64,000 bases of DNA, taken from assembly GCF_000383235.1 (NCBI RefSeq), contig NZ_KB910933.1, forward strand, positions 39,826 to 103,825, read 5' to 3'. The DNA is from Bacillus sp. 123MFChir2. Lineage in GTDB: Bacteria > Bacillota > Bacilli > Bacillales > Bacillaceae_G. How positions within the stretch are numbered: position 1 is the first letter of the stretch; every line of letters begins with the position of its first letter. Shown here piece by piece: positions 1 through 64,000 of this stretch. The position numbers and the translations under genes were made by a program. The notes under the pieces were generated by a model. That model was not told the origin of the DNA, searched no databases, and worked only from the letters and a program-made list of their open reading frames with translations.

Positions 1-1
1 A

Positions 2-430
2 ATTTTTCTAGGAAAAGAAACAGCATACGGAAAAAATATTCCCTTTATGTATCAAGATGTATTTTCAATTGAAGCAGAAATTATTGAAATAAAAAGAAAG
101 CCGTCTATGCCAAGGGGAGTCATTGGAAGAGATGCGTTTGGTCAAGTTCCCTCTTTTGAAGATAAAGGGGAGCGACTACGAGCAATTGTTGCAATTGGAA
201 GACAAGACCTTGATATTAACGGTTTAAGAGTCTCTAATAAGAATATTGAAATTCTTGGTGGAAGTAGTGATCATTTAATTGTTGATATAACGGATAGTAC
301 ACCACACCGCATAGGGGACAAAATGACATTTGTTCCAGCATATAGTGCATTGCAAAGCGGTATGGTTTCATCACTCGTACGAAAACAATATGTGTATGAT
401 GAGGTGCTGCAAAAAGCGCTTATTTTATAA
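2..430 (+). CDS. PLP-dependent alanine/ornithine racemase family protein, C-terminal part
   Basis: The reading frame is open to the left edge of the window, so only the C-terminal ~140 residues are present; the in-frame ATG at 47 is internal. The visible part (FLGKETAYGKNIPF, then a beta-rich tail with GRQDLDINGL and GDKMTFVPAYSAL) resembles the C-terminal beta domain of the alanine/ornithine racemase family (fold-type III PLP enzymes), which would interconvert L- and D- amino acids in the cytoplasm. The PLP lysine lies outside the window. The stop codon TAA (428-430) sits in an ATAAAGTGAAAC sequence that matches the end of the bcr1 repeats seen elsewhere here. Family call is by recalled similarity; substrate is not determinable. 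Confidence 0.65.
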   Translation: MFLGKETAYGKNIPFMYQDVFSIEAEIIEIKRKPSMPRGVIGRDAFGQVPSFEDKGERLRAIVAIGRQDLDINGLRVSNKNIEILGGSSDHLIVDITDSTPHRIGDKMTFVPAYSALQSGMVSSLVRKQYVYDEVLQKALIL

Positions 431-475
431 AGTGAAACTTTCATTAGCGGGGCTATTTACTGCCCATGAGTCATT
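426..475. repeat. possible bcr1 remnant
   Basis: ATAAAGTGAAACTTTC at the racemase stop codon matches the ATAAAGTGAA end of the bcr1-like repeats at 5216, 35332 and 46715. The following GC-rich stretch with ACTGCCC is also bcr1-like. Short and degenerate, so low confidence. Confidence 0.35.
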
Positions 476-504
476 TCCAAAAAATATTTTTTTTGGAAAA
501 ATGA

Positions 505-553
505 TAGACAATTTCTAAAATTATGCTATCATATTAAATGAAAATGATTATCA
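505..553 (+). promoter_or_regulatory. promoter with Fur box for the Fe uptake operon
   Basis: TGAAAATGATTATCA (539-553) matches the Bacillus 7-1-7 Fur consensus TGATAATNATTATCA at 14 of 15 positions. Upstream are TAGACA (505-510) and TATCAT/CATATT 16-18 nt further on, a plausible sigma-A promoter, so iron-loaded Fur would sit just downstream of the -10 and repress the operon. Confidence 0.8.
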
Positions 554-579
554 ATATTGCTTGTATGGGGGATTACATA

Positions 580-1542
580 ATGAACAAGAAAAAAATGAGT
601 ACTTTACTTGTAGCGATGACATTAGCGGTGGGAGCGCTTGCTGGCTGCAGTGGAGGAGCAAAAGAAACAGCTAAAAAAGAAGATAAAGCGGAAGCGAAAA
701 ATCAAGCAGGATCAGTGAAAATTAAACATGAGTGGGGAGAAACAGAGTTAAAAGAGACACCAAAAAACATTGTAACTCTCGACTTTTCATTTATCGATAC
801 ATTAGTAGATTTAGGTGTTACACCAGTTGCAAATGCTGGAGTGGGGAAAACAAAAGTTCCAGAATATTTACAAGATAAAGCATCGAAAGTTAAAGATGTT
901 GGAGAGCGAAAAGCACCAAACTTAGAAGTGATTTCATCTGTGAAACCAGATTTAATTATTGCGAGTAAAGATCGCCACAATATGATTCAAAAAGAATTAA
1001 AAGATATTGCGCCAACAATTGCATTCGATGATAACAGTTATGACGAAGTAATGAAGAATATGGATACCATTGCGAAAGCAGTTGGAAAAGAAGAGCAAGC
1101 GAAAAAGATTCGTACAGAATTACAAGATAAAATTTCAAAAGCAAAAGAGAAAATAAAAGGAAATCCAACAATACTTGTTATTGGTGCCTTTGATGATGAG
1201 TTTTCTGTATGGATTAAAGATTCATTTATCGGTTCTTTAATGACAAATGTTGGTGTGAAGTACGCATATGAAGGGAAAAAAGAAAAAACAGAAGGTAAAG
1301 CAGAAATTGCTAAAATTACGATGGAACGTCTAAATGAAATCAATCCTGACTATATCTTCCTATATGGAGAAAATGTAGAGAAGTTTAAAAATAATCCGCT
1401 ATACAATAACTTAAAAGCAGTAAAAGAAAAGCATGTCATTGATGTGGATCGTAATCTTTGGGCACGTGGGCGCGGACCAATTGCAGCAGATAAAATTTTA
1501 GATGAGGCACTTCCAGCATTAACGGGTCAGTCTTCTAGATAA
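580..1542 (+). CDS. iron(III)-siderophore/citrate ABC transporter substrate-binding lipoprotein (YfmC-like)
   Basis: Extracytoplasmic binding lipoprotein that would deliver a ferric chelate to the FecCD permeases encoded next. A lipobox (LAGC, cysteine at about residue 23 from this start) follows a short basic and hydrophobic signal, then a Lys/Glu-rich linker and a periplasmic-binding-protein type III fold (VDLGVTPVAN, NLEVISSVKPDLIIAS, VIDVDRNLWARGRGP). The ATG at 580 was chosen because GGGGG lies about 9 nt upstream and the lipoprotein signal starts there; the longer frame from 538 would begin inside the Fur box. First gene of a four-gene operon in the same order as B. subtilis yfmCDEF. 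The ligand (citrate or a hydroxamate) cannot be settled from sequence. Confidence 0.88.
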   Translation: MNKKKMSTLLVAMTLAVGALAGCSGGAKETAKKEDKAEAKNQAGSVKIKHEWGETELKETPKNIVTLDFSFIDTLVDLGVTPVANAGVGKTKVPEYLQDKASKVKDVGERKAPNLEVISSVKPDLIIASKDRHNMIQKELKDIAPTIAFDDNSYDEVMKNMDTIAKAVGKEEQAKKIRTELQDKISKAKEKIKGNPTILVIGAFDDEFSVWIKDSFIGSLMTNVGVKYAYEGKKEKTEGKAEIAKITMERLNEINPDYIFLYGENVEKFKNNPLYNNLKAVKEKHVIDVDRNLWARGRGPIAADKILDEALPALTGQSSR

Positions 1543-1555
1543 GGAGTTGGAGACT

Positions 1556-2587
1556 TTGTATCAAATACAAACTAGAAGCAGACGGGCATTACACCCGTAT
1601 GCTTCTTCTACTTTGCAATTTATTTTCTTTTTTCTACTATTAGTAATGGTTGGAGCTCTCTCCGCATTATTTCGTGTAAAAGGATTATCATTTCATAACA
1701 TATCGGAAGTATTTGAAACGGATACAAAAAATTTAATTTACTATACAGTATGGCAAGTACGTGTACCGCGTGTCATGCTGGGAGCTTTACTTGGCGCGGC
1801 ATTAGCTGTTGCCGGGTGTCTATTACAAGGGATTACGCGAAATCCGTTATCTGATCCAGAAAATATGGGAATAAATCAAGGAGCTTCTTGTTTTGTTGTC
1901 ATTGCCCTTTTACTATTTGGAGAAAAGGATACGAGTTTCGTTATTTTACTAGCAGCTTTTCTAGGGGCTGCTGCAGGTGGAAGTGTGATTTATTCATTAG
2001 CATTTCGCGGTGAATATACACCTTCACGTCTTGTGCTTGCTGGCATTGCGATGAGCCTATTCCTTGGATCATTAACGACAGGAGCAATATTGTTATACGA
2101 AACACAATTAACAGAAATTTTATATTGGATGGCCGGAAAGTTATCAGGGGCAAACTGGCAAGATATAAAAATGATGTTAGTTTCGGCAGTTCCTGTTATG
2201 ATTCTTGTGTTTTTTCTAGCAAATCAATTGAATATTTTATCTCTTGGTGAAGAGACAGCACGTGGACTTGGTGTAAATGTACTTTGGATTCGGAGACTAT
2301 TTGCGTTTTTAATTGTTATTCTTGTCGGTAGTGCGGTTGCGGTAGCAGGACCGATTGGATTTATCGGACTCATAGTTCCGCATATCGCAAGAAAACTAGT
2401 TGGTCAAGATTATCGCATTATTATACCGTTTTCGGCATTGCTTGGTGCTAATCTTCTTGTTATAGCAGATTTTGCGGCGCAATGGGTGTCTTATCCAGCA
2501 GATACACCTGTTGGCGTTATTACAGCACTTTTAGGTACACCATTCTTCATTTATTTAATGAGAAGGAAGAGAGGTGCTGTGAAATGA
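1556..2587 (+). CDS. FecCD-family iron-chelate ABC permease (first subunit)
   Basis: Integral membrane permease of the BtuC/FecCD type: about ten hydrophobic segments, with the family signature RVPRVMLGALLGAALAVAG near the N terminus and GPIGFIGLIVPHIAR, the ATPase-coupling region, towards the C terminus. The start is most likely the TTG at 1556, nine nt after AAGGAG (1541-1546); the TTG at 1547 abuts that ribosome site and is unlikely. It lies 13 nt after the binding-protein gene and overlaps the next permease by ATGA, so the two are probably translated in a coupled way and form a heterodimeric channel. Confidence 0.88.
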   Translation: MYQIQTRSRRALHPYASSTLQFIFFFLLLVMVGALSALFRVKGLSFHNISEVFETDTKNLIYYTVWQVRVPRVMLGALLGAALAVAGCLLQGITRNPLSDPENMGINQGASCFVVIALLLFGEKDTSFVILLAAFLGAAAGGSVIYSLAFRGEYTPSRLVLAGIAMSLFLGSLTTGAILLYETQLTEILYWMAGKLSGANWQDIKMMLVSAVPVMILVFFLANQLNILSLGEETARGLGVNVLWIRRLFAFLIVILVGSAVAVAGPIGFIGLIVPHIARKLVGQDYRIIIPFSALLGANLLVIADFAAQWVSYPADTPVGVITALLGTPFFIYLMRRKRGAVK

Positions 2588-3561
2588 AGAAGTTTGGCCG
2601 GTTTACAATGGTTATAATAGTAGGTTTTTTATTGTTAATTGCAGTTTCTCTATTAAGCTTGCGTCTTGGCGCTGTACCAACACCACTTGCTGACATTATA
2701 GAAGGGTTGATGACAGGAGAAGGTGTTGTATTAAAATATCGTTTACCACGTCTTATCATCGCAATTTTAGTTGGGATTAACATGGCATTATCAGGATCTA
2801 TTTTACAAAGTGTTACACGAAATCCACTTGCAGCACCTGATATTATTGGGGTTTCTGCTGGTGGAGGATTAGCAGCTGTTATTATGCTCCTTATGTTTCC
2901 GAGTGTGCCGGCAATTATGCTTCCAGTGGCTGCATTTGTCGGGGCAATGATTGCGAGCTTGCTTGTGTATGTATTATCGTATCAAAAAGGAGGAGTAAAG
3001 CCAGAACGTCTTGCACTATGCGGCGTTGCTATTTCTACAGGTTTACAGGCGCTTATTACATTTATTATTGTGAAATTTGCGGTTGATTCCTCACAAGCTC
3101 TTGTATGGCTAAAGGGAAGTTTATATGCAAGGTCTTGGGAACATGTTGATATGCTATGGCCATGGACGATCATTGGAGCGGTCATTACATTTGCAAGTTA
3201 TAAGCAAATGAATCTGTTATTATTAAATGAAGAAACAGTAAAAGGTTTAGGTATGCGTATTCATGTTGTTCGTCTTGTGCTGATTGGCGTAGCTGTTGCT
3301 TTAGCTGCAAGTTCAGTAGCAGTAGCAGGGACAATTAGTTTTGTAGGCCTCGTTATCCCACATGCGGCGCGTTTACTTGTTGGATCAGATAGTAGATTGT
3401 TTTTGCCAGTTTCAGCGTTATTTGGTGCATTACTTGTTACGAGTGCAGATATGGTGGGAAGAATTATTATTCCGCCAATTGAAATACCAGCTGGTATTAT
3501 CACAGCTCTTATTGGCGCACCGTATTTTATATATTTACTCGTGATTAGAAAAAGAACATAG
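2584..3561 (+). CDS. FecCD-family iron-chelate ABC permease (second subunit)
   Basis: Second BtuC-like permease, with RLPRLIIAILVGINMALSG, LAAPDIIGVSAGGGLAAV and the coupling motif GTISFVGLVIPHAARLLVG. The length (325 residues from ATG 2584) is normal for the family. The start overlaps the upstream stop (ATGA at 2584-2587) and has AGAGGTG upstream; the longer frame beginning at 2482 would run inside the preceding gene. Paired with the preceding permease and the following ATPase in one Fur-controlled operon. Confidence 0.88.
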   Translation: MKKFGRFTMVIIVGFLLLIAVSLLSLRLGAVPTPLADIIEGLMTGEGVVLKYRLPRLIIAILVGINMALSGSILQSVTRNPLAAPDIIGVSAGGGLAAVIMLLMFPSVPAIMLPVAAFVGAMIASLLVYVLSYQKGGVKPERLALCGVAISTGLQALITFIIVKFAVDSSQALVWLKGSLYARSWEHVDMLWPWTIIGAVITFASYKQMNLLLLNEETVKGLGMRIHVVRLVLIGVAVALAASSVAVAGTISFVGLVIPHAARLLVGSDSRLFLPVSALFGALLVTSADMVGRIIIPPIEIPAGIITALIGAPYFIYLLVIRKRT

Positions 3562-3594
3562 TCTTCTATAAATAACAAATAAGGGGTGAATAAA

Positions 3595-4416
3595 ATGACA
3601 AGTTTACATACGGAGCAGTTAGAGCTTACGTACGGAAATCAAACCATTATTAATCATCTTGATTTATATATTCCAGAAGGGAAAATTACGGCATTAGTTG
3701 GCCGAAATGGATGCGGGAAATCAACAATTTTAAAATCTTTAGCACGGCTGCTGCAACCAACTAAGGGTCACGTATATTTAGATGGTAAAGCAATTCATAC
3801 GATGCCAACAAAAGAAGTATCAAAGAAATTGGCAATATTACCACAGTCACCGACGGCACCTGAAGGATTAACGGTAGAAGGTCTTGTTTGGCATGGTCGT
3901 TACCCGCACCAACGTCTACTTGGAAAGCGAACAGAGAAAGATCATGAAATGGTAAACTGGGCGCTTGAAGTAACGGGAATGAATCAATTTACAGATCGTA
4001 CATTAGACGAACTGTCAGGTGGACAGCGGCAACGCGTTTGGATTGCGATGGCACTTGCACAAGATACGGAGTTATTATTATTAGATGAACCGACGACGTA
4101 TTTAGATATGGCCCACCAGTTAGAAGTATTAGAGTTATTGAAAAAGTTAAATGAAGAAGAAAATCGAACGGTTGTTATGGTTGTACATGATTTAAATCAT
4201 GCCGCAAAATATGCACATCATATTGTTGCGATTAAAGATGGAGATAAAGTGATGGAAGGAGCACCAAGTGATATTTTAAATGATGAATTGTTTGAAACCG
4301 TGTTTGGTGTGAAAGCGCGTGTTGTATACGATCCAGTTGCAAAGACGTATATGTGTACACCGTATGCGTTACTTTCAGAGAAAAAAGAAAAGCTCGAAGA
4401 AAGAATTGTTGGGTGA
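3595..4416 (+). CDS. iron-chelate ABC transporter ATP-binding protein (FecE/YfmF-like)
   Basis: Cytoplasmic ATPase that would energise the FecCD permeases upstream. Walker A GRNGCGKST, Q-loop PQSPTAPEG, signature LSGGQRQR, Walker B LLLLDEPTTYLD and the switch histidine in VVHDLNHA are all intact. The ATG at 3595 follows AAGGGG by eight nt and is preferred over the GTG at 3586. Last gene of the iron operon, ending in a strong terminator. Confidence 0.9.
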   Translation: MTSLHTEQLELTYGNQTIINHLDLYIPEGKITALVGRNGCGKSTILKSLARLLQPTKGHVYLDGKAIHTMPTKEVSKKLAILPQSPTAPEGLTVEGLVWHGRYPHQRLLGKRTEKDHEMVNWALEVTGMNQFTDRTLDELSGGQRQRVWIAMALAQDTELLLLDEPTTYLDMAHQLEVLELLKKLNEEENRTVVMVVHDLNHAAKYAHHIVAIKDGDKVMEGAPSDILNDELFETVFGVKARVVYDPVAKTYMCTPYALLSEKKEKLEERIVG

Positions 4417-4451
4417 AAAACTGTTGAGAGAAGATTCTCAGCAGTTTTTTT
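4416..4451 (+). terminator. intrinsic terminator of the iron-uptake operon
   Basis: A 14-bp stem (AAAAACTGTTGAGA pairing with TCTCAGCAGTTTTT, one G-T wobble) with a short loop and a run of T residues directly after the ATPase gene. Confidence 0.88.
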
Positions 4452-4650
4452 ATTAGGAATTTTAGCTCGCTATTTAGAATCTCAGGACGGAGAAAGAAGT
4501 GCAAATAATAAAGTTATTTCATTTTATTTTAGATTCTTTTCTCAAAGAGTGTTGTTTTTGTAACATAAAACATAAAAAAGAACATACGTTTCAGTCTCTT
4601 GGGATTTTATGTTATAATTATATTAACTTAATTTAGAAAGAGGGATTCAT

Positions 4651-5154
4651 TTGAGTGAAGTGAAAAATATAATTCATCATTTTAATCATTATTCATCTTG
4701 GTTAACCACTTTAAAAGAAATCGATGAAACATTATGGTTTAAACCGATAGCTGATGGTAAATGGTCTGTAAGTGAGATAATAGCACATATTATGAATTGG
4801 GATAATCATTTATTAACAGAAGTCCTCCCATCTGTACAAAATGAAAAGGGAATGAAGTTTCCTGATTTTGATACACATAATAAAAAGGCGTCAAACTACG
4901 CAAAATCAGGTATACCACATTCAAAACTTCTTGAAGAAGCAAAAAATACAAGGGAATTACTTGTAAGAGAACTTAACGAGCTACCAATCGAAACGTTAAA
5001 AAAGCCATTAACTGCAAACGGTGTAACTCATTGTCCACATACTGGAACTCCTTATTCACTTATATATATTGTAAAGGAATTTACAGACCACGATAACTAT
5101 CACCAAAGACAAATTATACAATTCCTAGGGGAAAACAGCCTATTTATAAAATAA
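4651..5154 (+). CDS. DinB family protein
   Basis: 167 residues with the four-helix DinB/YfiT pattern: HHFNHYSSWL at the N terminus, WSVSEIIAHIMNWDNHLL in helix 2 and FTDHDNYHQRQIIQF at the C terminus. The spaced histidines in these segments are the usual metal ligands. Members include metal-dependent thiol transferases and hydrolases; the reaction of this one is unknown. TTG start with AGAGGGA upstream, preceded by TTATAAT, a good -10. Stands alone as a single-gene unit. Confidence 0.8.
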   Translation: MSEVKNIIHHFNHYSSWLTTLKEIDETLWFKPIADGKWSVSEIIAHIMNWDNHLLTEVLPSVQNEKGMKFPDFDTHNKKASNYAKSGIPHSKLLEEAKNTRELLVRELNELPIETLKKPLTANGVTHCPHTGTPYSLIYIVKEFTDHDNYHQRQIIQFLGENSLFIK

Positions 5155-5215
5155 GGGTGTAGCTTAAAATTAGGCTTGATTAAAAGTGGTCCTCAAAACT
5201 GGATTGTACGACAAA

Positions 5216-5316
5216 ATAAAGTGAAGGCATTAACGGGCAATTATCCCCAACCTATCTTCTTTGCTTCCCTCTGAATCTTGATGTGGGGGTCTTACCGCCC
5301 GTTAATGCGGGATAAA
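5216..5316. repeat. bcr1 repeat, internally deleted copy
   Basis: Flanked by ATAAA (TTTAT on the other strand) at both ends (5216-5220 and 5312-5316), with inner arms ATTAACGGGCA and CCGCCCGTTAATGCGGG. Its sequence matches the reverse complement of the fuller copy at 46565-46715 but lacks about 50 bp. bcr1 is described as a B. cereus-group mobile repeat of ~155 bp with TTTAT at each end. Confidence 0.75.
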
Positions 5317-5715
5317 AAGAAGCCATTTTGAAAAAGCCTAGTCGAAATGGTTTTCATTTTTGAAATTAGATTTTTGGTTTTATAAAAAAGTTGATTATTT
5401 ATATTTATTTGATTAAATGCATCATACAAACTTTTGGAAGTTGAGAATATAAAAAGAAACTATTTCTATCAATTTTAAAATAGTTTCTTTTTTTGAATTG
5501 GATTGAATATTAATGAAATAAGAAAAATTAATGTATTTTTTCAAATTAACATTGCGAAATGCAGGCTGTACTTTTACAATAAAAAGGTCGTATATTTATT
5601 ATACTAAAAAAACAAATCGGAATAATGTGAATATTTATGTTTTATCTAGTTATATTTATGTAAAAATAACTAAACGACATGCATCATGTTATTGCTTCAT
5701 AAGGAGAGAAGAAAT
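5317..5715. other. intergenic region upstream of nhaC
   Basis: AT-rich. Apart from the terminator at 5451-5494 I see no gene here; a short frame at 5531-5719 has no ribosome site and low-complexity coding. The nhaC promoter is presumably in the last 150 bases (TATACT near 5600), but no operator was recognised. Confidence 0.5.
5451..5494. terminator. intrinsic terminator
   Basis: AAAGAAACTATTT pairs with AAATAGTTTCTTT around an 8-12 nt loop, followed by seven T residues. It lies about 300 bases beyond the DinB gene and has A-rich sequence on its other side, so could act in both directions. Confidence 0.75.
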
Positions 5716-7119
5716 TTGAAAAGTGTAAGATTACCATCGATGATTGAAATCATCATTCTTTTGTTGTTATTTTTAGGCGTTGTCTTTTCATTTCAGGCAA
5801 TTTTTGATTTACCGATTCAACTTGCGTTATTTATTTCATGGTTTCTTGTCATTGCGCTTGGATTAAAACTTGGGTTTCGTTATCAAGAATTACAAGATGC
5901 AATTACAAAAGGAATTTCGAATGGACTTGAAGCCATTTTAATATTAGTAGCGGTTGGTTCTCTTATTGGAACTTGGATTGCTGGCGGTGTTGTGCCAACA
6001 CTAATTTATTATGGTTTAGAATTTATTCACCCGAGTATCTTTCTATTAGCGACATTAATTATTTGTTCGATTACATCTATCGCAACAGGGACTTCTTGGG
6101 GGACGGTAGGTACAGCTGGTATTGCCATGATGGCAATCGGGGAAGGACTTGGATTACCACTTCCTCTTGTAGCTGGTGCAGTTCTGTCCGGTGCGTATTT
6201 CGGAGATAAATTATCACCATTATCTGATAGCACTGTACTTGCAGCTTCTATGGCGAAAGTAGATGTTATTGCGCACGTTCGTGCTATGTTGTATTTAGAT
6301 GTTCCAGCTTATATTATTACTGGTAGTATGTTTACAGTTGCCGGCTGGATATATGGCGGAAAGAATGTAGATTTAGAAAAAGTAGATTTCCTAAAGGCAT
6401 CATTACTAAAGCAATTTGATATTCACATTTGGATGCTTGTTCCAGCGGTCGTTGTCATTATACTGTTAGCGATGAAACGTCCATCTATGCCTACAATTGC
6501 AATGGGTGCTCTTCTTGGTGCGATCTGGGCAGCTCTGTTCCAAGGTATGCCATTTGGGGAAGCGATTGGTACAGCTTACAAAGGGTTTTCTATTGATTCC
6601 GGTATCGATTTCATTGATAAGTTATTGAATCGCGGCGGAATTGAAGGAATGCTCGGTTCAGTTGCAGTAATTATTTTCGGGCTTGGTTTTGGTGGTTTAC
6701 TAGAAAAGCTTGGTGTTTTGAAAGTTATTGTTTCGAAGTTTGAGAAAAAATTAACTTCTGCAGGCAATGTAACACTTTCGACTTTAATTGTTGCATTTTT
6801 AGCAAACGTATTTGGCTGTGCGATGTATGTATCGTTAATTTTAACGCCAAAAATTATGGAAGAAAGCTATGATAAATTAAAATTAGATCGCCGCATTTTA
6901 GCTCGTAACTCCGAAGTCGGCGGAACGCTTACATCAGGGATGGTTCCATGGTCTGATAACGGGATCTTTATGGCGGGTATTTTAGGTGTTTCAACACTAT
7001 CTTATCTACCATTTATGTGGCTGAGCTTTGTATCATTAGCGCTCGCTGTCATTTATGGATATACAGGTAAATTTATTTGGTATGTAGATGACGTTGAGAA
7101 AGAAAAGCAAGTATCATAG
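5716..7119 (+). CDS. nhaC: NhaC-family Na+/H+ antiporter
   Basis: Polytopic membrane protein of 467 residues with around 12 hydrophobic segments; recognisable NhaC features are TGTSWGTVGTAGIAMM, GAVLSGAYFGDKLSPLSDST and GGTLTSGMVPWSDNG. It would exchange sodium (or carry malate/lactate with ions, as other members of the superfamily do) across the plasma membrane. TTG start at 5716, nine nt after AAGGAG (5701-5706); the longer frame from 5686 is not supported. Followed by a small hairpin and then fumC on the same strand. The neighbourhood does not prove a malate-lactate function. Confidence 0.85.
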   Translation: MKSVRLPSMIEIIILLLLFLGVVFSFQAIFDLPIQLALFISWFLVIALGLKLGFRYQELQDAITKGISNGLEAILILVAVGSLIGTWIAGGVVPTLIYYGLEFIHPSIFLLATLIICSITSIATGTSWGTVGTAGIAMMAIGEGLGLPLPLVAGAVLSGAYFGDKLSPLSDSTVLAASMAKVDVIAHVRAMLYLDVPAYIITGSMFTVAGWIYGGKNVDLEKVDFLKASLLKQFDIHIWMLVPAVVVIILLAMKRPSMPTIAMGALLGAIWAALFQGMPFGEAIGTAYKGFSIDSGIDFIDKLLNRGGIEGMLGSVAVIIFGLGFGGLLEKLGVLKVIVSKFEKKLTSAGNVTLSTLIVAFLANVFGCAMYVSLILTPKIMEESYDKLKLDRRILARNSEVGGTLTSGMVPWSDNGIFMAGILGVSTLSYLPFMWLSFVSLALAVIYGYTGKFIWYVDDVEKEKQVS

Positions 7120-7123
7120 TATG

Positions 7124-7161
7124 AAAAATCATCCTTTCGCTTATAGAGGGGATGTTTTTTT
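7124..7161 (+). terminator. weak intrinsic terminator after nhaC
   Basis: Short stem CATCC/GGATG extended by A-T pairs, with a run of eight T residues. Confidence 0.55.
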
Positions 7162-7243
7162 TGTTTCCGGTGGTAATATTTGTTATTTTCTATGTTTTCG
7201 GTAAAATGTAAGAGAAGGTATTTAATACTAAGGGGATGAAAAC

Positions 7244-8632
7244 ATGGAATATAGAATTGAAAGAGATACATTAGGAGAAATGAAAGTTCCAGCTGATAAA
7301 TTATGGGCAGCGCAAACGCAGCGTAGTAAGGAGAACTTTCCGATTGGAACAGAGCGCATGCCTCTTGAAATTGTTCGAGCATTTGCAATTTTAAAGAAAA
7401 GTGCGGCACTTAGTAATCAAAAGTTAGGGAAGTTAGCAGAAGAAAAGGTTAATGCAATTGTAGGAGCGGTTGATGAAATTTTATCGGGAAAATGGGATGA
7501 TCATTTTCCGCTTGTTGTTTGGCAGACTGGAAGTGGGACACAGTCTAATATGAATGTGAATGAAGTGATCGCCAACCGCGGAAATCAAATTTTAAGAGAA
7601 AAAGGACTAGATCTTCATATTCATCCGAACGATGACGTGAATATGTCTCAAAGCTCAAATGATACATTTCCAACAGCACTTCATATTGCGTGTGTAGTAG
7701 CTGTAGAAGAGCAAGTATTACCAGCAGTAGCAAAATTAAAAGACACGTTACAAGAAAAAGTAAACGAGTTCGCTCATATTATTAAAATTGGTCGTACTCA
7801 TTTGCAAGATGCAACACCATTAACGTTAGGACAAGAAGTGAGCGGATGGCATTGTATGCTTGAAAAGACAGAGCGGATGATTAGAGAAAGCAGTACATAT
7901 ATGAAAGAACTTGCAATTGGTGGTACTGCGGTTGGAACAGGGATTAATGCCCATCCAAAATTCGGTGAAATGGTTGCAGAAGAAATTAGTCATTTCACAG
8001 GAAAACAATTTGTATCGGCGCCAAATAAATTTCATGCGTTAACAAGTCATGATGAAGTTGTTTATACGCACGGGGCTTTAAAAGCGTTAGCCGCTGATGT
8101 AATGAAAATTGCAAACGATGTCCGTTGGCTTGCAAGTGGACCGCGCAGCGGTCTTGGGGAAATTACGATTCCAGCAAACGAACCAGGGAGCTCTATTATG
8201 CCAGGAAAAGTAAATCCAACGCAAAGTGAAGCTATAACGATGGTCGCAGCGCAAGTTATGGGAAATGATGCAACGATTGGCTTTGCGGCAAGTCAAGGAA
8301 ACTTTGAATTAAACGTCTTTAAGCCGGTCATTGCTTATAATTTCTTACAATCTGCTCGATTATTAGCAGATGCAATAATTTCATTTAATGATAAATGTAT
8401 AGTAGGTATTGAAGCAAATGAAGAAATTATTGGGCAGCACTTAAATAACTCGTTAATGCTTGTAACAGCACTAAATCCGCATATTGGTTATGAAAATGCA
8501 GCAAAGATTGCCAAGCATGCACATAAAGCAGGATTAACATTAAAAGAAGCAGCACTGCAATCAGGGTTATTAACAGAAGAACAATTTGATGAAATTGTAG
8601 ATCCGAAGCAAATGATTGAGCCGAAGGAATGA
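7244..8632 (+). CDS. fumC: class II fumarate hydratase
   Basis: Interconverts fumarate and L-malate in the TCA cycle; homotetrameric, cofactor-free cytoplasmic enzyme. 462 residues, the normal size. Conserved blocks: [14 protein letters not shown] (C1), [28 protein letters not shown] and the superfamily signature [16 protein letters not shown], whose serine is catalytic. The T and Q of GSGTQ and PTQSE distinguish it from the aspartase at 37.9 kb. ATG start with AAGGGG upstream; monocistronic, between terminators. It supplies the next step for the fumarate produced by aspartase. Confidence 0.96.
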
Positions 8633-8647
8633 AAAATTGTATAAAAG

Positions 8648-8679
8648 ATAGGATTCTCAAGTGAGGATCCTATTTTTTG
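8648..8679 (+). terminator. intrinsic terminator of fumC
   Basis: ATAGGATTCTCA pairs with TGAGGATCCTAT (one G-T wobble), two-base loop plus neighbours, then TTTTTT. Confidence 0.85.
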
Positions 8680-8696
8680 GGTCTATAAAGGAATCA

Positions 8697-8884
8697 TATA
8701 TTAATATAAAGTGAAAAACCTTTTTCTTTTTTGCGGGGGCGAGAGCAACTGGCCATGCATAGAAAGCGGTCAGGGACTTTTCCTGCCACTTGCAATGTAA
8801 ACTTGGGAGGAAAGCGAGTGTCGGTCATGTTTTGTTCTTTATACGAGCGACTTATATGTTGAAAAAATAAAATGGATTTGTATT
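8697..8884 (+). repeat. B. cereus-group structured repeat, family A, copy 1
   Basis: About 190 bp with core CTGGCCATGCATAG, GGTCAGGGACTTTTCCTGCC and terminal AAAATGGATTTGTAT. The same element recurs at 17.9-18.2, 35.1-35.4, 43.5-43.7, 44.5-44.7, 45.7-45.9 and 59.5-59.7 kb. Not bcr1 (different ends); likely one of the other repeats reported from this group, which I cannot name with certainty. Confidence 0.8.
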
Positions 8885-8989
8885 TAAAAATATCTTTTTT
8901 TGTCAAAAAATACAAAATTACTTCACAAATTCCACACAATTGTTTGTTATCCTTCATATAGGTCGACTGATATTTGAGGAGATTGCTAT

Positions 8990-10267
8990 ATGAAAATAAC
9001 TCGAGTTTTTTTTCTCTTTTGTATCATTTTTTTAAGTTGTTCATTCCATACTTATGCACAGGATACGTTGCAATCTCAAATTGACGCTGCTCCTGAATAT
9101 GGGATTGTAAAAATACCGAGTGGTAATTATGATGAAGCAATCGTTCTTTCAAAGCCTGTTACTTTGGAAGGGACGGGAGAAGTTACTGTTCGCTCTTGTC
9201 GTAAAGAACCCGTTATTACGGTAAAAGGGCAATCTGTCACCTTAAAGCATATAAAGGTAGAACAATGCAGTAGTAGTGCAGATACGGAAGCTATTCATGT
9301 TACTGGTAAGAATCATCGGTTGAAAAATCTTCAAATCTACACAAAGCAGTTCGGGATTAAATTAAATAGGGCGAGTGGTACGGTTGTAGAAGGCGGTTTG
9401 ATTAAAGGGAATTCTAAAGGAAATGGAATTGACTTATGGGAATCAAATAATAATATGATTCAAGGAGTCGAGATTGATAAAGTAAGAGATGGCATTTATA
9501 TAGAAAATAGTCATTTTAATCGAATAACTCGTAATGCTATCGGAAATTCTCGTTATGGAATACATATTATGTTTTCCAATCACATAACCGTACAAAATAA
9601 CAAGTCTTACAACAATATTACAGGTGCCATGGTGATGGGAACAAAAGACACAAAAATTGAAAGGAACGAGTTAACTTTCAATAATAGGAATGTCAACGCA
9701 CAGGGATTATTGCTGTTTGATGCAGAGAAAACAGAAGCGATTGGCAATCGAATTTCTTATAATCGTGTTGGGATGTATGTGGAAAATGCGAATAACAACC
9801 GTATTTCAGACAATGAAGTAAACGGGAATTTTATTGGTATGCAATTTAAAAATGCGAATGAAAATCATGTGTCTAACAATGGCTTTGTTGGAAATGTAAA
9901 TGAGTCTCAAGCGATAAACAGCACTGAAAACAAAATTATACATAATTATTGGGACACATCCTTGAAGCTGGATACAAAGGGGAATGGTATTAGTAGCATT
10001 CCACATAGAGCAGATCCGTTTTTTCTAACACTAACAAATGAAGTCCCTGAATATCAGTTGTTTTTCCAAGCACCTGGTATGATTGTACTCCAAACATTGT
10101 TGAAAAGTCCTGAAAATCAAGTTTTAACTGATTATGAGCCTATGATGACAATCAGAGGAAAGAAGGAAGAAAACAAATCCTCATTTAAGATGCAAATCGG
10201 AATGATCAGTGTGAGTATGTTAGCAATAAGTATCACTTTATTTAAAATTGGGAGGAAAAGAAGATGA
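8990..10267 (+). CDS. nosD: NosD-like parallel beta-helix copper-insertion accessory protein
   Basis: 425 residues: signal peptide (MKITRVFF ... TYAQD), then a long series of PbH1 repeats rich in Asn ladders (NNNMIQGVEIDKVRDGIYIE, FSNHITVQNNKSYNN and others) typical of NosD/CASH domains, and a C-terminal membrane anchor followed by GRKRR. NosD works outside the membrane with the NosFY ABC transporter to mature the copper centre of nitrous-oxide reductase. ATG with GAGGAG upstream. First of a four-gene group; overlaps nosL by ATGA. No nosZ is present in this window, so the client protein here is unknown. Confidence 0.82.
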   Translation: MKITRVFFLFCIIFLSCSFHTYAQDTLQSQIDAAPEYGIVKIPSGNYDEAIVLSKPVTLEGTGEVTVRSCRKEPVITVKGQSVTLKHIKVEQCSSSADTEAIHVTGKNHRLKNLQIYTKQFGIKLNRASGTVVEGGLIKGNSKGNGIDLWESNNNMIQGVEIDKVRDGIYIENSHFNRITRNAIGNSRYGIHIMFSNHITVQNNKSYNNITGAMVMGTKDTKIERNELTFNNRNVNAQGLLLFDAEKTEAIGNRISYNRVGMYVENANNNRISDNEVNGNFIGMQFKNANENHVSNNGFVGNVNESQAINSTENKIIHNYWDTSLKLDTKGNGISSIPHRADPFFLTLTNEVPEYQLFFQAPGMIVLQTLLKSPENQVLTDYEPMMTIRGKKEENKSSFKMQIGMISVSMLAISITLFKIGRKRR

Positions 10268-10782
10268 AATGGAAAGGTTTATTTATTACAATAGTTGCAG
10301 CTCTTTTGTTGACAGTAGTTGGCTGCGGGAAAAAGGAAGTTAAGCCAGTAGCAATTGACGAGAAAAATGATAAATGTGCAAACTGTAATATGCTTGTGAC
10401 GAACGATCAATTCGGAACAGAGGTCATTCTTGAAAATGGTAAATCATTGAAATTTGATGATCTTGGTTGTATGTATAAATGGATGAATAAAAATAAGAAT
10501 GAAAAGTTACAAGCGAAATTTGTACGTGATTACAATACAAAAGATTGGATTGAAGTAGACAAAGCGACTTATGTTTATGAAAAAGATATTAAAACGCCAA
10601 TGGCTTATAATGTGATTTCTTTCAAAGAGAAAAAAGATGCGGAAAGCTTTGTGTCTAAAAATAAAGGTGAAGTATTAACGGCAAAAGATTTGGAAAAGCA
10701 TGAATGGAAAAAGAACACAGATATGATGATGAAAATAAAAGAAGAGAATGCAAAGAAAAAGGATATGAATCATTCTCATTAA
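10264..10782 (+). CDS. nosL: NosL family copper-binding lipoprotein
   Basis: 172-residue lipoprotein. Lipobox VVGC near residue 21; then CANCNM, the Cu(I)-binding Cys-x-x-Cys-x-Met motif of NosL, FDDLGCMYKWM and a Lys/His-rich tail ending MNHSH. NosL is a copper chaperone tethered outside the membrane. Start overlaps the nosD stop (ATGA), with GGGAGG upstream. A strong terminator-like hairpin follows directly, before nosY. Confidence 0.88.
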   Translation: MKWKGLFITIVAALLLTVVGCGKKEVKPVAIDEKNDKCANCNMLVTNDQFGTEVILENGKSLKFDDLGCMYKWMNKNKNEKLQAKFVRDYNTKDWIEVDKATYVYEKDIKTPMAYNVISFKEKKDAESFVSKNKGEVLTAKDLEKHEWKKNTDMMMKIKEENAKKKDMNHSH

Positions 10783-10785
10783 TAA

Positions 10786-10817
10786 AAAAGGACAACCGCT
10801 CCGGTTGTCCTTTTTTG
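10786..10817 (+). terminator. terminator hairpin between nosL and nosY
   Basis: Perfect stem AAAAAGGACAACCG / CGGTTGTCCTTTTT with a 3-nt loop and T-run, inside what otherwise looks like one operon; it would lower nosYF expression relative to nosDL. Confidence 0.88.
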
Positions 10818-10833
10818 TGGAAAGAGGGGTACT

Positions 10834-11646
10834 ATGTGGCACATTTGGCAATCTGAGTGGCGGATCACGATAAGACAACGTTCATCCTATACATTTGTAA
10901 TCCTTTGGACGAGTGTCATGTCGTTACTATTTTTATTAGCGCGAAATACACCTGTTATAACAGGTTACACAAATATGACAGGCACAATGGCAAATATAGT
11001 GCTGTATGTTATACCGCTATTTATGCTTATTATCAGTTCTTTTTCGATTGCGAATGAAATGGAAAACGGACAGTGGCGCTTATTAAGTACGTATCCCATT
11101 TCTAGTGTTGCTTACGTAATGGGAAAAGCATTTGGACAATTTACAGCGCAACTCATTATTTTTACACTTAGTTATGGTATAAGTCTTATAATCGGCCTTA
11201 TTAGTGGAAGTATATTATCTATGAAATGGGTGCTGGCTCTTTATGTATTCGGGGTAGTATTAATGCTTTTCTTTCTAATAATCGGTGTTGTGATCGGTTC
11301 TTTTGTCATAACAAGATGGCAGGCGTTAACAATATCTGTTGGGGTTTGGTTTTTCTTCATTATGATTTGGCCTACTGCGCTTATCTCTGTTCTTAGCTTT
11401 GTTCCGTATCCGATGATTGCTGTGCTTCTAAAAATAGCTTTGTTTATTAATCCAGCTGAATTGCTTCGCATTGTATTTGTTGTTCAATTAGGCGGCGGTG
11501 CGATATTTGGACAAGCATATGATACTCTCATTACTTTCTTACAATCTGAGGCGGCGTGGGGAGTTCTCATTTTATATACACTAATCTATATGGCTTTTGG
11601 TTTCACTCTCTCTGCATGGAAGCTAGAAAGGAGAAAAATGCAATGA
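10834..11646 (+). CDS. nosY: ABC-2 type permease, NosY-like
   Basis: 270 residues with six predicted membrane helices (for example LWTSVMSLLFLLA, IVLYVIPLFMLIISSFSI, VLMLFFLIIGVVIGSF) and the ABC-2 motif SIANEMENGQWRLLSTYPIS. Would form the membrane part of the NosFY exporter that acts with NosD. ATG with AGAGGGG upstream. Overlaps the ATPase gene by ATGA, which argues for a two-gene complex. Confidence 0.8.
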   Translation: MWHIWQSEWRITIRQRSSYTFVILWTSVMSLLFLLARNTPVITGYTNMTGTMANIVLYVIPLFMLIISSFSIANEMENGQWRLLSTYPISSVAYVMGKAFGQFTAQLIIFTLSYGISLIIGLISGSILSMKWVLALYVFGVVLMLFFLIIGVVIGSFVITRWQALTISVGVWFFFIMIWPTALISVLSFVPYPMIAVLLKIALFINPAELLRIVFVVQLGGGAIFGQAYDTLITFLQSEAAWGVLILYTLIYMAFGFTLSAWKLERRKMQ

Positions 11647-12341
11647 CACTTCTACAAGTTACAGAGGTTTCAAAAGAATATAAGACAAAACAAGCACTTT
11701 CTCACTTTTCACTTCAAGTAGACGAAGGAACGTGCATTGTGCTATGCGGCGGGAACGGTGCAGGAAAAAGTACACTTCTTCATATATTGGCAGGTATTTT
11801 AAAACCGACAGAAGGTACGATCGTCTTAAATGGTATTACTCTCCATGAAAACAGGAATAAATACGTGTCGCAAATTGGATATATGCCAGATGATTTTCAT
11901 GCGCAGGAAATGATGACTGTGCATGAATTTCTTACTTTTTATGGTGTGTTACGAAAGATAAGTCAAAAGCAAATACAAGAGATTTTAGAAAAGATCGGTT
12001 TGATTGAAAAAAGAGATGAACTTGTAAAACATTTATCGAAAGGAATGCGGCAACGCTTAGTATTTGGACAAGCATTGTTAGGGAAACCGAAACTATTATT
12101 ATTAGATGAACCAACAAATGGTTTGGATCCATTTTGGGTCAATGCATTCGTTGAGATTTTACAAGACATCAAGAAAAATGGGACAATTGTTATTTTTTCC
12201 ACACATATGATGGACGTGGCAGCGGAGATAGGAGATTGTATTTTGTTTATGAAAGATGGGGTTGTGACAAAACGTATTGAACATAAAGGGAGTAAAGAGG
12301 AGAAAACACTACACTTGTTGCAATTGCACAGGCAGGGATGA
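11643..12341 (+). CDS. nosF: ABC transporter ATPase, NosF-like
   Basis: Cytoplasmic ATPase paired with the NosY-like permease. Walker A GGNGAGKST, signature LSKGMRQRL (Ser-Lys-Gly in place of Ser-Gly-Gly, common in NosF and other ABC-2 ATPases), Walker B LLLLDEPTNGLD, switch His in STHMMD. The ATG at 11643 overlaps the permease stop and has AAAGGAG upstream; the longer frame from 11556 would read inside nosY. 232 residues. Ends before a long bidirectional hairpin. Confidence 0.83.
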   Translation: MTLLQVTEVSKEYKTKQALSHFSLQVDEGTCIVLCGGNGAGKSTLLHILAGILKPTEGTIVLNGITLHENRNKYVSQIGYMPDDFHAQEMMTVHEFLTFYGVLRKISQKQIQEILEKIGLIEKRDELVKHLSKGMRQRLVFGQALLGKPKLLLLDEPTNGLDPFWVNAFVEILQDIKKNGTIVIFSTHMMDVAAEIGDCILFMKDGVVTKRIEHKGSKEEKTLHLLQLHRQG

Positions 12342-12381
12342 AGAAAAATAATTTCCTATAAAAGAAAAGTTTAATAGCGTT

Positions 12382-12425
12382 AATAACAAATAGGACTAGA
12401 CTGGTAGCTAGTCCTATTTGTTATT
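12382..12425. terminator. long terminator hairpin after nosF
   Basis: AATAACAAATAGGACTAG pairs perfectly with CTAGTCCTATTTGTTATT (18 bp) around an 8-nt loop; symmetrical, so may stop transcription from both sides. Confidence 0.85.
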
Positions 12426-12430
12426 TTATC

Positions 12431-12556
12431 TTCATGACAGCAGTCTATATAAATACAAACTAAAAAACCGACATAAAACCATTCTTTTCCGGTGGGCGAT
12501 AAACTGCCCGTAAAAGCCCGATTGGTTCAACTAATAATCAGTGGGGGATGAATCGT
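12431..12556. repeat. composite of family A and bcr1 fragments
   Basis: 12431-12489 matches the ends of the family A repeat (TATATAAATACAAACT). 12490-12556 matches the inner part of bcr1 (CTGCCCGTAAAAGCCCGATT, CAGTGGGGGATGAA). The two are joined directly, as they also are inside the MITE at 35.1 kb. Confidence 0.7.
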
Positions 12557-12587
12557 TTGTTTTTTTGTATATATAGAAACGTATGTT

Positions 12588-12620
12588 CTTATTTGGTGTA
12601 CTTTGTGTATACCAAATAAG
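12588..12620 (+). promoter_or_regulatory. hairpin before the TnpB-related gene
   Basis: CTTATTTGGT pairs with ACCAAATAAG (10 bp) just upstream of the AAAGGAG ribosome site. It lies in a left-end sequence, GAAACGTATGTTCTT, that closely resembles the left end of the TnpB element at 23.4 kb (GAAACGTACGTTCTT). Confidence 0.6.
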
Positions 12621-12635
12621 AAAGGAGTGTGTCCA

Positions 12636-13670
12636 ATGAAAAAAGCATATTTTTCAATTCGTATCTATAAGAATGCACTGAATCCGAAGTATGTTGAAGC
12701 TATTGGACATGCTCTTTTCGTGTTTAACCGTGCGAAACATTTCGCTTTTCAAACGCAAGTGTTAGAAAAACGTTCTGATAGTATGCAAATTGCTGTGAAA
12801 TCACGATTTAGTTTGAATGACTATTATGCAAATAGTGCCGTGCAGAAAGCAAATGCACTATTTTCTTCTCAGACAGAATTGAAGAAATTGTATATCGAAA
12901 ATAAAAATGAACAAATAAAAGCTGTAAAAAAGAAGATGAAGAAAACCAAGTCAGATTTGACAGTGCTGAATAAAATGAAAACATCTTTTATCAAAGGGAA
13001 GCCAACGTTCAATAAAACGTCTAAAGAACAACAAAGGGGACAATATTTTGTTGTGCAATTTAAAAAGAGAACGGATATTTACTACCATGCCTATCAATTT
13101 GAGCATGAATATTTAGATGTGCGTATTCAAACCCTTCGTTCTCGTTTAGGTAGCCTGGAATTTCGGTTGGATAGACTTCAAAAACTACTTCATAGTTTAA
13201 AAAACAAAGTTTCTTCTGTTGTATTTGGAAGTAAAAAACTTTTCAAAGCACAACATACTGTAGATACTTATGTTCAAAATCATACACTTTGGGTGCAAGA
13301 TTTTGAACAGGCTCGTTACAATCAAATGTTGATTTCAGGTCGAAAAGACGCAAAATCAGGAAACTTTGTATTTACATACAATACAGAAACACAATCTTTA
13401 CATTTTACAACACCAAACGCTGTTGCAGTTGAAATTCCTAATCTTACGTTTCCGTATGGACAAGAACAAGTGAATGTAGCTGTTCAAAAGCAATGGAAGT
13501 GGCTGTCTGGCATCCTATCTGATTTGCGTGTTCACACATTCTATCAGATAGAGCTTTCGAACCATAACAAGATTTGTTCTATGAAAGAACTTTTCCCTCC
13601 AAGGGCTCTTACAGACTTGGAAGTAAAAGGTTTGTCTAAGTTTGAAAGCAGAAAAACCATACCTTGTTGA
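12636..13670 (+). CDS. IS200/IS605 TnpB-related protein, N-terminal type, no RuvC domain
   Basis: 344 residues from ATG 12636 (AAAGGAG upstream). Basic, helical, with YANSAVQKANALFSSQTELK, the VVFGSKKLF signature and GRKDAKSGNFVFTY that characterise TnpB-related accessory proteins of IS605-type elements. Full members continue into a RuvC-like nuclease domain (DxGxD motif); here the frame stops before it, and none of the RuvC motifs is visible downstream in any frame I checked, so it is probably a truncated nuclease gene. A perfect hairpin overlaps its stop codon, as in the right end/guide RNA of such elements. No TnpA nearby. Confidence 0.7.
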   Translation: MKKAYFSIRIYKNALNPKYVEAIGHALFVFNRAKHFAFQTQVLEKRSDSMQIAVKSRFSLNDYYANSAVQKANALFSSQTELKKLYIENKNEQIKAVKKKMKKTKSDLTVLNKMKTSFIKGKPTFNKTSKEQQRGQYFVVQFKKRTDIYYHAYQFEHEYLDVRIQTLRSRLGSLEFRLDRLQKLLHSLKNKVSSVVFGSKKLFKAQHTVDTYVQNHTLWVQDFEQARYNQMLISGRKDAKSGNFVFTYNTETQSLHFTTPNAVAVEIPNLTFPYGQEQVNVAVQKQWKWLSGILSDLRVHTFYQIELSNHNKICSMKELFPPRALTDLEVKGLSKFESRKTIPC

Positions 13671-13681
13671 ATGGGTATGGT
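13656..13681 (+). repeat. hairpin at the end of the TnpB-related gene (right-end/guide-RNA-like)
   Basis: ACCATACC and GGTATGGT form a perfect 8-bp stem straddling the stop codon, followed by CGAAG...CTTCG at 13685-13702. IS605-type elements carry such hairpins in their right end, from which the guide RNA is made. Confidence 0.55.
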
Positions 13682-14060
13682 CTGCGAAGCATTTTGTCTT
13701 CGTTGTCCCTTTTGGGAATCCTCTTCCTCAAAAATCTGTAGGATTTTAGATGGGGATAGTTCAATAGGGTTAGATAAGAAATTGACAGGTTTAACAGATT
13801 TGCAGAAGAAGATGCTTCAGTTCTTTCATATGGGTTTAAACGATAAAGAAATCGTAAAGGAAATGGACGGTGGAAGCACTTCAACAATTCGCAATCATCG
13901 TTTTACATTAAGGGAGAAGATGAAGCAGGCAAAGGTGTTTCTTGCGCTTATGGAGTTGTCGGAAGAAAAAACAACAAATCAATCTAAAGTTCTCCCCATT
14001 CATCGTACAGCAACGATGGTTGATCAGCGGTATAACATTACCGAAGAGGAAATTGAATAG
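13671..14060 (+). pseudogene. HTH (LuxR/DUF2087-type) regulator fragment
   Basis: The part from about 13767 on (LDKKLTGLTDLQKKMLQFF, NDKEIVKEMDGGSTSTIRNH) is a LuxR-like helix-turn-helix, followed by the linker LPIHRTATMVDQRYNITEEE that in B. cereus-group relatives leads into a DUF2087 domain. Here the N-terminal domain is replaced by sequence from the end of the TnpB-related element (13671-13760) and the frame stops right after the linker, so both ends are missing. Overlaps the start of the GIY-YIG gene. Function unlikely. Confidence 0.65.
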
Positions 14061-14408
14061 AAGAGAAGAATTAAAACAAGTGTATAAAGAAACCGAAATT
14101 GAAGGGGGGATTTATTGCATTCGAAATACAAAGAACGAAAAAGTGTATGTAGAGAGTACAAGAAATTTCAAAACGATGAGTGGAAGACGACTTTTACTTA
14201 ATATGGGCTCTCATACGAATAAGGCATTGCAAGATGATTGGAAGGAATACGGGGCAGATGTTTTTGAGTTTGAAATATTAGAAGTGTTGAAAAAAACGAT
14301 ACTGGATATTTTAACGAAAAAGAAGAGTTGAAAAAATTAGAAGAGAAGTGGTTAGAGAAATTGCAGCCGTTTGGAGAGCGAGGATATAATCGCGACATTT
14401 CTCGATAA
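14053..14408 (+). pseudogene. GIY-YIG nuclease family protein, frameshifted
   Basis: Starts at TTG 14053 with GAGGAAA upstream. GGIYCIRNTKNEKVYVEST is the GIY-YIG core, with Tyr and Arg in place. The frame is lost near 14290 (A-rich run) and the natural C terminus, YFNEKEELKKLEEKW and FGERGYNRDISR, is encoded in another frame up to TAA at 14408. One base change would restore a ~118-residue protein, so this is either a recent mutation or a sequencing error. Confidence 0.75.
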
Positions 14409-14423
14409 AAGGGGTTATGAAAC

Positions 14424-15800
14424 TTGAAAATAACTGAAGAAGGAACAGAAAATAAACCAATATGGCGTTCTATGGCTATGTTTCTCATTCCTTTACTGCT
14501 AAGTAATGTATTGCAGTCACTTGGACAATTGTTTGGTATGGTAGTGGTAGGACGTTGGCTTGGAATTAATGAATTAGCTGCTATTTCCGCTTTCTTTCCA
14601 TTGTTTTTTCTACTCATTTCATTTGTAATTGGGATTGGTTCTGGTAGCTCGATTTTAATTGGGCAGGCTTTTGGAGCTCAGAATGAAGACCGCTTAAAAG
14701 CCATTGTCGGTACTACGTTGACATTTACGTTTGTACTTGGAGCAATTTTAGCAGTAGTGGGTAGTATGTTTGCAATGGATATTATGCGTCTTGTTGGTAC
14801 ACCGGAAAATATTATTCATATAAGTGTTCACTATGCACGAATTTTATTTATTTCCATGCCAGTACTATTTTTGTATTTTGCATATACAACATTTATGCGC
14901 GGGGCAGGAGACTCTAAAACACCGTTTTATTTTTTAATTGTTAGTACAGGACTAAATATGGCATTATTACCTATTCTTATATTTGGTTGGCTTGGCCTGT
15001 CGAAACTAGGTGTGTACGGTGCAGCATATGCTTCTGTTATATCAACAATTGTTACATTTATTATTCTGTTAGTTTATTTAAGAAGAACGAAACATCCATT
15101 GCAATTTGATGCAACAGTTCGAAAGTATCTTCGCATGGATGGGGAGTTGTTAAAATTATTATTACGTCTTGGCATTCCAGCAAGTATTAATATGATACTT
15201 GTTTCATTATCAGAGATTGCCGTTATTTCGTTTGTAAATCGCTTCGGATCAGATGCAACGGCAGCGTACGGAGTAGTGAACCAAGTGGCAAGTTATGTAC
15301 AGATGCCAGCAGTGAGCCTTGGAATTACCGTCTCCATATTTGCAGCGCAGTCCATTGGCGCAAATCAATTTGATCGCCTGCAAAAAGTAATTAGGGCAGG
15401 ACTTATTATGAACTATGTAATTGGTGGAATATTAATCTCTTTTATTTATTTGTTCTCAAAACAAATTTTAGCGCTCTTTTTAACGAGTCAGAATACGATT
15501 GATATTGCACATAGTCTCATTATGATTACGTTATGGAGTTACTTAATTTTCGGTCATGCGCAAATTATTGGGGCAACAATGCGAGCGAGCGGAACGGTAT
15601 TGTGGCCGACTATTTTTGCGGTTATTTCAATTTGGCTTGTAGAAGTTCCAGTAGCCTATTTCCTTTCGTATCATACGAGCCTTGGAATAAAAGGAATATG
15701 GGTTGGGTATCCGGCTGCGTTTATTGTGAGTTTGCTCCTGCAATACGGATATTACAGGCTATCGTGGAAGAAGAAGCGGATTACGCGTCTTATAAGTTAG
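14424..15800 (+). CDS. MATE family multidrug efflux transporter
   Basis: 458 residues, around 12 membrane helices in two similar halves, as usual for MATE pumps driven by H+ or Na+. Motifs: LLSNVLQSLGQLFGMVVVGR at helix 1, GIGSGSSILIGQAFGA, MRGAGDSKTPF and in the second half QSIGANQFDR and TMRASGTVLWP. TTG start at 14424, nine nt after AAAAGGGG. Substrates are not predictable. Monocistronic, ending in a good terminator. Confidence 0.88.
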   Translation: MKITEEGTENKPIWRSMAMFLIPLLLSNVLQSLGQLFGMVVVGRWLGINELAAISAFFPLFFLLISFVIGIGSGSSILIGQAFGAQNEDRLKAIVGTTLTFTFVLGAILAVVGSMFAMDIMRLVGTPENIIHISVHYARILFISMPVLFLYFAYTTFMRGAGDSKTPFYFLIVSTGLNMALLPILIFGWLGLSKLGVYGAAYASVISTIVTFIILLVYLRRTKHPLQFDATVRKYLRMDGELLKLLLRLGIPASINMILVSLSEIAVISFVNRFGSDATAAYGVVNQVASYVQMPAVSLGITVSIFAAQSIGANQFDRLQKVIRAGLIMNYVIGGILISFIYLFSKQILALFLTSQNTIDIAHSLIMITLWSYLIFGHAQIIGATMRASGTVLWPTIFAVISIWLVEVPVAYFLSYHTSLGIKGIWVGYPAAFIVSLLLQYGYYRLSWKKKRITRLIS

Positions 15801-15819
15801 AATGAAAGACGTAGATAGG

Positions 15820-15856
15820 AGCGCCCCTTCAGATAAGCAATCTGAAAGGGCGTTTT
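15820..15856 (+). terminator. intrinsic terminator of the MATE gene
   Basis: CGCCCCTTCAGA pairs with TCTGAAAGGGCG (one wobble) around a 7-nt loop, then GTTTTG. Confidence 0.75.
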
Positions 15857-15878
15857 GTGGTTCTAGATAAGGAATAAA

Positions 15879-15900
15879 GAACTATTCAGTCATACATTTT
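15879..15900 (+). repeat. degenerate end of the GTAACTACTCAG element
   Basis: GAACTATTCAGTCATACATT closely matches the left end of the MITE at 17927 (GTAACTACTCAGTCATACAT). A solo terminal remnant overlapping nothing else. Confidence 0.5.
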
Positions 15901-15906
15901 CTTGTA

Positions 15907-16602
15907 CTACTCCGCAATCGTACTCGTTTGTGGAAAATAACTTAATAATCTATCAAAAGAATGGATCTCGGCATATGGTTTTATTTCGGTATCATTCTCG
16001 ATCATATAGGGATTGAACCAAATGCCCTTTATATTTGCATTCTGACAACCACCGATATCCTTTTCTATGTCATCTCCAACGAATAATACGTCTTCTGGTT
16101 GCACATTAAGCTTATTTAATGCTAATTCAAATATGCGTTTGTCAGGTTTACTAAATCCCACTTCTTCAGAAATAATGATTATATCAAAACAACTATTTAA
16201 ATTCGTGTTCATTATTTTAGCTTTTTGTCTCTGAGTTAGGCCGTTTGTTATAATCGCAACTTTAACATGCATCTTTAGAGTATTTACGATATTTATAGTA
16301 TTTTGGTTTATAGAAAAACAATGAGGAAAATTATTATTCCAAAAATCTTGAATGTAATGGCGTGGCAATCTATATTTTGGTGGGAATTCATCAAAAAATA
16401 ATTCCAAAACTGTTGTTTTATCACCATAGCCGTAGCTTTTTTTATCGTATTCTTTGAATTTCTGTAGCATTTCGTTTTTTACTGAATGTTTAACATCCTC
16501 ATAACACTTTTCTAAAATCATTAAAAACATGTTATCTACTGCCTTATCCCTATTAAGTAAGGTATCATCTAAATCAAATAGCATTGCTTTATAACCTCTC
16601 AA
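15907..16602 (-). CDS. HAD-superfamily hydrolase (YjjG/YfnB-like nucleotidase type)
   Basis: 231 residues. All four HAD motifs are intact: LFDLDDTLLN (motif I, nucleophile and acid/base Asp), ITNGLTQRQKAK (II), SEEVGFSKPDKRIFE (III, Lys) and VLFVGDDIEKDIGG (IV). The helical cap between motifs I and II is that of C1-type phosphatases such as YjjG, which hydrolyse (pyrimidine) nucleoside monophosphates; actual substrate unknown. The TTG at 16602 has AAAGG 13 nt upstream; the ATG at 16584 with GAGAGG ten nt upstream is an equally good start. Separated from the fabH gene by a terminator. Confidence 0.82.
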   Translation of the reverse strand: MRGYKAMLFDLDDTLLNRDKAVDNMFLMILEKCYEDVKHSVKNEMLQKFKEYDKKSYGYGDKTTVLELFFDEFPPKYRLPRHYIQDFWNNNFPHCFSINQNTINIVNTLKMHVKVAIITNGLTQRQKAKIMNTNLNSCFDIIIISEEVGFSKPDKRIFELALNKLNVQPEDVLFVGDDIEKDIGGCQNANIKGIWFNPYMIENDTEIKPYAEIHSFDRLLSYFPQTSTIAE

Positions 16603-16671
16603 ATAACTTCACAACCTTTCTCGTATTATATAAATAATCCCTAGTTTGTACCTTCAAACTTTTGTTTTATC

Positions 16672-16716
16672 AAAAAAACGTTATCTTCAATTATCACGCC
16701 CGATAATTGAAGATAA
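16672..16716 (-). terminator. terminator of fabH (minus strand)
   Basis: Perfect 15-bp stem TTATCTTCAATTATC / GATAATTGAAGATAA with a 6-nt loop; on the minus strand it is followed by CGTTTTTTT. Confidence 0.85.
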
Positions 16717-16760
16717 GAAAAACTGAGTTTTCAATTGGCAACCAGTTCTTAAAATCAAAT

Positions 16761-17774
16761 TTATCTTAACGGGGTTGGAGCATTAATTAGTCGGTCAAAA
16801 TTTATTTCTAAAAGTTGTCCAGCGTGAACCAAACCAGATCCAAAACCGTACATAAGAACTCGGTCCCCACTTTTGACTTTTCCTTCACGGATTCCAAGGT
16901 CAAGAGCTAAAGGAATTGTAGCAGCAGAGGTATTTCCAAAGTTGACCAAGCTATAAAGGGTTTTCTCCAATGGGTATTTTAATTTTTCGCAAATTGGCTC
17001 TATCAGCCTTAAGTTAGCGCTATGAGGTATAAACCAATCAACTTGATCTAAACTCGTTTGTGTTTTTTCTAGAAGCTGTCTTATATTATTAGGAACATTC
17101 CTTACAACCCATCGAAAAACTTCGCTACCATTTTGTACAAGATACTGAGTATCGATTAACTCAATCCCATTGATCTTTTTCGATAGTCCAGGCCGATATA
17201 CATGTTGTGCTCCTCTTCCGTCACTTCCTAGGTGAAATCCAATAAAACTGTTTGATTGTTCATCCCTTTCAATTAATACTGCACCAGCACCATCACCAAA
17301 TAGAACACATGTACTTCTATCGGTATAATCGGTAATTTTTGAGAGTGTGTCTGCCCCGATAACGAGTACCTTTTTGTGGAGACCAGAAGAAATTAAACTG
17401 TGCGCCGTATGCAATGCGTAAACAAATCCTGCACACGCTGCACTTAAATCTATAGCACCTGTTTGGGAAATATTTAATCGGTCCTGTATGATACTGGAGA
17501 CAGAGGGGAATGGGAAATCTGGCGTGCTTGTTGCCACAATAATCATATCTACATCTTCGACTTTTTTATTATACCTGCGCATTAAATCTTCTACAGCAGA
17601 TACACATAAATCACTGGTAAATTCATCAGGCCGAGTTATTCTACGTTCATGAATACCTGTTCTTTGAATAATCCACTCATTGTTTGTTTCAACCATTTGC
17701 TCAAGCTCAAAGTTTGTTAACTTTTTTTCAGGTACATAGGTACCAATAGCTGTAATTCGTGTTTTTGCACTCAT
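16761..17774 (-). CDS. fabH: 3-oxoacyl-ACP synthase III
   Basis: Condenses an acyl-CoA starter with malonyl-ACP, the first step of type II fatty-acid synthesis. 337 residues; catalytic triad visible as Cys in SAACAGFVYALH, His in FIPHSANLRLI and Asn in NFGNTSAATIPLA; the CoA site is NNEWIIQRTGIHERR. ATG with AAAGGAGG upstream. It stands alone, away from other fab genes, like the second FabH (FabHB/YhfB) that bacilli keep for branched starters. A probable FapR operator lies in its promoter, which supports a real role in lipid synthesis. Confidence 0.92.
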   Translation of the reverse strand: MSAKTRITAIGTYVPEKKLTNFELEQMVETNNEWIIQRTGIHERRITRPDEFTSDLCVSAVEDLMRRYNKKVEDVDMIIVATSTPDFPFPSVSSIIQDRLNISQTGAIDLSAACAGFVYALHTAHSLISSGLHKKVLVIGADTLSKITDYTDRSTCVLFGDGAGAVLIERDEQSNSFIGFHLGSDGRGAQHVYRPGLSKKINGIELIDTQYLVQNGSEVFRWVVRNVPNNIRQLLEKTQTSLDQVDWFIPHSANLRLIEPICEKLKYPLEKTLYSLVNFGNTSAATIPLALDLGIREGKVKSGDRVLMYGFGSGLVHAGQLLEINFDRLINAPTPLR

Positions 17775-17818
17775 TTATTTTCCTCCTTTACCATTTTGAT
17801 ACCTGCTTATATAATTTA

Positions 17819-17848
17819 ATATTAGTAGTAGATGCTAATGTGTGTCAA
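17819..17848 (-). promoter_or_regulatory. fabH promoter with FapR-like operator
   Basis: On the minus strand TTGACA (17848-17843), an 18-nt spacer and TAATAT (17824-17819) form a sigma-A promoter. TTAGCATCTACTACTAA (17838-17822) lies over the spacer and -10 and matches the FapR 17-bp site TTAGTACCTAGTACTAA at 14 positions, keeping the TTAG/CTAA half-sites. FapR represses fatty-acid genes until malonyl-CoA accumulates. Confidence 0.72.
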
Positions 17849-17926
17849 TAATTTAAAATGAAAATAATGGCAATTAATTGACGCTTGAGAAAATATAAAC
17901 AGGAGAGGGATTTATGTTCAATATTC

Positions 17927-18198
17927 GTAACTACTCAGTCATACATTTCATTTAGAAGTTTGGTAAGGAGTATGATTCCAGTGAAAATACGCCCATTGTT
18001 ACCTATAGAAAGTTATTTTCATTCTTCAGCATATAGATTGCTGCCATGAAGTTAAAAATGGATCTACACCTTGCTACCTCTCTTTGTTTTAAAACGTTGC
18101 GCGTGGCAGGAAAAGGCCCTGACCGCTCCTATACATAGCCAGTCCCATTTAAAAAAATGCTTTTCTGTCGGTTTTTCATAGAGTGACTGAGTAGTTAC
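17927..18198. mobile_element. MITE with GTAACTACTCAG terminal inverted repeats (272 bp)
   Basis: GTAACTACTCAG (17927-17938) and CTGAGTAGTTAC (18187-18198) are perfect inverted ends. No coding. The interior carries a reverse-oriented family A repeat core (GTGGCAGGAAAAGGCC). Flanking 8-mers CAATATTC and CTATATTA agree at six positions, a possible eroded target duplication. 5'-GTAA ends and 8-bp duplications are typical of IS66-family elements. Confidence 0.75.
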
Positions 18199-18376
18199 CT
18201 ATATTAAACAAATTAAAGAATTTATTCCAAATTATTACCTGTTCTTATTAGTGGACCGTATTCTTGAAATTGGTATATTGTGGTTTCAAATCCACAATAA
18301 TGTTATTAATAAAAATATAAAACCATTACATGTTATCATAAAAAGACAGAATATTCTTTAATGTGGAGGGGTTAAT

Positions 18377-19246
18377 TTGCTAGATGAATTAAAACTTGTT
18401 ATTGATGCGAAGGCTACTCTTGGAGAAGGGCCTTGTTGGGATAGTAAAAAACAGCTATTGTATTGGGTTGATATTTTGGAAAAGAAGGTTCATATTTATA
18501 ATCCTATTACAAATGAAGATAAGGTGATTTTTCTTGGACAGATGGTAGGATCAGTGGCCCCGAGTGAATGTGGTGAAATGATTCTAGCTTTAGAGAAGGG
18601 CTTTTATTTCTTAAATCCAGATACGGAAGAACTACAGGCTATTTGTGATCCTGAAAGTCATTTACAAGAAAATCGTTTTAACGACGGGAAATGTGACCCG
18701 GCAGGTCGTTTTTGGGCAGGCACCACAGAAGGTATTGGCATTGATGGAAAGGGAGCTCTTTACTGTTTAAATACCAATTTAACTGTAAAAAAGAAAGTAG
18801 AACATGTAAGTACTTCTAATGGATTAGCGTGGTCACCAGACCATAAGTATATGTATTTCATAGATACACCGACAAGAAAAGTAGTTCGTTTTAATTATAA
18901 TATTTACACAGGAAATATTGAAAATCCACAAGATGTTGTTGCTGTGCGAAAAGAAGAAGGATTTCCTGATGGAATGACAATTGACGAAGAAGGAATGTTG
19001 TGGATTGCTCATTGGGGCGGTTCTAAAGTATCGAGGTGGAATCCTTTGAATGGAGAGCAGCTGCTAAGTATTTCTATCCCGGCCAAATATGTAACTTCTT
19101 GCACCTTTGGCGGAAATGACTTAAAAGATTTATACATTACGACGGCCAAAATGGATACTACAGATGCAAGCGCTGGTGGAGTATTTCGAGTAAAAACGAA
19201 TATAAGAGGATGTCCTACATATCGGTTTAGTGTAGAAGTTTACTAA
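18377..19246 (+). CDS. SMP-30/gluconolactonase family protein
   Basis: 289 residues, a six-bladed beta-propeller lactonase of the SMP-30/regucalcin family. Metal ligands and motifs: GEGPCWDSKKQLLYWVDI, ENRFNDGKCDPAGRFWAGT, STSNGLAWSPD and FPDGMTIDEEGMLWIAHWGG; the Glu, Asn and Asp residues in these blocks bind the divalent metal. Would hydrolyse a sugar lactone or similar ester in the cytoplasm. TTG start with GGAGGGG upstream. Alone between the MITE and a long AT-rich spacer, so the pathway is not indicated. Confidence 0.86.
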   Translation: MLDELKLVIDAKATLGEGPCWDSKKQLLYWVDILEKKVHIYNPITNEDKVIFLGQMVGSVAPSECGEMILALEKGFYFLNPDTEELQAICDPESHLQENRFNDGKCDPAGRFWAGTTEGIGIDGKGALYCLNTNLTVKKKVEHVSTSNGLAWSPDHKYMYFIDTPTRKVVRFNYNIYTGNIENPQDVVAVRKEEGFPDGMTIDEEGMLWIAHWGGSKVSRWNPLNGEQLLSISIPAKYVTSCTFGGNDLKDLYITTAKMDTTDASAGGVFRVKTNIRGCPTYRFSVEVY

Positions 19247-19276
19247 TTTAGAAGTGTAGGATATGTCAAAAATAAT

Positions 19277-19322
19277 GTATATAAATACAAATTAAAAAAT
19301 GACATAAAAACCACTTTTTTTA
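19277..19322. repeat. partial family A repeat
   Basis: TATATAAATACAAATTAAAA and ATGACATAAAAACC match the left end of the family A repeats; the rest of the element is missing. The remainder of 19247-19540 holds no recognisable gene. Confidence 0.6.
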
Positions 19323-19540
19323 GGGAAGGACTCCTTTTTTCGCAAAAAAATAGTAGTTTTATATTCCAAAATTTTTTTATCATATGCTGTCTGGTTACAC
19401 TATCTTTGAAGTAAGGGGATTCACTCGAAATTATGTTAAACTAAGAATGGGATTTATAAAATTCTGAAAAATGTGATTCCTATCTGAATAGCGATATTTC
19501 AATAAGTTATAACATTTATATACAGAAAAGAGGACTGAGA

Positions 19541-20803
19541 TTGCCCCTTAAAAAAGAAAAAAGGTTTAACTCATCGTTGCCAACGAAAGAAAATAGGTGG
19601 TTATCAAAAGTTACACATTTACCTAGTTCCTATATGGTTTTTATTTCTAGTATACTGATTTCTCGACTCGGTGACGCTCTTTATACGTTTGCTCTTCCTT
19701 GGATTGCCTATGAGTTGACAGGTTCTGCAATAGTTATGAGTTCGCTTTTTGCTACTGGTGTATTACCTATTGTATTATTTGGTCCAATAGTTGGCGTAAT
19801 GGTAGACCGATTGGATCGCCGGAAGTTGATGTGGACAGCTGATTTAGGATGTATGGTCTTGGTCGGACTAGTTCCTATTCTTCATTCCTTAAATGTACTT
19901 GAGATTTGGCACCTATATGTTATTTCTTTTATATTAGCTGTCTTATCCATGTTATTTGATGTAGCTACTGTTACAGCGATTCCGTATATTGCAGGTCAAG
20001 AGTTAACAAAAGCGAATTCAGCATACCAAATGGTTAATCAGATTGCTAGTTTAGCCGGTCCAACATTGGCAGGTATGACAATCGCCATAATAGGAGGATT
20101 TAACGCGCTCTGGTTAAATGCTGTATCATTTGCAGCTACTGTAATTGCAGTATTACTCTTACCTGAATTAGGGGGGAATAAAGAAGGCGTTAAAGAAGGT
20201 AATGTATTACAGGGCATAGGAAGGGATTTGAAAGAAGGACTGAAATGGCTGACGAATAACCGGCTTAATCTTGCTTTATCTCTTCAAGCTATGGTTGGTA
20301 ACTTTGGTGCTAGTAGCGTACTGGGAGTATTTATGTATTATTTGCTTTCAACATTACACCTATCTCCTGAACAAAGCGGTTTTAATTATACCTTAATTGG
20401 AGTTGGGGGACTTATAGGAAGTATTATTGCAGTTCCACTCGAAAGGCGCTTTCGGCGTGGAATTCTTATCCCTGTTCTTCTAGGTATAGGTGCTATTGGC
20501 CTAACTTATGCAATCTGGAGCAAATATTGGTTAGCACCCGGTATTGCCTTTGGTGTTGCGATGATCTGTAATATAGCTTGGAACACGATCGTAGCGTCAA
20601 TCCGGCAAGAAACTGTGCCCACCGATATGCAAGGAAGGGTTCTAGGCTTCTCACGAGTACTTACTCGTCTTGCGATGCCATTAGGAGCTTTAGTAGGTGG
20701 GATCATTTCTGGTTATAATCCAGTTGCAGTGTTTGTATTGGCGGCATTTGCAAAGGTAATGGAAGTTATGATTGCACTTATTAGTCCTATCCGTAAGCTA
20801 TGA
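19541..20803 (+). CDS. MFS efflux transporter (MFS_3 / macrolide-efflux type)
   Basis: 420 residues with about 12 membrane helices. N-terminal RLGDALYTFALPWIAYELTG and the loop 2-3 motif GVMVDRLDRRKLMWTAD are those of the Mef/enterobactin-exporter group. VASIRQETVPTDMQGRV appears in the second half, again typical of this group. Probably a proton-driven drug or siderophore exporter; substrate unknown. TTG start with AGAGGA upstream. Another member of the same group is at 57.4 kb. Confidence 0.82.
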   Translation: MPLKKEKRFNSSLPTKENRWLSKVTHLPSSYMVFISSILISRLGDALYTFALPWIAYELTGSAIVMSSLFATGVLPIVLFGPIVGVMVDRLDRRKLMWTADLGCMVLVGLVPILHSLNVLEIWHLYVISFILAVLSMLFDVATVTAIPYIAGQELTKANSAYQMVNQIASLAGPTLAGMTIAIIGGFNALWLNAVSFAATVIAVLLLPELGGNKEGVKEGNVLQGIGRDLKEGLKWLTNNRLNLALSLQAMVGNFGASSVLGVFMYYLLSTLHLSPEQSGFNYTLIGVGGLIGSIIAVPLERRFRRGILIPVLLGIGAIGLTYAIWSKYWLAPGIAFGVAMICNIAWNTIVASIRQETVPTDMQGRVLGFSRVLTRLAMPLGALVGGIISGYNPVAVFVLAAFAKVMEVMIALISPIRKL

Positions 20804-20848
20804 AGGAGAAAAGATGATTTTTCATATGTGCAAATAGGAGGGAATACA

Positions 20849-21271
20849 ATGGCAGCATTTTTAATCATTTTAGGTACGGGCATACTTGTATTCATCAGTC
20901 TCATTCATATGTACTGGGCATGTGGTGGATCATGGGGGAGTAAGGTTGTTCTTCCGATGAAAAAAGATAGCGGTGAATATGCTTTTATTCCGCGAAAAAT
21001 AGGGACTTTTGCAGTGGCACTTGCCATTTTATGTTTTGCTATGATTTTATTAGCACAAAGTGGATACTTTCCTTTTTGGAATCCAAGTCGTTACACAAGA
21101 TGGGGATGTATCGTTTTAGCTGGGATTTTCTTGTTACGTGCAGTTGGTGATATGAAGTACGTTGGATTCTTTAAAAAGGTAAAAGGGACAAAATTTTCGG
21201 TGTATGATACGTGGTTATACAGTCCGGTTTGTTTGTATATCGCATTTGTTTTTGTAGTGGGGGTTTATTGA
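20849..21271 (+). CDS. DUF3995 family membrane protein
   Basis: 140 residues with four hydrophobic segments: a first helix ending in LIHMYWACGGSWG, which is the hallmark of DUF3995, then RKIGTFAVALAILCFAMI, RWGCIVLAGIFLLRAVGD and a last helix. The ATG at 20849 follows AGGAGGG; the earlier GTG at 20828 lies upstream of that site and is not used. Function unknown. It follows the MFS gene by 46 bases and may be co-transcribed. Confidence 0.82.
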   Translation: MAAFLIILGTGILVFISLIHMYWACGGSWGSKVVLPMKKDSGEYAFIPRKIGTFAVALAILCFAMILLAQSGYFPFWNPSRYTRWGCIVLAGIFLLRAVGDMKYVGFFKKVKGTKFSVYDTWLYSPVCLYIAFVFVVGVY

Positions 21272-21283
21272 TAGTAGTATGTG

Positions 21284-21320
21284 GAAGGAAACCTTTCGTT
21301 AAAGGGAGGTTTTCTTTTTT
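21284..21320 (+). terminator. terminator after the DUF3995 gene
   Basis: AAACCTTT and AAAGGGAGGTTT form an imperfect stem followed by CTTTTTT. Confidence 0.6.
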
Positions 21321-21477
21321 GTTCTGAATTTCTTTGTTATTTTTAACGATGTTTATTATAGTATATATATGCTTTTATTGAAGGGAATTGAGATTCTATA
21401 CATAAAGGTCTAAATCATTCAATGAATTTATAAATTGAAAGGTTTACTTATACATAATAAGAGGATGTGGAAATACA

Positions 21478-22725
21478 ATGTCACTACAGTCAAAATATTT
21501 AGCAGGAATTTCACTTGGAATAATGGGAGTTGGGTTTGCCGCAACAATTCCGTTTCAAGGAACGATAGCAGGTGGGATTATACAAGGCGGCTTTGAAGCT
21601 GGTTTAGTAGGCGGACTTGCCGATTGGTTTGCAGTTACGGCGCTGTTTCGTCATCCGATGGGAATCCCAATTCCGCATACAGCACTACTACCAAAAAATC
21701 GGAAACGAATTACGAAAGGACTTGTTTCCACACTGGAAAATGATTGGCTGACGAAAGAAAGTATAACAAGTAAGGCAAAAGAGATGGAGTTAGCACAAAT
21801 AGTATTGCAGATTGCAGAAAGAGAGTTGCAATCGGATAGCGTGAGAAAAGGTATTGTTACAATTGCTGAAAAAGCGATTCTGCAAATTAATATTGAAAAA
21901 TTAGCTACTATAATTGAAAAAGAATTAAAAACGTATTTGCACACGATTCATACAGGACATATACTGCAAGTCCTTATTGATCAATTGGTTGCAGAAGAGT
22001 ACGATGAAAAAACATTTGATTATATGTTAGTTAAAGCAAAAGAGTGGACACTTCAAGATGAAGCGCGTTATCAGCTCGGAAGTTTAGGCATGAAAGCGAT
22101 GGAAAATATAAAAGTAGAGGGATTTTTACAGTTTACGCTTAAATCTTTTATGAATATGGTAGATGAAGAAAAAATCGGAAACATTTTGCAGAAGTTTGTG
22201 ATTAGTAATATTAGTAGTTTACAAAATCCTGATAATAGCACAAGACAACTTATATTAATGAAGATTCGTCAAGAACTTATTCAAGTTAAGGGAAATGAAG
22301 CGCTATTACAGGAATTAGAGAATTGGAAAGCAAGTTTGATTGCAAATTGGGAAGTTAATGAAAAAATAGCAGGAATGTTGGGTCAAGCACAGGAAAGAGT
22401 AGTTGCTTTTGTTAAAACAGAAGAGTTTACAAATAAATATCTTCTTTCATTTTTAAGGGCGCAAATGAATCAAGTAAAAGAAAATCCAGTAACGATTCAA
22501 AAAATGGAAGAATGGTTGCAAAAGCAAATTGTAACTCTTGTCGAAAACAATCATTCTAAAATTGGAAAGCTTGTACAAGAAAATCTTGATAAGCTAGATG
22601 ATCAAAAACTAATTGAAATGATTGAAAATAATGTAGGAAAAGATTTGCAGTGGATTCGTGTAAATGGTGCTGTTTGTGGCTTTATGATTGGGTTAGTTTT
22701 GGAAGGGATTAAAGCAATTATATAG
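21478..22725 (+). CDS. DUF445 family membrane-associated protein
   Basis: 415 residues: an N-terminal membrane helix (LAGISLGIMGVGFAATIPF), the conserved DUF445 block GFEAGLVGGLADWFAVTALFRHPMGIPIPHTALLP, a long helical, coiled-coil-like central part and a C-terminal membrane helix (CGFMIGLVLEGIKAII). Both ends appear membrane-bound with the helical body between. Function unknown. ATG with AGAGGATG upstream; monocistronic with a strong terminator shared with the converging gene. Confidence 0.83.
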   Translation: MSLQSKYLAGISLGIMGVGFAATIPFQGTIAGGIIQGGFEAGLVGGLADWFAVTALFRHPMGIPIPHTALLPKNRKRITKGLVSTLENDWLTKESITSKAKEMELAQIVLQIAERELQSDSVRKGIVTIAEKAILQINIEKLATIIEKELKTYLHTIHTGHILQVLIDQLVAEEYDEKTFDYMLVKAKEWTLQDEARYQLGSLGMKAMENIKVEGFLQFTLKSFMNMVDEEKIGNILQKFVISNISSLQNPDNSTRQLILMKIRQELIQVKGNEALLQELENWKASLIANWEVNEKIAGMLGQAQERVVAFVKTEEFTNKYLLSFLRAQMNQVKENPVTIQKMEEWLQKQIVTLVENNHSKIGKLVQENLDKLDDQKLIEMIENNVGKDLQWIRVNGAVCGFMIGLVLEGIKAII

Positions 22726-22726
22726 G

Positions 22727-22766
22727 AAAAAACCTTCCGCATGATGAATGTGGAAGGTTTTTTTTA
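22727..22766. terminator. bidirectional terminator between converging genes
   Basis: AAAAAACCTTCCGCAT pairs with ATGTGGAAGGTTTTTT around a 5-nt loop, with A/T runs on both sides. Confidence 0.88.
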
Positions 22767-22770
22767 CTTC

Positions 22771-23349
22771 TTATTTTTCAAGAACACTTATGTCTATATT
22801 ATAAGTTTTTTGAATGTTTAGCTGGTGTGTACCATTTCCTGTTTTTATGGTGTTTTTATACCATTGTTCTTTTTGATTTGAATCGGGATTCTCCTCTGAA
22901 GTATTATTTTCTGTTTTCGTTAGTTCTTCTACATGTTCCCAAGGTGTACTACCATGAGAATCCTTTTGAGTGGTTACAGCTGATAGTGTCATATCACTAT
23001 CTTTTACAAGATGAACAGATACACTTGAACTTTCTTGTACAGACCAATTATTTTGCAATTGACCTGGGTAAAGAGAGAGTTCTCTTTCAGAACCACGAAT
23101 TTCCACGTTTTTATTTTGCGGGAGGACAAGTGTTGCTGTCATTCGTGATTGTGAAGCGAAGAATTTATGGTAAACAGGTAATGGTTTTAATGTCACATAC
23201 ATCGTTTCGCCGACTGTTTGAATCGCAATGAATTCGTCCTGCTTTAGTTTGTCTTTTTCATTTTCTTTCATAGTCATTTCATATGTTCCTAGCAAATGTA
23301 CTTTATTGCTGTTGCTTCCTTCTATCATACCTTTCGAGAGGACTCCCAC
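22771..23349 (-). pseudogene. last gene of the ECF operon, 5'-truncated (uncharacterised exported protein)
   Basis: 192 residues from a GTG with no ribosome site. The frame continues a further 16 codons upstream into the left end of the TnpB element and then stops, so the natural N terminus is lost. The part left is hydrophilic and beta-rich (IEGSNSNKVHLLGTYEMT, MTATLVLPQNKNVEIRGSER), as in extracytoplasmic domains, and probably once had an N-terminal anchor before VGVLSKGMIEGS. I do not recognise the family. Same strand as the ECF operon at 25-27.4 kb, from which it is separated only by the element. Confidence 0.6.
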
Positions 23350-23466
23350 CTCTAAACATATGTGAAGGTGGTGAGGTGAATCGAAAAAAATATTTTATGC
23401 TTAAGTAAAACGATAGAAACGTACGTTCTTGTTTTGGTGTAATATCTTTAACAAGGAGGTGAAAAA

Positions 23467-24936
23467 ATGACAACGGAAAATCAAATACATTATAAAACTC
23501 TTCAGATTTGGATTAAAAAAGGACATCGTATGTATTCTTATTTTCAAGAATCTTGCCAAAACGCTAAAAATATGTATAACACGACAAACTTTTATATACG
23601 ACAAGTGTATACAGGTTTGACACAAGATAAGGAATTGCAACCTTTACAAAAAGAAATTTTGGATACAATTGATAAAAACATTGGGAAGATGAATCATACA
23701 CAACTTCTTGCCTATCAAAAGAAATTGGAAAAAGAGAAAACAAAACCAAAAGAAAAACAAAAAGAAGTGAAATGTAATTTGTTTTCAGAACCAACTACAG
23801 AAAAACCTTATGTAGATTTTAATTTTCTGGATGCATTATTTAAAGCGATGATTCAGAAGGATTATCGTGCTTTGCCTACGCAATCTAGTCAATCAATCAT
23901 GAAAAATGTATTCCGAAATTGGAAGTCTTTTTTTGCTAGTTTAAAAAATTATAAAAAGAATCCTAACAAATATACTGGAAAACCTAGAATTCCAAAGTAT
24001 ATTCGTTCTTCTGAAAAGGAAATCCTGTATACAAATCAAGATTGTATCATTAAAAATGATAAGTTTTTAAAGTTTCCAAAGACAAAACTGCAATTAAACA
24101 TTGGGAAATTGGGGCTTACTGAAGGTAAACTGAAGCAAGTTCGTGTGATCCCAAAATACAATGGATATGTGGTGGAGTTAGTGTTAGATGTTCCTTCAGA
24201 ACAACAATCCGTCGAAGAGAATGGTCGTTATATGAGTATTGATTTAGGTATTGATAACCTTGCAACCATTGTAACAAACACAGGTATGAAGCCTGTACTT
24301 GTTAAGGGCAAGCATGTCAAAAGCATAAATCAATATTACAATAAAATGAAGAGCCATTTTACAAGTGTTCTAAGGAAGGGCAAACAAACAAATGAAGGAC
24401 CTTTTACTTCTAAAAAAATAGAAAAACTTCATCAAAAGCGTTACCTGAAAATAAAAGATATCTTCCATAAGGCTAGCCATCATATTGTAAAACTAGCTCA
24501 AGAAGAGAGAGTTTGCAAAATCGTTATTGGTCAAAACAAAAATTGGAAACAAGAAACGAATATGGGAAAGAAAAATAACCAAACATTTTGCCATATCTCG
24601 CATAGTTTATTGATTCAAATGATTACATACAAAGCGAGTGCGGTAGGCATTCAAGTTGTTGTAACTGAGGAATCTTACACATCAAAAGCAAGTTTTCTAG
24701 ATCACGACTTCATTCCAACGTATGGAACAAATGATCAAAATGCAACTTTTTCAGGGAAACGAATGAAACGTGGTATGTATCGTTCTGCAAAAGGAATCGA
24801 AATCAACGCAGATGTAAACGCTGCGGCTAATATTTTACGAAAAGTAGTCCCGAATGCATGGACAAACGGGATAGAGGGGTTAGGCGAGAAACAGCTCGCT
24901 AGTGTGTTAACTCCACTGACGTTAATCGTCCATTAG
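23467..24936 (+). CDS. tnpB: TnpB-type RNA-guided nuclease of an IS605-family element
   Basis: 489 residues, full length. RuvC-I: YMSIDLGIDNLATIV (Asp259). RuvC-II region: KIVIGQNKNWKQE (355-363), where the usual Glu is replaced by Gly/Gln. RuvC-III: INADVNAAANILRK (Asp449). The zinc-ribbon cysteines usual between II and III are absent (EESYTSKASFLDHDFIP). This fits the TnpB subgroup with a relocated RuvC-II glutamate; the Glu pair in EESYTS is a candidate. Start ATG with AAGGAGGTG, an ideal ribosome site. TnpB proteins cut DNA using a guide RNA from the element's right end. Confidence 0.9.
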   Translation: MTTENQIHYKTLQIWIKKGHRMYSYFQESCQNAKNMYNTTNFYIRQVYTGLTQDKELQPLQKEILDTIDKNIGKMNHTQLLAYQKKLEKEKTKPKEKQKEVKCNLFSEPTTEKPYVDFNFLDALFKAMIQKDYRALPTQSSQSIMKNVFRNWKSFFASLKNYKKNPNKYTGKPRIPKYIRSSEKEILYTNQDCIIKNDKFLKFPKTKLQLNIGKLGLTEGKLKQVRVIPKYNGYVVELVLDVPSEQQSVEENGRYMSIDLGIDNLATIVTNTGMKPVLVKGKHVKSINQYYNKMKSHFTSVLRKGKQTNEGPFTSKKIEKLHQKRYLKIKDIFHKASHHIVKLAQEERVCKIVIGQNKNWKQETNMGKKNNQTFCHISHSLLIQMITYKASAVGIQVVVTEESYTSKASFLDHDFIPTYGTNDQNATFSGKRMKRGMYRSAKGIEINADVNAAANILRKVVPNAWTNGIEGLGEKQLASVLTPLTLIVH

Positions 24937-24992
24937 GTCGAAACGTTAGAAACCCCCACTTCAAACTTTGTTAAGTGGGAGTATTCATTGTA
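24937..24992 (+). ncRNA. candidate guide-RNA 3' end / right end of the tnpB element
   Basis: Just past the tnpB stop, CCCACTT CAAACTTTGTT AAGTGGG forms a stem-loop and the sequence ends near GAGTATTCA. In this family the right end is transcribed as the guide RNA, whose last ~16-20 nt are flanking DNA. Extent is inferred. Confidence 0.5.
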
Positions 24993-25014
24993 AGAGGGGC
25001 ATTACTTGTATTAA

Positions 25015-25294
25015 CTACAATTTTTTTATAGAGTCAGGTATGTCATACTGTACTTCTGGGATGTTATTTGTTCGTTCAGTTGTATGCATAGAATAACGAA
25101 TCTCTTCTAGTAAGCCAGTGGATAATAAGAAATAGAAGGCAATACCAATTGTTCCTAAGACGCCGATAAAGAAAATACTAAAAATATCATATTTAATGAT
25201 AGGTTGCTCTTTTTTTCTGTGAAAATAATAAAAAACAACCTAATGTAATAGTTGCAATCCCCATAGATATCGTCCCTACACGCCATGTTCTCAT
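25015..25294 (-). pseudogene. two-helix membrane protein of the ECF operon, frameshifted
   Basis: ATG at 25294 overlaps the stop of the upstream gene (ATGA). The frame gives MRTWRVGTISMGIATITLGC FLLFS and stops early. In another frame the text continues as KYDIFSIFFIGVLGTIGIAF and RYSMHTTERTNNIPEVQYDI up to TAG at 25015. The slip is at a run of seven T/A (25210-25216). Restored, it would be a ~92-residue protein with two membrane helices and an extracytoplasmic or cytoplasmic tail. Sequencing error is possible. Confidence 0.75.
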
Positions 25295-26361
25295 TCTTTC
25301 GCACCACCTTTTTCTTCTTTATTTCCTAGTAATAATTTAAAGCCACCACCAATTAAAAGGAGGGCAACGATAGATGTTTGGAAATAGCGATAATACAATT
25401 CGTTAATATGAATGTTAAATATAGTAGCGAAATAATCGTTTAAAATAGGAAGGAGTGTTTGATTTAATAAATAGTAGCCTCCTAACCCGATAAGTCCGAT
25501 GCCGAGCCATTTTTGATGATTAATAAAATAATCAATAATGGGTGTGTCTTGTAAGTCTTCTTTCCCGTATTTTGCAGTTTGCTGTAATGTATCAAAAAAG
25601 CTATAAAACCAAATAATAGGTACTAAAAATAAGAAGGCTGATAATCTTAATAAGTCGAGCAAATAAATAGCAAGTAAAAAAGCTGCCATTAACTGAAGAC
25701 CGCGGCGCTGTAAGCCTAAGTACATATGGCCTGCTCCAGGGAACATAGCTAAAATAGAAGCAAATGTTTTGCTCTTCTTTCCTTGTTCTCGGTGCTTTTC
25801 AAATTCTTCGAAAATAGTACAATCGATTATTATATCACCGCGTTCTTTTTTCTGTAGTTGCTGGACAACATCGAAGAAATTATAAATCCAAAGAACAGGT
25901 AAAGTAGCAAGAAAGATAAGAAAGCTTTCTTGATTTGTTAATAGTGTAACGAACATAATCATGCTACCTAGCCCTGTAAAAGCGACTAAAAATGTAAGCC
26001 CGCGTTGCATAAGTCCTAATTGAAAATGCCCAAGTCCAGGTACGATGGATAAGAGAATGATATAAAATCGTTCACTTTCACGTGCTGATTCTTGCGTTCG
26101 GTCTTTCTCTTTTTTCCATGACTGATTTACTATAGAAATAATTAAGTCTAGTAGGTTTATTCCCCATACAAGTGCTAATAAAAATACGATAAGGAAAATG
26201 AAATCGCTATACCCAAAGTTAATAATAAATCCTACCGCAGCAATGAATAGTAATAATGAACAACCACTATATATAATAAAACGCCCAATCCGCTGTAAAT
26301 ATAAATGGCCGAGCCCAGGGATTAGCCCTAAAACAAGCGCTAAAAAGGGATTTTTATTCAT
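25291..26361 (-). CDS. polytopic membrane protein with three PGLGH/TM2-like repeats (ECF operon)
   Basis: 356 residues. Three copies of a motif: IPGLGHLYLQRIGR (about residue 13), VPGLGHFQLGLMQRG (about 107) and FPGAGHMYLGLQRRG (about 208), each followed by a hydrophobic pair of helices and a W-x-x-N/S-F/L-x-D motif. The motif resembles the P-G-x-G-x-x-Y-L-G-x-x-x-x-G of TM2-domain proteins, here in triplicate. ATG with GGAGG upstream; overlaps the anti-sigma stop by 8 bases. By position it may take part in signal sensing with the anti-sigma factor; this is inference. Confidence 0.7.
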   Translation of the reverse strand: MNKNPFLALVLGLIPGLGHLYLQRIGRFIIYSGCSLLLFIAAVGFIINFGYSDFIFLIVFLLALVWGINLLDLIISIVNQSWKKEKDRTQESARESERFYIILLSIVPGLGHFQLGLMQRGLTFLVAFTGLGSMIMFVTLLTNQESFLIFLATLPVLWIYNFFDVVQQLQKKERGDIIIDCTIFEEFEKHREQGKKSKTFASILAMFPGAGHMYLGLQRRGLQLMAAFLLAIYLLDLLRLSAFLFLVPIIWFYSFFDTLQQTAKYGKEDLQDTPIIDYFINHQKWLGIGLIGLGGYYLLNQTLLPILNDYFATIFNIHINELYYRYFQTSIVALLLIGGGFKLLLGNKEEKGGAKE

Positions 26362-26806
26362 GTTTTGAACCTCCGTTCGTTTTTGTTGTGTGTACCGTTT
26401 TGTTTACAATTTGTTTTGAAATCGAAACCCCACTTTGTTTGGAAGATTTTTCAAAACTAGAAGTTACCGTGAAAATATAATGAAATAAACCGCTTGCCAT
26501 AAAAATTAACGTAGCTGCAGTTGCAATTATGTAGTGAATGAGCGTACTTTTTATTTGTTTTGGTTGCTTCCTACTCATTTTTTCTTCAGACTCTAAGGCT
26601 TCAAAGTTGATTTGCTCCATAACTTCATTTGTAAATGAATCATCATTTATCATTGGAAGGTTTTCATTCTGTTCATCAATGATCTCCATATAAAGTGCTA
26701 AACAATGATCACATTCATAAAGATGTTGTTCCATAGAGTCGCGTTCACTGTTTGATAGAAGGTCTAAAATATAATTACACCAAGCTTCTTTTGAAAAATG
26801 CGTCAT
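26354..26806 (-). CDS. zinc-finger anti-sigma factor (ZAS type)
   Basis: 150 residues from ATG 26806, which overlaps the sigma-factor stop (ATGA) and follows AAGGAGG; the longer frame from 26827 is not supported. N-terminal WCNYILDLLSNSERDSMEQH LYECDHC contains the H-x3-C-x2-C zinc motif of RsiW/ChrR-type anti-sigma domains. One membrane helix (LIHYIIATAATLIFMASGLF) and a short Ser/Thr/Lys outer segment follow. Would hold the cognate ECF sigma factor at the membrane until a signal, probably envelope stress, releases it. Confidence 0.88.
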   Translation of the reverse strand: MTHFSKEAWCNYILDLLSNSERDSMEQHLYECDHCLALYMEIIDEQNENLPMINDDSFTNEVMEQINFEALESEEKMSRKQPKQIKSTLIHYIIATAATLIFMASGLFHYIFTVTSSFEKSSKQSGVSISKQIVNKTVHTTKTNGGSKHE

Positions 26807-27372
26807 AAAAAATCTTCCTCCTTCCAATGTTTTTTAATCCATTTTCTTGCTCTGTAAAGTTTCATTTCCACCGTTTTGACTTCAGCATTTTGTTGAGCAG
26901 CAATTTCTTGATAACTTTTTTCTTCTAAGTAATGTGCGAGAACGACATCACGATAATTCTTTGGAAGTTCTCTTAGTTTTTGAGCAATCAACAATTTTTG
27001 CTCTTTCGTCAATAACAATGCCTCAATATTATGGGAGGATTTTATATCTTCCTGAGTTTTTTTTGATAAGGAGAGTTCTTCACTTTCCCTTGCTTTCTTT
27101 CTCTTATAATCAATGGCATGATTTGTAGCAATCCGTGTAATCCACGTTTTGAATCCGCGGAATTGATAATTAGGTAGAAAAGCGTGGATCTTTACAAACA
27201 CTTCTTGTGTGACATCTTGGGCATCTTCTTGATGTCTTAAAATAGCAAAAATAACTTGGAAAATATAATCGCGATATGTTTCTATAAGGATGCGGAAAGC
27301 ATGTTCACTTCCTTGTTGTGCTTTTTCAATTAATTGTTTTTCCTCAATTGTTCTCTCCCTCCTTTTTGACAC
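26803..27372 (-). CDS. ECF-type RNA polymerase sigma factor
   Basis: Sigma-70 region 2 (GSEHAFRILIETYRDYIFQV, EDAQDVTQEVFVKIH, FKTWITRIATNHAIDYKRKK) and region 4 (LRELPKNYRDVVLAHYLEEK, SYQEIAAQQNAEVKTVEMKL) with no region 3, hence ECF. About 181-189 residues. The annotated GTG at 27372 has no ribosome site and lies at or next to the expected transcript start. AAGGAGGG lies within the frame, eight nt before an ATT codon (27348) that gives the family-like N terminus EEKQLIEKAQQGSEHAF. A rare ATT start is therefore possible. First gene of an operon continuing with its anti-sigma gene. Confidence 0.9.
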   Translation of the reverse strand: MSKRRERTIEEKQLIEKAQQGSEHAFRILIETYRDYIFQVIFAILRHQEDAQDVTQEVFVKIHAFLPNYQFRGFKTWITRIATNHAIDYKRKKARESEELSLSKKTQEDIKSSHNIEALLLTKEQKLLIAQKLRELPKNYRDVVLAHYLEEKSYQEIAAQQNAEVKTVEMKLYRARKWIKKHWKEEDFL

Positions 27373-27374
27373 AT

Positions 27375-27412
27375 TCTATTATATAGACGTAAGAAATGTG
27401 AAGTCTCCCTAC
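27375..27412 (-). promoter_or_regulatory. likely autoregulated promoter of the ECF operon
   Basis: On the minus strand TAGGGAGACTTC is followed about 13-16 nt later by CGTCTATATAAT. CGTC is the usual -10 of Bacillus ECF sigma factors, and TATAAT overlaps it, so both ECF and sigma-A use are possible. Confidence 0.5.
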
Positions 27413-27536
27413 ACATGTTGTAAAAAAAGAATAATATATTTTTAGAGAAGGAGCTATATCAAAAAAAGTGTAAAAAAATGGTGTAGAGAAGTATATAATG
27501 AGCAATAGGGAAATGTTACATGGAGAAAGGATGTGA

Positions 27537-27563
27537 ATGTTAGTAGGAGAATTTCCATACTAA
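27537..27563 (+). CDS. possible leader peptide MLVGEFPY upstream of the response regulator
   Basis: AGAAAGGA lies six nt before an ATG that opens an 8-codon frame ending TAA at 27563. The regulator's own ATG (27569) comes five nt later and has no ribosome site of its own, so translation of the regulator may depend on termination at this leader. Confidence 0.45.
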   Translation: MLVGEFPY

Positions 27564-27568
27564 CAAAC

Positions 27569-28207
27569 ATGAAAATAAAAATATTAATCGCTGATGATAA
27601 CTCTTTTATTAGAGAAGGAATGAAGATTATTTTAAGTACATATGAAGAATTTGAAGTGTTAGAAACGGTAAATGATGGACAAGAAGCTTTAGCATATTGT
27701 AAAAAACATGAAGTGGATATTGCGCTTTTAGATGTTCGGATGCCAAATATGAACGGTGTGGAAGCAACGAAATTAATTTGTGAACAAACAAAAACAAAGC
27801 CGCTTATTTTAACGACATTTGATGATGATGAATACATTTTAGATGCAGTGAAAAATGGGGCAAAAGGTTATTTACTGAAAAATAACGACCCGGAGCGTAT
27901 TCGTGATGCGATAAAAAGTGTTCATCACGGCAATACTGTGATGCAAGATGTAGTTCTCGATAAAATTAAATCTAACTTACAAGGAAATAAAGAAGAAGGA
28001 TCAAAAATAGATAAGAGTCTTTTCACAGAAAGAGAGCTTAGTATTATTGCTCTGATTGCGAAAGGCTTTTCGAATAAAGAGATTTCAAAACAGCTTTTTA
28101 TATCAGAAGGGACGATTGCGAACTATATTACGTCAGTTCTGAATAAAACGGGCCTTGAGCATCGTACGCAAATTGCAATTTATTATTTAACAGGAACTGT
28201 GGAATAA
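27569..28207 (+). CDS. lnrK: NarL/LuxR-family response regulator (LnrK-like)
   Basis: 213 residues: receiver domain with acidic pair ADDN, phosphorylated Asp in DIALLDVRMP, and Lys in GYLLKN; then a LuxR helix-turn-helix (LFTERELSIIALIAKGFSNK EISKQLFISEGTIANYI). Would be phosphorylated by the kinase encoded next and activate the downstream ABC genes. ATG 27569 gives the natural receiver N terminus KIKILIADDN; the GTG at 27533 adds 12 unusual residues. Order regulator-kinase-ATPase-permease-permease resembles B. subtilis lnrJK-lnrLMN (linearmycin resistance) with the first two genes swapped. Confidence 0.83.
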   Translation: MKIKILIADDNSFIREGMKIILSTYEEFEVLETVNDGQEALAYCKKHEVDIALLDVRMPNMNGVEATKLICEQTKTKPLILTTFDDDEYILDAVKNGAKGYLLKNNDPERIRDAIKSVHHGNTVMQDVVLDKIKSNLQGNKEEGSKIDKSLFTERELSIIALIAKGFSNKEISKQLFISEGTIANYITSVLNKTGLEHRTQIAIYYLTGTVE

Positions 28208-28211
28208 TAAA

Positions 28212-29315
28212 ATGAATTTTTGGATGATTATTAGTAAGCTTATCGTTTTCCTTTACATCGTGTTTAGTTATGTCCATTCTAATGTTACAAATTTGCCATG
28301 GATTGTATTTACGTTACTTTTGTATCTTTGTATAAATGTTACGATCTATATTTTCAAAATAGATGCAGTGAAAAAAGTGATTATATTTATATCAATTGTG
28401 ACTATAGCTGTTTCGTATGAACAAATTCATCCATTATTACTGTTATTTTTACCGCTGAATTTATATGAATATACTTCTTATTATATACAGAAAAGAGAGA
28501 TGCTTCTTTTTATTATGCTTCTTCCAGTTATGTTTGCCCAGGAAAATATACGTATGACATACGGTTTAATTGCTGTATTTAGTTTTGTTGTTTTTACAAT
28601 GGCCAAGCTTTATATGGAAAGGCTATGTAAACTCGAATCAGAAAATGACATGATGCGCAAAGATTTGCAAAGGCTCACAAAAAACTTGAATGAAAATAAA
28701 GCATACATCAGACAATCGGAATACACATTTAAACTAGAAGAACGAAATCGATTATCACAAGAAATTCATGATAAAATTGGTCACTCTATGACATCTGCGC
28801 TAATTCAAATGGAAGCTGGGAAAAGGTTGATGGATACTGATAAGAAGAAATCGGCAGAGTTGCTTCAAAACGCCATCCATATTTCTAAGGACGGAATTGA
28901 GAGTATTAGAATTACGTTGAAAAATATGAAACCACCAACTGAACAAATGGGTATTCATCGTATGAAATTATTCATAGATGAATTTGCGGTGAAACATGAT
29001 ATGAAAATTTTATTTGTACATAAGGGGAATTTGGATGCTATTTCGCCGATACAATGGAAAATCATTGGAGAAAATGTAATGGAGGCGTTAACGAATGCTA
29101 TGAAATATGCTGAGGCCACAGCTGTTTCGATTGATATTCATGTGCTTAATACTGTTGTGAAGGTGCAAGTGAAAGACAATGGGAATGGTGTAACGCAAGT
29201 GAAAAAAGGGCTCGGCATTATTGGTATGGAAGAGCGTACAGCTTCTATTGACGGGACGATAATTGTAGATGGTACAAATGGTTTTTCTGTAACAATGCTA
29301 CTGCCGATACAATAA
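28212..29315 (+). CDS. lnrJ: sensor histidine kinase, HisKA_3 type (LnrJ-like)
   Basis: 367 residues: about five N-terminal membrane helices with hardly any extracellular loop, a linker helix, the HisKA_3 dimer domain (LEERNRLSQEIHDKIGHSMT, phospho-His), and an HATPase with NALTNAMKYAEAT-like N-box, DNGNGV and GLGIIGMEERT. Intramembrane-sensing kinases of this type detect membrane-active compounds. Starts five nt after the regulator stop. Followed by a terminator before the ABC genes. Confidence 0.85.
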   Translation: MNFWMIISKLIVFLYIVFSYVHSNVTNLPWIVFTLLLYLCINVTIYIFKIDAVKKVIIFISIVTIAVSYEQIHPLLLLFLPLNLYEYTSYYIQKREMLLFIMLLPVMFAQENIRMTYGLIAVFSFVVFTMAKLYMERLCKLESENDMMRKDLQRLTKNLNENKAYIRQSEYTFKLEERNRLSQEIHDKIGHSMTSALIQMEAGKRLMDTDKKKSAELLQNAIHISKDGIESIRITLKNMKPPTEQMGIHRMKLFIDEFAVKHDMKILFVHKGNLDAISPIQWKIIGENVMEALTNAMKYAEATAVSIDIHVLNTVVKVQVKDNGNGVTQVKKGLGIIGMEERTASIDGTIIVDGTNGFSVTMLLPIQ

Positions 29316-29364
29316 AAATAAGTGAGATGAATGATCTCATATGAAAAAAGTGAATATTCTCATG

Positions 29365-29408
29365 TAAAAAGAATGAACTTCTGCACTGAGCAGGTTCATT
29401 CTTTTTAC
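29365..29408 (+). terminator. terminator between kinase and ABC genes
   Basis: AAAAAGAATGAAC pairs with GTTCATTCTTTTT around a loop that contains CTGC/GCAG; T-run present. Confidence 0.8.
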
Positions 29409-29444
29409 TTATAATAACAGTAGAGAAACTGAAACAGGGGTGAA

Positions 29445-30386
29445 ATGATGAACGCATTAGAAATCAAAAACTTAACGAAAAAATTTGGTAATTTCATCGC
29501 AGTAGATAATATATCTTTAGCTATCAAACAAGGCGAAATATTTGGGTTTTTAGGTTCAAATGGTGCTGGTAAAAGTACAACAATTAATATGGTTGCTGGG
29601 TTATTGCGAGGTAACGAAGGGGAGATTTGTATACTAGGGAAAAATATAAAAAAGCATAACCGTTTTGCAAAAATGAACATCGGTATTGTTCCGCAAGACA
29701 TAGCAATCTACGAGGAATTAACAGCCTATGAAAATGTAAAGTTTTTTGCAGGATTATATGGATTAAGAGGAACGGAATTAAAAGCGAGAGTAGAAGATGC
29801 CCTTCAGTTTGTAGGACTTAGTGATAAGCATAAAAGCTACCCGAAAAATTTCTCTGGTGGAATGAAGCGAAGACTTAACATTGCTTGTGCAATTGCGCAT
29901 CGTCCGAAGCTAATTATTATGGATGAGCCGACAGTAGGAATTGATCCGCAGTCAAGGAACTACATTCTCCAGTCTGTTCGAAAGTTAAATGAAATGGGGA
30001 GCACAATCATTTATACAAGCCACTATATGGAGGAAGTAGAAGAGATTTGTACGAAAATTGCGATTGTCGATCATGGAAAGATTATTGCAGAAGGAACGAA
30101 AGGACAGTTAAAAGCGATTATTACTGATACGAAAGATATTTGGATTGAAGTAAAAGCAATTGAAAATATGGATGTAAACCAACTGAGGGAAATTAGTGGT
30201 GTTAAGGCTGTTCAAATAGAAGAAAACGTCATTAAAGTGAATTCTGATACTGGAGTGAATAATTTAAATAAAATCATTCAATATTTTATTAGTCACGATG
30301 TAGAAATACGATCATTAGAGGAACAGGCACCAAACCTTGAAACAGTGTTTCTGACGTTGACAGGAAGAAAATTACGAGATCAATAG
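29445..30386 (+). CDS. lnrL: ABC transporter ATPase (LnrL/DrrA-like)
   Basis: 313 residues. Walker [11 protein letters not shown]-loop [12 protein letters not shown], signature FSGGMKRRL, Walker [13 protein letters not shown], switch His in TSHYMEE, and a C-terminal ~90-residue domain as in DrrA-type drug exporters. ATG 29445 or 29448 with AGGGGTG upstream. Heads the ATPase-permease-permease block LnrLMN-like, which exports membrane-active polyketides in B. subtilis; actual substrate unknown. Confidence 0.87.
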
Positions 30387-30410
30387 TAAATAGAAAAGGA
30401 GGTTCATCGC

Positions 30411-31520
30411 TTGAACATCTTCAATATTGCTATCACGCAAATGAAAAAAGAATATCGGGATTTAAGAACATTAGTTTTTATGTTAGCATTCCCAGTGGTG
30501 CTTATGCTCATCTTGGGAACGGCTTTAACAAATGTATTTAATGGTGACGGTCTCTCTATTAAAAATATACAAGTATTATATAAAGATGAAGCAGATAGTA
30601 AATTTTCGCAGTCATTTGAAGCGTTTATAAAAGAAACAAGTAAATCGGGAATTCGCTTTAAAAAGGTTTCAGCCGATGTAGATGGAAAAGAAGAAGTGAA
30701 ACGAAATAAATATGCTGGCTATGTAGAAATGAATCAAGATGGTGTGAAATTATATGAAAGTGATCGAAATAGCATTGAAGGAAGTATTGCCCAGGGAATG
30801 CTTACTACATTTGTCGATAAGTACAACGTAGCAGTTGAAGTCGTAAAAGTAGATCCTGGGAAAGTGAGTACAGTCATTTCAAGTGGAAATCATAAGGATT
30901 ATATACAAGAGACATCTTTACAAGCTGCTAAAAAACCAAGTTCCATGGATTATTATTCGGTTGTGGTGACGACAATGATTGCTTTGTACGCAGCGATGGG
31001 AGCGAGTTCTCTGATTCGAGAAGAGCGAGTACGCAAAACAGGAGAGCGTTTAATTGCAGCGCCTGTTAGTAAAGCGGAGATTTTCATAGGGAAAATATTA
31101 GGTAGTCTTGTCACAAATGGACTTTGTTTACTTCCTATTATTTTCTTTAGTAAGTTTGTATATCAGGCAAATTGGGGCGACCATATTGGCGTAGTGTTTC
31201 TTATTCTACTGACAGAAGTATTACTTGCGATTAGTTTTGGGTTAGGAATGGGATATATTATGAAAACAGGTGAGGCAGCTAGAGCGGTTATTATGGTTGT
31301 TGTACAGTTAGCTTCATTTTTTGGCGGAGCATATTTTGTAGTTGAAGAAAATACGGTTACAAATATGTCGCCATTAACATGGGCAAATACAGCACTTATG
31401 AAAATTATTTATGCGAATGATTTAGGAGCAGCATTTCCGGTAATTTCATTAAATCTTGGAATTGCAGCGCTGTTTTTATTGATTGCAATTATCGCATTAC
31501 GTAGACGGGAGGGGCTATAA
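30411..31520 (+). CDS. lnrM: ABC-2 type permease (LnrM-like)
   Basis: 369 residues: N-terminal helix (TLVFMLAFPVVLMLILGTAL), a ~130-residue extracytoplasmic domain and five C-terminal helices, the ABC2_membrane_3 layout. RVRKTGERLIAAPVSKAEIF IGKILG is the conserved cytoplasmic segment. TTG start with AAAGGAGG upstream. Partner of the next permease, forming a heterodimeric exporter. Confidence 0.85.
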   Translation: MNIFNIAITQMKKEYRDLRTLVFMLAFPVVLMLILGTALTNVFNGDGLSIKNIQVLYKDEADSKFSQSFEAFIKETSKSGIRFKKVSADVDGKEEVKRNKYAGYVEMNQDGVKLYESDRNSIEGSIAQGMLTTFVDKYNVAVEVVKVDPGKVSTVISSGNHKDYIQETSLQAAKKPSSMDYYSVVVTTMIALYAAMGASSLIREERVRKTGERLIAAPVSKAEIFIGKILGSLVTNGLCLLPIIFFSKFVYQANWGDHIGVVFLILLTEVLLAISFGLGMGYIMKTGEAARAVIMVVVQLASFFGGAYFVVEENTVTNMSPLTWANTALMKIIYANDLGAAFPVISLNLGIAALFLLIAIIALRRREGL

Positions 31521-31521
31521 T

Positions 31522-32667
31522 ATGAAAGATATTTTATGGCTCATACAAAAAACATTATCTGTACTTTTGAAAAATAAGAAAAGTTTACTTCTTATTATTG
31601 GATTGCCAATAGCAGGGGCACTACTTTCATTTCTTATTTATGGAAACGTAGGGCAGGGGACATTGCGTATTGGGGTTGTCAATTATGAAAATCAGTATAT
31701 AGCAAATGATACGGTGAAATTTATAGAAGGATTAGACCATGTAAAAGTAAGTAAAATTCAATCATCAGAAATCGAAGAAAACCTTGCCTCGAAAAAACTT
31801 GATGCAGTGATTACGTTAGACTCTGGTTTTTCGCAAAGTGTTCGTGATGGAAAACCGAGTCGTATTGAAGTCTCCTCCATTAAAGGTGAGCAAATCACAA
31901 GTTTTATCAAATCTTATTTGTATAATTATATTGATAATATAACGGCAATAAGTAAAGTAGCGCAAAATGATCAAAGTAAGTTTGATCAAATGTATACAGG
32001 TTATCAAAAAAATTCGTTCAAGTTAACAGCTTATACGCTTAAGGATACTTCGAAAAATAAAGATATGACGAATCAAACAGTTGGTTATCTCATGATGTTT
32101 ATGCTATTTTCAGCTGTGAACTTTTCAGAACTCATTTTGAAAGAAAAAGAAAACAGAACGTATTTTAGATTATTGTCGACACCGATAGATGGAAGAAAAT
32201 ATATATTATCTAACGTTGCAGTGAATATGGTTATCATGCTGGTGCAAATCATTGTAACGGTACTGTTTATGACCAATGTATTTCATATTGATCCCAATAT
32301 ACCGTTAATTGCTATGATTGGAGTATTGATGATATTTGGCTTAATCGCAATTGGTTTATCGTTAGCGATTGTATCTTTAGCGAAAAATTCAGCTTCAGCA
32401 AATGCAATGCAAAATATTATTATTACACCGACATGTTTGCTTGCAGGATGCTTCTTTCCATTTGATATTATGCCAGCATCAGTACAAAAAATTGCTGGAT
32501 TTCTTCCGCAGCGTTGGTTATTGGATACAATTACGAAATTACAGCAAGGAACGCAGTTTGTAGACCTATATTTAAACATTTTAATCTTATTCGCATTTGC
32601 CCTTTCCTTCTTCTTAATTGCTATTTATAAATTTGGGCGTAATAATGATGCAAGGAATTTTATTTAA
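31522..32667 (+). CDS. lnrN: ABC-2 type permease (LnrN-like)
   Basis: 381 residues from ATG 31522, one base after the previous stop; GAGGGG precedes. Same layout as LnrM: one helix, an extracytoplasmic domain, then five helices, with KEKENRTYFRLLSTPIDGRK Y in the conserved loop. Last gene of the Lnr-like block, followed by a long terminator. Confidence 0.85.
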   Translation: MKDILWLIQKTLSVLLKNKKSLLLIIGLPIAGALLSFLIYGNVGQGTLRIGVVNYENQYIANDTVKFIEGLDHVKVSKIQSSEIEENLASKKLDAVITLDSGFSQSVRDGKPSRIEVSSIKGEQITSFIKSYLYNYIDNITAISKVAQNDQSKFDQMYTGYQKNSFKLTAYTLKDTSKNKDMTNQTVGYLMMFMLFSAVNFSELILKEKENRTYFRLLSTPIDGRKYILSNVAVNMVIMLVQIIVTVLFMTNVFHIDPNIPLIAMIGVLMIFGLIAIGLSLAIVSLAKNSASANAMQNIIITPTCLLAGCFFPFDIMPASVQKIAGFLPQRWLLDTITKLQQGTQFVDLYLNILILFAFALSFFLIAIYKFGRNNDARNFI

Positions 32668-32742
32668 CAAAGATGTCAAAAAGAGGACGATTTGGCGCTA
32701 AGTAGTTCAGATAACGTGGAGAAACACTAGAATTAGCATTCG

Positions 32743-32785
32743 AAATCGAGTGTGAAATCGTACCGGTTTTATACTCGGTTTTTTA
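32743..32785 (+). terminator. terminator of the Lnr-like operon
   Basis: AAATCGAGTGTGAAATCG pairs over 18 positions with CGGTTTTATACTCGGTTT, using several G-T wobbles, 3-nt loop, then TTTT. Confidence 0.82.
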
Positions 32786-32920
32786 TTGATATGTAAAGGC
32801 TCTATCTGCTTTTGTTATCGAGTTAACAAGTAAAACAGCATACCGATTAGCAGGATGACAACAGTTATTGTCACTTCGTTATTTTGGGTGTGAAAAATAA
32901 ACAAAAAGAATAGGTGATTT

Positions 32921-33392
32921 ATGTTAAAGTATAAAGAGAAGGAAAATTTTTATTGTTCAGTTAATGGGTTCAGTTGGTTTAGAAGTCATTACAGGGAAGA
33001 GTTGGGATTCCAAAGACTTAGATGTTCATGTACCTGGTGATAAAAGAGGGTGGGAAGCGCCACCTGAACTATCTATACATAACTGGAATGATATTGTGAA
33101 AATCATGACTTCAATGGAATATAGCCTAATTGATTTGCATGAACATGAGTTCTCTAAAGAGGGATTATCAGTTGAGTTTGGTAGTATTGACACTTTACCA
33201 AATTTTGCAGGAGTACAATTAGGGGATTTAGAAATACATAAAAATGGAGACATAAAGTATTATTTACTAAATCCTGAGCAATATTTATGTGTTTACGAGT
33301 CTTCATCTAAGGATAGTTATCGAGCAGATAAAAATAATAATAAAGATATTAGAAAAATAGATTTCTTAAAAGGTATGATATATAATGACTAA
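32921..33392 (+). pseudogene. nucleotidyltransferase-like/uncharacterised protein, probably frameshifted
   Basis: The long frame (ATG 32964) reads MGSVGLEVITGKSWDSKDLD VHVPGDKRGW, then a 140-residue body. GSVGLE...DSKDLDVHV has the G-S...D-x-D arrangement of the nucleotidyltransferase fold. This ATG has no ribosome site and follows a stop. An ATG at 32921 with AGGTGA upstream reads LKYKEKENFYCSVNG and is one base out of frame, so a single indel in the A/T run near 32945 would join them. Function unknown; sequencing error possible. Confidence 0.5.
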
Positions 33393-33771
33393 AATTATTA
33401 CTAATTTTATTGTGCTAACGGAGTGCTTTAATTAAGAAACTCTTCTTAAAAAAGCTCAGAGCAATAAACGAGGGCACTAAAAAACTGTCTACTTTGAGTA
33501 AGTAACAGAATTTTTATCAATATATATCCATCAAAAAGAAGGTAATCCCCTATATACAGTAGGTGGTTATCTTCTTTTTCTCTTTTAAGGGACTTTTTCA
33601 GTTGCCTCCAATAAATCCTGAGCTTGTTCGCGTTAAGACTCTTCATCTGTGACTCCCGTATGTATATATAATAGTAAAAAAAAATATGAAATGACATGTA
33701 AACGAGCATGAAAAATAACTTCTGCTGAAATACTATGTAGAAATAATTATTTTGTGCGGAAGGAAATTGAA
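33393..33771. other. decayed intergenic region
   Basis: Holds a terminator-like hairpin (33533-33580, AAAAAGAAGGTAA with TTATCTTCTTTTT) and, on the minus strand just beyond it (33585-33650), a short frame reading REQAQDLLEATEKVP then stop, preceded by a stop in the same frame. This looks like the 3' tail and terminator of a lost gene. No other gene seen. Confidence 0.4.
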
Positions 33772-34983
33772 ATGGTGAAAAAAATACTACGGGTTATTTC
33801 TATTATCATTGCTATATTCGTTTTACTGCTTGTTTGTATGCATGTTGATGTAACACTAGGAAGAAAAATAGAATCGAAAAAAAATCAAACGAAAGAATAT
33901 CCACTTCACTATAGTGATTTCCAACTATACGTTGAGGGGCAATCTTTGTATCAGCAGCTATTTTCTGATATAAAAGAGGCGAAACATTCAATTTTCACTT
34001 ATTTCTTTATCCTTTCAGATGATAAAAGCAGCCGTACTTTTTTGGAGTTGTTGAAAGAAAAAGCAAACGAGGGTGTAAAAGTATACCTATCAGTCGATCG
34101 GATTAATGATTTGTCTTTCAAAAGAAAAATGAAAAATGAGTTACAGGCAAGTGGTGTTCATTTTACCTATAGTAGAAAAGCTGAATTACCATTCTTTTTT
34201 TATTCGCTACATCATCGGAATCACCGCCGAATTACAACAATTGATGGAAAAATAGGCTATAGTGGTGGTTTTAACATAGGAGACGAGTATTTAGGAAAAA
34301 ACAAGAAATTTGGATATTGGCGAGATTATCATATGCGAATAACAGGAGAAGGGGTGAATGATTTAGAAGAACAGTTTGCCTCAGACTGGAAACGTGATAC
34401 TTCTGAAGCAATAACTAGTATTTCAAAGCAGAGTGTCCCCGGGAAAACGTTACATACATTAACTAGTTATAATGGCCATGATCTGATCCAAAAGTATATT
34501 GAATTAATAAAGCAGGCAAAACAATCTATTGTGATTGCCACTCCGTATTTTATACCAAAAGATGAAAAGCTTATGAATGCTTTAATTCAAGCGAGGCAGC
34601 GCGGTGTTTCCATTAAAATATTGTGGTCTTATAAGCCAGATGTTCCTTTTATAAAAGAAGCTGCCTATCCTTATATTCGTCAAGCAGTCGAGAATGGTAT
34701 TTCTGTATATGGATATAAAAAAGGGATGTTTCATGGGAAAGCTATGGTGTTTGATAATGAAACAATTGTTATAGGAACAGCAAATTTTACCCCGCGTAGC
34801 TTTCATATCAATGATGAGCTGAACTTCTATATAAAAGGCGGTCCGATTTTGCAACAATTAAATCAAGCATTAGCGCAAGATATTCAAGATTCAAAAGAAA
34901 TGACGATATCATTCTTAAACAATTTGTCCTTTTTAGAGAAGTGTAAGGAAAAGATAGTAGGGATGTTTAATTATTATTTATAG
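33772..34983 (+). CDS. phospholipase-D family, cardiolipin synthase-like protein
   Basis: 403 residues: one N-terminal membrane helix, then two PLD domains. The second HKD motif is canonical (FHGKAMVFDNETIVIGTANF). The first reads NHRRITTIDGKIGYSGGFNI GDEYLG, with Arg where cardiolipin synthases have Lys. Would transfer phosphatidyl groups between phosphatidylglycerols at the membrane, or be a minor Cls (YwjE/YwiE-like). The ATG at 33772 follows GGAAGG; the GTG at 33754 is upstream of that site. Monocistronic with terminator. Confidence 0.84.
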   Translation: MVKKILRVISIIIAIFVLLLVCMHVDVTLGRKIESKKNQTKEYPLHYSDFQLYVEGQSLYQQLFSDIKEAKHSIFTYFFILSDDKSSRTFLELLKEKANEGVKVYLSVDRINDLSFKRKMKNELQASGVHFTYSRKAELPFFFYSLHHRNHRRITTIDGKIGYSGGFNIGDEYLGKNKKFGYWRDYHMRITGEGVNDLEEQFASDWKRDTSEAITSISKQSVPGKTLHTLTSYNGHDLIQKYIELIKQAKQSIVIATPYFIPKDEKLMNALIQARQRGVSIKILWSYKPDVPFIKEAAYPYIRQAVENGISVYGYKKGMFHGKAMVFDNETIVIGTANFTPRSFHINDELNFYIKGGPILQQLNQALAQDIQDSKEMTISFLNNLSFLEKCKEKIVGMFNYYL

Positions 34984-35002
34984 GAGCAGAAATATGAATG
35001 GG

Positions 35003-35034
35003 AGAAACTACGGTTTGATACTGTAGTTTTTTCT
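35003..35034 (+). terminator. terminator of the PLD gene
   Basis: AAACTACGGT pairs with ACTGTAGTTT (one wobble), followed by TTTTTT. Confidence 0.8.
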
Positions 35035-35044
35035 TATTTATATT

Positions 35045-35455
35045 AATAGTTCGTAACTACTCAGGCACCCTATGAACAAAGGGCAGAAAAGCATCTTTTT
35101 AAATGGTTAAGAGGGACTGGCCATGCATAGGAGCGGTCAATGACTTTTCCTGCCACGCGCAAAGTTTTAAAACAAATAAAGATAGCGAAGTGTAGGTCCA
35201 TTGTTAGCCCGCTATTCGTGGACAGTAAAGGTTGAAGAAGCACAAGGAAGAAGACTGCCCGTAAAAGCCCGATTGGTGAGAGCTTTCCATCAGTGAGAAA
35301 AGCGTCAGGAAGTTTCACTTTATCTTCATGACAACAATCTATATGTTGAAAAATGAAATAATCTTCTATAGGTAATAAGGGGCGTATTTTTGTTAGAATC
35401 GTACTCCTTACCAAACTTTGTAATGAAATGTATGATTGAGTAGTTACAATAGTTC
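35045..35455. mobile_element. MITE with 8-bp target duplication, carrying family A and bcr1 sequences
   Basis: Inverted ends GTAACTACTCA (35053-35063) and TGAGTAGTTAC (35437-35447) bound a 395-bp non-coding element, flanked on both sides by AATAGTTC (35045-35052 and 35448-35455), a clear target duplication. The interior has the family A core (CTGGCCATGCATAG) and, inserted in it, a bcr1 fragment (35248-35332, ACTGCCCGTAAAAGCCCGAT ... CACTTTATC). GTAA ends and an 8-bp duplication fit IS66-family mobilisation. Confidence 0.85.
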
Positions 35456-35576
35456 AAGTGATGGATACATATTTTTACAATATATACTTTGGGTGATAAA
35501 CTAAACTGGCAGGGAAGAATTATTTTTCATAAAGGCTAAGGAAGTATGTGGGTAGATTCCATGAGGGGGAATTGAA

Positions 35577-36251
35577 ATGAAACGTCAAACTGTTATTCGC
35601 GAAATTGGGGAGCATATATGTGCGCTTACATTAAATCATCCTGTAAGAGTAGGTGTTAGTGGTATAACAGCTTCAGGGAAAACAACATTTGCTAATGAAT
35701 TAGCGAAAGAAGTTGAAAGTCAAGGAAGAAAAGTAATTCGAACGAGTATTGATTACTTCCACAATCCAAGAGAAATTCGATATGCACAAGGGAAGGAATC
35801 GGCGAAAGGCTATTATGAAGATGCTCATGATTATCAAGCTATTTCTGAACGATTATTAATCCCATTAGGACCGAATGGGACAAAGCGTTATGAGGTACAA
35901 TCACACGATTTAGAGAGCGATCTGTATATCCGCTCTGAACCAATATTGGCTTCAGAAGATACGATATGTATAGTAGATGGAACCTTTTTATTTAAAGAAG
36001 AACTGAAACATTTATTTGACTATAAAGTATATGTGGAAACAGATTTTCAGATTGCTAGAGAACGTGGTTCCAAGAGAGAAGCAAAAGCTTTTGGAAGTAA
36101 AGAGAAAGCTGAGGATATGTTTATACAGCGATATCATGCGGCTTGTCGTATGTACATAGAAGAGCATACACCAAAGGAGTGTGCGGATGCAGTTGTAAAC
36201 AATAATAATATAGAAGGACCAGTAGCTATATTTAATAGGAGTTCTTTTTAG
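35577..36251 (+). CDS. uridine kinase-like P-loop kinase
   Basis: 224 residues. P-loop VGVSGITASGKTTFANELAK, then IDYFHNPREIRY (substrate-side Asp/Tyr) and a lid region RERGSKREAKAFGSKEKAED typical of the uridine kinase/phosphoribulokinase-like group. Would phosphorylate a nucleoside or related compound in the cytoplasm; shorter and divergent from Udk, so substrate uncertain. ATG with GAGGGGGAATTGAA upstream. Stands alone between the MITE and the symporter promoter. Confidence 0.8.
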   Translation: MKRQTVIREIGEHICALTLNHPVRVGVSGITASGKTTFANELAKEVESQGRKVIRTSIDYFHNPREIRYAQGKESAKGYYEDAHDYQAISERLLIPLGPNGTKRYEVQSHDLESDLYIRSEPILASEDTICIVDGTFLFKEELKHLFDYKVYVETDFQIARERGSKREAKAFGSKEKAEDMFIQRYHAACRMYIEEHTPKECADAVVNNNNIEGPVAIFNRSSF

Positions 36252-36350
36252 ATTATACGGAATAATCTGATGTTTTATAAATTCTAATTTTTGGTTGTAT
36301 AATGAAGAAGAGTACAATTAATTGAAGATTTTAAGAAAAAAATTTGAAAG

Positions 36351-36387
36351 TTTTGTGACAAACTTGTAGTTTTTTGTCTGATTTTGT
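36351..36387 (+). promoter_or_regulatory. GlnL-type TTTTGT direct repeats
   Basis: TTTTGT occurs at 36351, 36372 and 36382; the last two are separated by four bases (TTTTGTCTGATTTTGT). B. subtilis GlnL (YcbB) binds TTTTGT-N4-TTTTTGT repeats. A GlnL-family regulator is encoded at 42.5 kb in this cluster. Confidence 0.65.
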
Positions 36388-36431
36388 AGGTTCGTCTTTA
36401 TCATGTGATTATGCTTTTATACATTAGGAAT

Positions 36432-36445
36432 TGAAAGCGTTCGCA
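36432..36445 (+). promoter_or_regulatory. candidate cre site (CcpA)
   Basis: TGAAAGCGTTCGCA matches the cre consensus TGWNANCGNTNWCA at all but one defined position. It lies between the TTTTGT repeats and the symporter start, where CcpA would block transcription. Confidence 0.6.
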
Positions 36446-36462
36446 TGGAAGGGATGAAATAC

Positions 36463-37734
36463 ATGAAAAAATTCGGATTAGCTACACAAATTTTTGTAGC
36501 GCTTATTTTAGGGATTGTTGTAGGGGCAATCTTTTATGGAAATAAAACAGCTATTTCCTATATTACACCGCTTGGGGACATATTTATTCATTTAATTAAA
36601 ATGATTGTCGTTCCAATTGTTATATCTGCACTTATTGTTGCAGTAGCTGGTGTGGGCGATATGAAGAAGCTCGGTAAATTAGGCGGGAAAACAATCCTTT
36701 ATTTTGAAATTATCACGACGATTGCTATTTTAATGGGCTTAGTAGCAGCAAATGTGTTCCATCCAGGAACGGGCGTTGATATGAGTCATTTACAGCAAAG
36801 TGATATTTCAGCGTACAAAGCAACAGCTGATGCAACGGAGAAAAAAGGTTTTGCAGAAACAATTGTTCATATTGTACCAAAAAACGTGTTTGAATCTATT
36901 GCACAAGGGGACTTATTACCGATTATTTTCTTCTCAGTGCTATTCGGTTTAGGAGTTGCTGCAATCGGAGAAAAAGGAAAGCCAGTCTTTAATTTCTTTG
37001 AAGGCGTATTAGAAGCAATGTTTTGGGTGACAAATCAAGTCATGAAATTTGCTCCAGTTGGTGTATTTGCACTAATTGCTGTTACAGTTGCAAAATTTGG
37101 AGTGGCTACACTGCTTCCGTTAGGAAAATTAGTGGTTGCAGTTTACGTAACAGTTGCGTTATTTGTTATTGTGGTACTAGGTATAAATGCAAAAATGGTA
37201 GGAGTAAACATTTTCACCTTAATGAAAGTTATAAAAGAAGAATTGATTCTTTCTTTCACAACAGCAAGTTCAGAAGCTGTTTTACCAAATATCATGAGAA
37301 AAATGGAAGAGTTCGGTTGTCCGAAAGCCGTTGCTTCTTTCGTAATACCTACTGGCTATACATTTAACTTAACGGGATCGGCTATTTATCAAGCATTAGC
37401 GTCACTATTTGTAGCGCAAATGTATGGTATACACATGTCACTAACAGAGCAAGTTACATTGTTATTTGTTTTAATGTTAACGTCTAAAGGAATGGCTGGT
37501 GTTCCTGGAGCGTCCTTTGTTGTTGTGTTGGCAACATTAGGTTCAATGGGACTTCCATTAGAAGGAATTGCTTTAATTGCTGGTATTGACCGCATTTTAG
37601 ATATGATTCGTTCGTCTGTCAATGTATTAGGGAACGCATTAGCAGCGATTGTCATGTCGAAATGGGAAGGTGAATTTGATCAAGAAAAAGCAAAACAGTA
37701 TGTAGAAACTGTAAATCAAACAAAAGCAGCATAA
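36463..37734 (+). CDS. dicarboxylate/amino acid:cation symporter (GltP/DctP family)
   Basis: 423 residues, DAACS family: helices with VGAIFYGNKTAISYITPLGD, the HP1 serine-rich tip LSFTTASSEAVLPNIMRKME, the helix-7 motif GYTFNLTGSAIYQALASLF (NxxG) and HP2/helix 8 GVPGASFVVVLATLG, LIAGIDRILDMIRSSVNVLG N. It co-transports glutamate, aspartate or C4-dicarboxylates with H+/Na+. ATG 36463 follows GGAAGGG by nine nt; the ATG at 36445 is upstream of that site. First gene of a group with aspartase, malic enzyme and a GlnKL-type system. Confidence 0.9.
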   Translation: MKKFGLATQIFVALILGIVVGAIFYGNKTAISYITPLGDIFIHLIKMIVVPIVISALIVAVAGVGDMKKLGKLGGKTILYFEIITTIAILMGLVAANVFHPGTGVDMSHLQQSDISAYKATADATEKKGFAETIVHIVPKNVFESIAQGDLLPIIFFSVLFGLGVAAIGEKGKPVFNFFEGVLEAMFWVTNQVMKFAPVGVFALIAVTVAKFGVATLLPLGKLVVAVYVTVALFVIVVLGINAKMVGVNIFTLMKVIKEELILSFTTASSEAVLPNIMRKMEEFGCPKAVASFVIPTGYTFNLTGSAIYQALASLFVAQMYGIHMSLTEQVTLLFVLMLTSKGMAGVPGASFVVVLATLGSMGLPLEGIALIAGIDRILDMIRSSVNVLGNALAAIVMSKWEGEFDQEKAKQYVETVNQTKAA

Positions 37735-37741
37735 ATAAAAA

Positions 37742-37784
37742 GTTTAATCAGTGAGAGATTATGTATCTCTCGCTGATTATGCGT
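37742..37784 (+). terminator. hairpin after the symporter gene
   Basis: TTAATCAGTGAGAGA pairs with TCTCTCGCTGATTA around ~7 nt. No T-run follows, so it may be a partial terminator or mRNA stabiliser. Confidence 0.55.
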
Positions 37785-37907
37785 GAAACGAATTGCTGTA
37801 TCATAAATAGTATATCTCCAGCTTCATTTTTTATTTCTTGTGAAATTTGATGTGGGAGAATGGTTATATATTAGTGCGGGACAAAATAAGGTGAGGAGTG
37901 AACACAC

Positions 37908-39347
37908 ATGGCAACAGTAACTGAAGCTACAAAAGATGTGCGAATTGAAAGAGATTTTTTAGGCGAGAAAGAAGTGCCAATGCATGCGTATTATGGTGTT
38001 CAAACGATGCGTGCGGTCGAAAACTTTCCGATTACAGGTTATAAAATCCATGAAGGATTAATTAACGCATTAGCGATTGTAAAAAAAGCGGCAGCGCTTG
38101 CAAATACAGATGTTGGACGATTAGAACTAAAAAAAGGTACAGCAATTGCAGAGGCAGCAGAAGAGATTCTTGAGGGGAAATGGCACGAGCATTTTATCGT
38201 AGATCCGATCCAAGGCGGAGCTGGAACTTCTATGAATATGAATGCAAATGAAGTGATTGCCAATCGTGCTCTTGAATTATTAGAAATGGAAAAAGGCGAC
38301 TATCATTACATTAGCCCAAATAGCCACGTGAATATGGCGCAATCAACAAATGATGCATTCCCAACTGCAATTCATATTGCAACGTTAAACTCATTAGAGG
38401 GATTATTACAAACGATGGGATATATGCGTGATATCTTTGAATTAAAAGCAGAGCAATTTGACCATGTTATTAAAATGGGACGCACGCATTTACAAGATGC
38501 TGTACCGATTCGTCTTGGACAAGAGTTTAAAGCATATGCTCGCGTACTTGGACGTGATATTAAACGTATCGAGAAATCTCGTCAACATTTATATGAAGTA
38601 AATATGGGAGCGACAGCTGTTGGTACAGGATTAAATGCAGATCCACAGTACATTGAGGCTGTAGTAAAACATTTAGCGGATATTAGTAAATTGCCTCTTG
38701 TTGGAGCAGAAGATTTAGTAGATGCAACGCAAAATACCGATGCATATACAGAAGTTTCAGCTGCACTGAAAGTATGTATGATGAATATGTCCAAAATTGC
38801 AAATGACTTACGCTTAATGGCATCTGGTCCACGCGTTGGATTGAGTGAAATTATGCTTCCAGCTCGTCAACCTGGTTCTTCTATTATGCCAGGAAAAGTA
38901 AACCCTGTAATGCCAGAAGTAATTAACCAAATTGCGTTCCAAGTAATTGGAAACGACCATACAATCTGTCTTGCTTCAGAAGCAGGCCAATTAGAACTGA
39001 ATGTAATGGAACCAGTGTTAGTATTCAACTTACTTCAATCAATCAGTATTATGAATAACGGTTTCCGTGCTTTCACAGATAATTGCTTAAAAGGAATTGA
39101 AGCAAATGAAGCACACTTAAAAGAATATGTTGAGAAAAGCGTTGGTATTATTACAGCTGTAAATCCACATATCGGATACGAAGCAGCAGCTCGCGTTGCA
39201 AAAGAAGCAATTGCAACAGGTCAATCTGTCAGAGAACTTTGCTTAAAAAATGGTGTGTTATCACAAGAAGAATTAGACTTGATTTTAGATCCGTTTGAAA
39301 TGACGCATCCTGGAATTGCAGGAGCATCTCTTTTAAAGAAAAATTAA
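37908..39347 (+). CDS. aspA: aspartate ammonia-lyase
   Basis: Deaminates L-aspartate to fumarate and ammonia. 479 residues. [20 protein letters not shown] replaces the GSGTQ of fumarase, and the signature [20 protein letters not shown] (PVMPE) is diagnostic for aspartase within the superfamily. ATG with AAGGTGAGGAG upstream. It follows the symporter, which could bring in its substrate, and precedes malic enzyme; a terminator closes it. Confidence 0.95.
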
Positions 39348-39377
39348 AAAAAGGGGGGACTTTCCCCTTTTTTTTGT
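39346..39377 (+). terminator. terminator of aspA
   Basis: AAAAAGGGG pairs with CCCCTTTTT around GGACTTT-like loop sequence, then a long T-run. Confidence 0.85.
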
Positions 39378-39420
39378 TTACAATATAGAAATGTTATATA
39401 TCAATAAAGGTAGGGGTTTT

Positions 39421-41133
39421 ATGAGTAAATTTACAGTTTCCTCGAATGGAACTTTAGAAACAACATTACGGGGAAGAGAAGTATTAGCAACACCACTTTT
39501 AAATAAGGGCGTCGCTTTCTCGGCGGAGGAAAGAGAAGAACTAGGGCTGAAAGGGTTATTACCACCAGCTGTATTGACATTGGATGAACAAGCACTTCGT
39601 GCGTATGAACAATTTTGTTCACAGCCTGATGACTTATTAAAAAACGTATACTTAACAGCACTGCATGATCGTAATGAAGTATTATTTTATCGTATTCTTA
39701 CAGATCATTTGCGAGAAATGCTTCCAATTGTATACACGCCAACTGTTGGTGTAGCGATTCAAAGATATAGTCATGAGTACCGTAAGCCACGTGGTGTATA
39801 TTTATCAGTTAATGATCCAAATGGTATCGAGGAAGCCTTTTCTAACATTGGTGCAACTGCGGAAAATGTTGATTTAGTTGTAGTAACAGACGGTGAAGGT
39901 ATTTTAGGAATTGGAGACTGGGGCGTTGGTGGTATAAATATTGCTATCGGAAAACTAGCTGTTTACACAGCAGCAGTTGGTATTGATCCAAGTCGTGTAT
40001 TACCTGTTATTTTAGATGTTGGTACAAACAATGAAGATTTATTAAATAATCCGTTTTATATCGGAAATCGTCATCCACGTGTAACGGGAGAAGCGTATGA
40101 TACATTTATTGATTTGTTTGTAAAAGCTGTATGTGACAAGTTTCCGAATGCATTGCTGCACTGGGAAGATTTTAGCACACGTAATGCACGCAAAATTTTA
40201 AATAAATATCGTGATAATGTATGTACATTTAACGATGATATTCAAGGAACGGGCGCTGTTTCACTAGCAGCTGTGTTATCAGCTGTGAAAGCCTCTGGTG
40301 TTCCGTTATGTGAACATCGCGTTGTTGTTTTTGGTGCGGGTACCGCAGGGATTGGAATTGCAGATCAAGTACGTGATGCGATGGTCCGCTTAGGTTTATC
40401 ACAGGATGAAGCAAACCGACGTTTTTGGTGTATTGACCGTAATGGTTTACTTACTGACAATATGGATGATCTTCTTGATTTCCAACGTCCTTATGCACGT
40501 GAGATGTCTGAAGTCGAACAATGGAAGCAGTCAGAAACGATTGGTCTTGCTGAAGTTGTAAAACATGTACAACCAACTATTTTAATTGGGACATCAACAG
40601 TTGCTGGTGCATTTACAGAAGAAATTGTAAAAGAGATGGCAGCACACGTGGCAAGGCCAATTATTTTACCAATGTCTAATCCAACACCTCTTGCAGAAGC
40701 GAAGCCAGTCAACTTAATTTCTTGGACAGAAGGGCGAGCGCTTGTTGCAACTGGTAGTCCATTCGAACCAGTTACATATAATGGAGTTACTTATGTAATT
40801 GGACAATCTAACAATGCACTTATCTTCCCAGGCCTTGGTCTTGGTACAAATGTTGTTCGTGCTCGTGTCATGACAGATGGTATGTTTACGGCGGCAGCAG
40901 AAGCGGTAGCAAGTATGGTAGATACAAGTCAACCGGGTGCACCAATTCTTCCAGAAGTAGAAGAACTACGTAATATTTCAGAGATTGTTGCTGTTGAAGT
41001 AGCTAAAGCGGCAGTTGCTGAAGGTGTTGCTCGTGAGGTATTAAATGATAACGATATCAAGAAGGCTGTTAAGGATGCAATGTGGCAACCTGTTTATCGT
41101 CCAATCAAAGCAATTGAAAAAGTAACAGTATAG
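39421..41133 (+). CDS. NAD-type malate dehydrogenase (oxaloacetate-decarboxylating), malic enzyme
   Basis: 570 residues, the long (MaeA/SfcA) type. Malate and metal sites: [21 protein letters not shown] and the catalytic Lys region [23 protein letters not shown] site [25 protein letters not shown]-type motif as [17 protein letters not shown]. Converts malate to pyruvate with CO2 and NADH. ATG 39421 with AAAGGTAGGGG upstream; the earlier ATG at 39391 lacks one. Part of the C4-acid module; separated from aspA by a terminator. Confidence 0.94.
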
Positions 41134-41136
41134 GAA

Positions 41137-41166
41137 TAGAGCCCGTTTATATATTAAGCGGGCTTC
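41137..41166 (+). terminator. terminator of the malic enzyme gene
   Basis: AGCCCG and CGGGCT with a 13-nt AT-rich loop, followed by a short T-rich stretch. Confidence 0.65.
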
Positions 41167-41190
41167 CTTATTATATGTAAAGACTAAATA

Positions 41191-42510
41191 ATGGGAAGTG
41201 ACGTATTGAACTGGCATCAACTGTGGAAGAAAGATATTTCACTTTTAATTATGTTAATTTTGATTGTTCCGGTTGCTGGAGAGCTGAACTTTCATCCATT
41301 TAATGATACATTTCGTGTTAGCTTTGGAACACCGATTTTCTTCTTTTTACTATTATTGTTAAGGAAAATTCCAGCTGCTATAGCGGGAGTTCTTGTCGGG
41401 ATATCTGTCGTAACATTTCGAATTGGCCTTGATTGGATGTTACAAAGTTCTTTTCATTTCTCAGACTCCTTTTGTATGCGTTATCCAGTTTTCTTTTATT
41501 ATTTCGTATATGGAAATCTTTTTTCAGTGTGCAGAGTAAACCGATTTCATCAAAAGCCATTTATAATCGGGTGTTTTGGTATTACGATTGAAATTATTTC
41601 AAGCATGGCAGAACTTACTTTTTATCATATTTTTGTGCTAAGCACGATGATTACAGTTTCAGAAGTCAATAAAATTATTATTATTGCTATTTTTCGCAGT
41701 TTTTTTGCGCTTGGCTTTTTAAATATGATGAGTTTATATGAGACAAAATTAAAAGAAGCACAGGTCCGAAAAGAAAATGAAAAAATGTTTATGCATCTTT
41801 CTAATTTGTATGTAGAATCTGTTCACTTGAAGAAAACGTTGCAAGATGCAGAAAGGATTACACAAGAAGCTTATCAATTATATCGAGATCTACAAAAGAA
41901 AGGTAGCGCTGATAATGAGATAGAGGCGTATAGTAAGAACGCACTGAAAATTGCAGGAGAAGTGCACGAAATAAAAAAAGACAATCAAAGAATTTTTGCT
42001 GGGTTATCTAAACTTCTTTTAGATAAAAATCTTTCAGAATATGTAAATGGAAATGAATTAGCAGAAATGATTATAAGAATTAACGAGAAATATGCGCAAT
42101 TATTACAGAAGGAAATTGTATTTTCTAAACAAGTAAAAGGGGAACATACGCAGTATCATGTATATACCGTACTGTCGATTTTAAATAATTTAGTTGCAAA
42201 TGCTGTAGAAGCGATTGAACGTGCTGGTATAATTGCAATTTATATTAAGAAGCAAGGAGCGGTTGTTACGTTTGAAGTAATAGACGATGGTCCGGGCATT
42301 TCAGGAAAATATAAGGAGTTAGTATTTAAGCCTGGTTTTACTTCAAAATATGATCAATCAGGAACGCCGTCAACAGGAATCGGCCTATCTTATATAAAAG
42401 AGATGGTGACGGAACTTGAGGGGGAGGTTATACTACAAGACAGAGACGCTGAAAGAGGCTGCAAGTTTATTGTACGGCTGCCGGAATCTAGCCTTATTAA
42501 GGAAGGATGA
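41191..42510 (+). CDS. glnK: GlnK (YcbA)-like sensor histidine kinase
   Basis: 439 residues: about six N-terminal membrane helices, a coiled-coil (KEAQVRKENEKMFMHLSN), a SpoOB-type His box (EVHEIKKDNQRIFAGLSKLL) and an HATPase with NNLVANAVEAIERAG, DDGPGIS and GIGLSYIKEMV. The membrane layout and its pairing with a YcbB-type regulator identify it as the GlnK/YcbA family, which senses glutamine in B. subtilis; here the neighbours point to glutamate, aspartate or C4 acids. The TTG at 41206, after GGGAAGTG, is an alternative start. Confidence 0.78.
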   Translation: MGSDVLNWHQLWKKDISLLIMLILIVPVAGELNFHPFNDTFRVSFGTPIFFFLLLLLRKIPAAIAGVLVGISVVTFRIGLDWMLQSSFHFSDSFCMRYPVFFYYFVYGNLFSVCRVNRFHQKPFIIGCFGITIEIISSMAELTFYHIFVLSTMITVSEVNKIIIIAIFRSFFALGFLNMMSLYETKLKEAQVRKENEKMFMHLSNLYVESVHLKKTLQDAERITQEAYQLYRDLQKKGSADNEIEAYSKNALKIAGEVHEIKKDNQRIFAGLSKLLLDKNLSEYVNGNELAEMIIRINEKYAQLLQKEIVFSKQVKGEHTQYHVYTVLSILNNLVANAVEAIERAGIIAIYIKKQGAVVTFEVIDDGPGISGKYKELVFKPGFTSKYDQSGTPSTGIGLSYIKEMVTELEGEVILQDRDAERGCKFIVRLPESSLIKEG

Positions 42511-42514
42511 GTCT

Positions 42515-43447
42515 ATGTTTTATTACATCGTAGATGATGATGAAGTATTTCGTTCTATGTTAGCGAAAATTATTGAAGATGAAGACCTTGGAGAATTAAT
42601 TGGAGAAGAAGAAGATGGGGCTTTCGTAGAAGGCGATCAGTTAAACTTTAAAAAAGTAGATATATTATTTATTGACTTATTAATGCCAATTCGTGATGGG
42701 ATTGAAACGGTTCGGCACATTCTCCCATCATTTTCGGGGAAAGTGGTTATGATTTCTCAAGTAGAATCAAAACAATTAATAGGTGAAGCTTACTCTCTTG
42801 GTATTGAATATTATATTACAAAACCTCTTAATAAAATTGAAGTTGTATCCGTTGTACGAAAAGTGATAGAACGTATTCGTTTGGAACGGTCTATTCAAGA
42901 TATTCAAAAGTCATTAAACAATGTATTTCAATGGGAGCAACCAAAGGGACGAATAGAATCAGGACTAGAAGAGAAAAAATTTGTTGATTTTTGTCGTTTT
43001 TTATTAGCAGAACTAGGGATTGCTGGGGAGAACGGAAGTAAAGATTTACTAAGTATGCTGGAATACTTATATCAATATGAAAAGAAGGCAACCTTTGAAC
43101 ATGGATTTCCAGTATTAAAAGATATTTTTCAACATATTACGGTTAAAAAGTTAGGTGAAATGGCTTCGGAATGTGAGATTGATAAAGAGAGAAAAGCTTC
43201 AGAGCAAAGGGTGCGCCGAGCAATTTATCAATCACTCAATCATTTAGCTTCTCTTGGTTTAACAGATTTTTCGAATCCGAAATTTGAAAGCTATGCTCCG
43301 AAATTTTTTGATTTTACAATTGTGCGTAAGCGAATGACAGAGTTAACAAACGAATCATTAGCAACAGCCGGTCATACACGAATTAATACGAAGAAATTTA
43401 TTCAAGTGTTATATTTTGAAGCGAAGCGGTTGACTGAAGACGACTAA
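42515..43447 (+). CDS. glnL: GlnL (YcbB)-like response regulator
   Basis: 310 residues: receiver domain (VDDDEVFRSML, Asp in ILFIDLLMPIRDG, Lys in YYITKPL), then the C-terminal YcbB-type domain (EKKFVDFCRFLLAELGIAGE, EQRVRRAIYQSLNHLASLGL, TNTKKFIQ-like end) instead of a common HTH. GlnL binds TTTTGT direct repeats upstream of glutaminase-type genes; matching repeats are upstream of the symporter at 36.4 kb. ATG 42515 after GGAAGGATGAG, four nt beyond the kinase stop; the frame upstream of it lies inside the kinase gene. Confidence 0.85.
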   Translation: MFYYIVDDDEVFRSMLAKIIEDEDLGELIGEEEDGAFVEGDQLNFKKVDILFIDLLMPIRDGIETVRHILPSFSGKVVMISQVESKQLIGEAYSLGIEYYITKPLNKIEVVSVVRKVIERIRLERSIQDIQKSLNNVFQWEQPKGRIESGLEEKKFVDFCRFLLAELGIAGENGSKDLLSMLEYLYQYEKKATFEHGFPVLKDIFQHITVKKLGEMASECEIDKERKASEQRVRRAIYQSLNHLASLGLTDFSNPKFESYAPKFFDFTIVRKRMTELTNESLATAGHTRINTKKFIQVLYFEAKRLTEDD

Positions 43448-43467
43448 GTGGAGAAAGAACGATAAAT

Positions 43468-43506
43468 GAAAAAGATGTTTGCTTATTTGTGGCAAACATC
43501 TTTTTG
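43468..43506 (+). terminator. terminator of the GlnKL-like operon
   Basis: AAAAAGATGTTTGC pairs perfectly with GCAAACATCTTTTT around a 9-nt loop. Confidence 0.85.
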
Positions 43507-43524
43507 TATATCATTTTTACTGTT

Positions 43525-43732
43525 TTATATAAATACAAGTTGACTTTTTAACATATAAGTCGCTGCTATGCAGAACAAAACATGGCCGCCACTTGCTTTC
43601 TATCTTTGTTGTAAACTTTGCACGTGGCAGGAAAAGGAACTGACCGCCTCTATGCATGGCCAGTTGCTCTCGCCCACCGAAAAAGAAGAGGGTTTTCATG
43701 TTAGTTTTTCAATTTGCATCTATATATACGCC
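43525..43732 (-). repeat. family A repeat, reverse copy
   Basis: Carries the core in reverse (GTGGCAGGAAAAGG, CTATGCATGGCCAG) and ends in TATATAAATACAAGTT and CAATTTGCATCTATATATA-type sequence. The rest of 43733-43892 is AT-rich with no gene seen. Confidence 0.78.
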
Positions 43733-43892
43733 CATTTTTCCATAATATAGATTATCGTATTAATGAATTTTAAAAAGTTGTCTTTTAAAAATGAGTAACC
43801 ACTTGTTTTGTTGTTTTAAATCTTTGCTTTTCTCTGCAAAATAAACCCACACATACACTTACACGAAAGATATAAAACGGAAATAGCAGTCC

Positions 43893-44069
43893 CTATCTTT
43901 CGGATTTGTCACCTGTATTACTGTTTGTCTTTGCGCCACCTGCTTTTTTAACACCTTTGCTTGTATAAGGTTTGGCACTCTTTTTTTTGTTGGCACTGGC
44001 TTTCCATCGATTCCAGCCCTTACTGCCTGTTCCTCTACCTGTTCCGCCTTTACCTTTAGCTTTACTCAT
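43893..44069 (-). CDS. DUF3934 family small basic protein
   Basis: 58 residues, missed by simple length cut-offs: MSKAKGKGGTGRGTG, KGWNRWKASANKKKSAKPYT, then KGVKKAGGAK and a polar tail. Very rich in Lys, Gly and Ser, with a central tryptophan pair; this is the DUF3934 pattern known from the B. cereus group. Likely soluble and nucleic-acid- or surface-binding by charge, but function unknown. ATG at 44069 has GGAGTGA ten nt upstream on the minus strand. It stands alone. Confidence 0.85.
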   Translation of the reverse strand: MSKAKGKGGTGRGTGSKGWNRWKASANKKKSAKPYTSKGVKKAGGAKTNSNTGDKSER

Positions 44070-44151
44070 ATAATATAATCACTCCGTTATTATTGTATAG
44101 CAAATCTGTTTCCACAGTAGTCAATAAATCTTTGGAATAAAATTCTGATTA

Positions 44152-44499
44152 ATGACTTTTTCCTTTCCGACAGTTGCTCATAAAAATGAACAGCAGGATA
44201 TAATAGTATATCATAACATGGACAGTAATGCGCAAAATTCTCAGGTTAATGAGATGAAAGATGTGATAGACATTTCATTTTATATTGATACGCCATTAGA
44301 CATAGCAATGGCGGGAAGATTTATTCGTAATCCTTTACATACTATTGATGAGGTTCTTTTCGAATGTGAGGTATACTTGCAAGCTGGGAGAGAGGCATAT
44401 TTAGAGATGGAGAAAAGTGTGAAACCAAATGTTGACTACGTAATTGATGGGGAGATGGCGGTTGAACATATCGTAGAAGCAATTATGAATAAGTTGTAA
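44152..44499 (+). pseudogene. P-loop kinase-like protein, C-terminal fragment
   Basis: 115 residues. ISFYIDTPLDIAMAGRFIR and the tail DYVIDGEMAVEHIVEAIMNK L match the C-terminal half of small nucleoside-kinase-like AAA proteins (usually DTPLDIAMARR). The P-loop half is missing: the frame opens directly after stops and the ATG has no ribosome site. Probably a truncated, dead gene beside a family A repeat. Confidence 0.6.
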
Positions 44500-44530
44500 G
44501 ATCTCTAGCATAGTAATAGATGGTTTTTTA

Positions 44531-44711
44531 TTATAAATACAAATTGAAAAAATGACATTTTAGATAGGCAAGAGCGTCTGGCCATGCATAGAAGCAGTCA
44601 GGGCCTTTTCCTGCCACGGACAATGGTTAAAACAAAGAGAGAAAACGAGTGCAAGATATTTTTCTCTCTAGCAGCAACTTGTAAGCTGAAACATTAAAAT
44701 GGATTTATATA
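44531..44711 (+). repeat. family A repeat, forward copy
   Basis: TATAAATACAAATTGAAAAA at the left, core CTGGCCATGCATAGAAGC and CCTTTTCCTGCCAC, right end AAAATGGATTTATATAG. Confidence 0.8.
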
Positions 44712-44829
44712 GTAAATTTTTCGATTCATGTCACGATTTATAAACCCAATTTGTCTTATATATGAACTGCAAAATAACAGTCTTAAAAAACAAGACGGAT
44801 TAGTTGAAACATATATAGGGGGAATAGAA

Positions 44830-45681
44830 TTGAACATTTTTCTTGCCGGAGCAACTGGTGTAATCGGACGCTCTTTAATTCCTTTGTTAGTACAGGAGGG
44901 CCACGATGTGTTCGGAATGATTCGTGATGAATCAAAGGCAAGTACAATTACAAAATTGGGTGCAAAGCCCGTGGTGGCCGATGCATTTGATCGCGATGCT
45001 GTATTCACTGCATTGCAAAATAGTCAGCCGGATGTAGTGATTCATCAACTTACATCGTTAAGTGGGGGAAGCTCCGTAGATAATGCAAAAATGCGAATGG
45101 AGGGGACAGAAAATCTTGTAGATGCTGCAAAATCAGCGGGAATTAGACGAATCATTGCACAAAGTGTTTCGTGGGCGTATGAACCTGGAGAGGTTCCAGC
45201 TACAGAGGAAGAACTGTTAGATATTACTGCTCCGTTTCCGCGAAAAACAACGATAGAAGGTATTATGGCGTTAGAAGAAAAAGTGTCTCAAATGCCAGAG
45301 TTTGTTATACTTCGTTACGGAACGCTTTATGGACCGGGAACTTGGTATGCAATAGATGGAATGATCGCTGAACAAGTACGACGACAAGAAATGGCCGCAA
45401 CGGATGGTATCGTTTCTTTTTTACATGTAGACGATGCAGCTAGAGCTGCATTACTCGCACTAGAATGGCCACCTGGTTCGGTCAACATTGTCGATGATTA
45501 TCCTGCACAGGGACAGGATTGGTTACCAGTTTATGCTTCTTCAATCGGTGCCCCTCAGCCTTCTGCTCAAACTGGTAGTAATCGAGGGGAACGCGGCGCT
45601 TCCAATACAAAAGCCCGAAAGGAATATGGGTGGGAACCCATTCATTCTTCTTGGTCTAAAGGGTTTCAAAATCATTTGTAG
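44830..45681 (+). CDS. NAD(P)-dependent epimerase/dehydratase (extended SDR) family protein
   Basis: 283 residues. NAD(P) motif FLAGATGVIGRSLIPLLVQ at the N terminus, then DVVIHQLTSLSGG, RRIIAQSVSWAYEPG and VILRYGTLYGPG. The catalytic Tyr-x3-Lys of classical SDRs is not obvious, placing it with atypical NAD(P)-binding members. TTG start at 44830 after GGGGGAATAGAA; the ATG at 44728 lies in repeat-flank sequence and is not supported. Flanked on both sides by family A repeats. Substrate unknown. Confidence 0.82.
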   Translation: MNIFLAGATGVIGRSLIPLLVQEGHDVFGMIRDESKASTITKLGAKPVVADAFDRDAVFTALQNSQPDVVIHQLTSLSGGSSVDNAKMRMEGTENLVDAAKSAGIRRIIAQSVSWAYEPGEVPATEEELLDITAPFPRKTTIEGIMALEEKVSQMPEFVILRYGTLYGPGTWYAIDGMIAEQVRRQEMAATDGIVSFLHVDDAARAALLALEWPPGSVNIVDDYPAQGQDWLPVYASSIGAPQPSAQTGSNRGERGASNTKARKEYGWEPIHSSWSKGFQNHL

Positions 45682-45686
45682 AATTT

Positions 45687-45868
45687 TATGTATACAAATT
45701 GAAAAACACTTTTTTAGGTGGGGGAGAGTGTTTGATCATGTATAGAAGCGATCAGTCCCTCTGCTTGCCACTCGCAGTAAAAAAACAACAGAGAACACAA
45801 GGCAGACCATTTTTGTGCTGCATGGCAGTGAGTTCTATCTTGGAAAATTAAAATAGATTTATTTAGTT
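45687..45868 (+). repeat. family A repeat, divergent forward copy
   Basis: Core reads TTGATCATGTATAGAAGCGATCAG, in which both arms changed together relative to CTGGCC/GGTCAG. Right end AAAATAGATTTATTTAG abuts and truncates the MFS pseudogene. Confidence 0.72.
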
Positions 45869-46732
45869 AGTAATTTTGTTATCAATATTATTTTTAAAAT
45901 ATGTTTTTAAGAAATTTGCATAGGTAATCACAAGACAAATTGCTATGTAGCGATTGCGAAATAATGTAAACATATCAAGCCAGTATGCCATAGATAATGG
46001 ACGATCACTTTTGATAGATGCAGGGAGAATGAAAGATAAGAGTATTGCACATAAAAGATGAATGAAAGCGAAAAAATAAAAAAGAGTAGGAAAAGCGTAT
46101 AGAGATATAAACCAATTGCTGACTATTTGTCCTAATAGGCTAGACATTGTAAACGCTGTGCTTAAAATCCCGATAACATAGCCTTGACGCTTTGAAAGAA
46201 ACAATTCAAATGCATATGCAAGAGCTAAAGGTGTAAATGTTGCTGCTACTAGTCCTTGCAAAGCTCTAAGAAACAAAAATAAGTTGTATACTTTGCAAAA
46301 GCTAATAGTCAGCGTACAAAAGGACAAAGCAAATAGTCCGAGAACTAATATATTTTTCTTCCCAAATCGATTGGATAAAGGAGCGAAAATTAAGAATCCA
46401 ATGGCGTAGAAAATGGAAAATATGCTGCTTGAGAGATAGGCAACATTTTTAGGGATTTGAAAATAGAATATAAGTTGACTTTCGATTGGAATCATGATGA
46501 ACCCTTGAGAAACGACACTTATCCCAGCGATGCAAAAAATAAATACGTATAACCATTCAGGAGCTTTATCCCGCATTAACGGGCAGTAAGACCCCCACCT
46601 CAAGATAGAGAGAGAATCGAAGAAGATAGGTGGGGGATAACTGCCCGTAAAAGCCCGATTGGTTCAACTAATAAGCAGTGGGGGATGAAGAACCCCCCAC
46701 TAAAGTTCACTTTATTGGTTAAATTACTCATG
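45863..46732 (-). pseudogene. MFS transporter, split by bcr1 and truncated
   Basis: An ATG at 46732 with GGAGGG upstream reads MSNLTN and is cut by a bcr1 copy (46565-46715). After it the frame resumes as KAPEWLYVFIFCIAG and runs through about seven membrane helices (motif A as APLSNRFGKKNILVLG). The second half of the protein (about five to six helices) is missing; the frame ends in the family A repeat. Removing bcr1 and one TTTAT restores MSNLTNKAPEWLYVFIFC exactly. A dead drug-efflux-type transporter. Confidence 0.85.
46565..46715. repeat. bcr1 repeat, near full-length, inside an MFS gene
   Basis: 151 bp including TTTAT at each end (46565-46569 and 46711-46715). Two nested hairpins: CCCGCATTAACGGGCAG with CTGCCCG, and GACCCCCACCT with AGGTGGGGG, then CAGTGGGGG with CCCCCCACT. 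Matches the described ~155-bp, TTTAT-flanked, gene-interrupting bcr1. Confidence 0.88.
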
Positions 46733-46875
46733 AAGACCCTCCTTATAATTAATCTGCATTAATAAGACAGATTAATTTGTTGGAGTGTGACACATTGTAT
46801 TGTGAATGTTTCTTTATAACGAATTATTCATAAATACATAAAATAAAAAATTGAAAAACATTTTAGAACTTTTTG

Positions 46876-46903
46876 TTGACTTTCTTCTTTTTTTGTATAG
46901 AAT
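46876..46903 (+). promoter_or_regulatory. promoter of the asnA T-box leader
   Basis: TTGACT (46876-46881), 16-nt spacer, TAGAAT (46898-46903). Confidence 0.65.
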
Positions 46904-46919
46904 AAACATTAATAAAATG

Positions 46920-47222
46920 TTTCAGAGATGTGACAGTAAAACGACTGTGAAAGGAAGAGTAGTAATAGGACGTAGTCCAAGCGAGTCAGGGATGGTGTGA
47001 GCCTGATACGAAGCCTGTTATGAAGAACCTCCTGGAGTCGCTAACCGAAATCCTTTTTAGGAAAGTAGACTTAGCCGGGATCTTCGCCGTTACAAGAAGA
47101 ACAGTATCGAGTTATCTCTAATCTCCGTACTGATAAGTGAGCAACCTCTGTTGCTAATTTGGGTGGTACCGCGGAACCAAAGCCTTTCGTCCCAGTTTTT
47201 TGGGAAAGAAGGGCTTTTTTTT
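46920..47222 (+). ncRNA. T-box riboswitch controlling asnA
   Basis: Contains the T-box GGGTGGTACCGCGG (47161-47174), which pairs with uncharged tRNA, then a terminator (AGCCCTTTCTTTCCC-type stem: AAGCCTTTCGTCCC with GGGAAAGAAGGGCTT and T-run). Upstream is the long stem I. AAC at 47043-47045, after TCGCT, is the candidate specifier for Asn, as expected for an asparagine synthetase gene. Uncharged tRNA-Asn would turn expression on. Confidence 0.88.
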
Positions 47223-47270
47223 AATGGTTTCTTTCCTCATTACATCAAAACATTTTAGGAGGAAAACATC

Positions 47271-48254
47271 ATGTATCAAACATTAATGACAGTAAGAGAA
47301 ACACAAATCGCAATTAAGGAAGTTAAAACATTTTTTGAAGAGCAATTATCAAAACGTCTTGAATTATTCCGCGTATCTGCGCCATTATTTGTAACGAAAA
47401 AATCAGGATTAAACGATCATTTAAACGGTGTGGAGCGCCCAATTGAATTTGATATGCTGCATTCAGGAGAAGAGTTAGAAATTGTACATTCACTTGCAAA
47501 ATGGAAACGATTCGCACTGCATGAATATGGGTATGAAGCGGGTGAAGGTTTATATACAAACATGAACGCAATTCGCCGCGATGAAGAGTTAGATGCAACG
47601 CATTCCATTTACGTTGATCAATGGGATTGGGAGAAAATGATTCAAAAAGAATGGCGTACAGTAGATTATTTACAGGAAACAGTACAAACAATTTACGGAA
47701 TATTCAAAGATTTAGAAGGTTATTTGTTCGAAAAATATCCGTTTCTTGGAAAATATTTACCAGAAGATATCGTATTTATCACATCACAAGAGCTTGAGGA
47801 TAAATATCCAGAATTAACACCAAAAGATCGTGAACATGCAATTGCAAAAGAACACGGTGCCGTTTTTATTAGCGGAATTGGCGGAGCGTTGCGTTCTGGT
47901 GAAAAACATGATGGGCGTGCAAGTGACTATGATGATTGGAAATTGAACGGAGATATTTTATTCTGGCATCCAGTATTGCAATCTTCATTTGAATTATCAT
48001 CGATGGGAATTCGTGTTGACAGCAAATCTCTTGATGAACAATTAACAATAGCAGGAGAAGATTTCAAACGTGAATACGATTTCCATAAAGGAATTTTAGA
48101 AGATGTACTACCGTTAACACTTGGCGGCGGCATTGGGCAATCAAGAATGTGCATGTATTTCTTACGTAAAGCACATATCGGTGAAGTACAATCTTCTGTA
48201 TGGCCAGATGAAATGCGTGAAGAGTGTAAAAAGCAAAACATTCACTTGTTCTAA
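47271..48254 (+). CDS. asnA: aspartate--ammonia ligase (asparagine synthetase A)
   Basis: Makes asparagine from aspartate, ammonia and ATP. 327 residues; class II aaRS-like core with [52 protein letters not shown] and the C-terminal [23 protein letters not shown] motif 3. ATG with AGGAGG upstream. Transcription is controlled by the T-box just upstream. Competes for aspartate with aspartase and the aspartokinase encoded next door. Confidence 0.95.
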
Positions 48255-48338
48255 AAAACAGCTTCGGCGGCTAGACCATTTTTGTGTCGAATCGCCAATA
48301 AATGCGTCATTTCCGCCGATATATCGTTGGACAAGTAA

Positions 48339-48391
48339 GAAGGAACCGATTTCCGAAAGGCATCTGCTTTTCGGAGTCGGCTCCTCTTTTT
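48339..48391. terminator. terminator between converging asnA and lysC
   Basis: AGGAACCGATTTCCGAAAGG pairs with CTTTTCGGAGTCGGCTCCT (a few mismatches), then TTTTTT. Confidence 0.75.
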
Positions 48392-49620
48392 TAATTTACT
48401 GATAAAAACGGCTCAATTTTTGCCATAAATGATTCATGAAGTGCTTCGACAGCTTTTACTAAATGAAGGTGGTCGATTACGACAGATACTTTAATTTCCG
48501 ATGTACTTACCATTTTAATGTGAATATCTTCTTCTTGTAATGTGGAAAACATTTTCGCAGCGACACCTGGATTAGATACCATACCTGATCCAACGATTGA
48601 TACTTTTGCTAAGTGGTTTTCATGCTCTACAGATTCATATTGCATTGATTCACGATTTTCTTCTAAAACGGTTAATGTTTCATTTAAGTCATTTGAATGT
48701 ATAGAGAAGGATAAATGTACAGTTCCTTCATTTGTAATACTTTGGATGATAATATCTACATTAATATGAGCGCTCGCTAATGTGGAGAAGACTGTGGAAA
48801 GCTTTCCTTGTTGTAAGCCTTTCATTGTTACACGTGTAATATTATCTTCAAATGCAATGCCTTTTACGATTGATTGTTGTTCCATGTTACATTCTCCCCT
48901 TACAATTGTTCCATTTTTTTGTTCCATGCTTGAACGAACTTCTAACATCACATTATGATTTTTTGCGAATTCGACTGCTCTTGGGTGAAGTACGCTAGCG
49001 CCTAGATTAGCAAGTTCTAACATTTCATCATAGGAAATTTTATCTAATTTGTAAGCATCTTTTACAAGGCGTGGATCAGTTGTGTAAACGCCTGTTACAT
49101 CTGTATAAATATCACATTTTTTTGCTTGTAATGCTGCAGCTAATGCAACTGCAGTTGTATCGGAACCGCCGCGGCCAAGTGTTGTAATTTCTTGGTCTGT
49201 GCTTAATCCTTGGAAACCGGCTACAACGATGATCGTTCCTTTTTGTACATAGGATTGAATACGCTCTATATTTATATCGGTAATTCTTGCATTGCCGTGT
49301 ACGGACTCTGTTGTAATACCAGCTTGCCAGCCTGTGAGTGAAATTGCCTCGTACCCTTTCGTTTGCACAGCCATTGTTAATAAAGAAATTGTAATTTGTT
49401 CACCTGTTGTAAGTAACATGTCCATTTCTCGTTTACTAGGCTGAGCGGTAATACTAGCAGCTAAAGATACTAATTCATCTGTACTATGTCCCATTGCAGA
49501 AACGACCGCCACAATTCCATGTCCTCTTTCATACTCTTCAATGATTAAATCGGCAACATGTTGAATTCGTTCAACATTTCCAACAGATGTACCCCCAAAT
49601 TTTTGAACAATAATTTCCAT
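48391..49620 (-). CDS. lysC: aspartate kinase (lysine-sensitive type)
   Basis: Phosphorylates aspartate, the first step to lysine, threonine, methionine and diaminopimelate. 409 residues. KFGGTSVGN at the N terminus, TTGEQITISLL, TLGRGGSDTTAVALAAAL and YTDVTGVYTTDPR in the kinase domain; two C-terminal ACT domains (STVFSTLASAHINVDIIIQS and VAAKMFSTLQEEDIHIKMVS TSEIK). The lysine riboswitch upstream marks it as the lysine-repressed LysC isozyme. ATG with AAAGAGGG upstream. Confidence 0.94.
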   Translation of the reverse strand: MEIIVQKFGGTSVGNVERIQHVADLIIEEYERGHGIVAVVSAMGHSTDELVSLAASITAQPSKREMDMLLTTGEQITISLLTMAVQTKGYEAISLTGWQAGITTESVHGNARITDINIERIQSYVQKGTIIVVAGFQGLSTDQEITTLGRGGSDTTAVALAAALQAKKCDIYTDVTGVYTTDPRLVKDAYKLDKISYDEMLELANLGASVLHPRAVEFAKNHNVMLEVRSSMEQKNGTIVRGECNMEQQSIVKGIAFEDNITRVTMKGLQQGKLSTVFSTLASAHINVDIIIQSITNEGTVHLSFSIHSNDLNETLTVLEENRESMQYESVEHENHLAKVSIVGSGMVSNPGVAAKMFSTLQEEDIHIKMVSTSEIKVSVVIDHLHLVKAVEALHESFMAKIEPFLSVN

Positions 49621-49722
49621 GATAAGAGCCCTCTTTCAAGTTTTTATAGATAAATAAACTACGAAAAGTGTTGTTAAACATAAGATGGGAAATATAGATC
49701 CCTTTTACTCCTGTAAAAAAGT

Positions 49723-49762
49723 AAATAAAAAACACCACCTCAAATAGACGAGGATGGTGCTG
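49723..49762 (-). terminator. second terminator in the lysC leader
   Basis: On the minus strand CACCATCCTCG pairs imperfectly with GAGGTGGTG and is followed by TTTTTTATTT. It lies between the riboswitch terminator and lysC. Confidence 0.75.
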
Positions 49763-49799
49763 TTACAGGAAAAAAAGAAACAGAAAACGGAGCTAATAA

Positions 49800-50035
49800 A
49801 AAAACGCCAAAAAAGAAGATGATCATAAAAACATGATCTCCCTTTTTTGTAGATAGCTCTTCATATATACCGCTGTATATACGACAGTTCTGTTTCTATT
49901 TGAAAACAGCCCCAATGTATATGTTCAGAGACACATATACATTTCGGCAACTTTTCCTTTCATCCATATTCACTGACAATCTCTATGTCTCCTATAGAAT
50001 ACTCATAAAAGTTGCGACCTCTATCTCACTTCGTT
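49800..50035 (-). ncRNA. lysine riboswitch (L box)
   Basis: Minus-strand aptamer with the L-box conserved segments AGAGGTCGCAACTT, GTTGCCGAAATG and TTGGGGCTG, in order and spacing, ending in a terminator (GGGAGATCATG with CATGATCATCTTCTTTTTT-like partner, 49803-49850). Lysine binding would favour termination and reduce lysC. Confidence 0.9.
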
Positions 50036-50231
50036 AGGCGAGAGTAATTGGTTGTATGAAGTTGTTTGTAACATTTGTTTTATAGTAATCAAAATGTCCA
50101 GAGAAATCAAGTAGGTTATAATTATTTCGAAAATTTAAACTGTTGTAGAAAAAAATAAAAGTGGTATAAAATGTGGTTAAAAGAAGTAGTTCTAACAATA
50201 TTTTACACGTAATTGGAGTGGAGGGGTGAGA

Positions 50232-51140
50232 ATGAAAAAACAAAATCCTATTTATGTAAAAACAGAAATAGAAACTACAATGGATGAACTTTGGAAGTAT
50301 ACACAAGATCCAAAGATACATACGGAATGGGATGCACGGTTTACAGAAATATCGTATTTAGAGAAGAGCCAAGACGAACCACAGCGTTTTTTATATAAAA
50401 CAAAAATTGGTTTCGGACTTGAAATTGCTGGAGCAGGAGAATCAATAGGAGAATTACAAAAAGAAGGCGGGGAACGCATTTCGTCACTGAAATTTTGGAC
50501 AGATAGTAAGCTTTCGTTAATTTCGGTAGGGAGAGGCTATTGGAAGTATACACCGAATGAGAATAAAGTTCGCTTTGAAACGCAGTATGATTATGAAACG
50601 AGATTTGGAGGTATAGGAAGATTTATAGATTCATATATATTTCGTCCGTTATTAGGGTGGGCAACAGCTTGGAGTTTTGATGCCTTGAAATTGTGGTTAG
50701 AAAAAGGATTTCATCCGCGTTTATTATTAAAAAGAACAATTATATATCATCTCATTTGCCTTTTGCTATTTTTTGTGTGGATCTATCAAGGTCTTATTCC
50801 GAAAATTTTATATACTCATCCAGAAGAGCTACAGATGCTTTCCAAGCTTATTGGTTCAGAAAATGATGCTGCCGCAATGATTAAAATGGTTGGATTTTTG
50901 GAAATTGTGTTTGGGGTGATCTGGTTGTTACCTTTCCAAAAACAGAAATTATTTGTTCTTCATGCTTTCATAATATTAATATTGACAGTTGCGGCGGGAT
51001 TTACAAATATCAATAGTTTCATAAAACCTTTTAATCCGATTACGTTAAACATCATATTAATTGGATTCTCAATAATCGGTTATATGAATAGTAATGATTT
51101 ACCGCAAGCGAGGAATTGTAAGAGAAGTAGAAAGGAGTAG
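50232..51140 (+). CDS. yndG: YndG-like SRPBCC/DoxX-like membrane protein
   Basis: 302 residues: an N-terminal SRPBCC-type domain (VKTEIETTMDELWKYTQDPK IHTEWDARF, KVRFETQYDYETRFGG) followed by about four C-terminal helices of DoxX type (MVGFLEIVFGVIWLLPFQ). ATG 50232 follows GGAGGGG; GTG 50226 lies in that site. With the next two genes it repeats the order of B. subtilis yndG-yndH-yndJ, an uncharacterised membrane operon. Confidence 0.78.
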   Translation: MKKQNPIYVKTEIETTMDELWKYTQDPKIHTEWDARFTEISYLEKSQDEPQRFLYKTKIGFGLEIAGAGESIGELQKEGGERISSLKFWTDSKLSLISVGRGYWKYTPNENKVRFETQYDYETRFGGIGRFIDSYIFRPLLGWATAWSFDALKLWLEKGFHPRLLLKRTIIYHLICLLLFFVWIYQGLIPKILYTHPEELQMLSKLIGSENDAAAMIKMVGFLEIVFGVIWLLPFQKQKLFVLHAFIILILTVAAGFTNINSFIKPFNPITLNIILIGFSIIGYMNSNDLPQARNCKRSRKE

Positions 51141-51144
51141 AAAA

Positions 51145-51774
51145 TTGTCTTCCATTTACGAAACATTATTAGGAGAATCCTATCATCGATTACATCCAAA
51201 ATTACAAAAACGGTATGCGATTACAGAAGAACTTGGTTTTACAGGAGAAGGGAGGATGGATGAAATTACAGAAGGTTCTGCGGCTGTAAGAATGTTTTTA
51301 AAAGTAGCAGCAAAATTCCGGATGTTCTTTTCAGAAAGAGGGACAGAAGTACCATTTGTTATCCAAAATAATGCAGAGAAAGACAGGGAAGGAGAGACAT
51401 TTGTAAGATGGAATCGGATGTTTTTGTTCGGTGAAAAAAAGCGTTATTTTCATGCTGTCATGTATTTGAATGATAAACAAAATGAAATTGTCGATTATTT
51501 TGGTGAACCGCATTTGCTTGTATCGACGCTTGCGTTTCATGTTGATTCAAAAGGAGCAATGCATATTTCATCTAAAAAGCAATGGTTTTACTTATGCGGA
51601 ATGAAGATTCCACTGCCAAAGTTTTTATATGGGCAGGCAAAGATTGTAGAAAGTTATGATGATGAATCAGAGTGTTATCGGATACATGTACAAGTACAAA
51701 ATCCATTATTAGGACCACTTTTCTCCTATAAGGGGACGTTTACAGAAAGGGATACGAATCTATGCGAAATATAA
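51145..51774 (+). CDS. yndH: YndH-like DUF4166 protein
   Basis: 209 residues from TTG 51145 with AAAGGAG upstream. SSIYETLLGESYHRLHPKLQ KRY at the start and RMFLFGEKKRYFHAVMYLND, PLLGPLFSYKGTF are typical of DUF4166. Soluble, beta-rich, function unknown. Starts four nt after yndG and overlaps yndJ by 13 bases, so the three are one translationally coupled operon. Confidence 0.82.
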   Translation: MSSIYETLLGESYHRLHPKLQKRYAITEELGFTGEGRMDEITEGSAAVRMFLKVAAKFRMFFSERGTEVPFVIQNNAEKDREGETFVRWNRMFLFGEKKRYFHAVMYLNDKQNEIVDYFGEPHLLVSTLAFHVDSKGAMHISSKKQWFYLCGMKIPLPKFLYGQAKIVESYDDESECYRIHVQVQNPLLGPLFSYKGTFTERDTNLCEI

Positions 51775-53390
51775 TGATTGGCTGCATGTGCTATGTCATT
51801 TTTCTTATATTAGAATGGCCAAAATTACACCCTGTTGAATCGATTATATTATTGTCTATTCTTTTATTTATCCCAATAGCGTTTTTTATTGTAGATAAGA
51901 AAAAAAGAAATGGAGACGAACTGTTTTGTTATAAGCTCGCAGCATTTTTTTATCCGGTTGCAGCAATAAGTGCAATGCTTGCTTTTGTAACAGACTATTT
52001 TCTATTAGCGATAATTTGGTTTTTATATACCGGTATTGTCGCGCTATTTGGAGTATCCCGATTATTAGAAAGAGGATGGAAACCGTTAGAAGAAACTGCA
52101 ATTGATAGTGGATCTATATATTTATTTTTAGGTGGATTTTGGTTTTTTGCCTCTGTAGCAAATATACCAATTATGCAGTTTAGTTCAGATATTGTTCTAC
52201 TTACAGCGGCTCATTTTCATTATTCTGCTTTTTTACTGCCCTTGTTTGCAGGTTTATTAGGAAGAAAACAACAAGCGAAAAGTAGGGTGTATACAACCGC
52301 TATGTTTATTATGATCATTTCCCCAATGACAGTTGCAATTGGGATTACATATTCAAGAACGTTTGAATTTTTTGCAGTGTTACTTTATCTTATTTCCCTT
52401 TATATTTACGGGATTTTTGTATGGAAAACAAAGTTTACTTCAAAGAGTGCAAAGATTCTTCTTATCATCTCTTCTAGTACACTTATGGTAACTATTCTTT
52501 TTTCGATTTTCTATTCATATGGCAACTTTAAGCAAGTCATGACGATTACAATTGCGCAAATGGTTTGGATTCATGGCGTTGTGAATGGATTGGGCGTAGC
52601 ATTACCTGGTTGTATTGGCTGGATGATTGAAAAAGCTGCACCTATATATATTCGTTATGGAAAACCGGTGAGTCGTATAAAAGGTAAGATGAAAATTGGA
52701 GAAACTATTTTATTAGAAAATAGTTTAATAGAGGAGAAGGAATATACAGGCCTTATAAATAAAGTGATAGATTTTGATAGTAAACAGTTTAATACAAAGA
52801 ATGTATCACCGCTTATTATTGATTTTTATGAGAACACGAAAGAATACGAGTTAAAAGCAACTATTCACTGGTCACGTTGGTTTTTGCCATTTGCTTTTCT
52901 ATATGAAAAAATAAGTCGGCGTGTACAACAAATTCATTTAGGGATGGGAAATCGCTTAGAGAGGATGTATGGGGAAATTGTTGCTATAAAAGATGAAAAA
53001 GATGGTAGAAATGATGTTAGAGCGTGGGTTCGGAAAAATGAACAAAATGAAACAATCTTTGTCGCGCTCTATTCTCAGCATGAATATAACGAGGAAACAT
53101 ACATGAATATTGCATTGCCATTACCGTATGCAAATATGACGGGGATATTAAAATTTCGTAATGATAAAAACAATCTTATCATTACGAGTCGATTAAGGAA
53201 TAGTGCAAGAGGGGATGAGGGGATATATTTACATAACCGCTTCTTTACCATTCGCTTGCCACTCGCAGAAACGTTTACGATAAGAGAGAAGGCTACAACA
53301 ACGTTAACAGCACATCATCAAATGTGGCTGTTTGGTGTGAAGTTTCTCGAGATTGATTACGAGATAGAACAAAAAGAGAATATTGCTTAA
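51762..53390 (+). CDS. yndJ: YndJ-like polytopic membrane protein
   Basis: 542 residues: about nine to ten N-terminal membrane helices (residues 1-300, with TAAHFHYSAFLLPLFAGLLG in the middle, a YndJ hallmark with paired histidines), then a soluble C-terminal half of about 240 residues that resembles the DUF4166 partner (HLGMGNRLERMYGEIVAI). ATG 51762 overlaps yndH. Function unknown; the histidine-containing helix suggests metal or proton handling, but this is speculation. Ends in a terminator. Confidence 0.8.
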   Translation: MRNIMIGCMCYVIFLILEWPKLHPVESIILLSILLFIPIAFFIVDKKKRNGDELFCYKLAAFFYPVAAISAMLAFVTDYFLLAIIWFLYTGIVALFGVSRLLERGWKPLEETAIDSGSIYLFLGGFWFFASVANIPIMQFSSDIVLLTAAHFHYSAFLLPLFAGLLGRKQQAKSRVYTTAMFIMIISPMTVAIGITYSRTFEFFAVLLYLISLYIYGIFVWKTKFTSKSAKILLIISSSTLMVTILFSIFYSYGNFKQVMTITIAQMVWIHGVVNGLGVALPGCIGWMIEKAAPIYIRYGKPVSRIKGKMKIGETILLENSLIEEKEYTGLINKVIDFDSKQFNTKNVSPLIIDFYENTKEYELKATIHWSRWFLPFAFLYEKISRRVQQIHLGMGNRLERMYGEIVAIKDEKDGRNDVRAWVRKNEQNETIFVALYSQHEYNEETYMNIALPLPYANMTGILKFRNDKNNLIITSRLRNSARGDEGIYLHNRFFTIRLPLAETFTIREKATTTLTAHHQMWLFGVKFLEIDYEIEQKENIA

Positions 53391-53394
53391 CGAA

Positions 53395-53432
53395 AAATGA
53401 GTTTGGTATGATACCAAGCTCATTTTTTTTTC
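53395..53432 (+). terminator. terminator of the yndGHJ operon
   Basis: AAAAATGAGTTTGGTA pairs with TACCAAGCTCATTTTT, 3-nt loop, eight further T residues. Confidence 0.9.
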
Positions 53433-53443
53433 GTATTTATATC

Positions 53444-53472
53444 GTAAATCTTAAGAATTCTTAAGAATTTAC
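53444..53472. promoter_or_regulatory. palindromic operator candidate upstream of the BceAB-type genes
   Basis: CTTAAGAATTCTTAAG (53450-53465) is a perfect 16-bp palindrome, extended by GTAAAT on the left and ATTTAC one base further out on the right. It lies ~75 bases before the ATPase gene, in its promoter region. Confidence 0.55.
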
Positions 53473-53537
53473 CTACAAGAAACTTAAAAAATTTCTGGGA
53501 AGATACTAATAGATACTAAGAGATAGGGGATGAAGTG

Positions 53538-54305
53538 ATGAAAAATGATGTAGTAGAAGTAAATCAAGTAGAAAAAATATATGGAAAGAAAAAAGAAAAC
53601 CATTCAAGGGTATTAAAAGGAATAACGTTATCGGTAAAAGAAGGTGAGTTTGTTGGAATAATGGGTCCATCGGGATCAGGGAAAACGACGTTGTTGAATG
53701 TAATTTCGACACTTGATCAAGCGACTAGTGGTACCGTGAAAATTGCTGGAACAGACATAACAAATATGAAAGGAAATGCATTATCTGATTTTAGAGCGCA
53801 AAAGCTAGGGTTTATTTTTCAAGATTTTAATCTTCTTGAAAACCTTTCAATTTATGAAAATATTGCGTTGCCGTTGTCACTGCAAGGAGTGCCTTCAAAA
53901 GATATTGAAGGAAAAGTACAAGAGGTAGCGATAAAACTTGGGATAGAAGCAATTCTAGAGAAATATCCAACTACAGTTTCTGGTGGTCAAAAGCAGCGTA
54001 CGGCAGCAGCTCGTGCACTCGTACATAATCCAGCTATTATTCTTGCAGATGAACCAACAGGAGCGCTTGATAGTAAAAATGCGAAAAGTTTATTAGAAGC
54101 GATGCGTGATTTACATGAAAATCATCAAGTTAGCATTATGATGGTAACGCATGATGCATTTAGTGCTAGTTATTGCGAACGAATATTATTTATCCAAGAC
54201 GGATTGCTCTATGAGGAAATTCACCGCAATGGAAGTAGAGAAGCATTTTATCAAGATATTTTAAATGTGCTAGGAAAAATGAGTTCTTCTAAGGAAGCGA
54301 TATAA
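53538..54305 (+). CDS. BceA-type ABC transporter ATPase (peptide-antibiotic resistance)
   Basis: 255 residues. Walker A GPSGSGKTT, Q-loop FIFQDFNLLENL, signature VSGGQKQRT, Walker B IILADEPTGALD, switch His in VTHDAFSASYC. The MacB/LolD/BceA class with the GALDSKN motif. ATG 53538 with GGGGATGA upstream. Together with the following FtsX-type permease it forms a Bce-like module that removes antimicrobial peptides from their targets. No BceRS two-component genes are adjacent. Confidence 0.88.
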   Translation: MKNDVVEVNQVEKIYGKKKENHSRVLKGITLSVKEGEFVGIMGPSGSGKTTLLNVISTLDQATSGTVKIAGTDITNMKGNALSDFRAQKLGFIFQDFNLLENLSIYENIALPLSLQGVPSKDIEGKVQEVAIKLGIEAILEKYPTTVSGGQKQRTAAARALVHNPAIILADEPTGALDSKNAKSLLEAMRDLHENHQVSIMMVTHDAFSASYCERILFIQDGLLYEEIHRNGSREAFYQDILNVLGKMSSSKEAI

Positions 54306-54317
54306 GGAGGTGGGGAC

Positions 54318-56183
54318 ATGTTACTGAAATTATCTGTACATAGTATACGAAAGATGATGAAAGATTATCTTGTTTTGTTAATTGGTCTTATCGTTAGTAT
54401 AAGTATTTTTTATATGTTTCAAACGATGGCCTTAAATACTGAATTTACGAAAGAAAATAGTATCATTAACAGCATTCGTATTGTCTTCGGGATTGGTTCT
54501 GTGTTACTTTCGTTTATCACCTTATTTTACATTCTTTATGCAAATTCATTTTTGCTTACATTGCGCCGAAAAGAATTAGGTATGTATATGATGCTTGGGG
54601 CAAAAAAGAAGAAGGTTGCACAGTTGCTATTTATCGAAACATTAGGGCTTGGAATAGTTGCTTTAATGATTGGAAATGCGGTAGGGATTGGATTAGCCAG
54701 TGCAGTAGGAAAGACTCTTATAAAAAGTATGGATGTATCAGCGAAGGGATATGAGGCATTTTATTTTCCTGCTTTAATTGCAACGTTCCTTTTTTTCTTT
54801 GTTCTTTTTGTAGTGACAGGGATAATTAATAGCTTTCGTCTTCTGCGCAAAACAGAATTAGAGCTTATACGAGAAGATGAAACGCAAGATGAGGTTGAAA
54901 AAAGTAAACTTCGTATTACGGTTTTTACGGTGCTCGGAATTTTGATGTTAGGTATTGGATATTACGCAATCATTCATGTGAATGACTTGCAGGAACTGGG
55001 ACTTATAGTTGCAACATTTTGTACGACAATTGGAACTTATTTTATATTTGGTTCATTATTTCCTTTATTTGTTACGATGTTAAAAAGAAATAAAAAAAGA
55101 AACGAAGCAGGACTTAATAGCTTTACGCTTGCACAGCTACGTTTTCGAATTAATAGTTTATCAAGAGTGTTAGGAACAGTTTCTATGTTAATTGCACTAG
55201 GTGCTGGTGCGATGACAGCTGGGATGGCATTTCAAAAAAATGTTGGGATGACAACGGAATTTTCGCGAGTGTATGATGCGACGATTCATGATCCCAATGC
55301 TGAAGAAATAAAAGAATTAAAGCAAATGAACATTTTAGAAGAAAAGAAGTATGCTTATAAAGAAACTGAAGAAGCGGTATACTTTTTACGTGACGATTTA
55401 CTTGATCATCCACCGCTTATTTCAGAGCACAAAAGTGCGAAAAAAAGTAAAGAGCCAATTCGTGTCCGCGTAAGTGAGACACTACCTGAATCTATATATA
55501 CATCGCTTGAGAATCCATCAACAAGGAAATATCCAAGCATGCCTCAGCAATGGGAGGAGGCGCTCGTTCGTGAATTTCAAATTAGTTACAATCAATTTGA
55601 AGGAAAGCCGCTCCGCATTGCTGACAAAGAAAATTATGAAAAAGTACAAGGGACAACACATTTACTCCTTTTAGTTCGTGTTGATGATCTGCAAAAATAT
55701 AAATCGTTTCTTACGAAAATTGATCAACGCCAAAAAGAAGCCGCTGAAAAACATGTTGGTGAAGAAGTACCGATGCAAACGAAAATGACAACGTACCAGT
55801 TTATGTATACTTTTATGAGCGGCACAATGTTTATGGGTTTTTTCCTAGGCGCTTCTTTTCTTGCGATGATGGCTAGTTCACTTATGTTTAAAATTTTAAC
55901 AGGAGCATCTAGAGATAAACGCCGCTATGCTATGCTTCGAAAAATTGGTGTTCGAAAAGGAGTGCTTTCTCGCAGTATCTATAAAGAAGTATTCTTCATC
56001 TTCTTATTTCCGGGGATTGTTGGAATCACTCATGTATTAGTAGGTATGAATCTATTTTCGTTCATTTTACTTGATCCGTATGTGAAAATTTGGATGCCGA
56101 TTAGTTTGTTTGTTCTCATTTATTTTGCATATTACTGGACAACAGTACAATTGTATAAAGGTATGGTATTGCCAAAGGGATAG
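54318..56183 (+). CDS. BceB-type FtsX-domain permease
   Basis: 621 residues with ten predicted membrane helices and one large (~220 residue) extracytoplasmic loop (about residues 310-530) between helices 7 and 8, the BceB hallmark used for peptide binding. Two FtsX domains: LRRKELGMYMMLGAKKKKVA and DKRRYAMLRKIGVRKGVLS. ATG with AAGGAGGTGG upstream, 12 nt after the ATPase stop. Substrate (bacitracin, nisin and the like) not predictable. Confidence 0.88.
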   Translation: MLLKLSVHSIRKMMKDYLVLLIGLIVSISIFYMFQTMALNTEFTKENSIINSIRIVFGIGSVLLSFITLFYILYANSFLLTLRRKELGMYMMLGAKKKKVAQLLFIETLGLGIVALMIGNAVGIGLASAVGKTLIKSMDVSAKGYEAFYFPALIATFLFFFVLFVVTGIINSFRLLRKTELELIREDETQDEVEKSKLRITVFTVLGILMLGIGYYAIIHVNDLQELGLIVATFCTTIGTYFIFGSLFPLFVTMLKRNKKRNEAGLNSFTLAQLRFRINSLSRVLGTVSMLIALGAGAMTAGMAFQKNVGMTTEFSRVYDATIHDPNAEEIKELKQMNILEEKKYAYKETEEAVYFLRDDLLDHPPLISEHKSAKKSKEPIRVRVSETLPESIYTSLENPSTRKYPSMPQQWEEALVREFQISYNQFEGKPLRIADKENYEKVQGTTHLLLLVRVDDLQKYKSFLTKIDQRQKEAAEKHVGEEVPMQTKMTTYQFMYTFMSGTMFMGFFLGASFLAMMASSLMFKILTGASRDKRRYAMLRKIGVRKGVLSRSIYKEVFFIFLFPGIVGITHVLVGMNLFSFILLDPYVKIWMPISLFVLIYFAYYWTTVQLYKGMVLPKG

Positions 56184-56191
56184 TAAAAGGA

Positions 56192-56227
56192 GAGGCGATT
56201 GTTTGAAAATAGCAGTCGCCTTTTGCT
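56192..56227 (+). terminator. terminator of the BceAB-like operon
   Basis: GGCGATTG pairs with CAGTCGCC (with wobble) around an AT-rich loop, then TTTTG. Confidence 0.65.
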
Positions 56228-56342
56228 AATAATAAATATATAAAGGTAGTTTTATAAAAGAATTACAAATAAGTTTAAAGAATCCTCGAAAAAATGGTTT
56301 GGTTAATGTAGGTTACATTTTTGATAAAGTAAGGAGAATTAT

Positions 56343-56393
56343 ATGAAAAAGAAAAACTTTGTATACATAGTAGGAAGTGTTATCTATATATAG
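56343..56393 (+). pseudogene. 5' remnant of a gene cut by bcr1
   Basis: AAGGAG lies seven nt before an ATG that reads MKKKNFVYIVGSVIYI and stops exactly where a bcr1 fragment begins. A good ribosome site and a signal-peptide-like start suggest a real gene whose remainder was lost when the repeat arrived. Confidence 0.45.
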
Positions 56394-56444
56394 ACCATCA
56401 GTGGGGGATGAAGAAAAATCTCACTGATGGAACTTTTACTTTAT
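56393..56444. repeat. partial bcr1 repeat
   Basis: CATCAGTGGGGGATGAAG with CTCACTGATGG forms a hairpin; ends in CTTTTACTTTAT, with the bcr1 TTTAT at 56440-56444. No gene is seen in the rest of 56184-56497. Confidence 0.75.
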
Positions 56445-56497
56445 AACGTTATTTGATTATTATTGTTCCTGCGTTTGTTCATTTTGTTTAGTAGTCA

Positions 56498-57217
56498 TTA
56501 TTTAAATAGATGAAAGTAGGTGTATACGGCTATAATAGAGGCGATAATTGGAGCGATAACAGGTACCCATGCGTAGTGCCAGTGTGAGCTTCCTTTTCCC
56601 TTAATTGGCAAAAGTGTATGAGCCAGACGAGGCATAATGTCACGGGCAGGATTTAGAGCAGGGCCAGTTGGACCTCCTACTGAAAGAACGAGTCCCCATA
56701 CTAAAAAGCCAATAACTACATGAGCTGTTAGATGTTCCTTTCCCATAAGCGGAGAATGTACGATCCCTAATGCACTAAAAATTAAGATGAACGTACCAAT
56801 GAATTCCGTTATAAATGCGTTAAAATATGTCTTTTTGTAGGAAGGGACAGAGCCGAAACAACCTAACACTTCTATAGCGTCTTCTGTATCATCCATAAAA
56901 GGTTTATACATCAACCAAACAATAACAGCACCAATAAACGCACCAATGAGCTGTGCAATGATGTAGGGAACAACTTTCTCCCATGGGAATTTTCCATTAA
57001 GTGCTAAACCGATGGTGAAAGCAGGATTAATATGATTCCCACTAATACCACCGAAGATAACAGCAGGGATTCCAACTGCAAATCCCCAGCCGGTAGCTAT
57101 TACCATCCAACCTGTTTTGTGTCCTTTTGCTCCTTTCAAATGAACATTTGCAACCACGCCGTTTCCTAATATGACAAGTAAAGCGGTGGCAAATATTTCT
57201 GCGATGTATGCTTGCAT
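56498..57217 (-). CDS. glycerol uptake facilitator / aquaglyceroporin (MIP family)
   Basis: 239 residues, six helices and two half-helices. NPA motifs are GNHINPAFTIGLAL and GPALNPARDIMPRLAH; the Asp after the second NPAR is characteristic of GlpF-like aquaglyceroporins, which pass glycerol and other small polyols. ATG with AAAGGAG upstream. Not beside glpK or glpD, so it is a lone facilitator here. Confidence 0.88.
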   Translation of the reverse strand: MQAYIAEIFATALLVILGNGVVANVHLKGAKGHKTGWMVIATGWGFAVGIPAVIFGGISGNHINPAFTIGLALNGKFPWEKVVPYIIAQLIGAFIGAVIVWLMYKPFMDDTEDAIEVLGCFGSVPSYKKTYFNAFITEFIGTFILIFSALGIVHSPLMGKEHLTAHVVIGFLVWGLVLSVGGPTGPALNPARDIMPRLAHTLLPIKGKGSSHWHYAWVPVIAPIIASIIAVYTYFHLFK

Positions 57218-57421
57218 AGGTTCTCCTTTCTAAATACGAGAATGAAATATTACATCTAGTCTGTGTAAAAAGATGGGAGATTATTGCAATAAATAAGTAG
57301 TTTTTACGTCTAGGTAGAACTTGCTTCCTAGTCTGAAATTTCTAAAAGATAGTCTAGTGTTTGTGATGGATATCCATGCCGATTGCCGACTGATGAATAA
57401 AATGGAATGGAAATGGTACTC

Positions 57422-58627
57422 TCAAATAATCTCTTTTTTTTGATATGTTTTTGTTGAAATGATAATAATGAGAAAAGTGGCAATAATAATATAAGCGATA
57501 CCTCCAATCAAACCTAAGGCACGTGGCGTAAGATATTGTAGCGCCACTCCGGAAATAAGCATAGATACTCCTAATACAGTATTTGTAATTGTTACTAATA
57601 GTCCAAACATGGTTCCTTGGTGTCGTTCAGGAACTTCCTTCATAAGAATGGTGTCAAAGCAGGCATTACCAATTCCGGACATAAATGCAATCCCGCAAAA
57701 CATAAGAAATACAAAAACTACTAAATGTGTTTGACTTAATAGCAGTTGAAATATCCCCTCTAGCAATAGACATATTAAACCTGTAACAAGGAAGTTTTTT
57801 CGTAGTCGATTTGCAACAGAAAAGCTTAATATTAAGCCAATACCTAATGCGCCATAAAAAAGACCTACACCAACATCACCAAGATGGAATTCGTTAATCG
57901 CATAGACGCTAATTAATACATTATCAATTCCATTTATAGAAGCTATTAATATTTCACAGAAAAAAAGAATTTGTACTGTAATAGACATCAAAATTACCTT
58001 TTTGAAGGTAAAGATTAGATTTTCAGATTTCTCTAGCCTTTTTCTATTTTCATTCTCTGGAAACTTAATCGTATAGTTGATGGCGGCGGCCCCTAAAAAT
58101 GATCCTGCATTTAACCAAAACGTCACATTAGGTCCAAAAATAGACGAAACGATTCCGCCCGAAAGTGCTCCAATGATTAAAACGATTCCTATCATGACTT
58201 GTTCCAAACTATTAACTTTTACGAGGTGTTTTTTATGAACAAGCCTAGGTATTGCTGATTTTCTTGCCGGTCCATATATAGCTTCTCCTGCGGCTAACAT
58301 AAACGAACTTAAATAAATAATCCAAATATCTTCTTTACCTTGAACAAATAGGAAGGACAGGGCAAATATAATTCTTATAAGGTCTGTTACAACTAATATT
58401 GTTTTTCTTGAAAATCGATCAGCCAACCTTCCGCCTATTGGTCCAAAAAATAAAGAGGGTATGAGGCGAATTGCTAAAGTCATTCCTACAGCCAACCCTG
58501 AACCGGTTACATGTAGTAGCATCGCTAGCACAGCTACGGAACTAAAACGATCCCCAATCCCATTCACAATACCAGCTAAAAATAACTTCCGATATTGTTT
58601 TTCTTCATTTACAAATGAAATATTCAT
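57422..58627 (-). CDS. MFS efflux transporter (MFS_3 type)
   Basis: 401 residues, about 12 helices. GIGDRFSSVAVLAMLLHVTG SGLA in helix 1 and GGRLADRFSRKTILVVTDL in loop 2-3 are typical of the Mef-like group; GIGNACFDTILMKEVPERHQ GTMFG in the second half. The second ATG (58627) lies six nt after AAGGAGG and is preferred over the ATG at 58633, which touches it. Divergent arrangement is absent: the ArsR-type regulator lies upstream on the same strand and may control it. Confidence 0.84.
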   Translation of the reverse strand: MNISFVNEEKQYRKLFLAGIVNGIGDRFSSVAVLAMLLHVTGSGLAVGMTLAIRLIPSLFFGPIGGRLADRFSRKTILVVTDLIRIIFALSFLFVQGKEDIWIIYLSSFMLAAGEAIYGPARKSAIPRLVHKKHLVKVNSLEQVMIGIVLIIGALSGGIVSSIFGPNVTFWLNAGSFLGAAAINYTIKFPENENRKRLEKSENLIFTFKKVILMSITVQILFFCEILIASINGIDNVLISVYAINEFHLGDVGVGLFYGALGIGLILSFSVANRLRKNFLVTGLICLLLEGIFQLLLSQTHLVVFVFLMFCGIAFMSGIGNACFDTILMKEVPERHQGTMFGLLVTITNTVLGVSMLISGVALQYLTPRALGLIGGIAYIIIATFLIIIISTKTYQKKEII

Positions 58628-58683
58628 AGCCATCCTCCTTGTTTTATAAATATCTAATTTTATAAATATCTAATTAGTGGGTT

Positions 58684-58716
58684 GAAAAAATAAGGGCGTG
58701 AAGTAACGCCCTTTAT
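58684..58716 (-). terminator. terminator of the ArsR-type gene
   Basis: On the minus strand AAGGGCG pairs with CGCCCTT around GTTACTTCA-like loop and is followed by ATTTTTTC. It separates the regulator from the MFS gene. Confidence 0.75.
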
Positions 58717-58764
58717 CCCGTATTAACAGGAAGTAAGCTTCCACTGAGGGAAGTTTCGCTTTAT
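58712..58764. repeat. short bcr1 derivative
   Basis: TTTAT at both ends (58712-58716 and 58760-58764), inner CCCGTATTAACAGG and GGGAAGTTTCGC matching bcr1 ends. The TAA stop of the regulator lies in the right-hand TTTAT (as ATAAA). Confidence 0.65.
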
Positions 58765-59339
58765 TTTAACCACCATAACTCAACGGGGTTTAACTCATAT
58801 TGATTATTTTCTCGGTACATATATTGGCACATAATGAGTTCGCGTCTTAATGTTGCGTAATCTTCATGAAATTGCTTTAAATATTCATTGATTTCCTTTT
58901 CTGGGTAAACTTTTCCGAATTCTAATCCTTTAACCATATGTGCAAGTACCACAAGTTTTTTCTTTCTCTGTGCAGGATAGGTTTTTAGTTTTCCATCATT
59001 TGTGAAGAAATTATTGATAATAGCTGACCGCTCTTTTTCAGTAACCGACATTTCCATATTTGAATCGCCTCCTGTTCCTACAGTAAAAATAGCCTTAGCA
59101 TTCATCTCCAATATTTTTGTATTAAGAGAAAAATAAATCGTATTTTTATCACGACGTTCTTTGATAAGTCCAACCTCTCGGAGCTTTGTCATATGGTGGG
59201 TAATTGTTGGGGGCTTAAGACCTAACTTTCCAGCGATCTCTTGTCCACTTAAATGACCTTGCTGTAGTAAGGCAATAATTCGAACACGTGTAAGATCACC
59301 TAACGCTTTATGAAACTCAACAATTTTGTTTAATTGCAT
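58761..59339 (-). CDS. ArsR-type HTH regulator with C-terminal DUF2087 domain
   Basis: 192 residues. Winged helix ALGDLTRVRIIALLQQGHLS GQEIAGKLGLKPPTITHHMT (residues 11-50), without the cysteine pair of metal-sensing ArsR proteins. The C-terminal part (from about 110), GKLKTYPAQRKKKLVVLAHM and FHEDYATLRRELIMCQYMYR, is DUF2087. Such ArsR-DUF2087 proteins are common in bacilli; inducer unknown. ATG with AGGTGATT upstream. Precedes an MFS pump, a possible target. The stop codon is in a bcr1-derived sequence. Confidence 0.85.
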   Translation of the reverse strand: MQLNKIVEFHKALGDLTRVRIIALLQQGHLSGQEIAGKLGLKPPTITHHMTKLREVGLIKERRDKNTIYFSLNTKILEMNAKAIFTVGTGGDSNMEMSVTEKERSAIINNFFTNDGKLKTYPAQRKKKLVVLAHMVKGLEFGKVYPEKEINEYLKQFHEDYATLRRELIMCQYMYRENNQYELNPVELWWLK

Positions 59340-59510
59340 TTAGAAATCACCTACTTTCATATTTATCTAATTAGATTATAATCGAATTAATTTTGTTATT
59401 CAAGTAATGAAATGATGAAAGTGTTTATAGCGATAGTCGGGTTTATATTTCTACTCTGTTTAACGTGAGTACAACAGGATAGTAAGAAGAGAAGAGAAAC
59501 ACAAGGAGTG

Positions 59511-59706
59511 TATTATATAAATCCAAATTAAAAACCTTACATAAACCCCTTTTCTTTTTAGATGGCCCGGCCATGCGTAGAAGCGGTCAGGGCCTTTTTC
59601 TGCCACGTGCGAAGTTCAAACAAAGAGAGAAAGAAAGTAGCCGGTTATTTTTTGTTCAGCATGGCGGCAACTTGTGTGTTGGAAAGTTAAATTGGATTTA
59701 TATATA
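59511..59706 (+). repeat. family A repeat, forward copy
   Basis: Left end TATATAAATCCAAATT, core CCGGCCATGCGTAGAAGC with GGTCAGGGCC and TTTCTGCCACGTGC, right end GGATTTATATATAG. Confidence 0.8.
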
Positions 59707-59817
59707 GATATTTTTGTAATATATTTCGAAGTTTTTCCGAATTTATTGAAAGAATTTAAAAAAACTACCCCCACAAAATGAGTAGTTGATTCGAATGTTA
59801 TACAAGGGGAGGAGAGA

Positions 59818-59892
59818 ATGATTGTAATCCTTGGTTTAATGTACTCATTTTAAATCTACTATTTTTATATTGTTATTGAATATAAAAATAGT
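59818..59892 (+). promoter_or_regulatory. small ORF and perfect inverted repeat upstream of the lysozyme gene
   Basis: GGGGAGGAGAG precedes ATG 59818, which opens MIVILGLMYSF (stop at 59853). It is followed at once by ACTATTTTTATAT (59858-59870) and its exact complement ATATAAAAATAGT (59880-59892). Could be a leader peptide with a hairpin, a degraded small gene, or an operator. Otherwise 59340-60014 holds only the family A repeat. Confidence 0.4.
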
Positions 59893-60014
59893 AATGTGTA
59901 AGGGCAGTAGAGAGGGACATAGATGTTAGGAATCTTATTTATTAAAACATTACATATAAAATAGACCTCTTCCAGCTACAAGATTATTACAATTTAAGGA
60001 GAGTGTGTCTAGAA

Positions 60015-62621
60015 GTGAAGAAATTTTGGCTATCTGTATGTACCGCGATTACTGTTTGTGGTACCCAAACAGTAATTGTTGGAAATGCGAACACGGCTTT
60101 GGCAGCTAGTGCAGTTACAAATGAACAAGCGGTAAATGTCGATGGCTTGATGAAAACTAATATGAATGGTAACGGTATATGGTCAGTACCATATGGCTTA
60201 CAAGGTGCTAGTTATCTTGGAGACGTTACTAAATATAATGGTAAGATGGTTCATGTTATTGGTAGTGTGCAGGTAGGGGGTGTGCTTTGGTATCATGTGC
60301 AGGTAGAAGGAAAAGATGGAGGATACCTTGATAGTAAAGTATTAAATGTTGCAACGAATGTTAATCAAAATCAGCTAATCGTCTATACAGCAGGGAATGG
60401 AGTTTGGTCTAGTCCATATGGTGTAAATGGTGCGAGCTATGTCGGTTCTACTAATAATTATGTAGGAAAAGACATAAAGTTGCTTCAGAAATTAACGATT
60501 GGAAATGTTACATGGTATCAATTTAGCATGAATAATCAAGTCATTGGATGGCTCGATGGTCGTACGTTAAGTGGCTTGACAAATATACAAGCCATAAATC
60601 AGGCGGCTGTTATGGGGTCGACAAATGACAATGGTATATGGAGCATGCCATATGGCCTTCCAGGTGCAAGTTATTTAGGGTCGACCAATCAATATACTTT
60701 TCGAGATTTGCAGTTAATCGAGAGCGCTACATACCAAGGTATACAATGGTATAAGTTTAGTTTAAATGGCCAAGCTATTGGCTGGATTAGCAGCTATGCA
60801 TTAGACAATGCAGGAGTAGTAAAACCGGCAAATTTTTCGGTTGTTATCGGAAGTACGAATGGCAATGGCATATGGACAGTACCGTACGGAGTTGTTGGAG
60901 CACAATATGTACAAAGTACGAATGATTATGCTTATCAAACGCTTCAAGTTGTGAAAACTGCAACAATTGGAACCGTTAATTGGGATCAAGTAGCAAAGAA
61001 CGGTAAGATAATTGGATGGCTTGATGCTGGAAAGTCTCTTACAGATTTAACTAATATTAAAGATGAGAATCGATCGGCAGTTATTAAGCCGTCTACAAAC
61101 GGTGATGGTATATGGAGCTTACCGTATGGAGAATATGGAGCGAATTTCGTAGCGCCTACAAATGATTACAAATTTCAAATGGTACAAGTTGTACAAAGTG
61201 CAACAAAAGGTTCTACCACTTGGAATAAAATTAAGCAAGGTGATCGTGTTTTAGGTTGGGTTGATGCGAATATACTTTCTTGGCAAACTGCCTATACTCA
61301 GCTCGATCCAAACGGTGAAGTTCATTATAACTGGGGATATGGAAGTCCTGCTGGTTTTCCTTCTCAACAGTTCCAAGGTGATTTTGTTCAGAATAAGCAA
61401 CTGTCTGGAGGAGATTATTTTGTTCAGTCGTTTGCAGACGATGGCGTAAAGGTTTCGGTTGATAATAATTTAGTTATTAATCGCTGGTCGTTAGCTGCCG
61501 GTGAAACGAATCGTGTTTTATTACCAAACGTAGCAGCTGGTTCTCACAATATTCATACGCAATATTATCAAGATGGTGGACAAGCAGCTGTATTCTCAGA
61601 TGTAGTACCATTTGGTAGTTGGCTTGCCTATTACTATTCGAATGAATCTCTTTCTGGATATCCGGTTGCAGCTAAGACTATTCCACAAGCAGCAAATGGC
61701 GGCTTGCAAGATGATAATGGTTTTGAAAGATCACCGGCTACAGGTGTACCAGGAACCCATTTCTCAGCACGTTATGTTACAGCTAAGCGCCTGAAAGCTG
61801 GTCAGTACCTTCTGTATACAGGAGCAGATGATGGAGTTCGTGTATATATAGATGGAAAAAAAGTTATAGATACATGGGGATATAATGCTTACAATGAAAA
61901 GGCATCAAGAATTAATATTCAAGATAACTCAAACGCAGAAAATGGATTGTCCAATGTCCACTGGATTGAAGTGGAATATATGCAAGGGGCAGGATTTGGT
62001 AAGGTAACGACAACACTGAAGCCTTCTTATACATTTATTGACGTTTCACACTGGGAAGGAAATATAGATTGGAATCAAGTTAAGCAGTCTGGTATTAATG
62101 CTTCTTACATGAAAGCGACTGAAGGTACTTCATATACTGATCCAACCTATGGGCAATACGTACAAAATGCATCTGCAGCAGGTCTTTTAGTTGGAGCATA
62201 TCACTTTGCTCGTCCAGAACAAAATGACCCGATTGCGGAAGCAAAACATTTTGTTGATGTATTGAATCGATATCATACGGATTTAATGCCTGTCCTTGAT
62301 CTGGAATCACCATCTAGTCCGACAGGTAATATAACAGGGCCATATGTGACGAAATGGGCACGTACTTTTATTGATTATGTGCAGCAGACAACAGGAAAAC
62401 GCGTTATGCTTTATACAGGGCCTTGGTATGTAAATGGTTTTAATATATCGGGACTTGGCGATATACCTCTTTGGATTTCCAGATATAACTCTACTACTCC
62501 AACTATATTAGGTGATTGGAACGGATTTAATGCTTGGCAATATACAGAAAGCGGGAATGTAAATGGAGTAGGAACGGTTGATATAAATGTTACTACTTCT
62601 TTAGATGGACTTAGACCATAA
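60015..62621 (+). CDS. secreted GH25 lysozyme with five GW-like and two PA14-like repeats
   Basis: 868 residues from GTG 60015 (AAGGAGA 12 nt upstream). Signal peptide ending near ALAAS (~32); five ~70-residue GW/SH3-like cell-wall repeats (about 46-112, 122-188, 199-262, 275-340, 355-421; each with GIWS-PYG, TN-Y and IGW-D); two PA14-like beta domains (about 438-530, 535-668; SFADDGVKVSVDN and TGADDGVRVYIDG); C-terminal GH25 muramidase (672-868: FIDVSHWEGNIDW, MKATEGTSYTDP, AYHFARP, PVLDLES with catalytic acids). Would cut peptidoglycan at the cell surface, held by the GW repeats. Monocistronic. Confidence 0.88.
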   Translation: MKKFWLSVCTAITVCGTQTVIVGNANTALAASAVTNEQAVNVDGLMKTNMNGNGIWSVPYGLQGASYLGDVTKYNGKMVHVIGSVQVGGVLWYHVQVEGKDGGYLDSKVLNVATNVNQNQLIVYTAGNGVWSSPYGVNGASYVGSTNNYVGKDIKLLQKLTIGNVTWYQFSMNNQVIGWLDGRTLSGLTNIQAINQAAVMGSTNDNGIWSMPYGLPGASYLGSTNQYTFRDLQLIESATYQGIQWYKFSLNGQAIGWISSYALDNAGVVKPANFSVVIGSTNGNGIWTVPYGVVGAQYVQSTNDYAYQTLQVVKTATIGTVNWDQVAKNGKIIGWLDAGKSLTDLTNIKDENRSAVIKPSTNGDGIWSLPYGEYGANFVAPTNDYKFQMVQVVQSATKGSTTWNKIKQGDRVLGWVDANILSWQTAYTQLDPNGEVHYNWGYGSPAGFPSQQFQGDFVQNKQLSGGDYFVQSFADDGVKVSVDNNLVINRWSLAAGETNRVLLPNVAAGSHNIHTQYYQDGGQAAVFSDVVPFGSWLAYYYSNESLSGYPVAAKTIPQAANGGLQDDNGFERSPATGVPGTHFSARYVTAKRLKAGQYLLYTGADDGVRVYIDGKKVIDTWGYNAYNEKASRINIQDNSNAENGLSNVHWIEVEYMQGAGFGKVTTTLKPSYTFIDVSHWEGNIDWNQVKQSGINASYMKATEGTSYTDPTYGQYVQNASAAGLLVGAYHFARPEQNDPIAEAKHFVDVLNRYHTDLMPVLDLESPSSPTGNITGPYVTKWARTFIDYVQQTTGKRVMLYTGPWYVNGFNISGLGDIPLWISRYNSTTPTILGDWNGFNAWQYTESGNVNGVGTVDINVTTSLDGLRP

Positions 62622-62668
62622 CGGATTTCTTGTCTATATAATCGAAGAGAAGAAATAGCGAAACTTAA

Positions 62669-62710
62669 TGAAAAAGCAGACCTTTTTAGAAAAGGGTCTG
62701 CTTTTTCATG
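62669..62710 (+). terminator. terminator of the lysozyme gene
   Basis: GAAAAAGCAGACCTTTTT pairs with AAGGGTCTGCTTTTTC around a short loop. Confidence 0.88.
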
Positions 62711-62825
62711 CGCTAATATAATTTAGTATATATTTTTAGGTTCAGCATACAGGAGTTTTTTTGTTGAGGGAAATTTTTAATAATCTAGATGAATAGAAGT
62801 AATACACTTCATAGTTAGAATACTT

Positions 62826-63652
62826 TTATCTTAAAAATGTAGTGTAGAGTAGATATACATTTAAAATAGCGATAACTATTGCAATAAACCAAGCGATCAC
62901 TTTGGTCCAAAGTGAGTTTGTAAATTCACCCATTTTCTTTTTGTCACTAGTAAACATAACAAGTGGAATAACTGCAAAGGAAAGTTGAAGAGATAGGATA
63001 ACTTGGCTTAATACTAAAAGCTCCGTGGTTCCTTTTTCTCCATATATTAGCGTTATAATGACCGCAGGTATAATTGCGATTAAACTAATGACAATCACTT
63101 CAATATAACGAAATCCTTTATTTTGCAATAAAAGGATTAGTAAGATATCAAATGAAGTAATGCATACACCCCATACAAGAGGAACATGAAATAAAAGGTT
63201 TAATGCAATAGCAGCACCTATTACTTCCGCTAAATCACAAGCTACAATAGCTAATTCACATAATATCCATAAAACAAATGACACAGGTTTACTGAAATGA
63301 TCATGGCATGCTTGTGCTAAGTCTCTTCCTGTTACAATCCCTAACTTTGCTGATAGTGCTTGCAAAATAATAGCCATAAAGTTAGAAATCAAAATGACAG
63401 ATAGTAACGTATAGTTATAAGCAGACCCTCCAGCTAACGACGTAGCCCAGTTTCCGGGATCCATGTATCCAACTGCAACGAGATAACCAGGTCTCATAAA
63501 TGCTAGGAGCTTTCGAAGAGAATTTCCTTTCTTTGGTACCTCATACTTTTGTACACTTCACGTAAACTAGGATCGCTGTTCTGTTGCCGCCAGCCTTCCT
63601 GGTGTGGCATAGCAACCGTATTTTTCTCTTTGACTGCTTCTAATTCATCCAT
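62826..63652 (-). pseudogene. mntH: NRAMP-type Mn2+/metal transporter, frameshifted and internally deleted
   Basis: The true start is ATG 63652 (GGAGAGG upstream), reading MDELEAVKEKNTVAMPHQEG W; the frame slips near 63545-63555 (one base lost) and continues from 63530 as EVPKKGNSLRKLLAF then GYLVAVGYMDPGNWATSLAG, the NRAMP helix-1 metal motif DPGN. The protein then jumps from helix 5 (FRYIEVIVISLIAI) directly to helix 10 (YGEKGTTELLVLSQVILSLQ), so ~185 residues with the helix-6 motif are gone. Pro-Gly-Tyr is preceded by Arg, not the usual Gly. Non-functional proton-driven metal importer. Confidence 0.85.
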
Positions 63653-63755
63653 TACATATCCTCTCCTATTTAATTTGGTTTATTTAAAGTGAAAAGAAAG
63701 ATAATATTTCACGTCTGTTGATTATCTAAATTCTACCAAAAAATGAATACAAAAA

Positions 63756-63817
63756 GAGAGATTCCTCTTGTACAATGTAAGTTACCACACCAACATTGAC
63801 GAAACGAGGAATCTCTC
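63756..63817 (+). promoter_or_regulatory. hairpin sequestering the transposase ribosome site
   Basis: GAGAGATTCCTC (63756-63767) and GAGGAATCTCTC (63806-63817) are perfect 12-bp complements around 38 nt. The right arm includes GAGGA, the transposase ribosome site, and touches its ATG. Read-through RNA from outside the element would fold and hide the start, as known for IS10-like and IS231-like elements. Confidence 0.65.
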
Positions 63818-64000
63818 ATGAACAAGAATACCACGTCCCACACATTGATTCAAAACTTTCTTTCAGAAGCAGAGCTCCAGGCGATTTTAACGGAGTTCAA
63901 CCACACCGAGACAGCCCGAAAATGCACGGTTTCTACTGTTATTTCTTATTTGATTAGTGCTGCGACAAATGAATGGAAAAGCTTGCGTCACGCAGCCGAT
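63818..64000 (+). CDS. insertion-sequence transposase, N-terminal part (IS4-like)
   Basis: The first 61 residues only; the frame runs off the right edge. LIQNFLSEAELQAILTEFNH TETARKCTVSTVISYLISAA and EWKSLRHAA resemble the N-terminal domain of IS4-group DDE transposases of bacilli. ATG 63818 with GAGGA seven nt upstream, inside the hairpin described above. The left terminal repeat should lie just before 63756. Family assignment is tentative because no catalytic residue is in view. Confidence 0.6.
   Translation, partial: MNKNTTSHTLIQNFLSEAELQAILTEFNHTETARKCTVSTVISYLISAATNEWKSLRHAAD

What the first reader, a model, noticed from the sequence alone, without database searches (positions are those of the whole stretch)
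36351..36445. GlnL-type repeats and a cre site in front of an amino-acid/C4-acid symporter in a cluster that encodes a GlnKL pair
Seen: TTTTGT-N4-TTTTGT at 36372-36387 plus a further TTTTGT at 36351, and TGAAAGCGTTCGCA at 36432. Known: B. subtilis GlnL (YcbB) binds TTTTGT direct repeats; CcpA binds cre. Inference: the regulator at 42.5 kb controls the symporter 6 kb upstream, giving a self-contained sensing, uptake and catabolism module (symporter, aspartase, malic enzyme) rather than the glutaminase regulon of B. subtilis.
Basis: partly seen in the sequence, partly recalled or inferred. Interest (0 to 1): 0.7.

Follow-up and report, generated by a model that had tools for sequence, protein, structure and literature searches.

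The report
GlnL-type switch for aspartate-use operon
A row of short DNA repeats in front of a bacterial amino-acid uptake and breakdown operon is very probably the docking site of the regulator encoded at the end of the same gene cluster, and the same switch recurs in related bacteria before many genes that use glutamate, glutamine, aspartate and asparagine.

Summary
In detail: TTTTGT units at 36351, 36372 and 36382 and a cre at 36432. A degenerate unit (ACTTGT, 36362) completes a helically phased array. A promoter model trained without the window finds one site in its 64 kb, this one.

The array is conserved. All 17 co-linear symporter-aspartase-malic enzyme-kinase-regulator clusters examined carry it, with a cre. 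In 249 Bacillales genomes the promoter was found in 19 of 49 with a YcbB-type regulator and 0 of 200 without.

Operon, cre and GlnKL-like pair were described in B. cereus in 2008, role left open (PMC2358912, passages). And 'self-contained rather than the glutaminase regulon' fails in the nearest relative examined: Ectobacillus has one YcbB gene but six further such promoters before Glx/Asx genes, among them GlnT, glutamate dehydrogenase and an asparaginase. Glutaminase genes use the design elsewhere.

The parts
36351..36356 (+). outermost TTTTGT unit (11 bp before the next unit)
36362..36367 (+). degenerate unit ACTTGT (H1), followed by AG
36372..36377 (+). TTTTGT unit H2
36382..36387 (+). TTTTGT unit H3, followed by AG; 9 nt before the -10-like position
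   Evidence: promoter model match 36364-36400
36397..36402 (+). -10-like position by homology (TTTATC, only 3 of 6 to TATAAT; weaker than in most relatives)
   Evidence: spacing seen in other loci; inference for the window
36431..36445 (+). cre (CcpA site) TTGAAAGCGTTCGCA, no mismatch to WTGNAANCGNWNNCW (consensus recalled)
36463..37734 (+). SDF-family symporter, closest to GltP glutamate/aspartate symporters (579.8 bits, below that model's cut-off of 638)
37908..39347 (+). aspartase (aspartate ammonia-lyase)
39418..41133 (+). malic enzyme (oxaloacetate-decarboxylating malate dehydrogenase)
41139..41165 (+). terminator-like hairpin between malic enzyme and sensor kinase
41191..42510 (+). GlnK-like sensor histidine kinase, hydrophobic N-terminal half, no Pfam sensor domain
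42515..43447 (+). GlnL-like response regulator: receiver plus YcbB DNA-binding domain (Spo0A-like fold predicted)

Best explanation
The array 36351-36387 is the operator of the YcbB-type response regulator at 42515-43447. Kinase and regulator answer to an acidic amino acid or its amide (aspartate/glutamate class most likely); phosphorylated regulator binds head to tail on units one helical turn apart, in the place of a missing -35 element, and recruits RNA polymerase to transcribe symporter, aspartase and malic enzyme (aspartate to fumarate; malate to pyruvate). CcpA on the downstream cre blocks this when glucose is plentiful. In relatives the same promoter design is reused across glutamate, glutamine, aspartate and asparagine use, so the window cluster is probably the regulator's home and one target of a wider regulon. 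Shown here: the sequence features, their conservation and their co-occurrence with the regulator. Inferred: binding, activation, ligand, roadblock by CcpA, and the wider regulon in the window's own genome.
For: Array plus cre before the symporter in 17 of 17 co-linear five-gene clusters examined. Of 726 upstream regions in 51 loci, 25 score 15 or more of 18: 15 SDF symporters (of 31 SDF regions), 8 glutaminases, 1 M14 carboxypeptidase, 1 unrelated gene. Layout unit-4-unit-4-unit-9-[-10] in 21 aligned promoters, GT invariant in the first two units (these 21 were chosen for having an array). Promoter model hits at E <= 5e-4 in 19 of 49 YcbB-bearing and 0 of 200 YcbB-lacking Bacillales genomes, Fisher p 1.4e-15, or 3.6e-14 without G001 and G004, the two known to hold training loci. 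cre without mismatch within 90 nt after the array at 13 of 43 sites, window included, against 1 of 626 control regions. The glutaminase gene of B. swezeyi, next to a GlnKL pair and a GlnT-type gene, carries an array of score 16 about 270 bp upstream. The effector domain has a Spo0A-like predicted fold. In a B. cereus ccpA mutant the corresponding operon was higher expressed (PMC2358912, passages read).
Against: No binding or expression data for this regulator were found. The window's -10-like element is poor (TTTATC). 30 of 49 YcbB-bearing genomes gave no promoter hit at the strict setting (20 candidates scored per genome); 16 of 31 SDF regions score below 15, 7 of them at 14, and some loci show no recognisable array (by eye L037, L041, L049; the neighbours of L028 and L045). 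The B. swezeyi glutaminase site scores weakly with the model (14.8 bits; E 0.059 genome-wide). Genomes are related, so the Fisher test overstates; further training genomes may hide among the unnamed ones. One genome without the regulator (G026) had a hit at E 5.2e-4 in a laxer search, before an unrelated gene. A terminator-like hairpin separates the operon from the kinase gene, so feedback on the regulator's own genes is not shown.
Confidence: 0.85

Rival explanations
1. One reading: the pair serves only this operon (self-contained module) and has no part in glutamine or glutamate use.
For: Operon and regulator are adjacent in the 17 clusters examined, which were found through the regulator; the window's 64 kb holds one site only.
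Against: Ectobacillus, with the same cluster and one YcbB gene, has the same promoter before GlnT, glutamate dehydrogenase, asparaginase and other transporters. G010 (one YcbB gene) and G002 (two) also have such a site before an asparaginase.
Confidence: 0.15
2. The array is a site of another regulator, for example Spo0A, whose recognition box also contains TTTGT (recalled).
For: The YcbB effector domain is Spo0A-like, so the boxes may look alike. Weak array-like sites precede an Hpr/ScoC-like gene in three related genomes (L215, L219, L220; name by recalled resemblance).
Against: 0 of 200 YcbB-lacking Bacillales genomes have the promoter. Spo0A_C was present in 8 of 8 YcbB-bearing genomes tested and 53 of 61 sampled from the phylum; it was not tested in those 200 themselves. 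Sites sit next to YcbB genes and before Glx/Asx genes.
Confidence: 0.05
3. Chance: T-rich upstream DNA in an AT-rich genome.
For: With one mismatch the bare pattern occurs 10 times in the window; in 8 genomes the three-unit pattern with two mismatches was no commoner (104) than its reversed control (111).
Against: Conservation in 17 of 17 clusters, 93-96 bp before the start codon in the twelve measured, the 10-bp register, and the genome association.
Confidence: 0.02

Closest known systems
Bacillus subtilis GlnK-GlnL (YcbA-YcbB) and its glsA-glnT operon
   Same: Same response-regulator architecture (receiver plus YcbB); regulator 60% identical to that of B. swezeyi, which sits by a glutaminase and a GlnT-type gene; same array and spacing before glutaminase genes. 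TTTTGT-N4-TTTTGT as the GlnL site is recalled and given in the finding; Satomura 2005 is not held.
   Different: Target here is symporter-aspartase-malic enzyme; the two kinds of regulator form separate, well supported groups (100/98 and 100/99).
B. cereus ATCC 14579 BC1739-BC1743 (PMC2358912)
   Same: Same gene order: aspartate symporter, aspartate ammonia-lyase, malic enzyme, GlnKL-like pair, with a putative cre; passages read.
   Different: The passages read mention no repeat array, leave the pair's role open and call the operon unique to the B. cereus group; it also occurs in Ectobacillus, a Neobacillus and other Bacillus genomes.
Spo0A and its 0A boxes
   Different: Pfam sees no Spo0A_C domain in it; sequence profiles alone give only 12-14% probability, and an end-to-end alignment 0.2%; different targets.

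Membership tests
GlnL/YcbB response regulators | receiver domain plus YcbB domain (PF08664) | tested here: met
   Response_reg 1.5e-16, YcbB 1.9e-49
GlnL/YcbB response regulators | partner sensor kinase encoded immediately upstream | tested here: met
   HATPase_c protein at 41191-42510; same order in relatives
GlnL/YcbB response regulators | TTTTGT-N4-TTTTGT array at the target promoter | tested here: met
GlnL/YcbB response regulators | direct binding of the regulator to the array | not testable with these tools
   needs footprinting
B. subtilis GlnKL (strict orthologue) | adjacent glutaminase-GlnT operon | tested here: not met
   neighbours are SDF, aspA, malic enzyme; regulator lies outside the glsA group of the tree
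B. subtilis GlnKL (strict orthologue) | control of glutaminase/GlnT somewhere in the same genome | not tested
   window's genome is not held; in Ectobacillus a GlnT-type gene carries the promoter
Spo0A-type effector domain | Spo0A_C fold | tested here: met
Spo0A-type effector domain | match to the Spo0A_C sequence family (PF08769) | tested here: not met
   no match at E 0.001; hhalign probability 12-14% locally
CcpA-controlled promoter (cre) | match to the cre consensus near the presumed start of transcription | tested here: met
   consensus recalled; start of transcription inferred
CcpA-controlled promoter (cre) | derepression without CcpA | not tested
   reported for the B. cereus operon (PMC2358912, passages), not tested here

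The most novel reading that the evidence does not exclude
YcbB-type regulators are a nutrient-sensing sister lineage of Spo0A: the same effector fold, reading helically phased direct repeats in place of a -35 box, runs one promoter design with a cre across the whole aspartate, asparagine, glutamate and glutamine economy of Bacillaceae, the symporter being a commoner partner than the glutaminase operon by which the system is known.
Probability: 0.6. Interest if true: 0.65.

Novelty: new variant of a known kind. Interest (0 to 1): 0.52.

Why it matters
It gives the question left open in 2008 (what the GlnKL-like pair beside the aspartate operon does) a specific, testable site, and turns a two-gene glutamine switch known from B. 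subtilis into a candidate regulon for all four Glx/Asx amino acids. The Spo0A-like fold would link an amino-acid regulator to the master regulator of sporulation and raises the question whether the two read each other's sites.

Tried and rejected
The bare pattern was too common to use alone: three units with two mismatches in 8 whole genomes gave 104 matches against 111 for the reversed control. Sites judged chance or unclear and not counted as regulon: L132, L133, L134, L135, L137, L139, L140, L180, L181, L183, L187, and the coding-sequence matches at 42979-43004 in the window. L182, L215, L217, L218, L219, L220 and the second site in L136 are left open. Loci L052-L080 match only the receiver part (halophilic archaea and the like) and were dropped. 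The regulator alignment A1 used 41 sequences of the 71 loci then on hand (51 plus 20); near-duplicates, fragments, L010 (a stop inside) and L100 were left out. Broken or partial regulator genes (L010, L021, L044, L046, L048, L050, L051) were described, not joined. Foldseek alone did not find Spo0A at E <= 1e-3; the link rests on VIA-align's second look plus a short local sequence match; an end-to-end hhalign gave P 0.28.

Literature searches (all ten). In the listings and passages seen, no paper reports this array or a YcbB-Spo0A kinship. Satomura 2005 is not held; de Been 2008 (response-regulator sites in B. cereus) was seen only in reference lists and may predict this site, so the array is not claimed to be unpublished.

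Full report
What is there. At 36351-36387 stand three TTTTGT units and one degenerate unit (ACTTGT) at steps of 11, 10 and 10 bp, and a cre at 36431-36445 just before an SDF symporter gene. The cluster is symporter, aspartase, malic enzyme, sensor kinase, response regulator with a YcbB domain. The symporter scores best with the GltP glutamate/aspartate model, but below its cut-off, and next with DctA, also below cut-off, so the substrate is likely but not certainly an acidic amino acid.

More than chance. One-mismatch copies of the bare motif are frequent (10 in the window, 2.88 expected). The three-unit array before the symporter was matched by 2 of 2000 shuffles. A sequence-only model of 66 positions, trained on 21 promoters of other loci chosen for having an array, finds a single site in the window, this one.

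Conservation. Of 80 loci, 51 carry a YcbB relative or a fragment of one; 29 match only the receiver part. In the 51 loci, 726 regions upstream of open reading frames (120 residues or more) were scored for three units at period 10: 25 reach 15 of 18, namely 15 of 31 symporter regions, 8 glutaminase regions, one M14 carboxypeptidase (L047) and one unrelated gene. Of the 8 glutaminases, L005 was confirmed by Pfam and seven are judged by matching N-termini. Misses: 16 of 31 symporter regions score below 15 (7 of them 14). By eye L037, L041, L049 and the symporter of L047 show no clear array, and L025, L035, L039 and L050 show a diverged TTCAGTAGG-like form that the score undervalues. B. swezeyi's glutaminase (L016) was missed because its array lies about 270 bp upstream, outside the 250 bp scored; it has score 16 but only 14.8 bits with the model. 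In the co-linear symporter-aspartase-malic enzyme-kinase-regulator cluster the array is present in 17 of 17 (L001-L004, L046, L185, L186, L256-L265; in L046 the regulator gene is split into two frames). It starts 93-96 bp before the symporter's start codon in the twelve measured. The cre is exact in the five scored and visible by eye in the other twelve. Several of these genomes are close kin.

Association with the regulator. In 249 Bacillales genomes the model hits at E <= 5e-4 in 19; a YcbB gene is found in 49; all 19 lie within the 49 (Fisher p 1.4e-15). In a laxer search of 17 genomes, 10 of the 12 with a YcbB gene had best E of 1.5e-6 or lower (at least six of them, G001-G004, G006 and G008, hold training loci) and the other two 0.0039 and 0.059; the five without a regulator match had 0.026, 0.029, 0.031, 0.034 and 5.2e-4, the last before an unrelated gene.

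Regulon. Outside the cluster the same design precedes, by Pfam: a GlnT-type symporter (L128; L136), a glutamate dehydrogenase (L127), a glutaminase with a glutamate dehydrogenase behind it (L176), an asparaginase with an apparent signal sequence (L129, L138; L173 by near-identical N-terminus), a second SDF symporter (L130; L175 by N-terminus), amino-acid permeases (L126, L131, L216), a malic enzyme (L177), an amino-acid ABC operon next to a kinase-regulator pair (L222; L223 by similarity) and glutaminases next to such pairs (L225, L226; L179 by similarity). Ectobacillus (G001), with a single YcbB gene, holds L126-L131; of these L131 is the least certain, its site lying about 500 bp before the gene and without a cre. 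This is why 'rather than the glutaminase regulon' is not supported.

Promoter anatomy. Units are followed by 9 nt and a TATAAA-like element in many loci; the array covers the -35 position. A cre without mismatch lies within 90 nt downstream at 13 of 43 sites against 1 of 626 controls; with one mismatch allowed 28 of 43 against 37 of 626 (consensus recalled). The window's own -10-like element is weak. A terminator-like hairpin follows the malic enzyme gene.

Tree. Of 41 regulators, the operon-type rows form one group (100/98) and the glutaminase-type another (100/99); symporter partners are spread over the tree (root for drawing only; partner labels are mine).

Prior art. PMC2358912 (passages) describes the operon, a putative cre, higher expression in a ccpA mutant, and leaves the pair's role open. 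PMC2743287 (passages) reports strong induction of glsA-glnT by glutamine in B. subtilis. The passages seen of PMC3412718 and PMC3231935 do not treat this site; passages of PMC4168254 and PMC11311612 were looked at for Spo0A and GlnL and add nothing decisive.

Noticed in passing
window 43590-43683 and 44558-44651: 94-nt inverted repeat arms, 81% complementary, 874 nt apart, enclosing a small ORF (44152-44499) without a Pfam match; may be a small mobile element downstream of the regulator.
   Followed up: partly
window 47271-48254: Gene whose product looks like asparagine synthetase A (recalled resemblance), about 4 kb downstream of the regulator; the promoter model has no match there.
   Followed up: no
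L215:1011, L219:1001, L220:4455: Array-like site before a gene resembling the regulator Hpr/ScoC (recalled resemblance) in three related genomes; could be a Spo0A-type site or a link to protease control.
   Followed up: no
L217:989 and L218:1081: Near-identical array-like promoters, on two contigs of one genome, before a fatty-acid desaturase-family gene (Pfam for L217) and a gene that looks like a DMT-type transporter.
   Followed up: partly
L024-L032 symporter upstream regions: A group of regulators goes with a shifted repeat (TTTAGTAGG / TTCAGTAGG instead of TTTTGTAGG); possible co-evolution of regulator and site.
   Followed up: no
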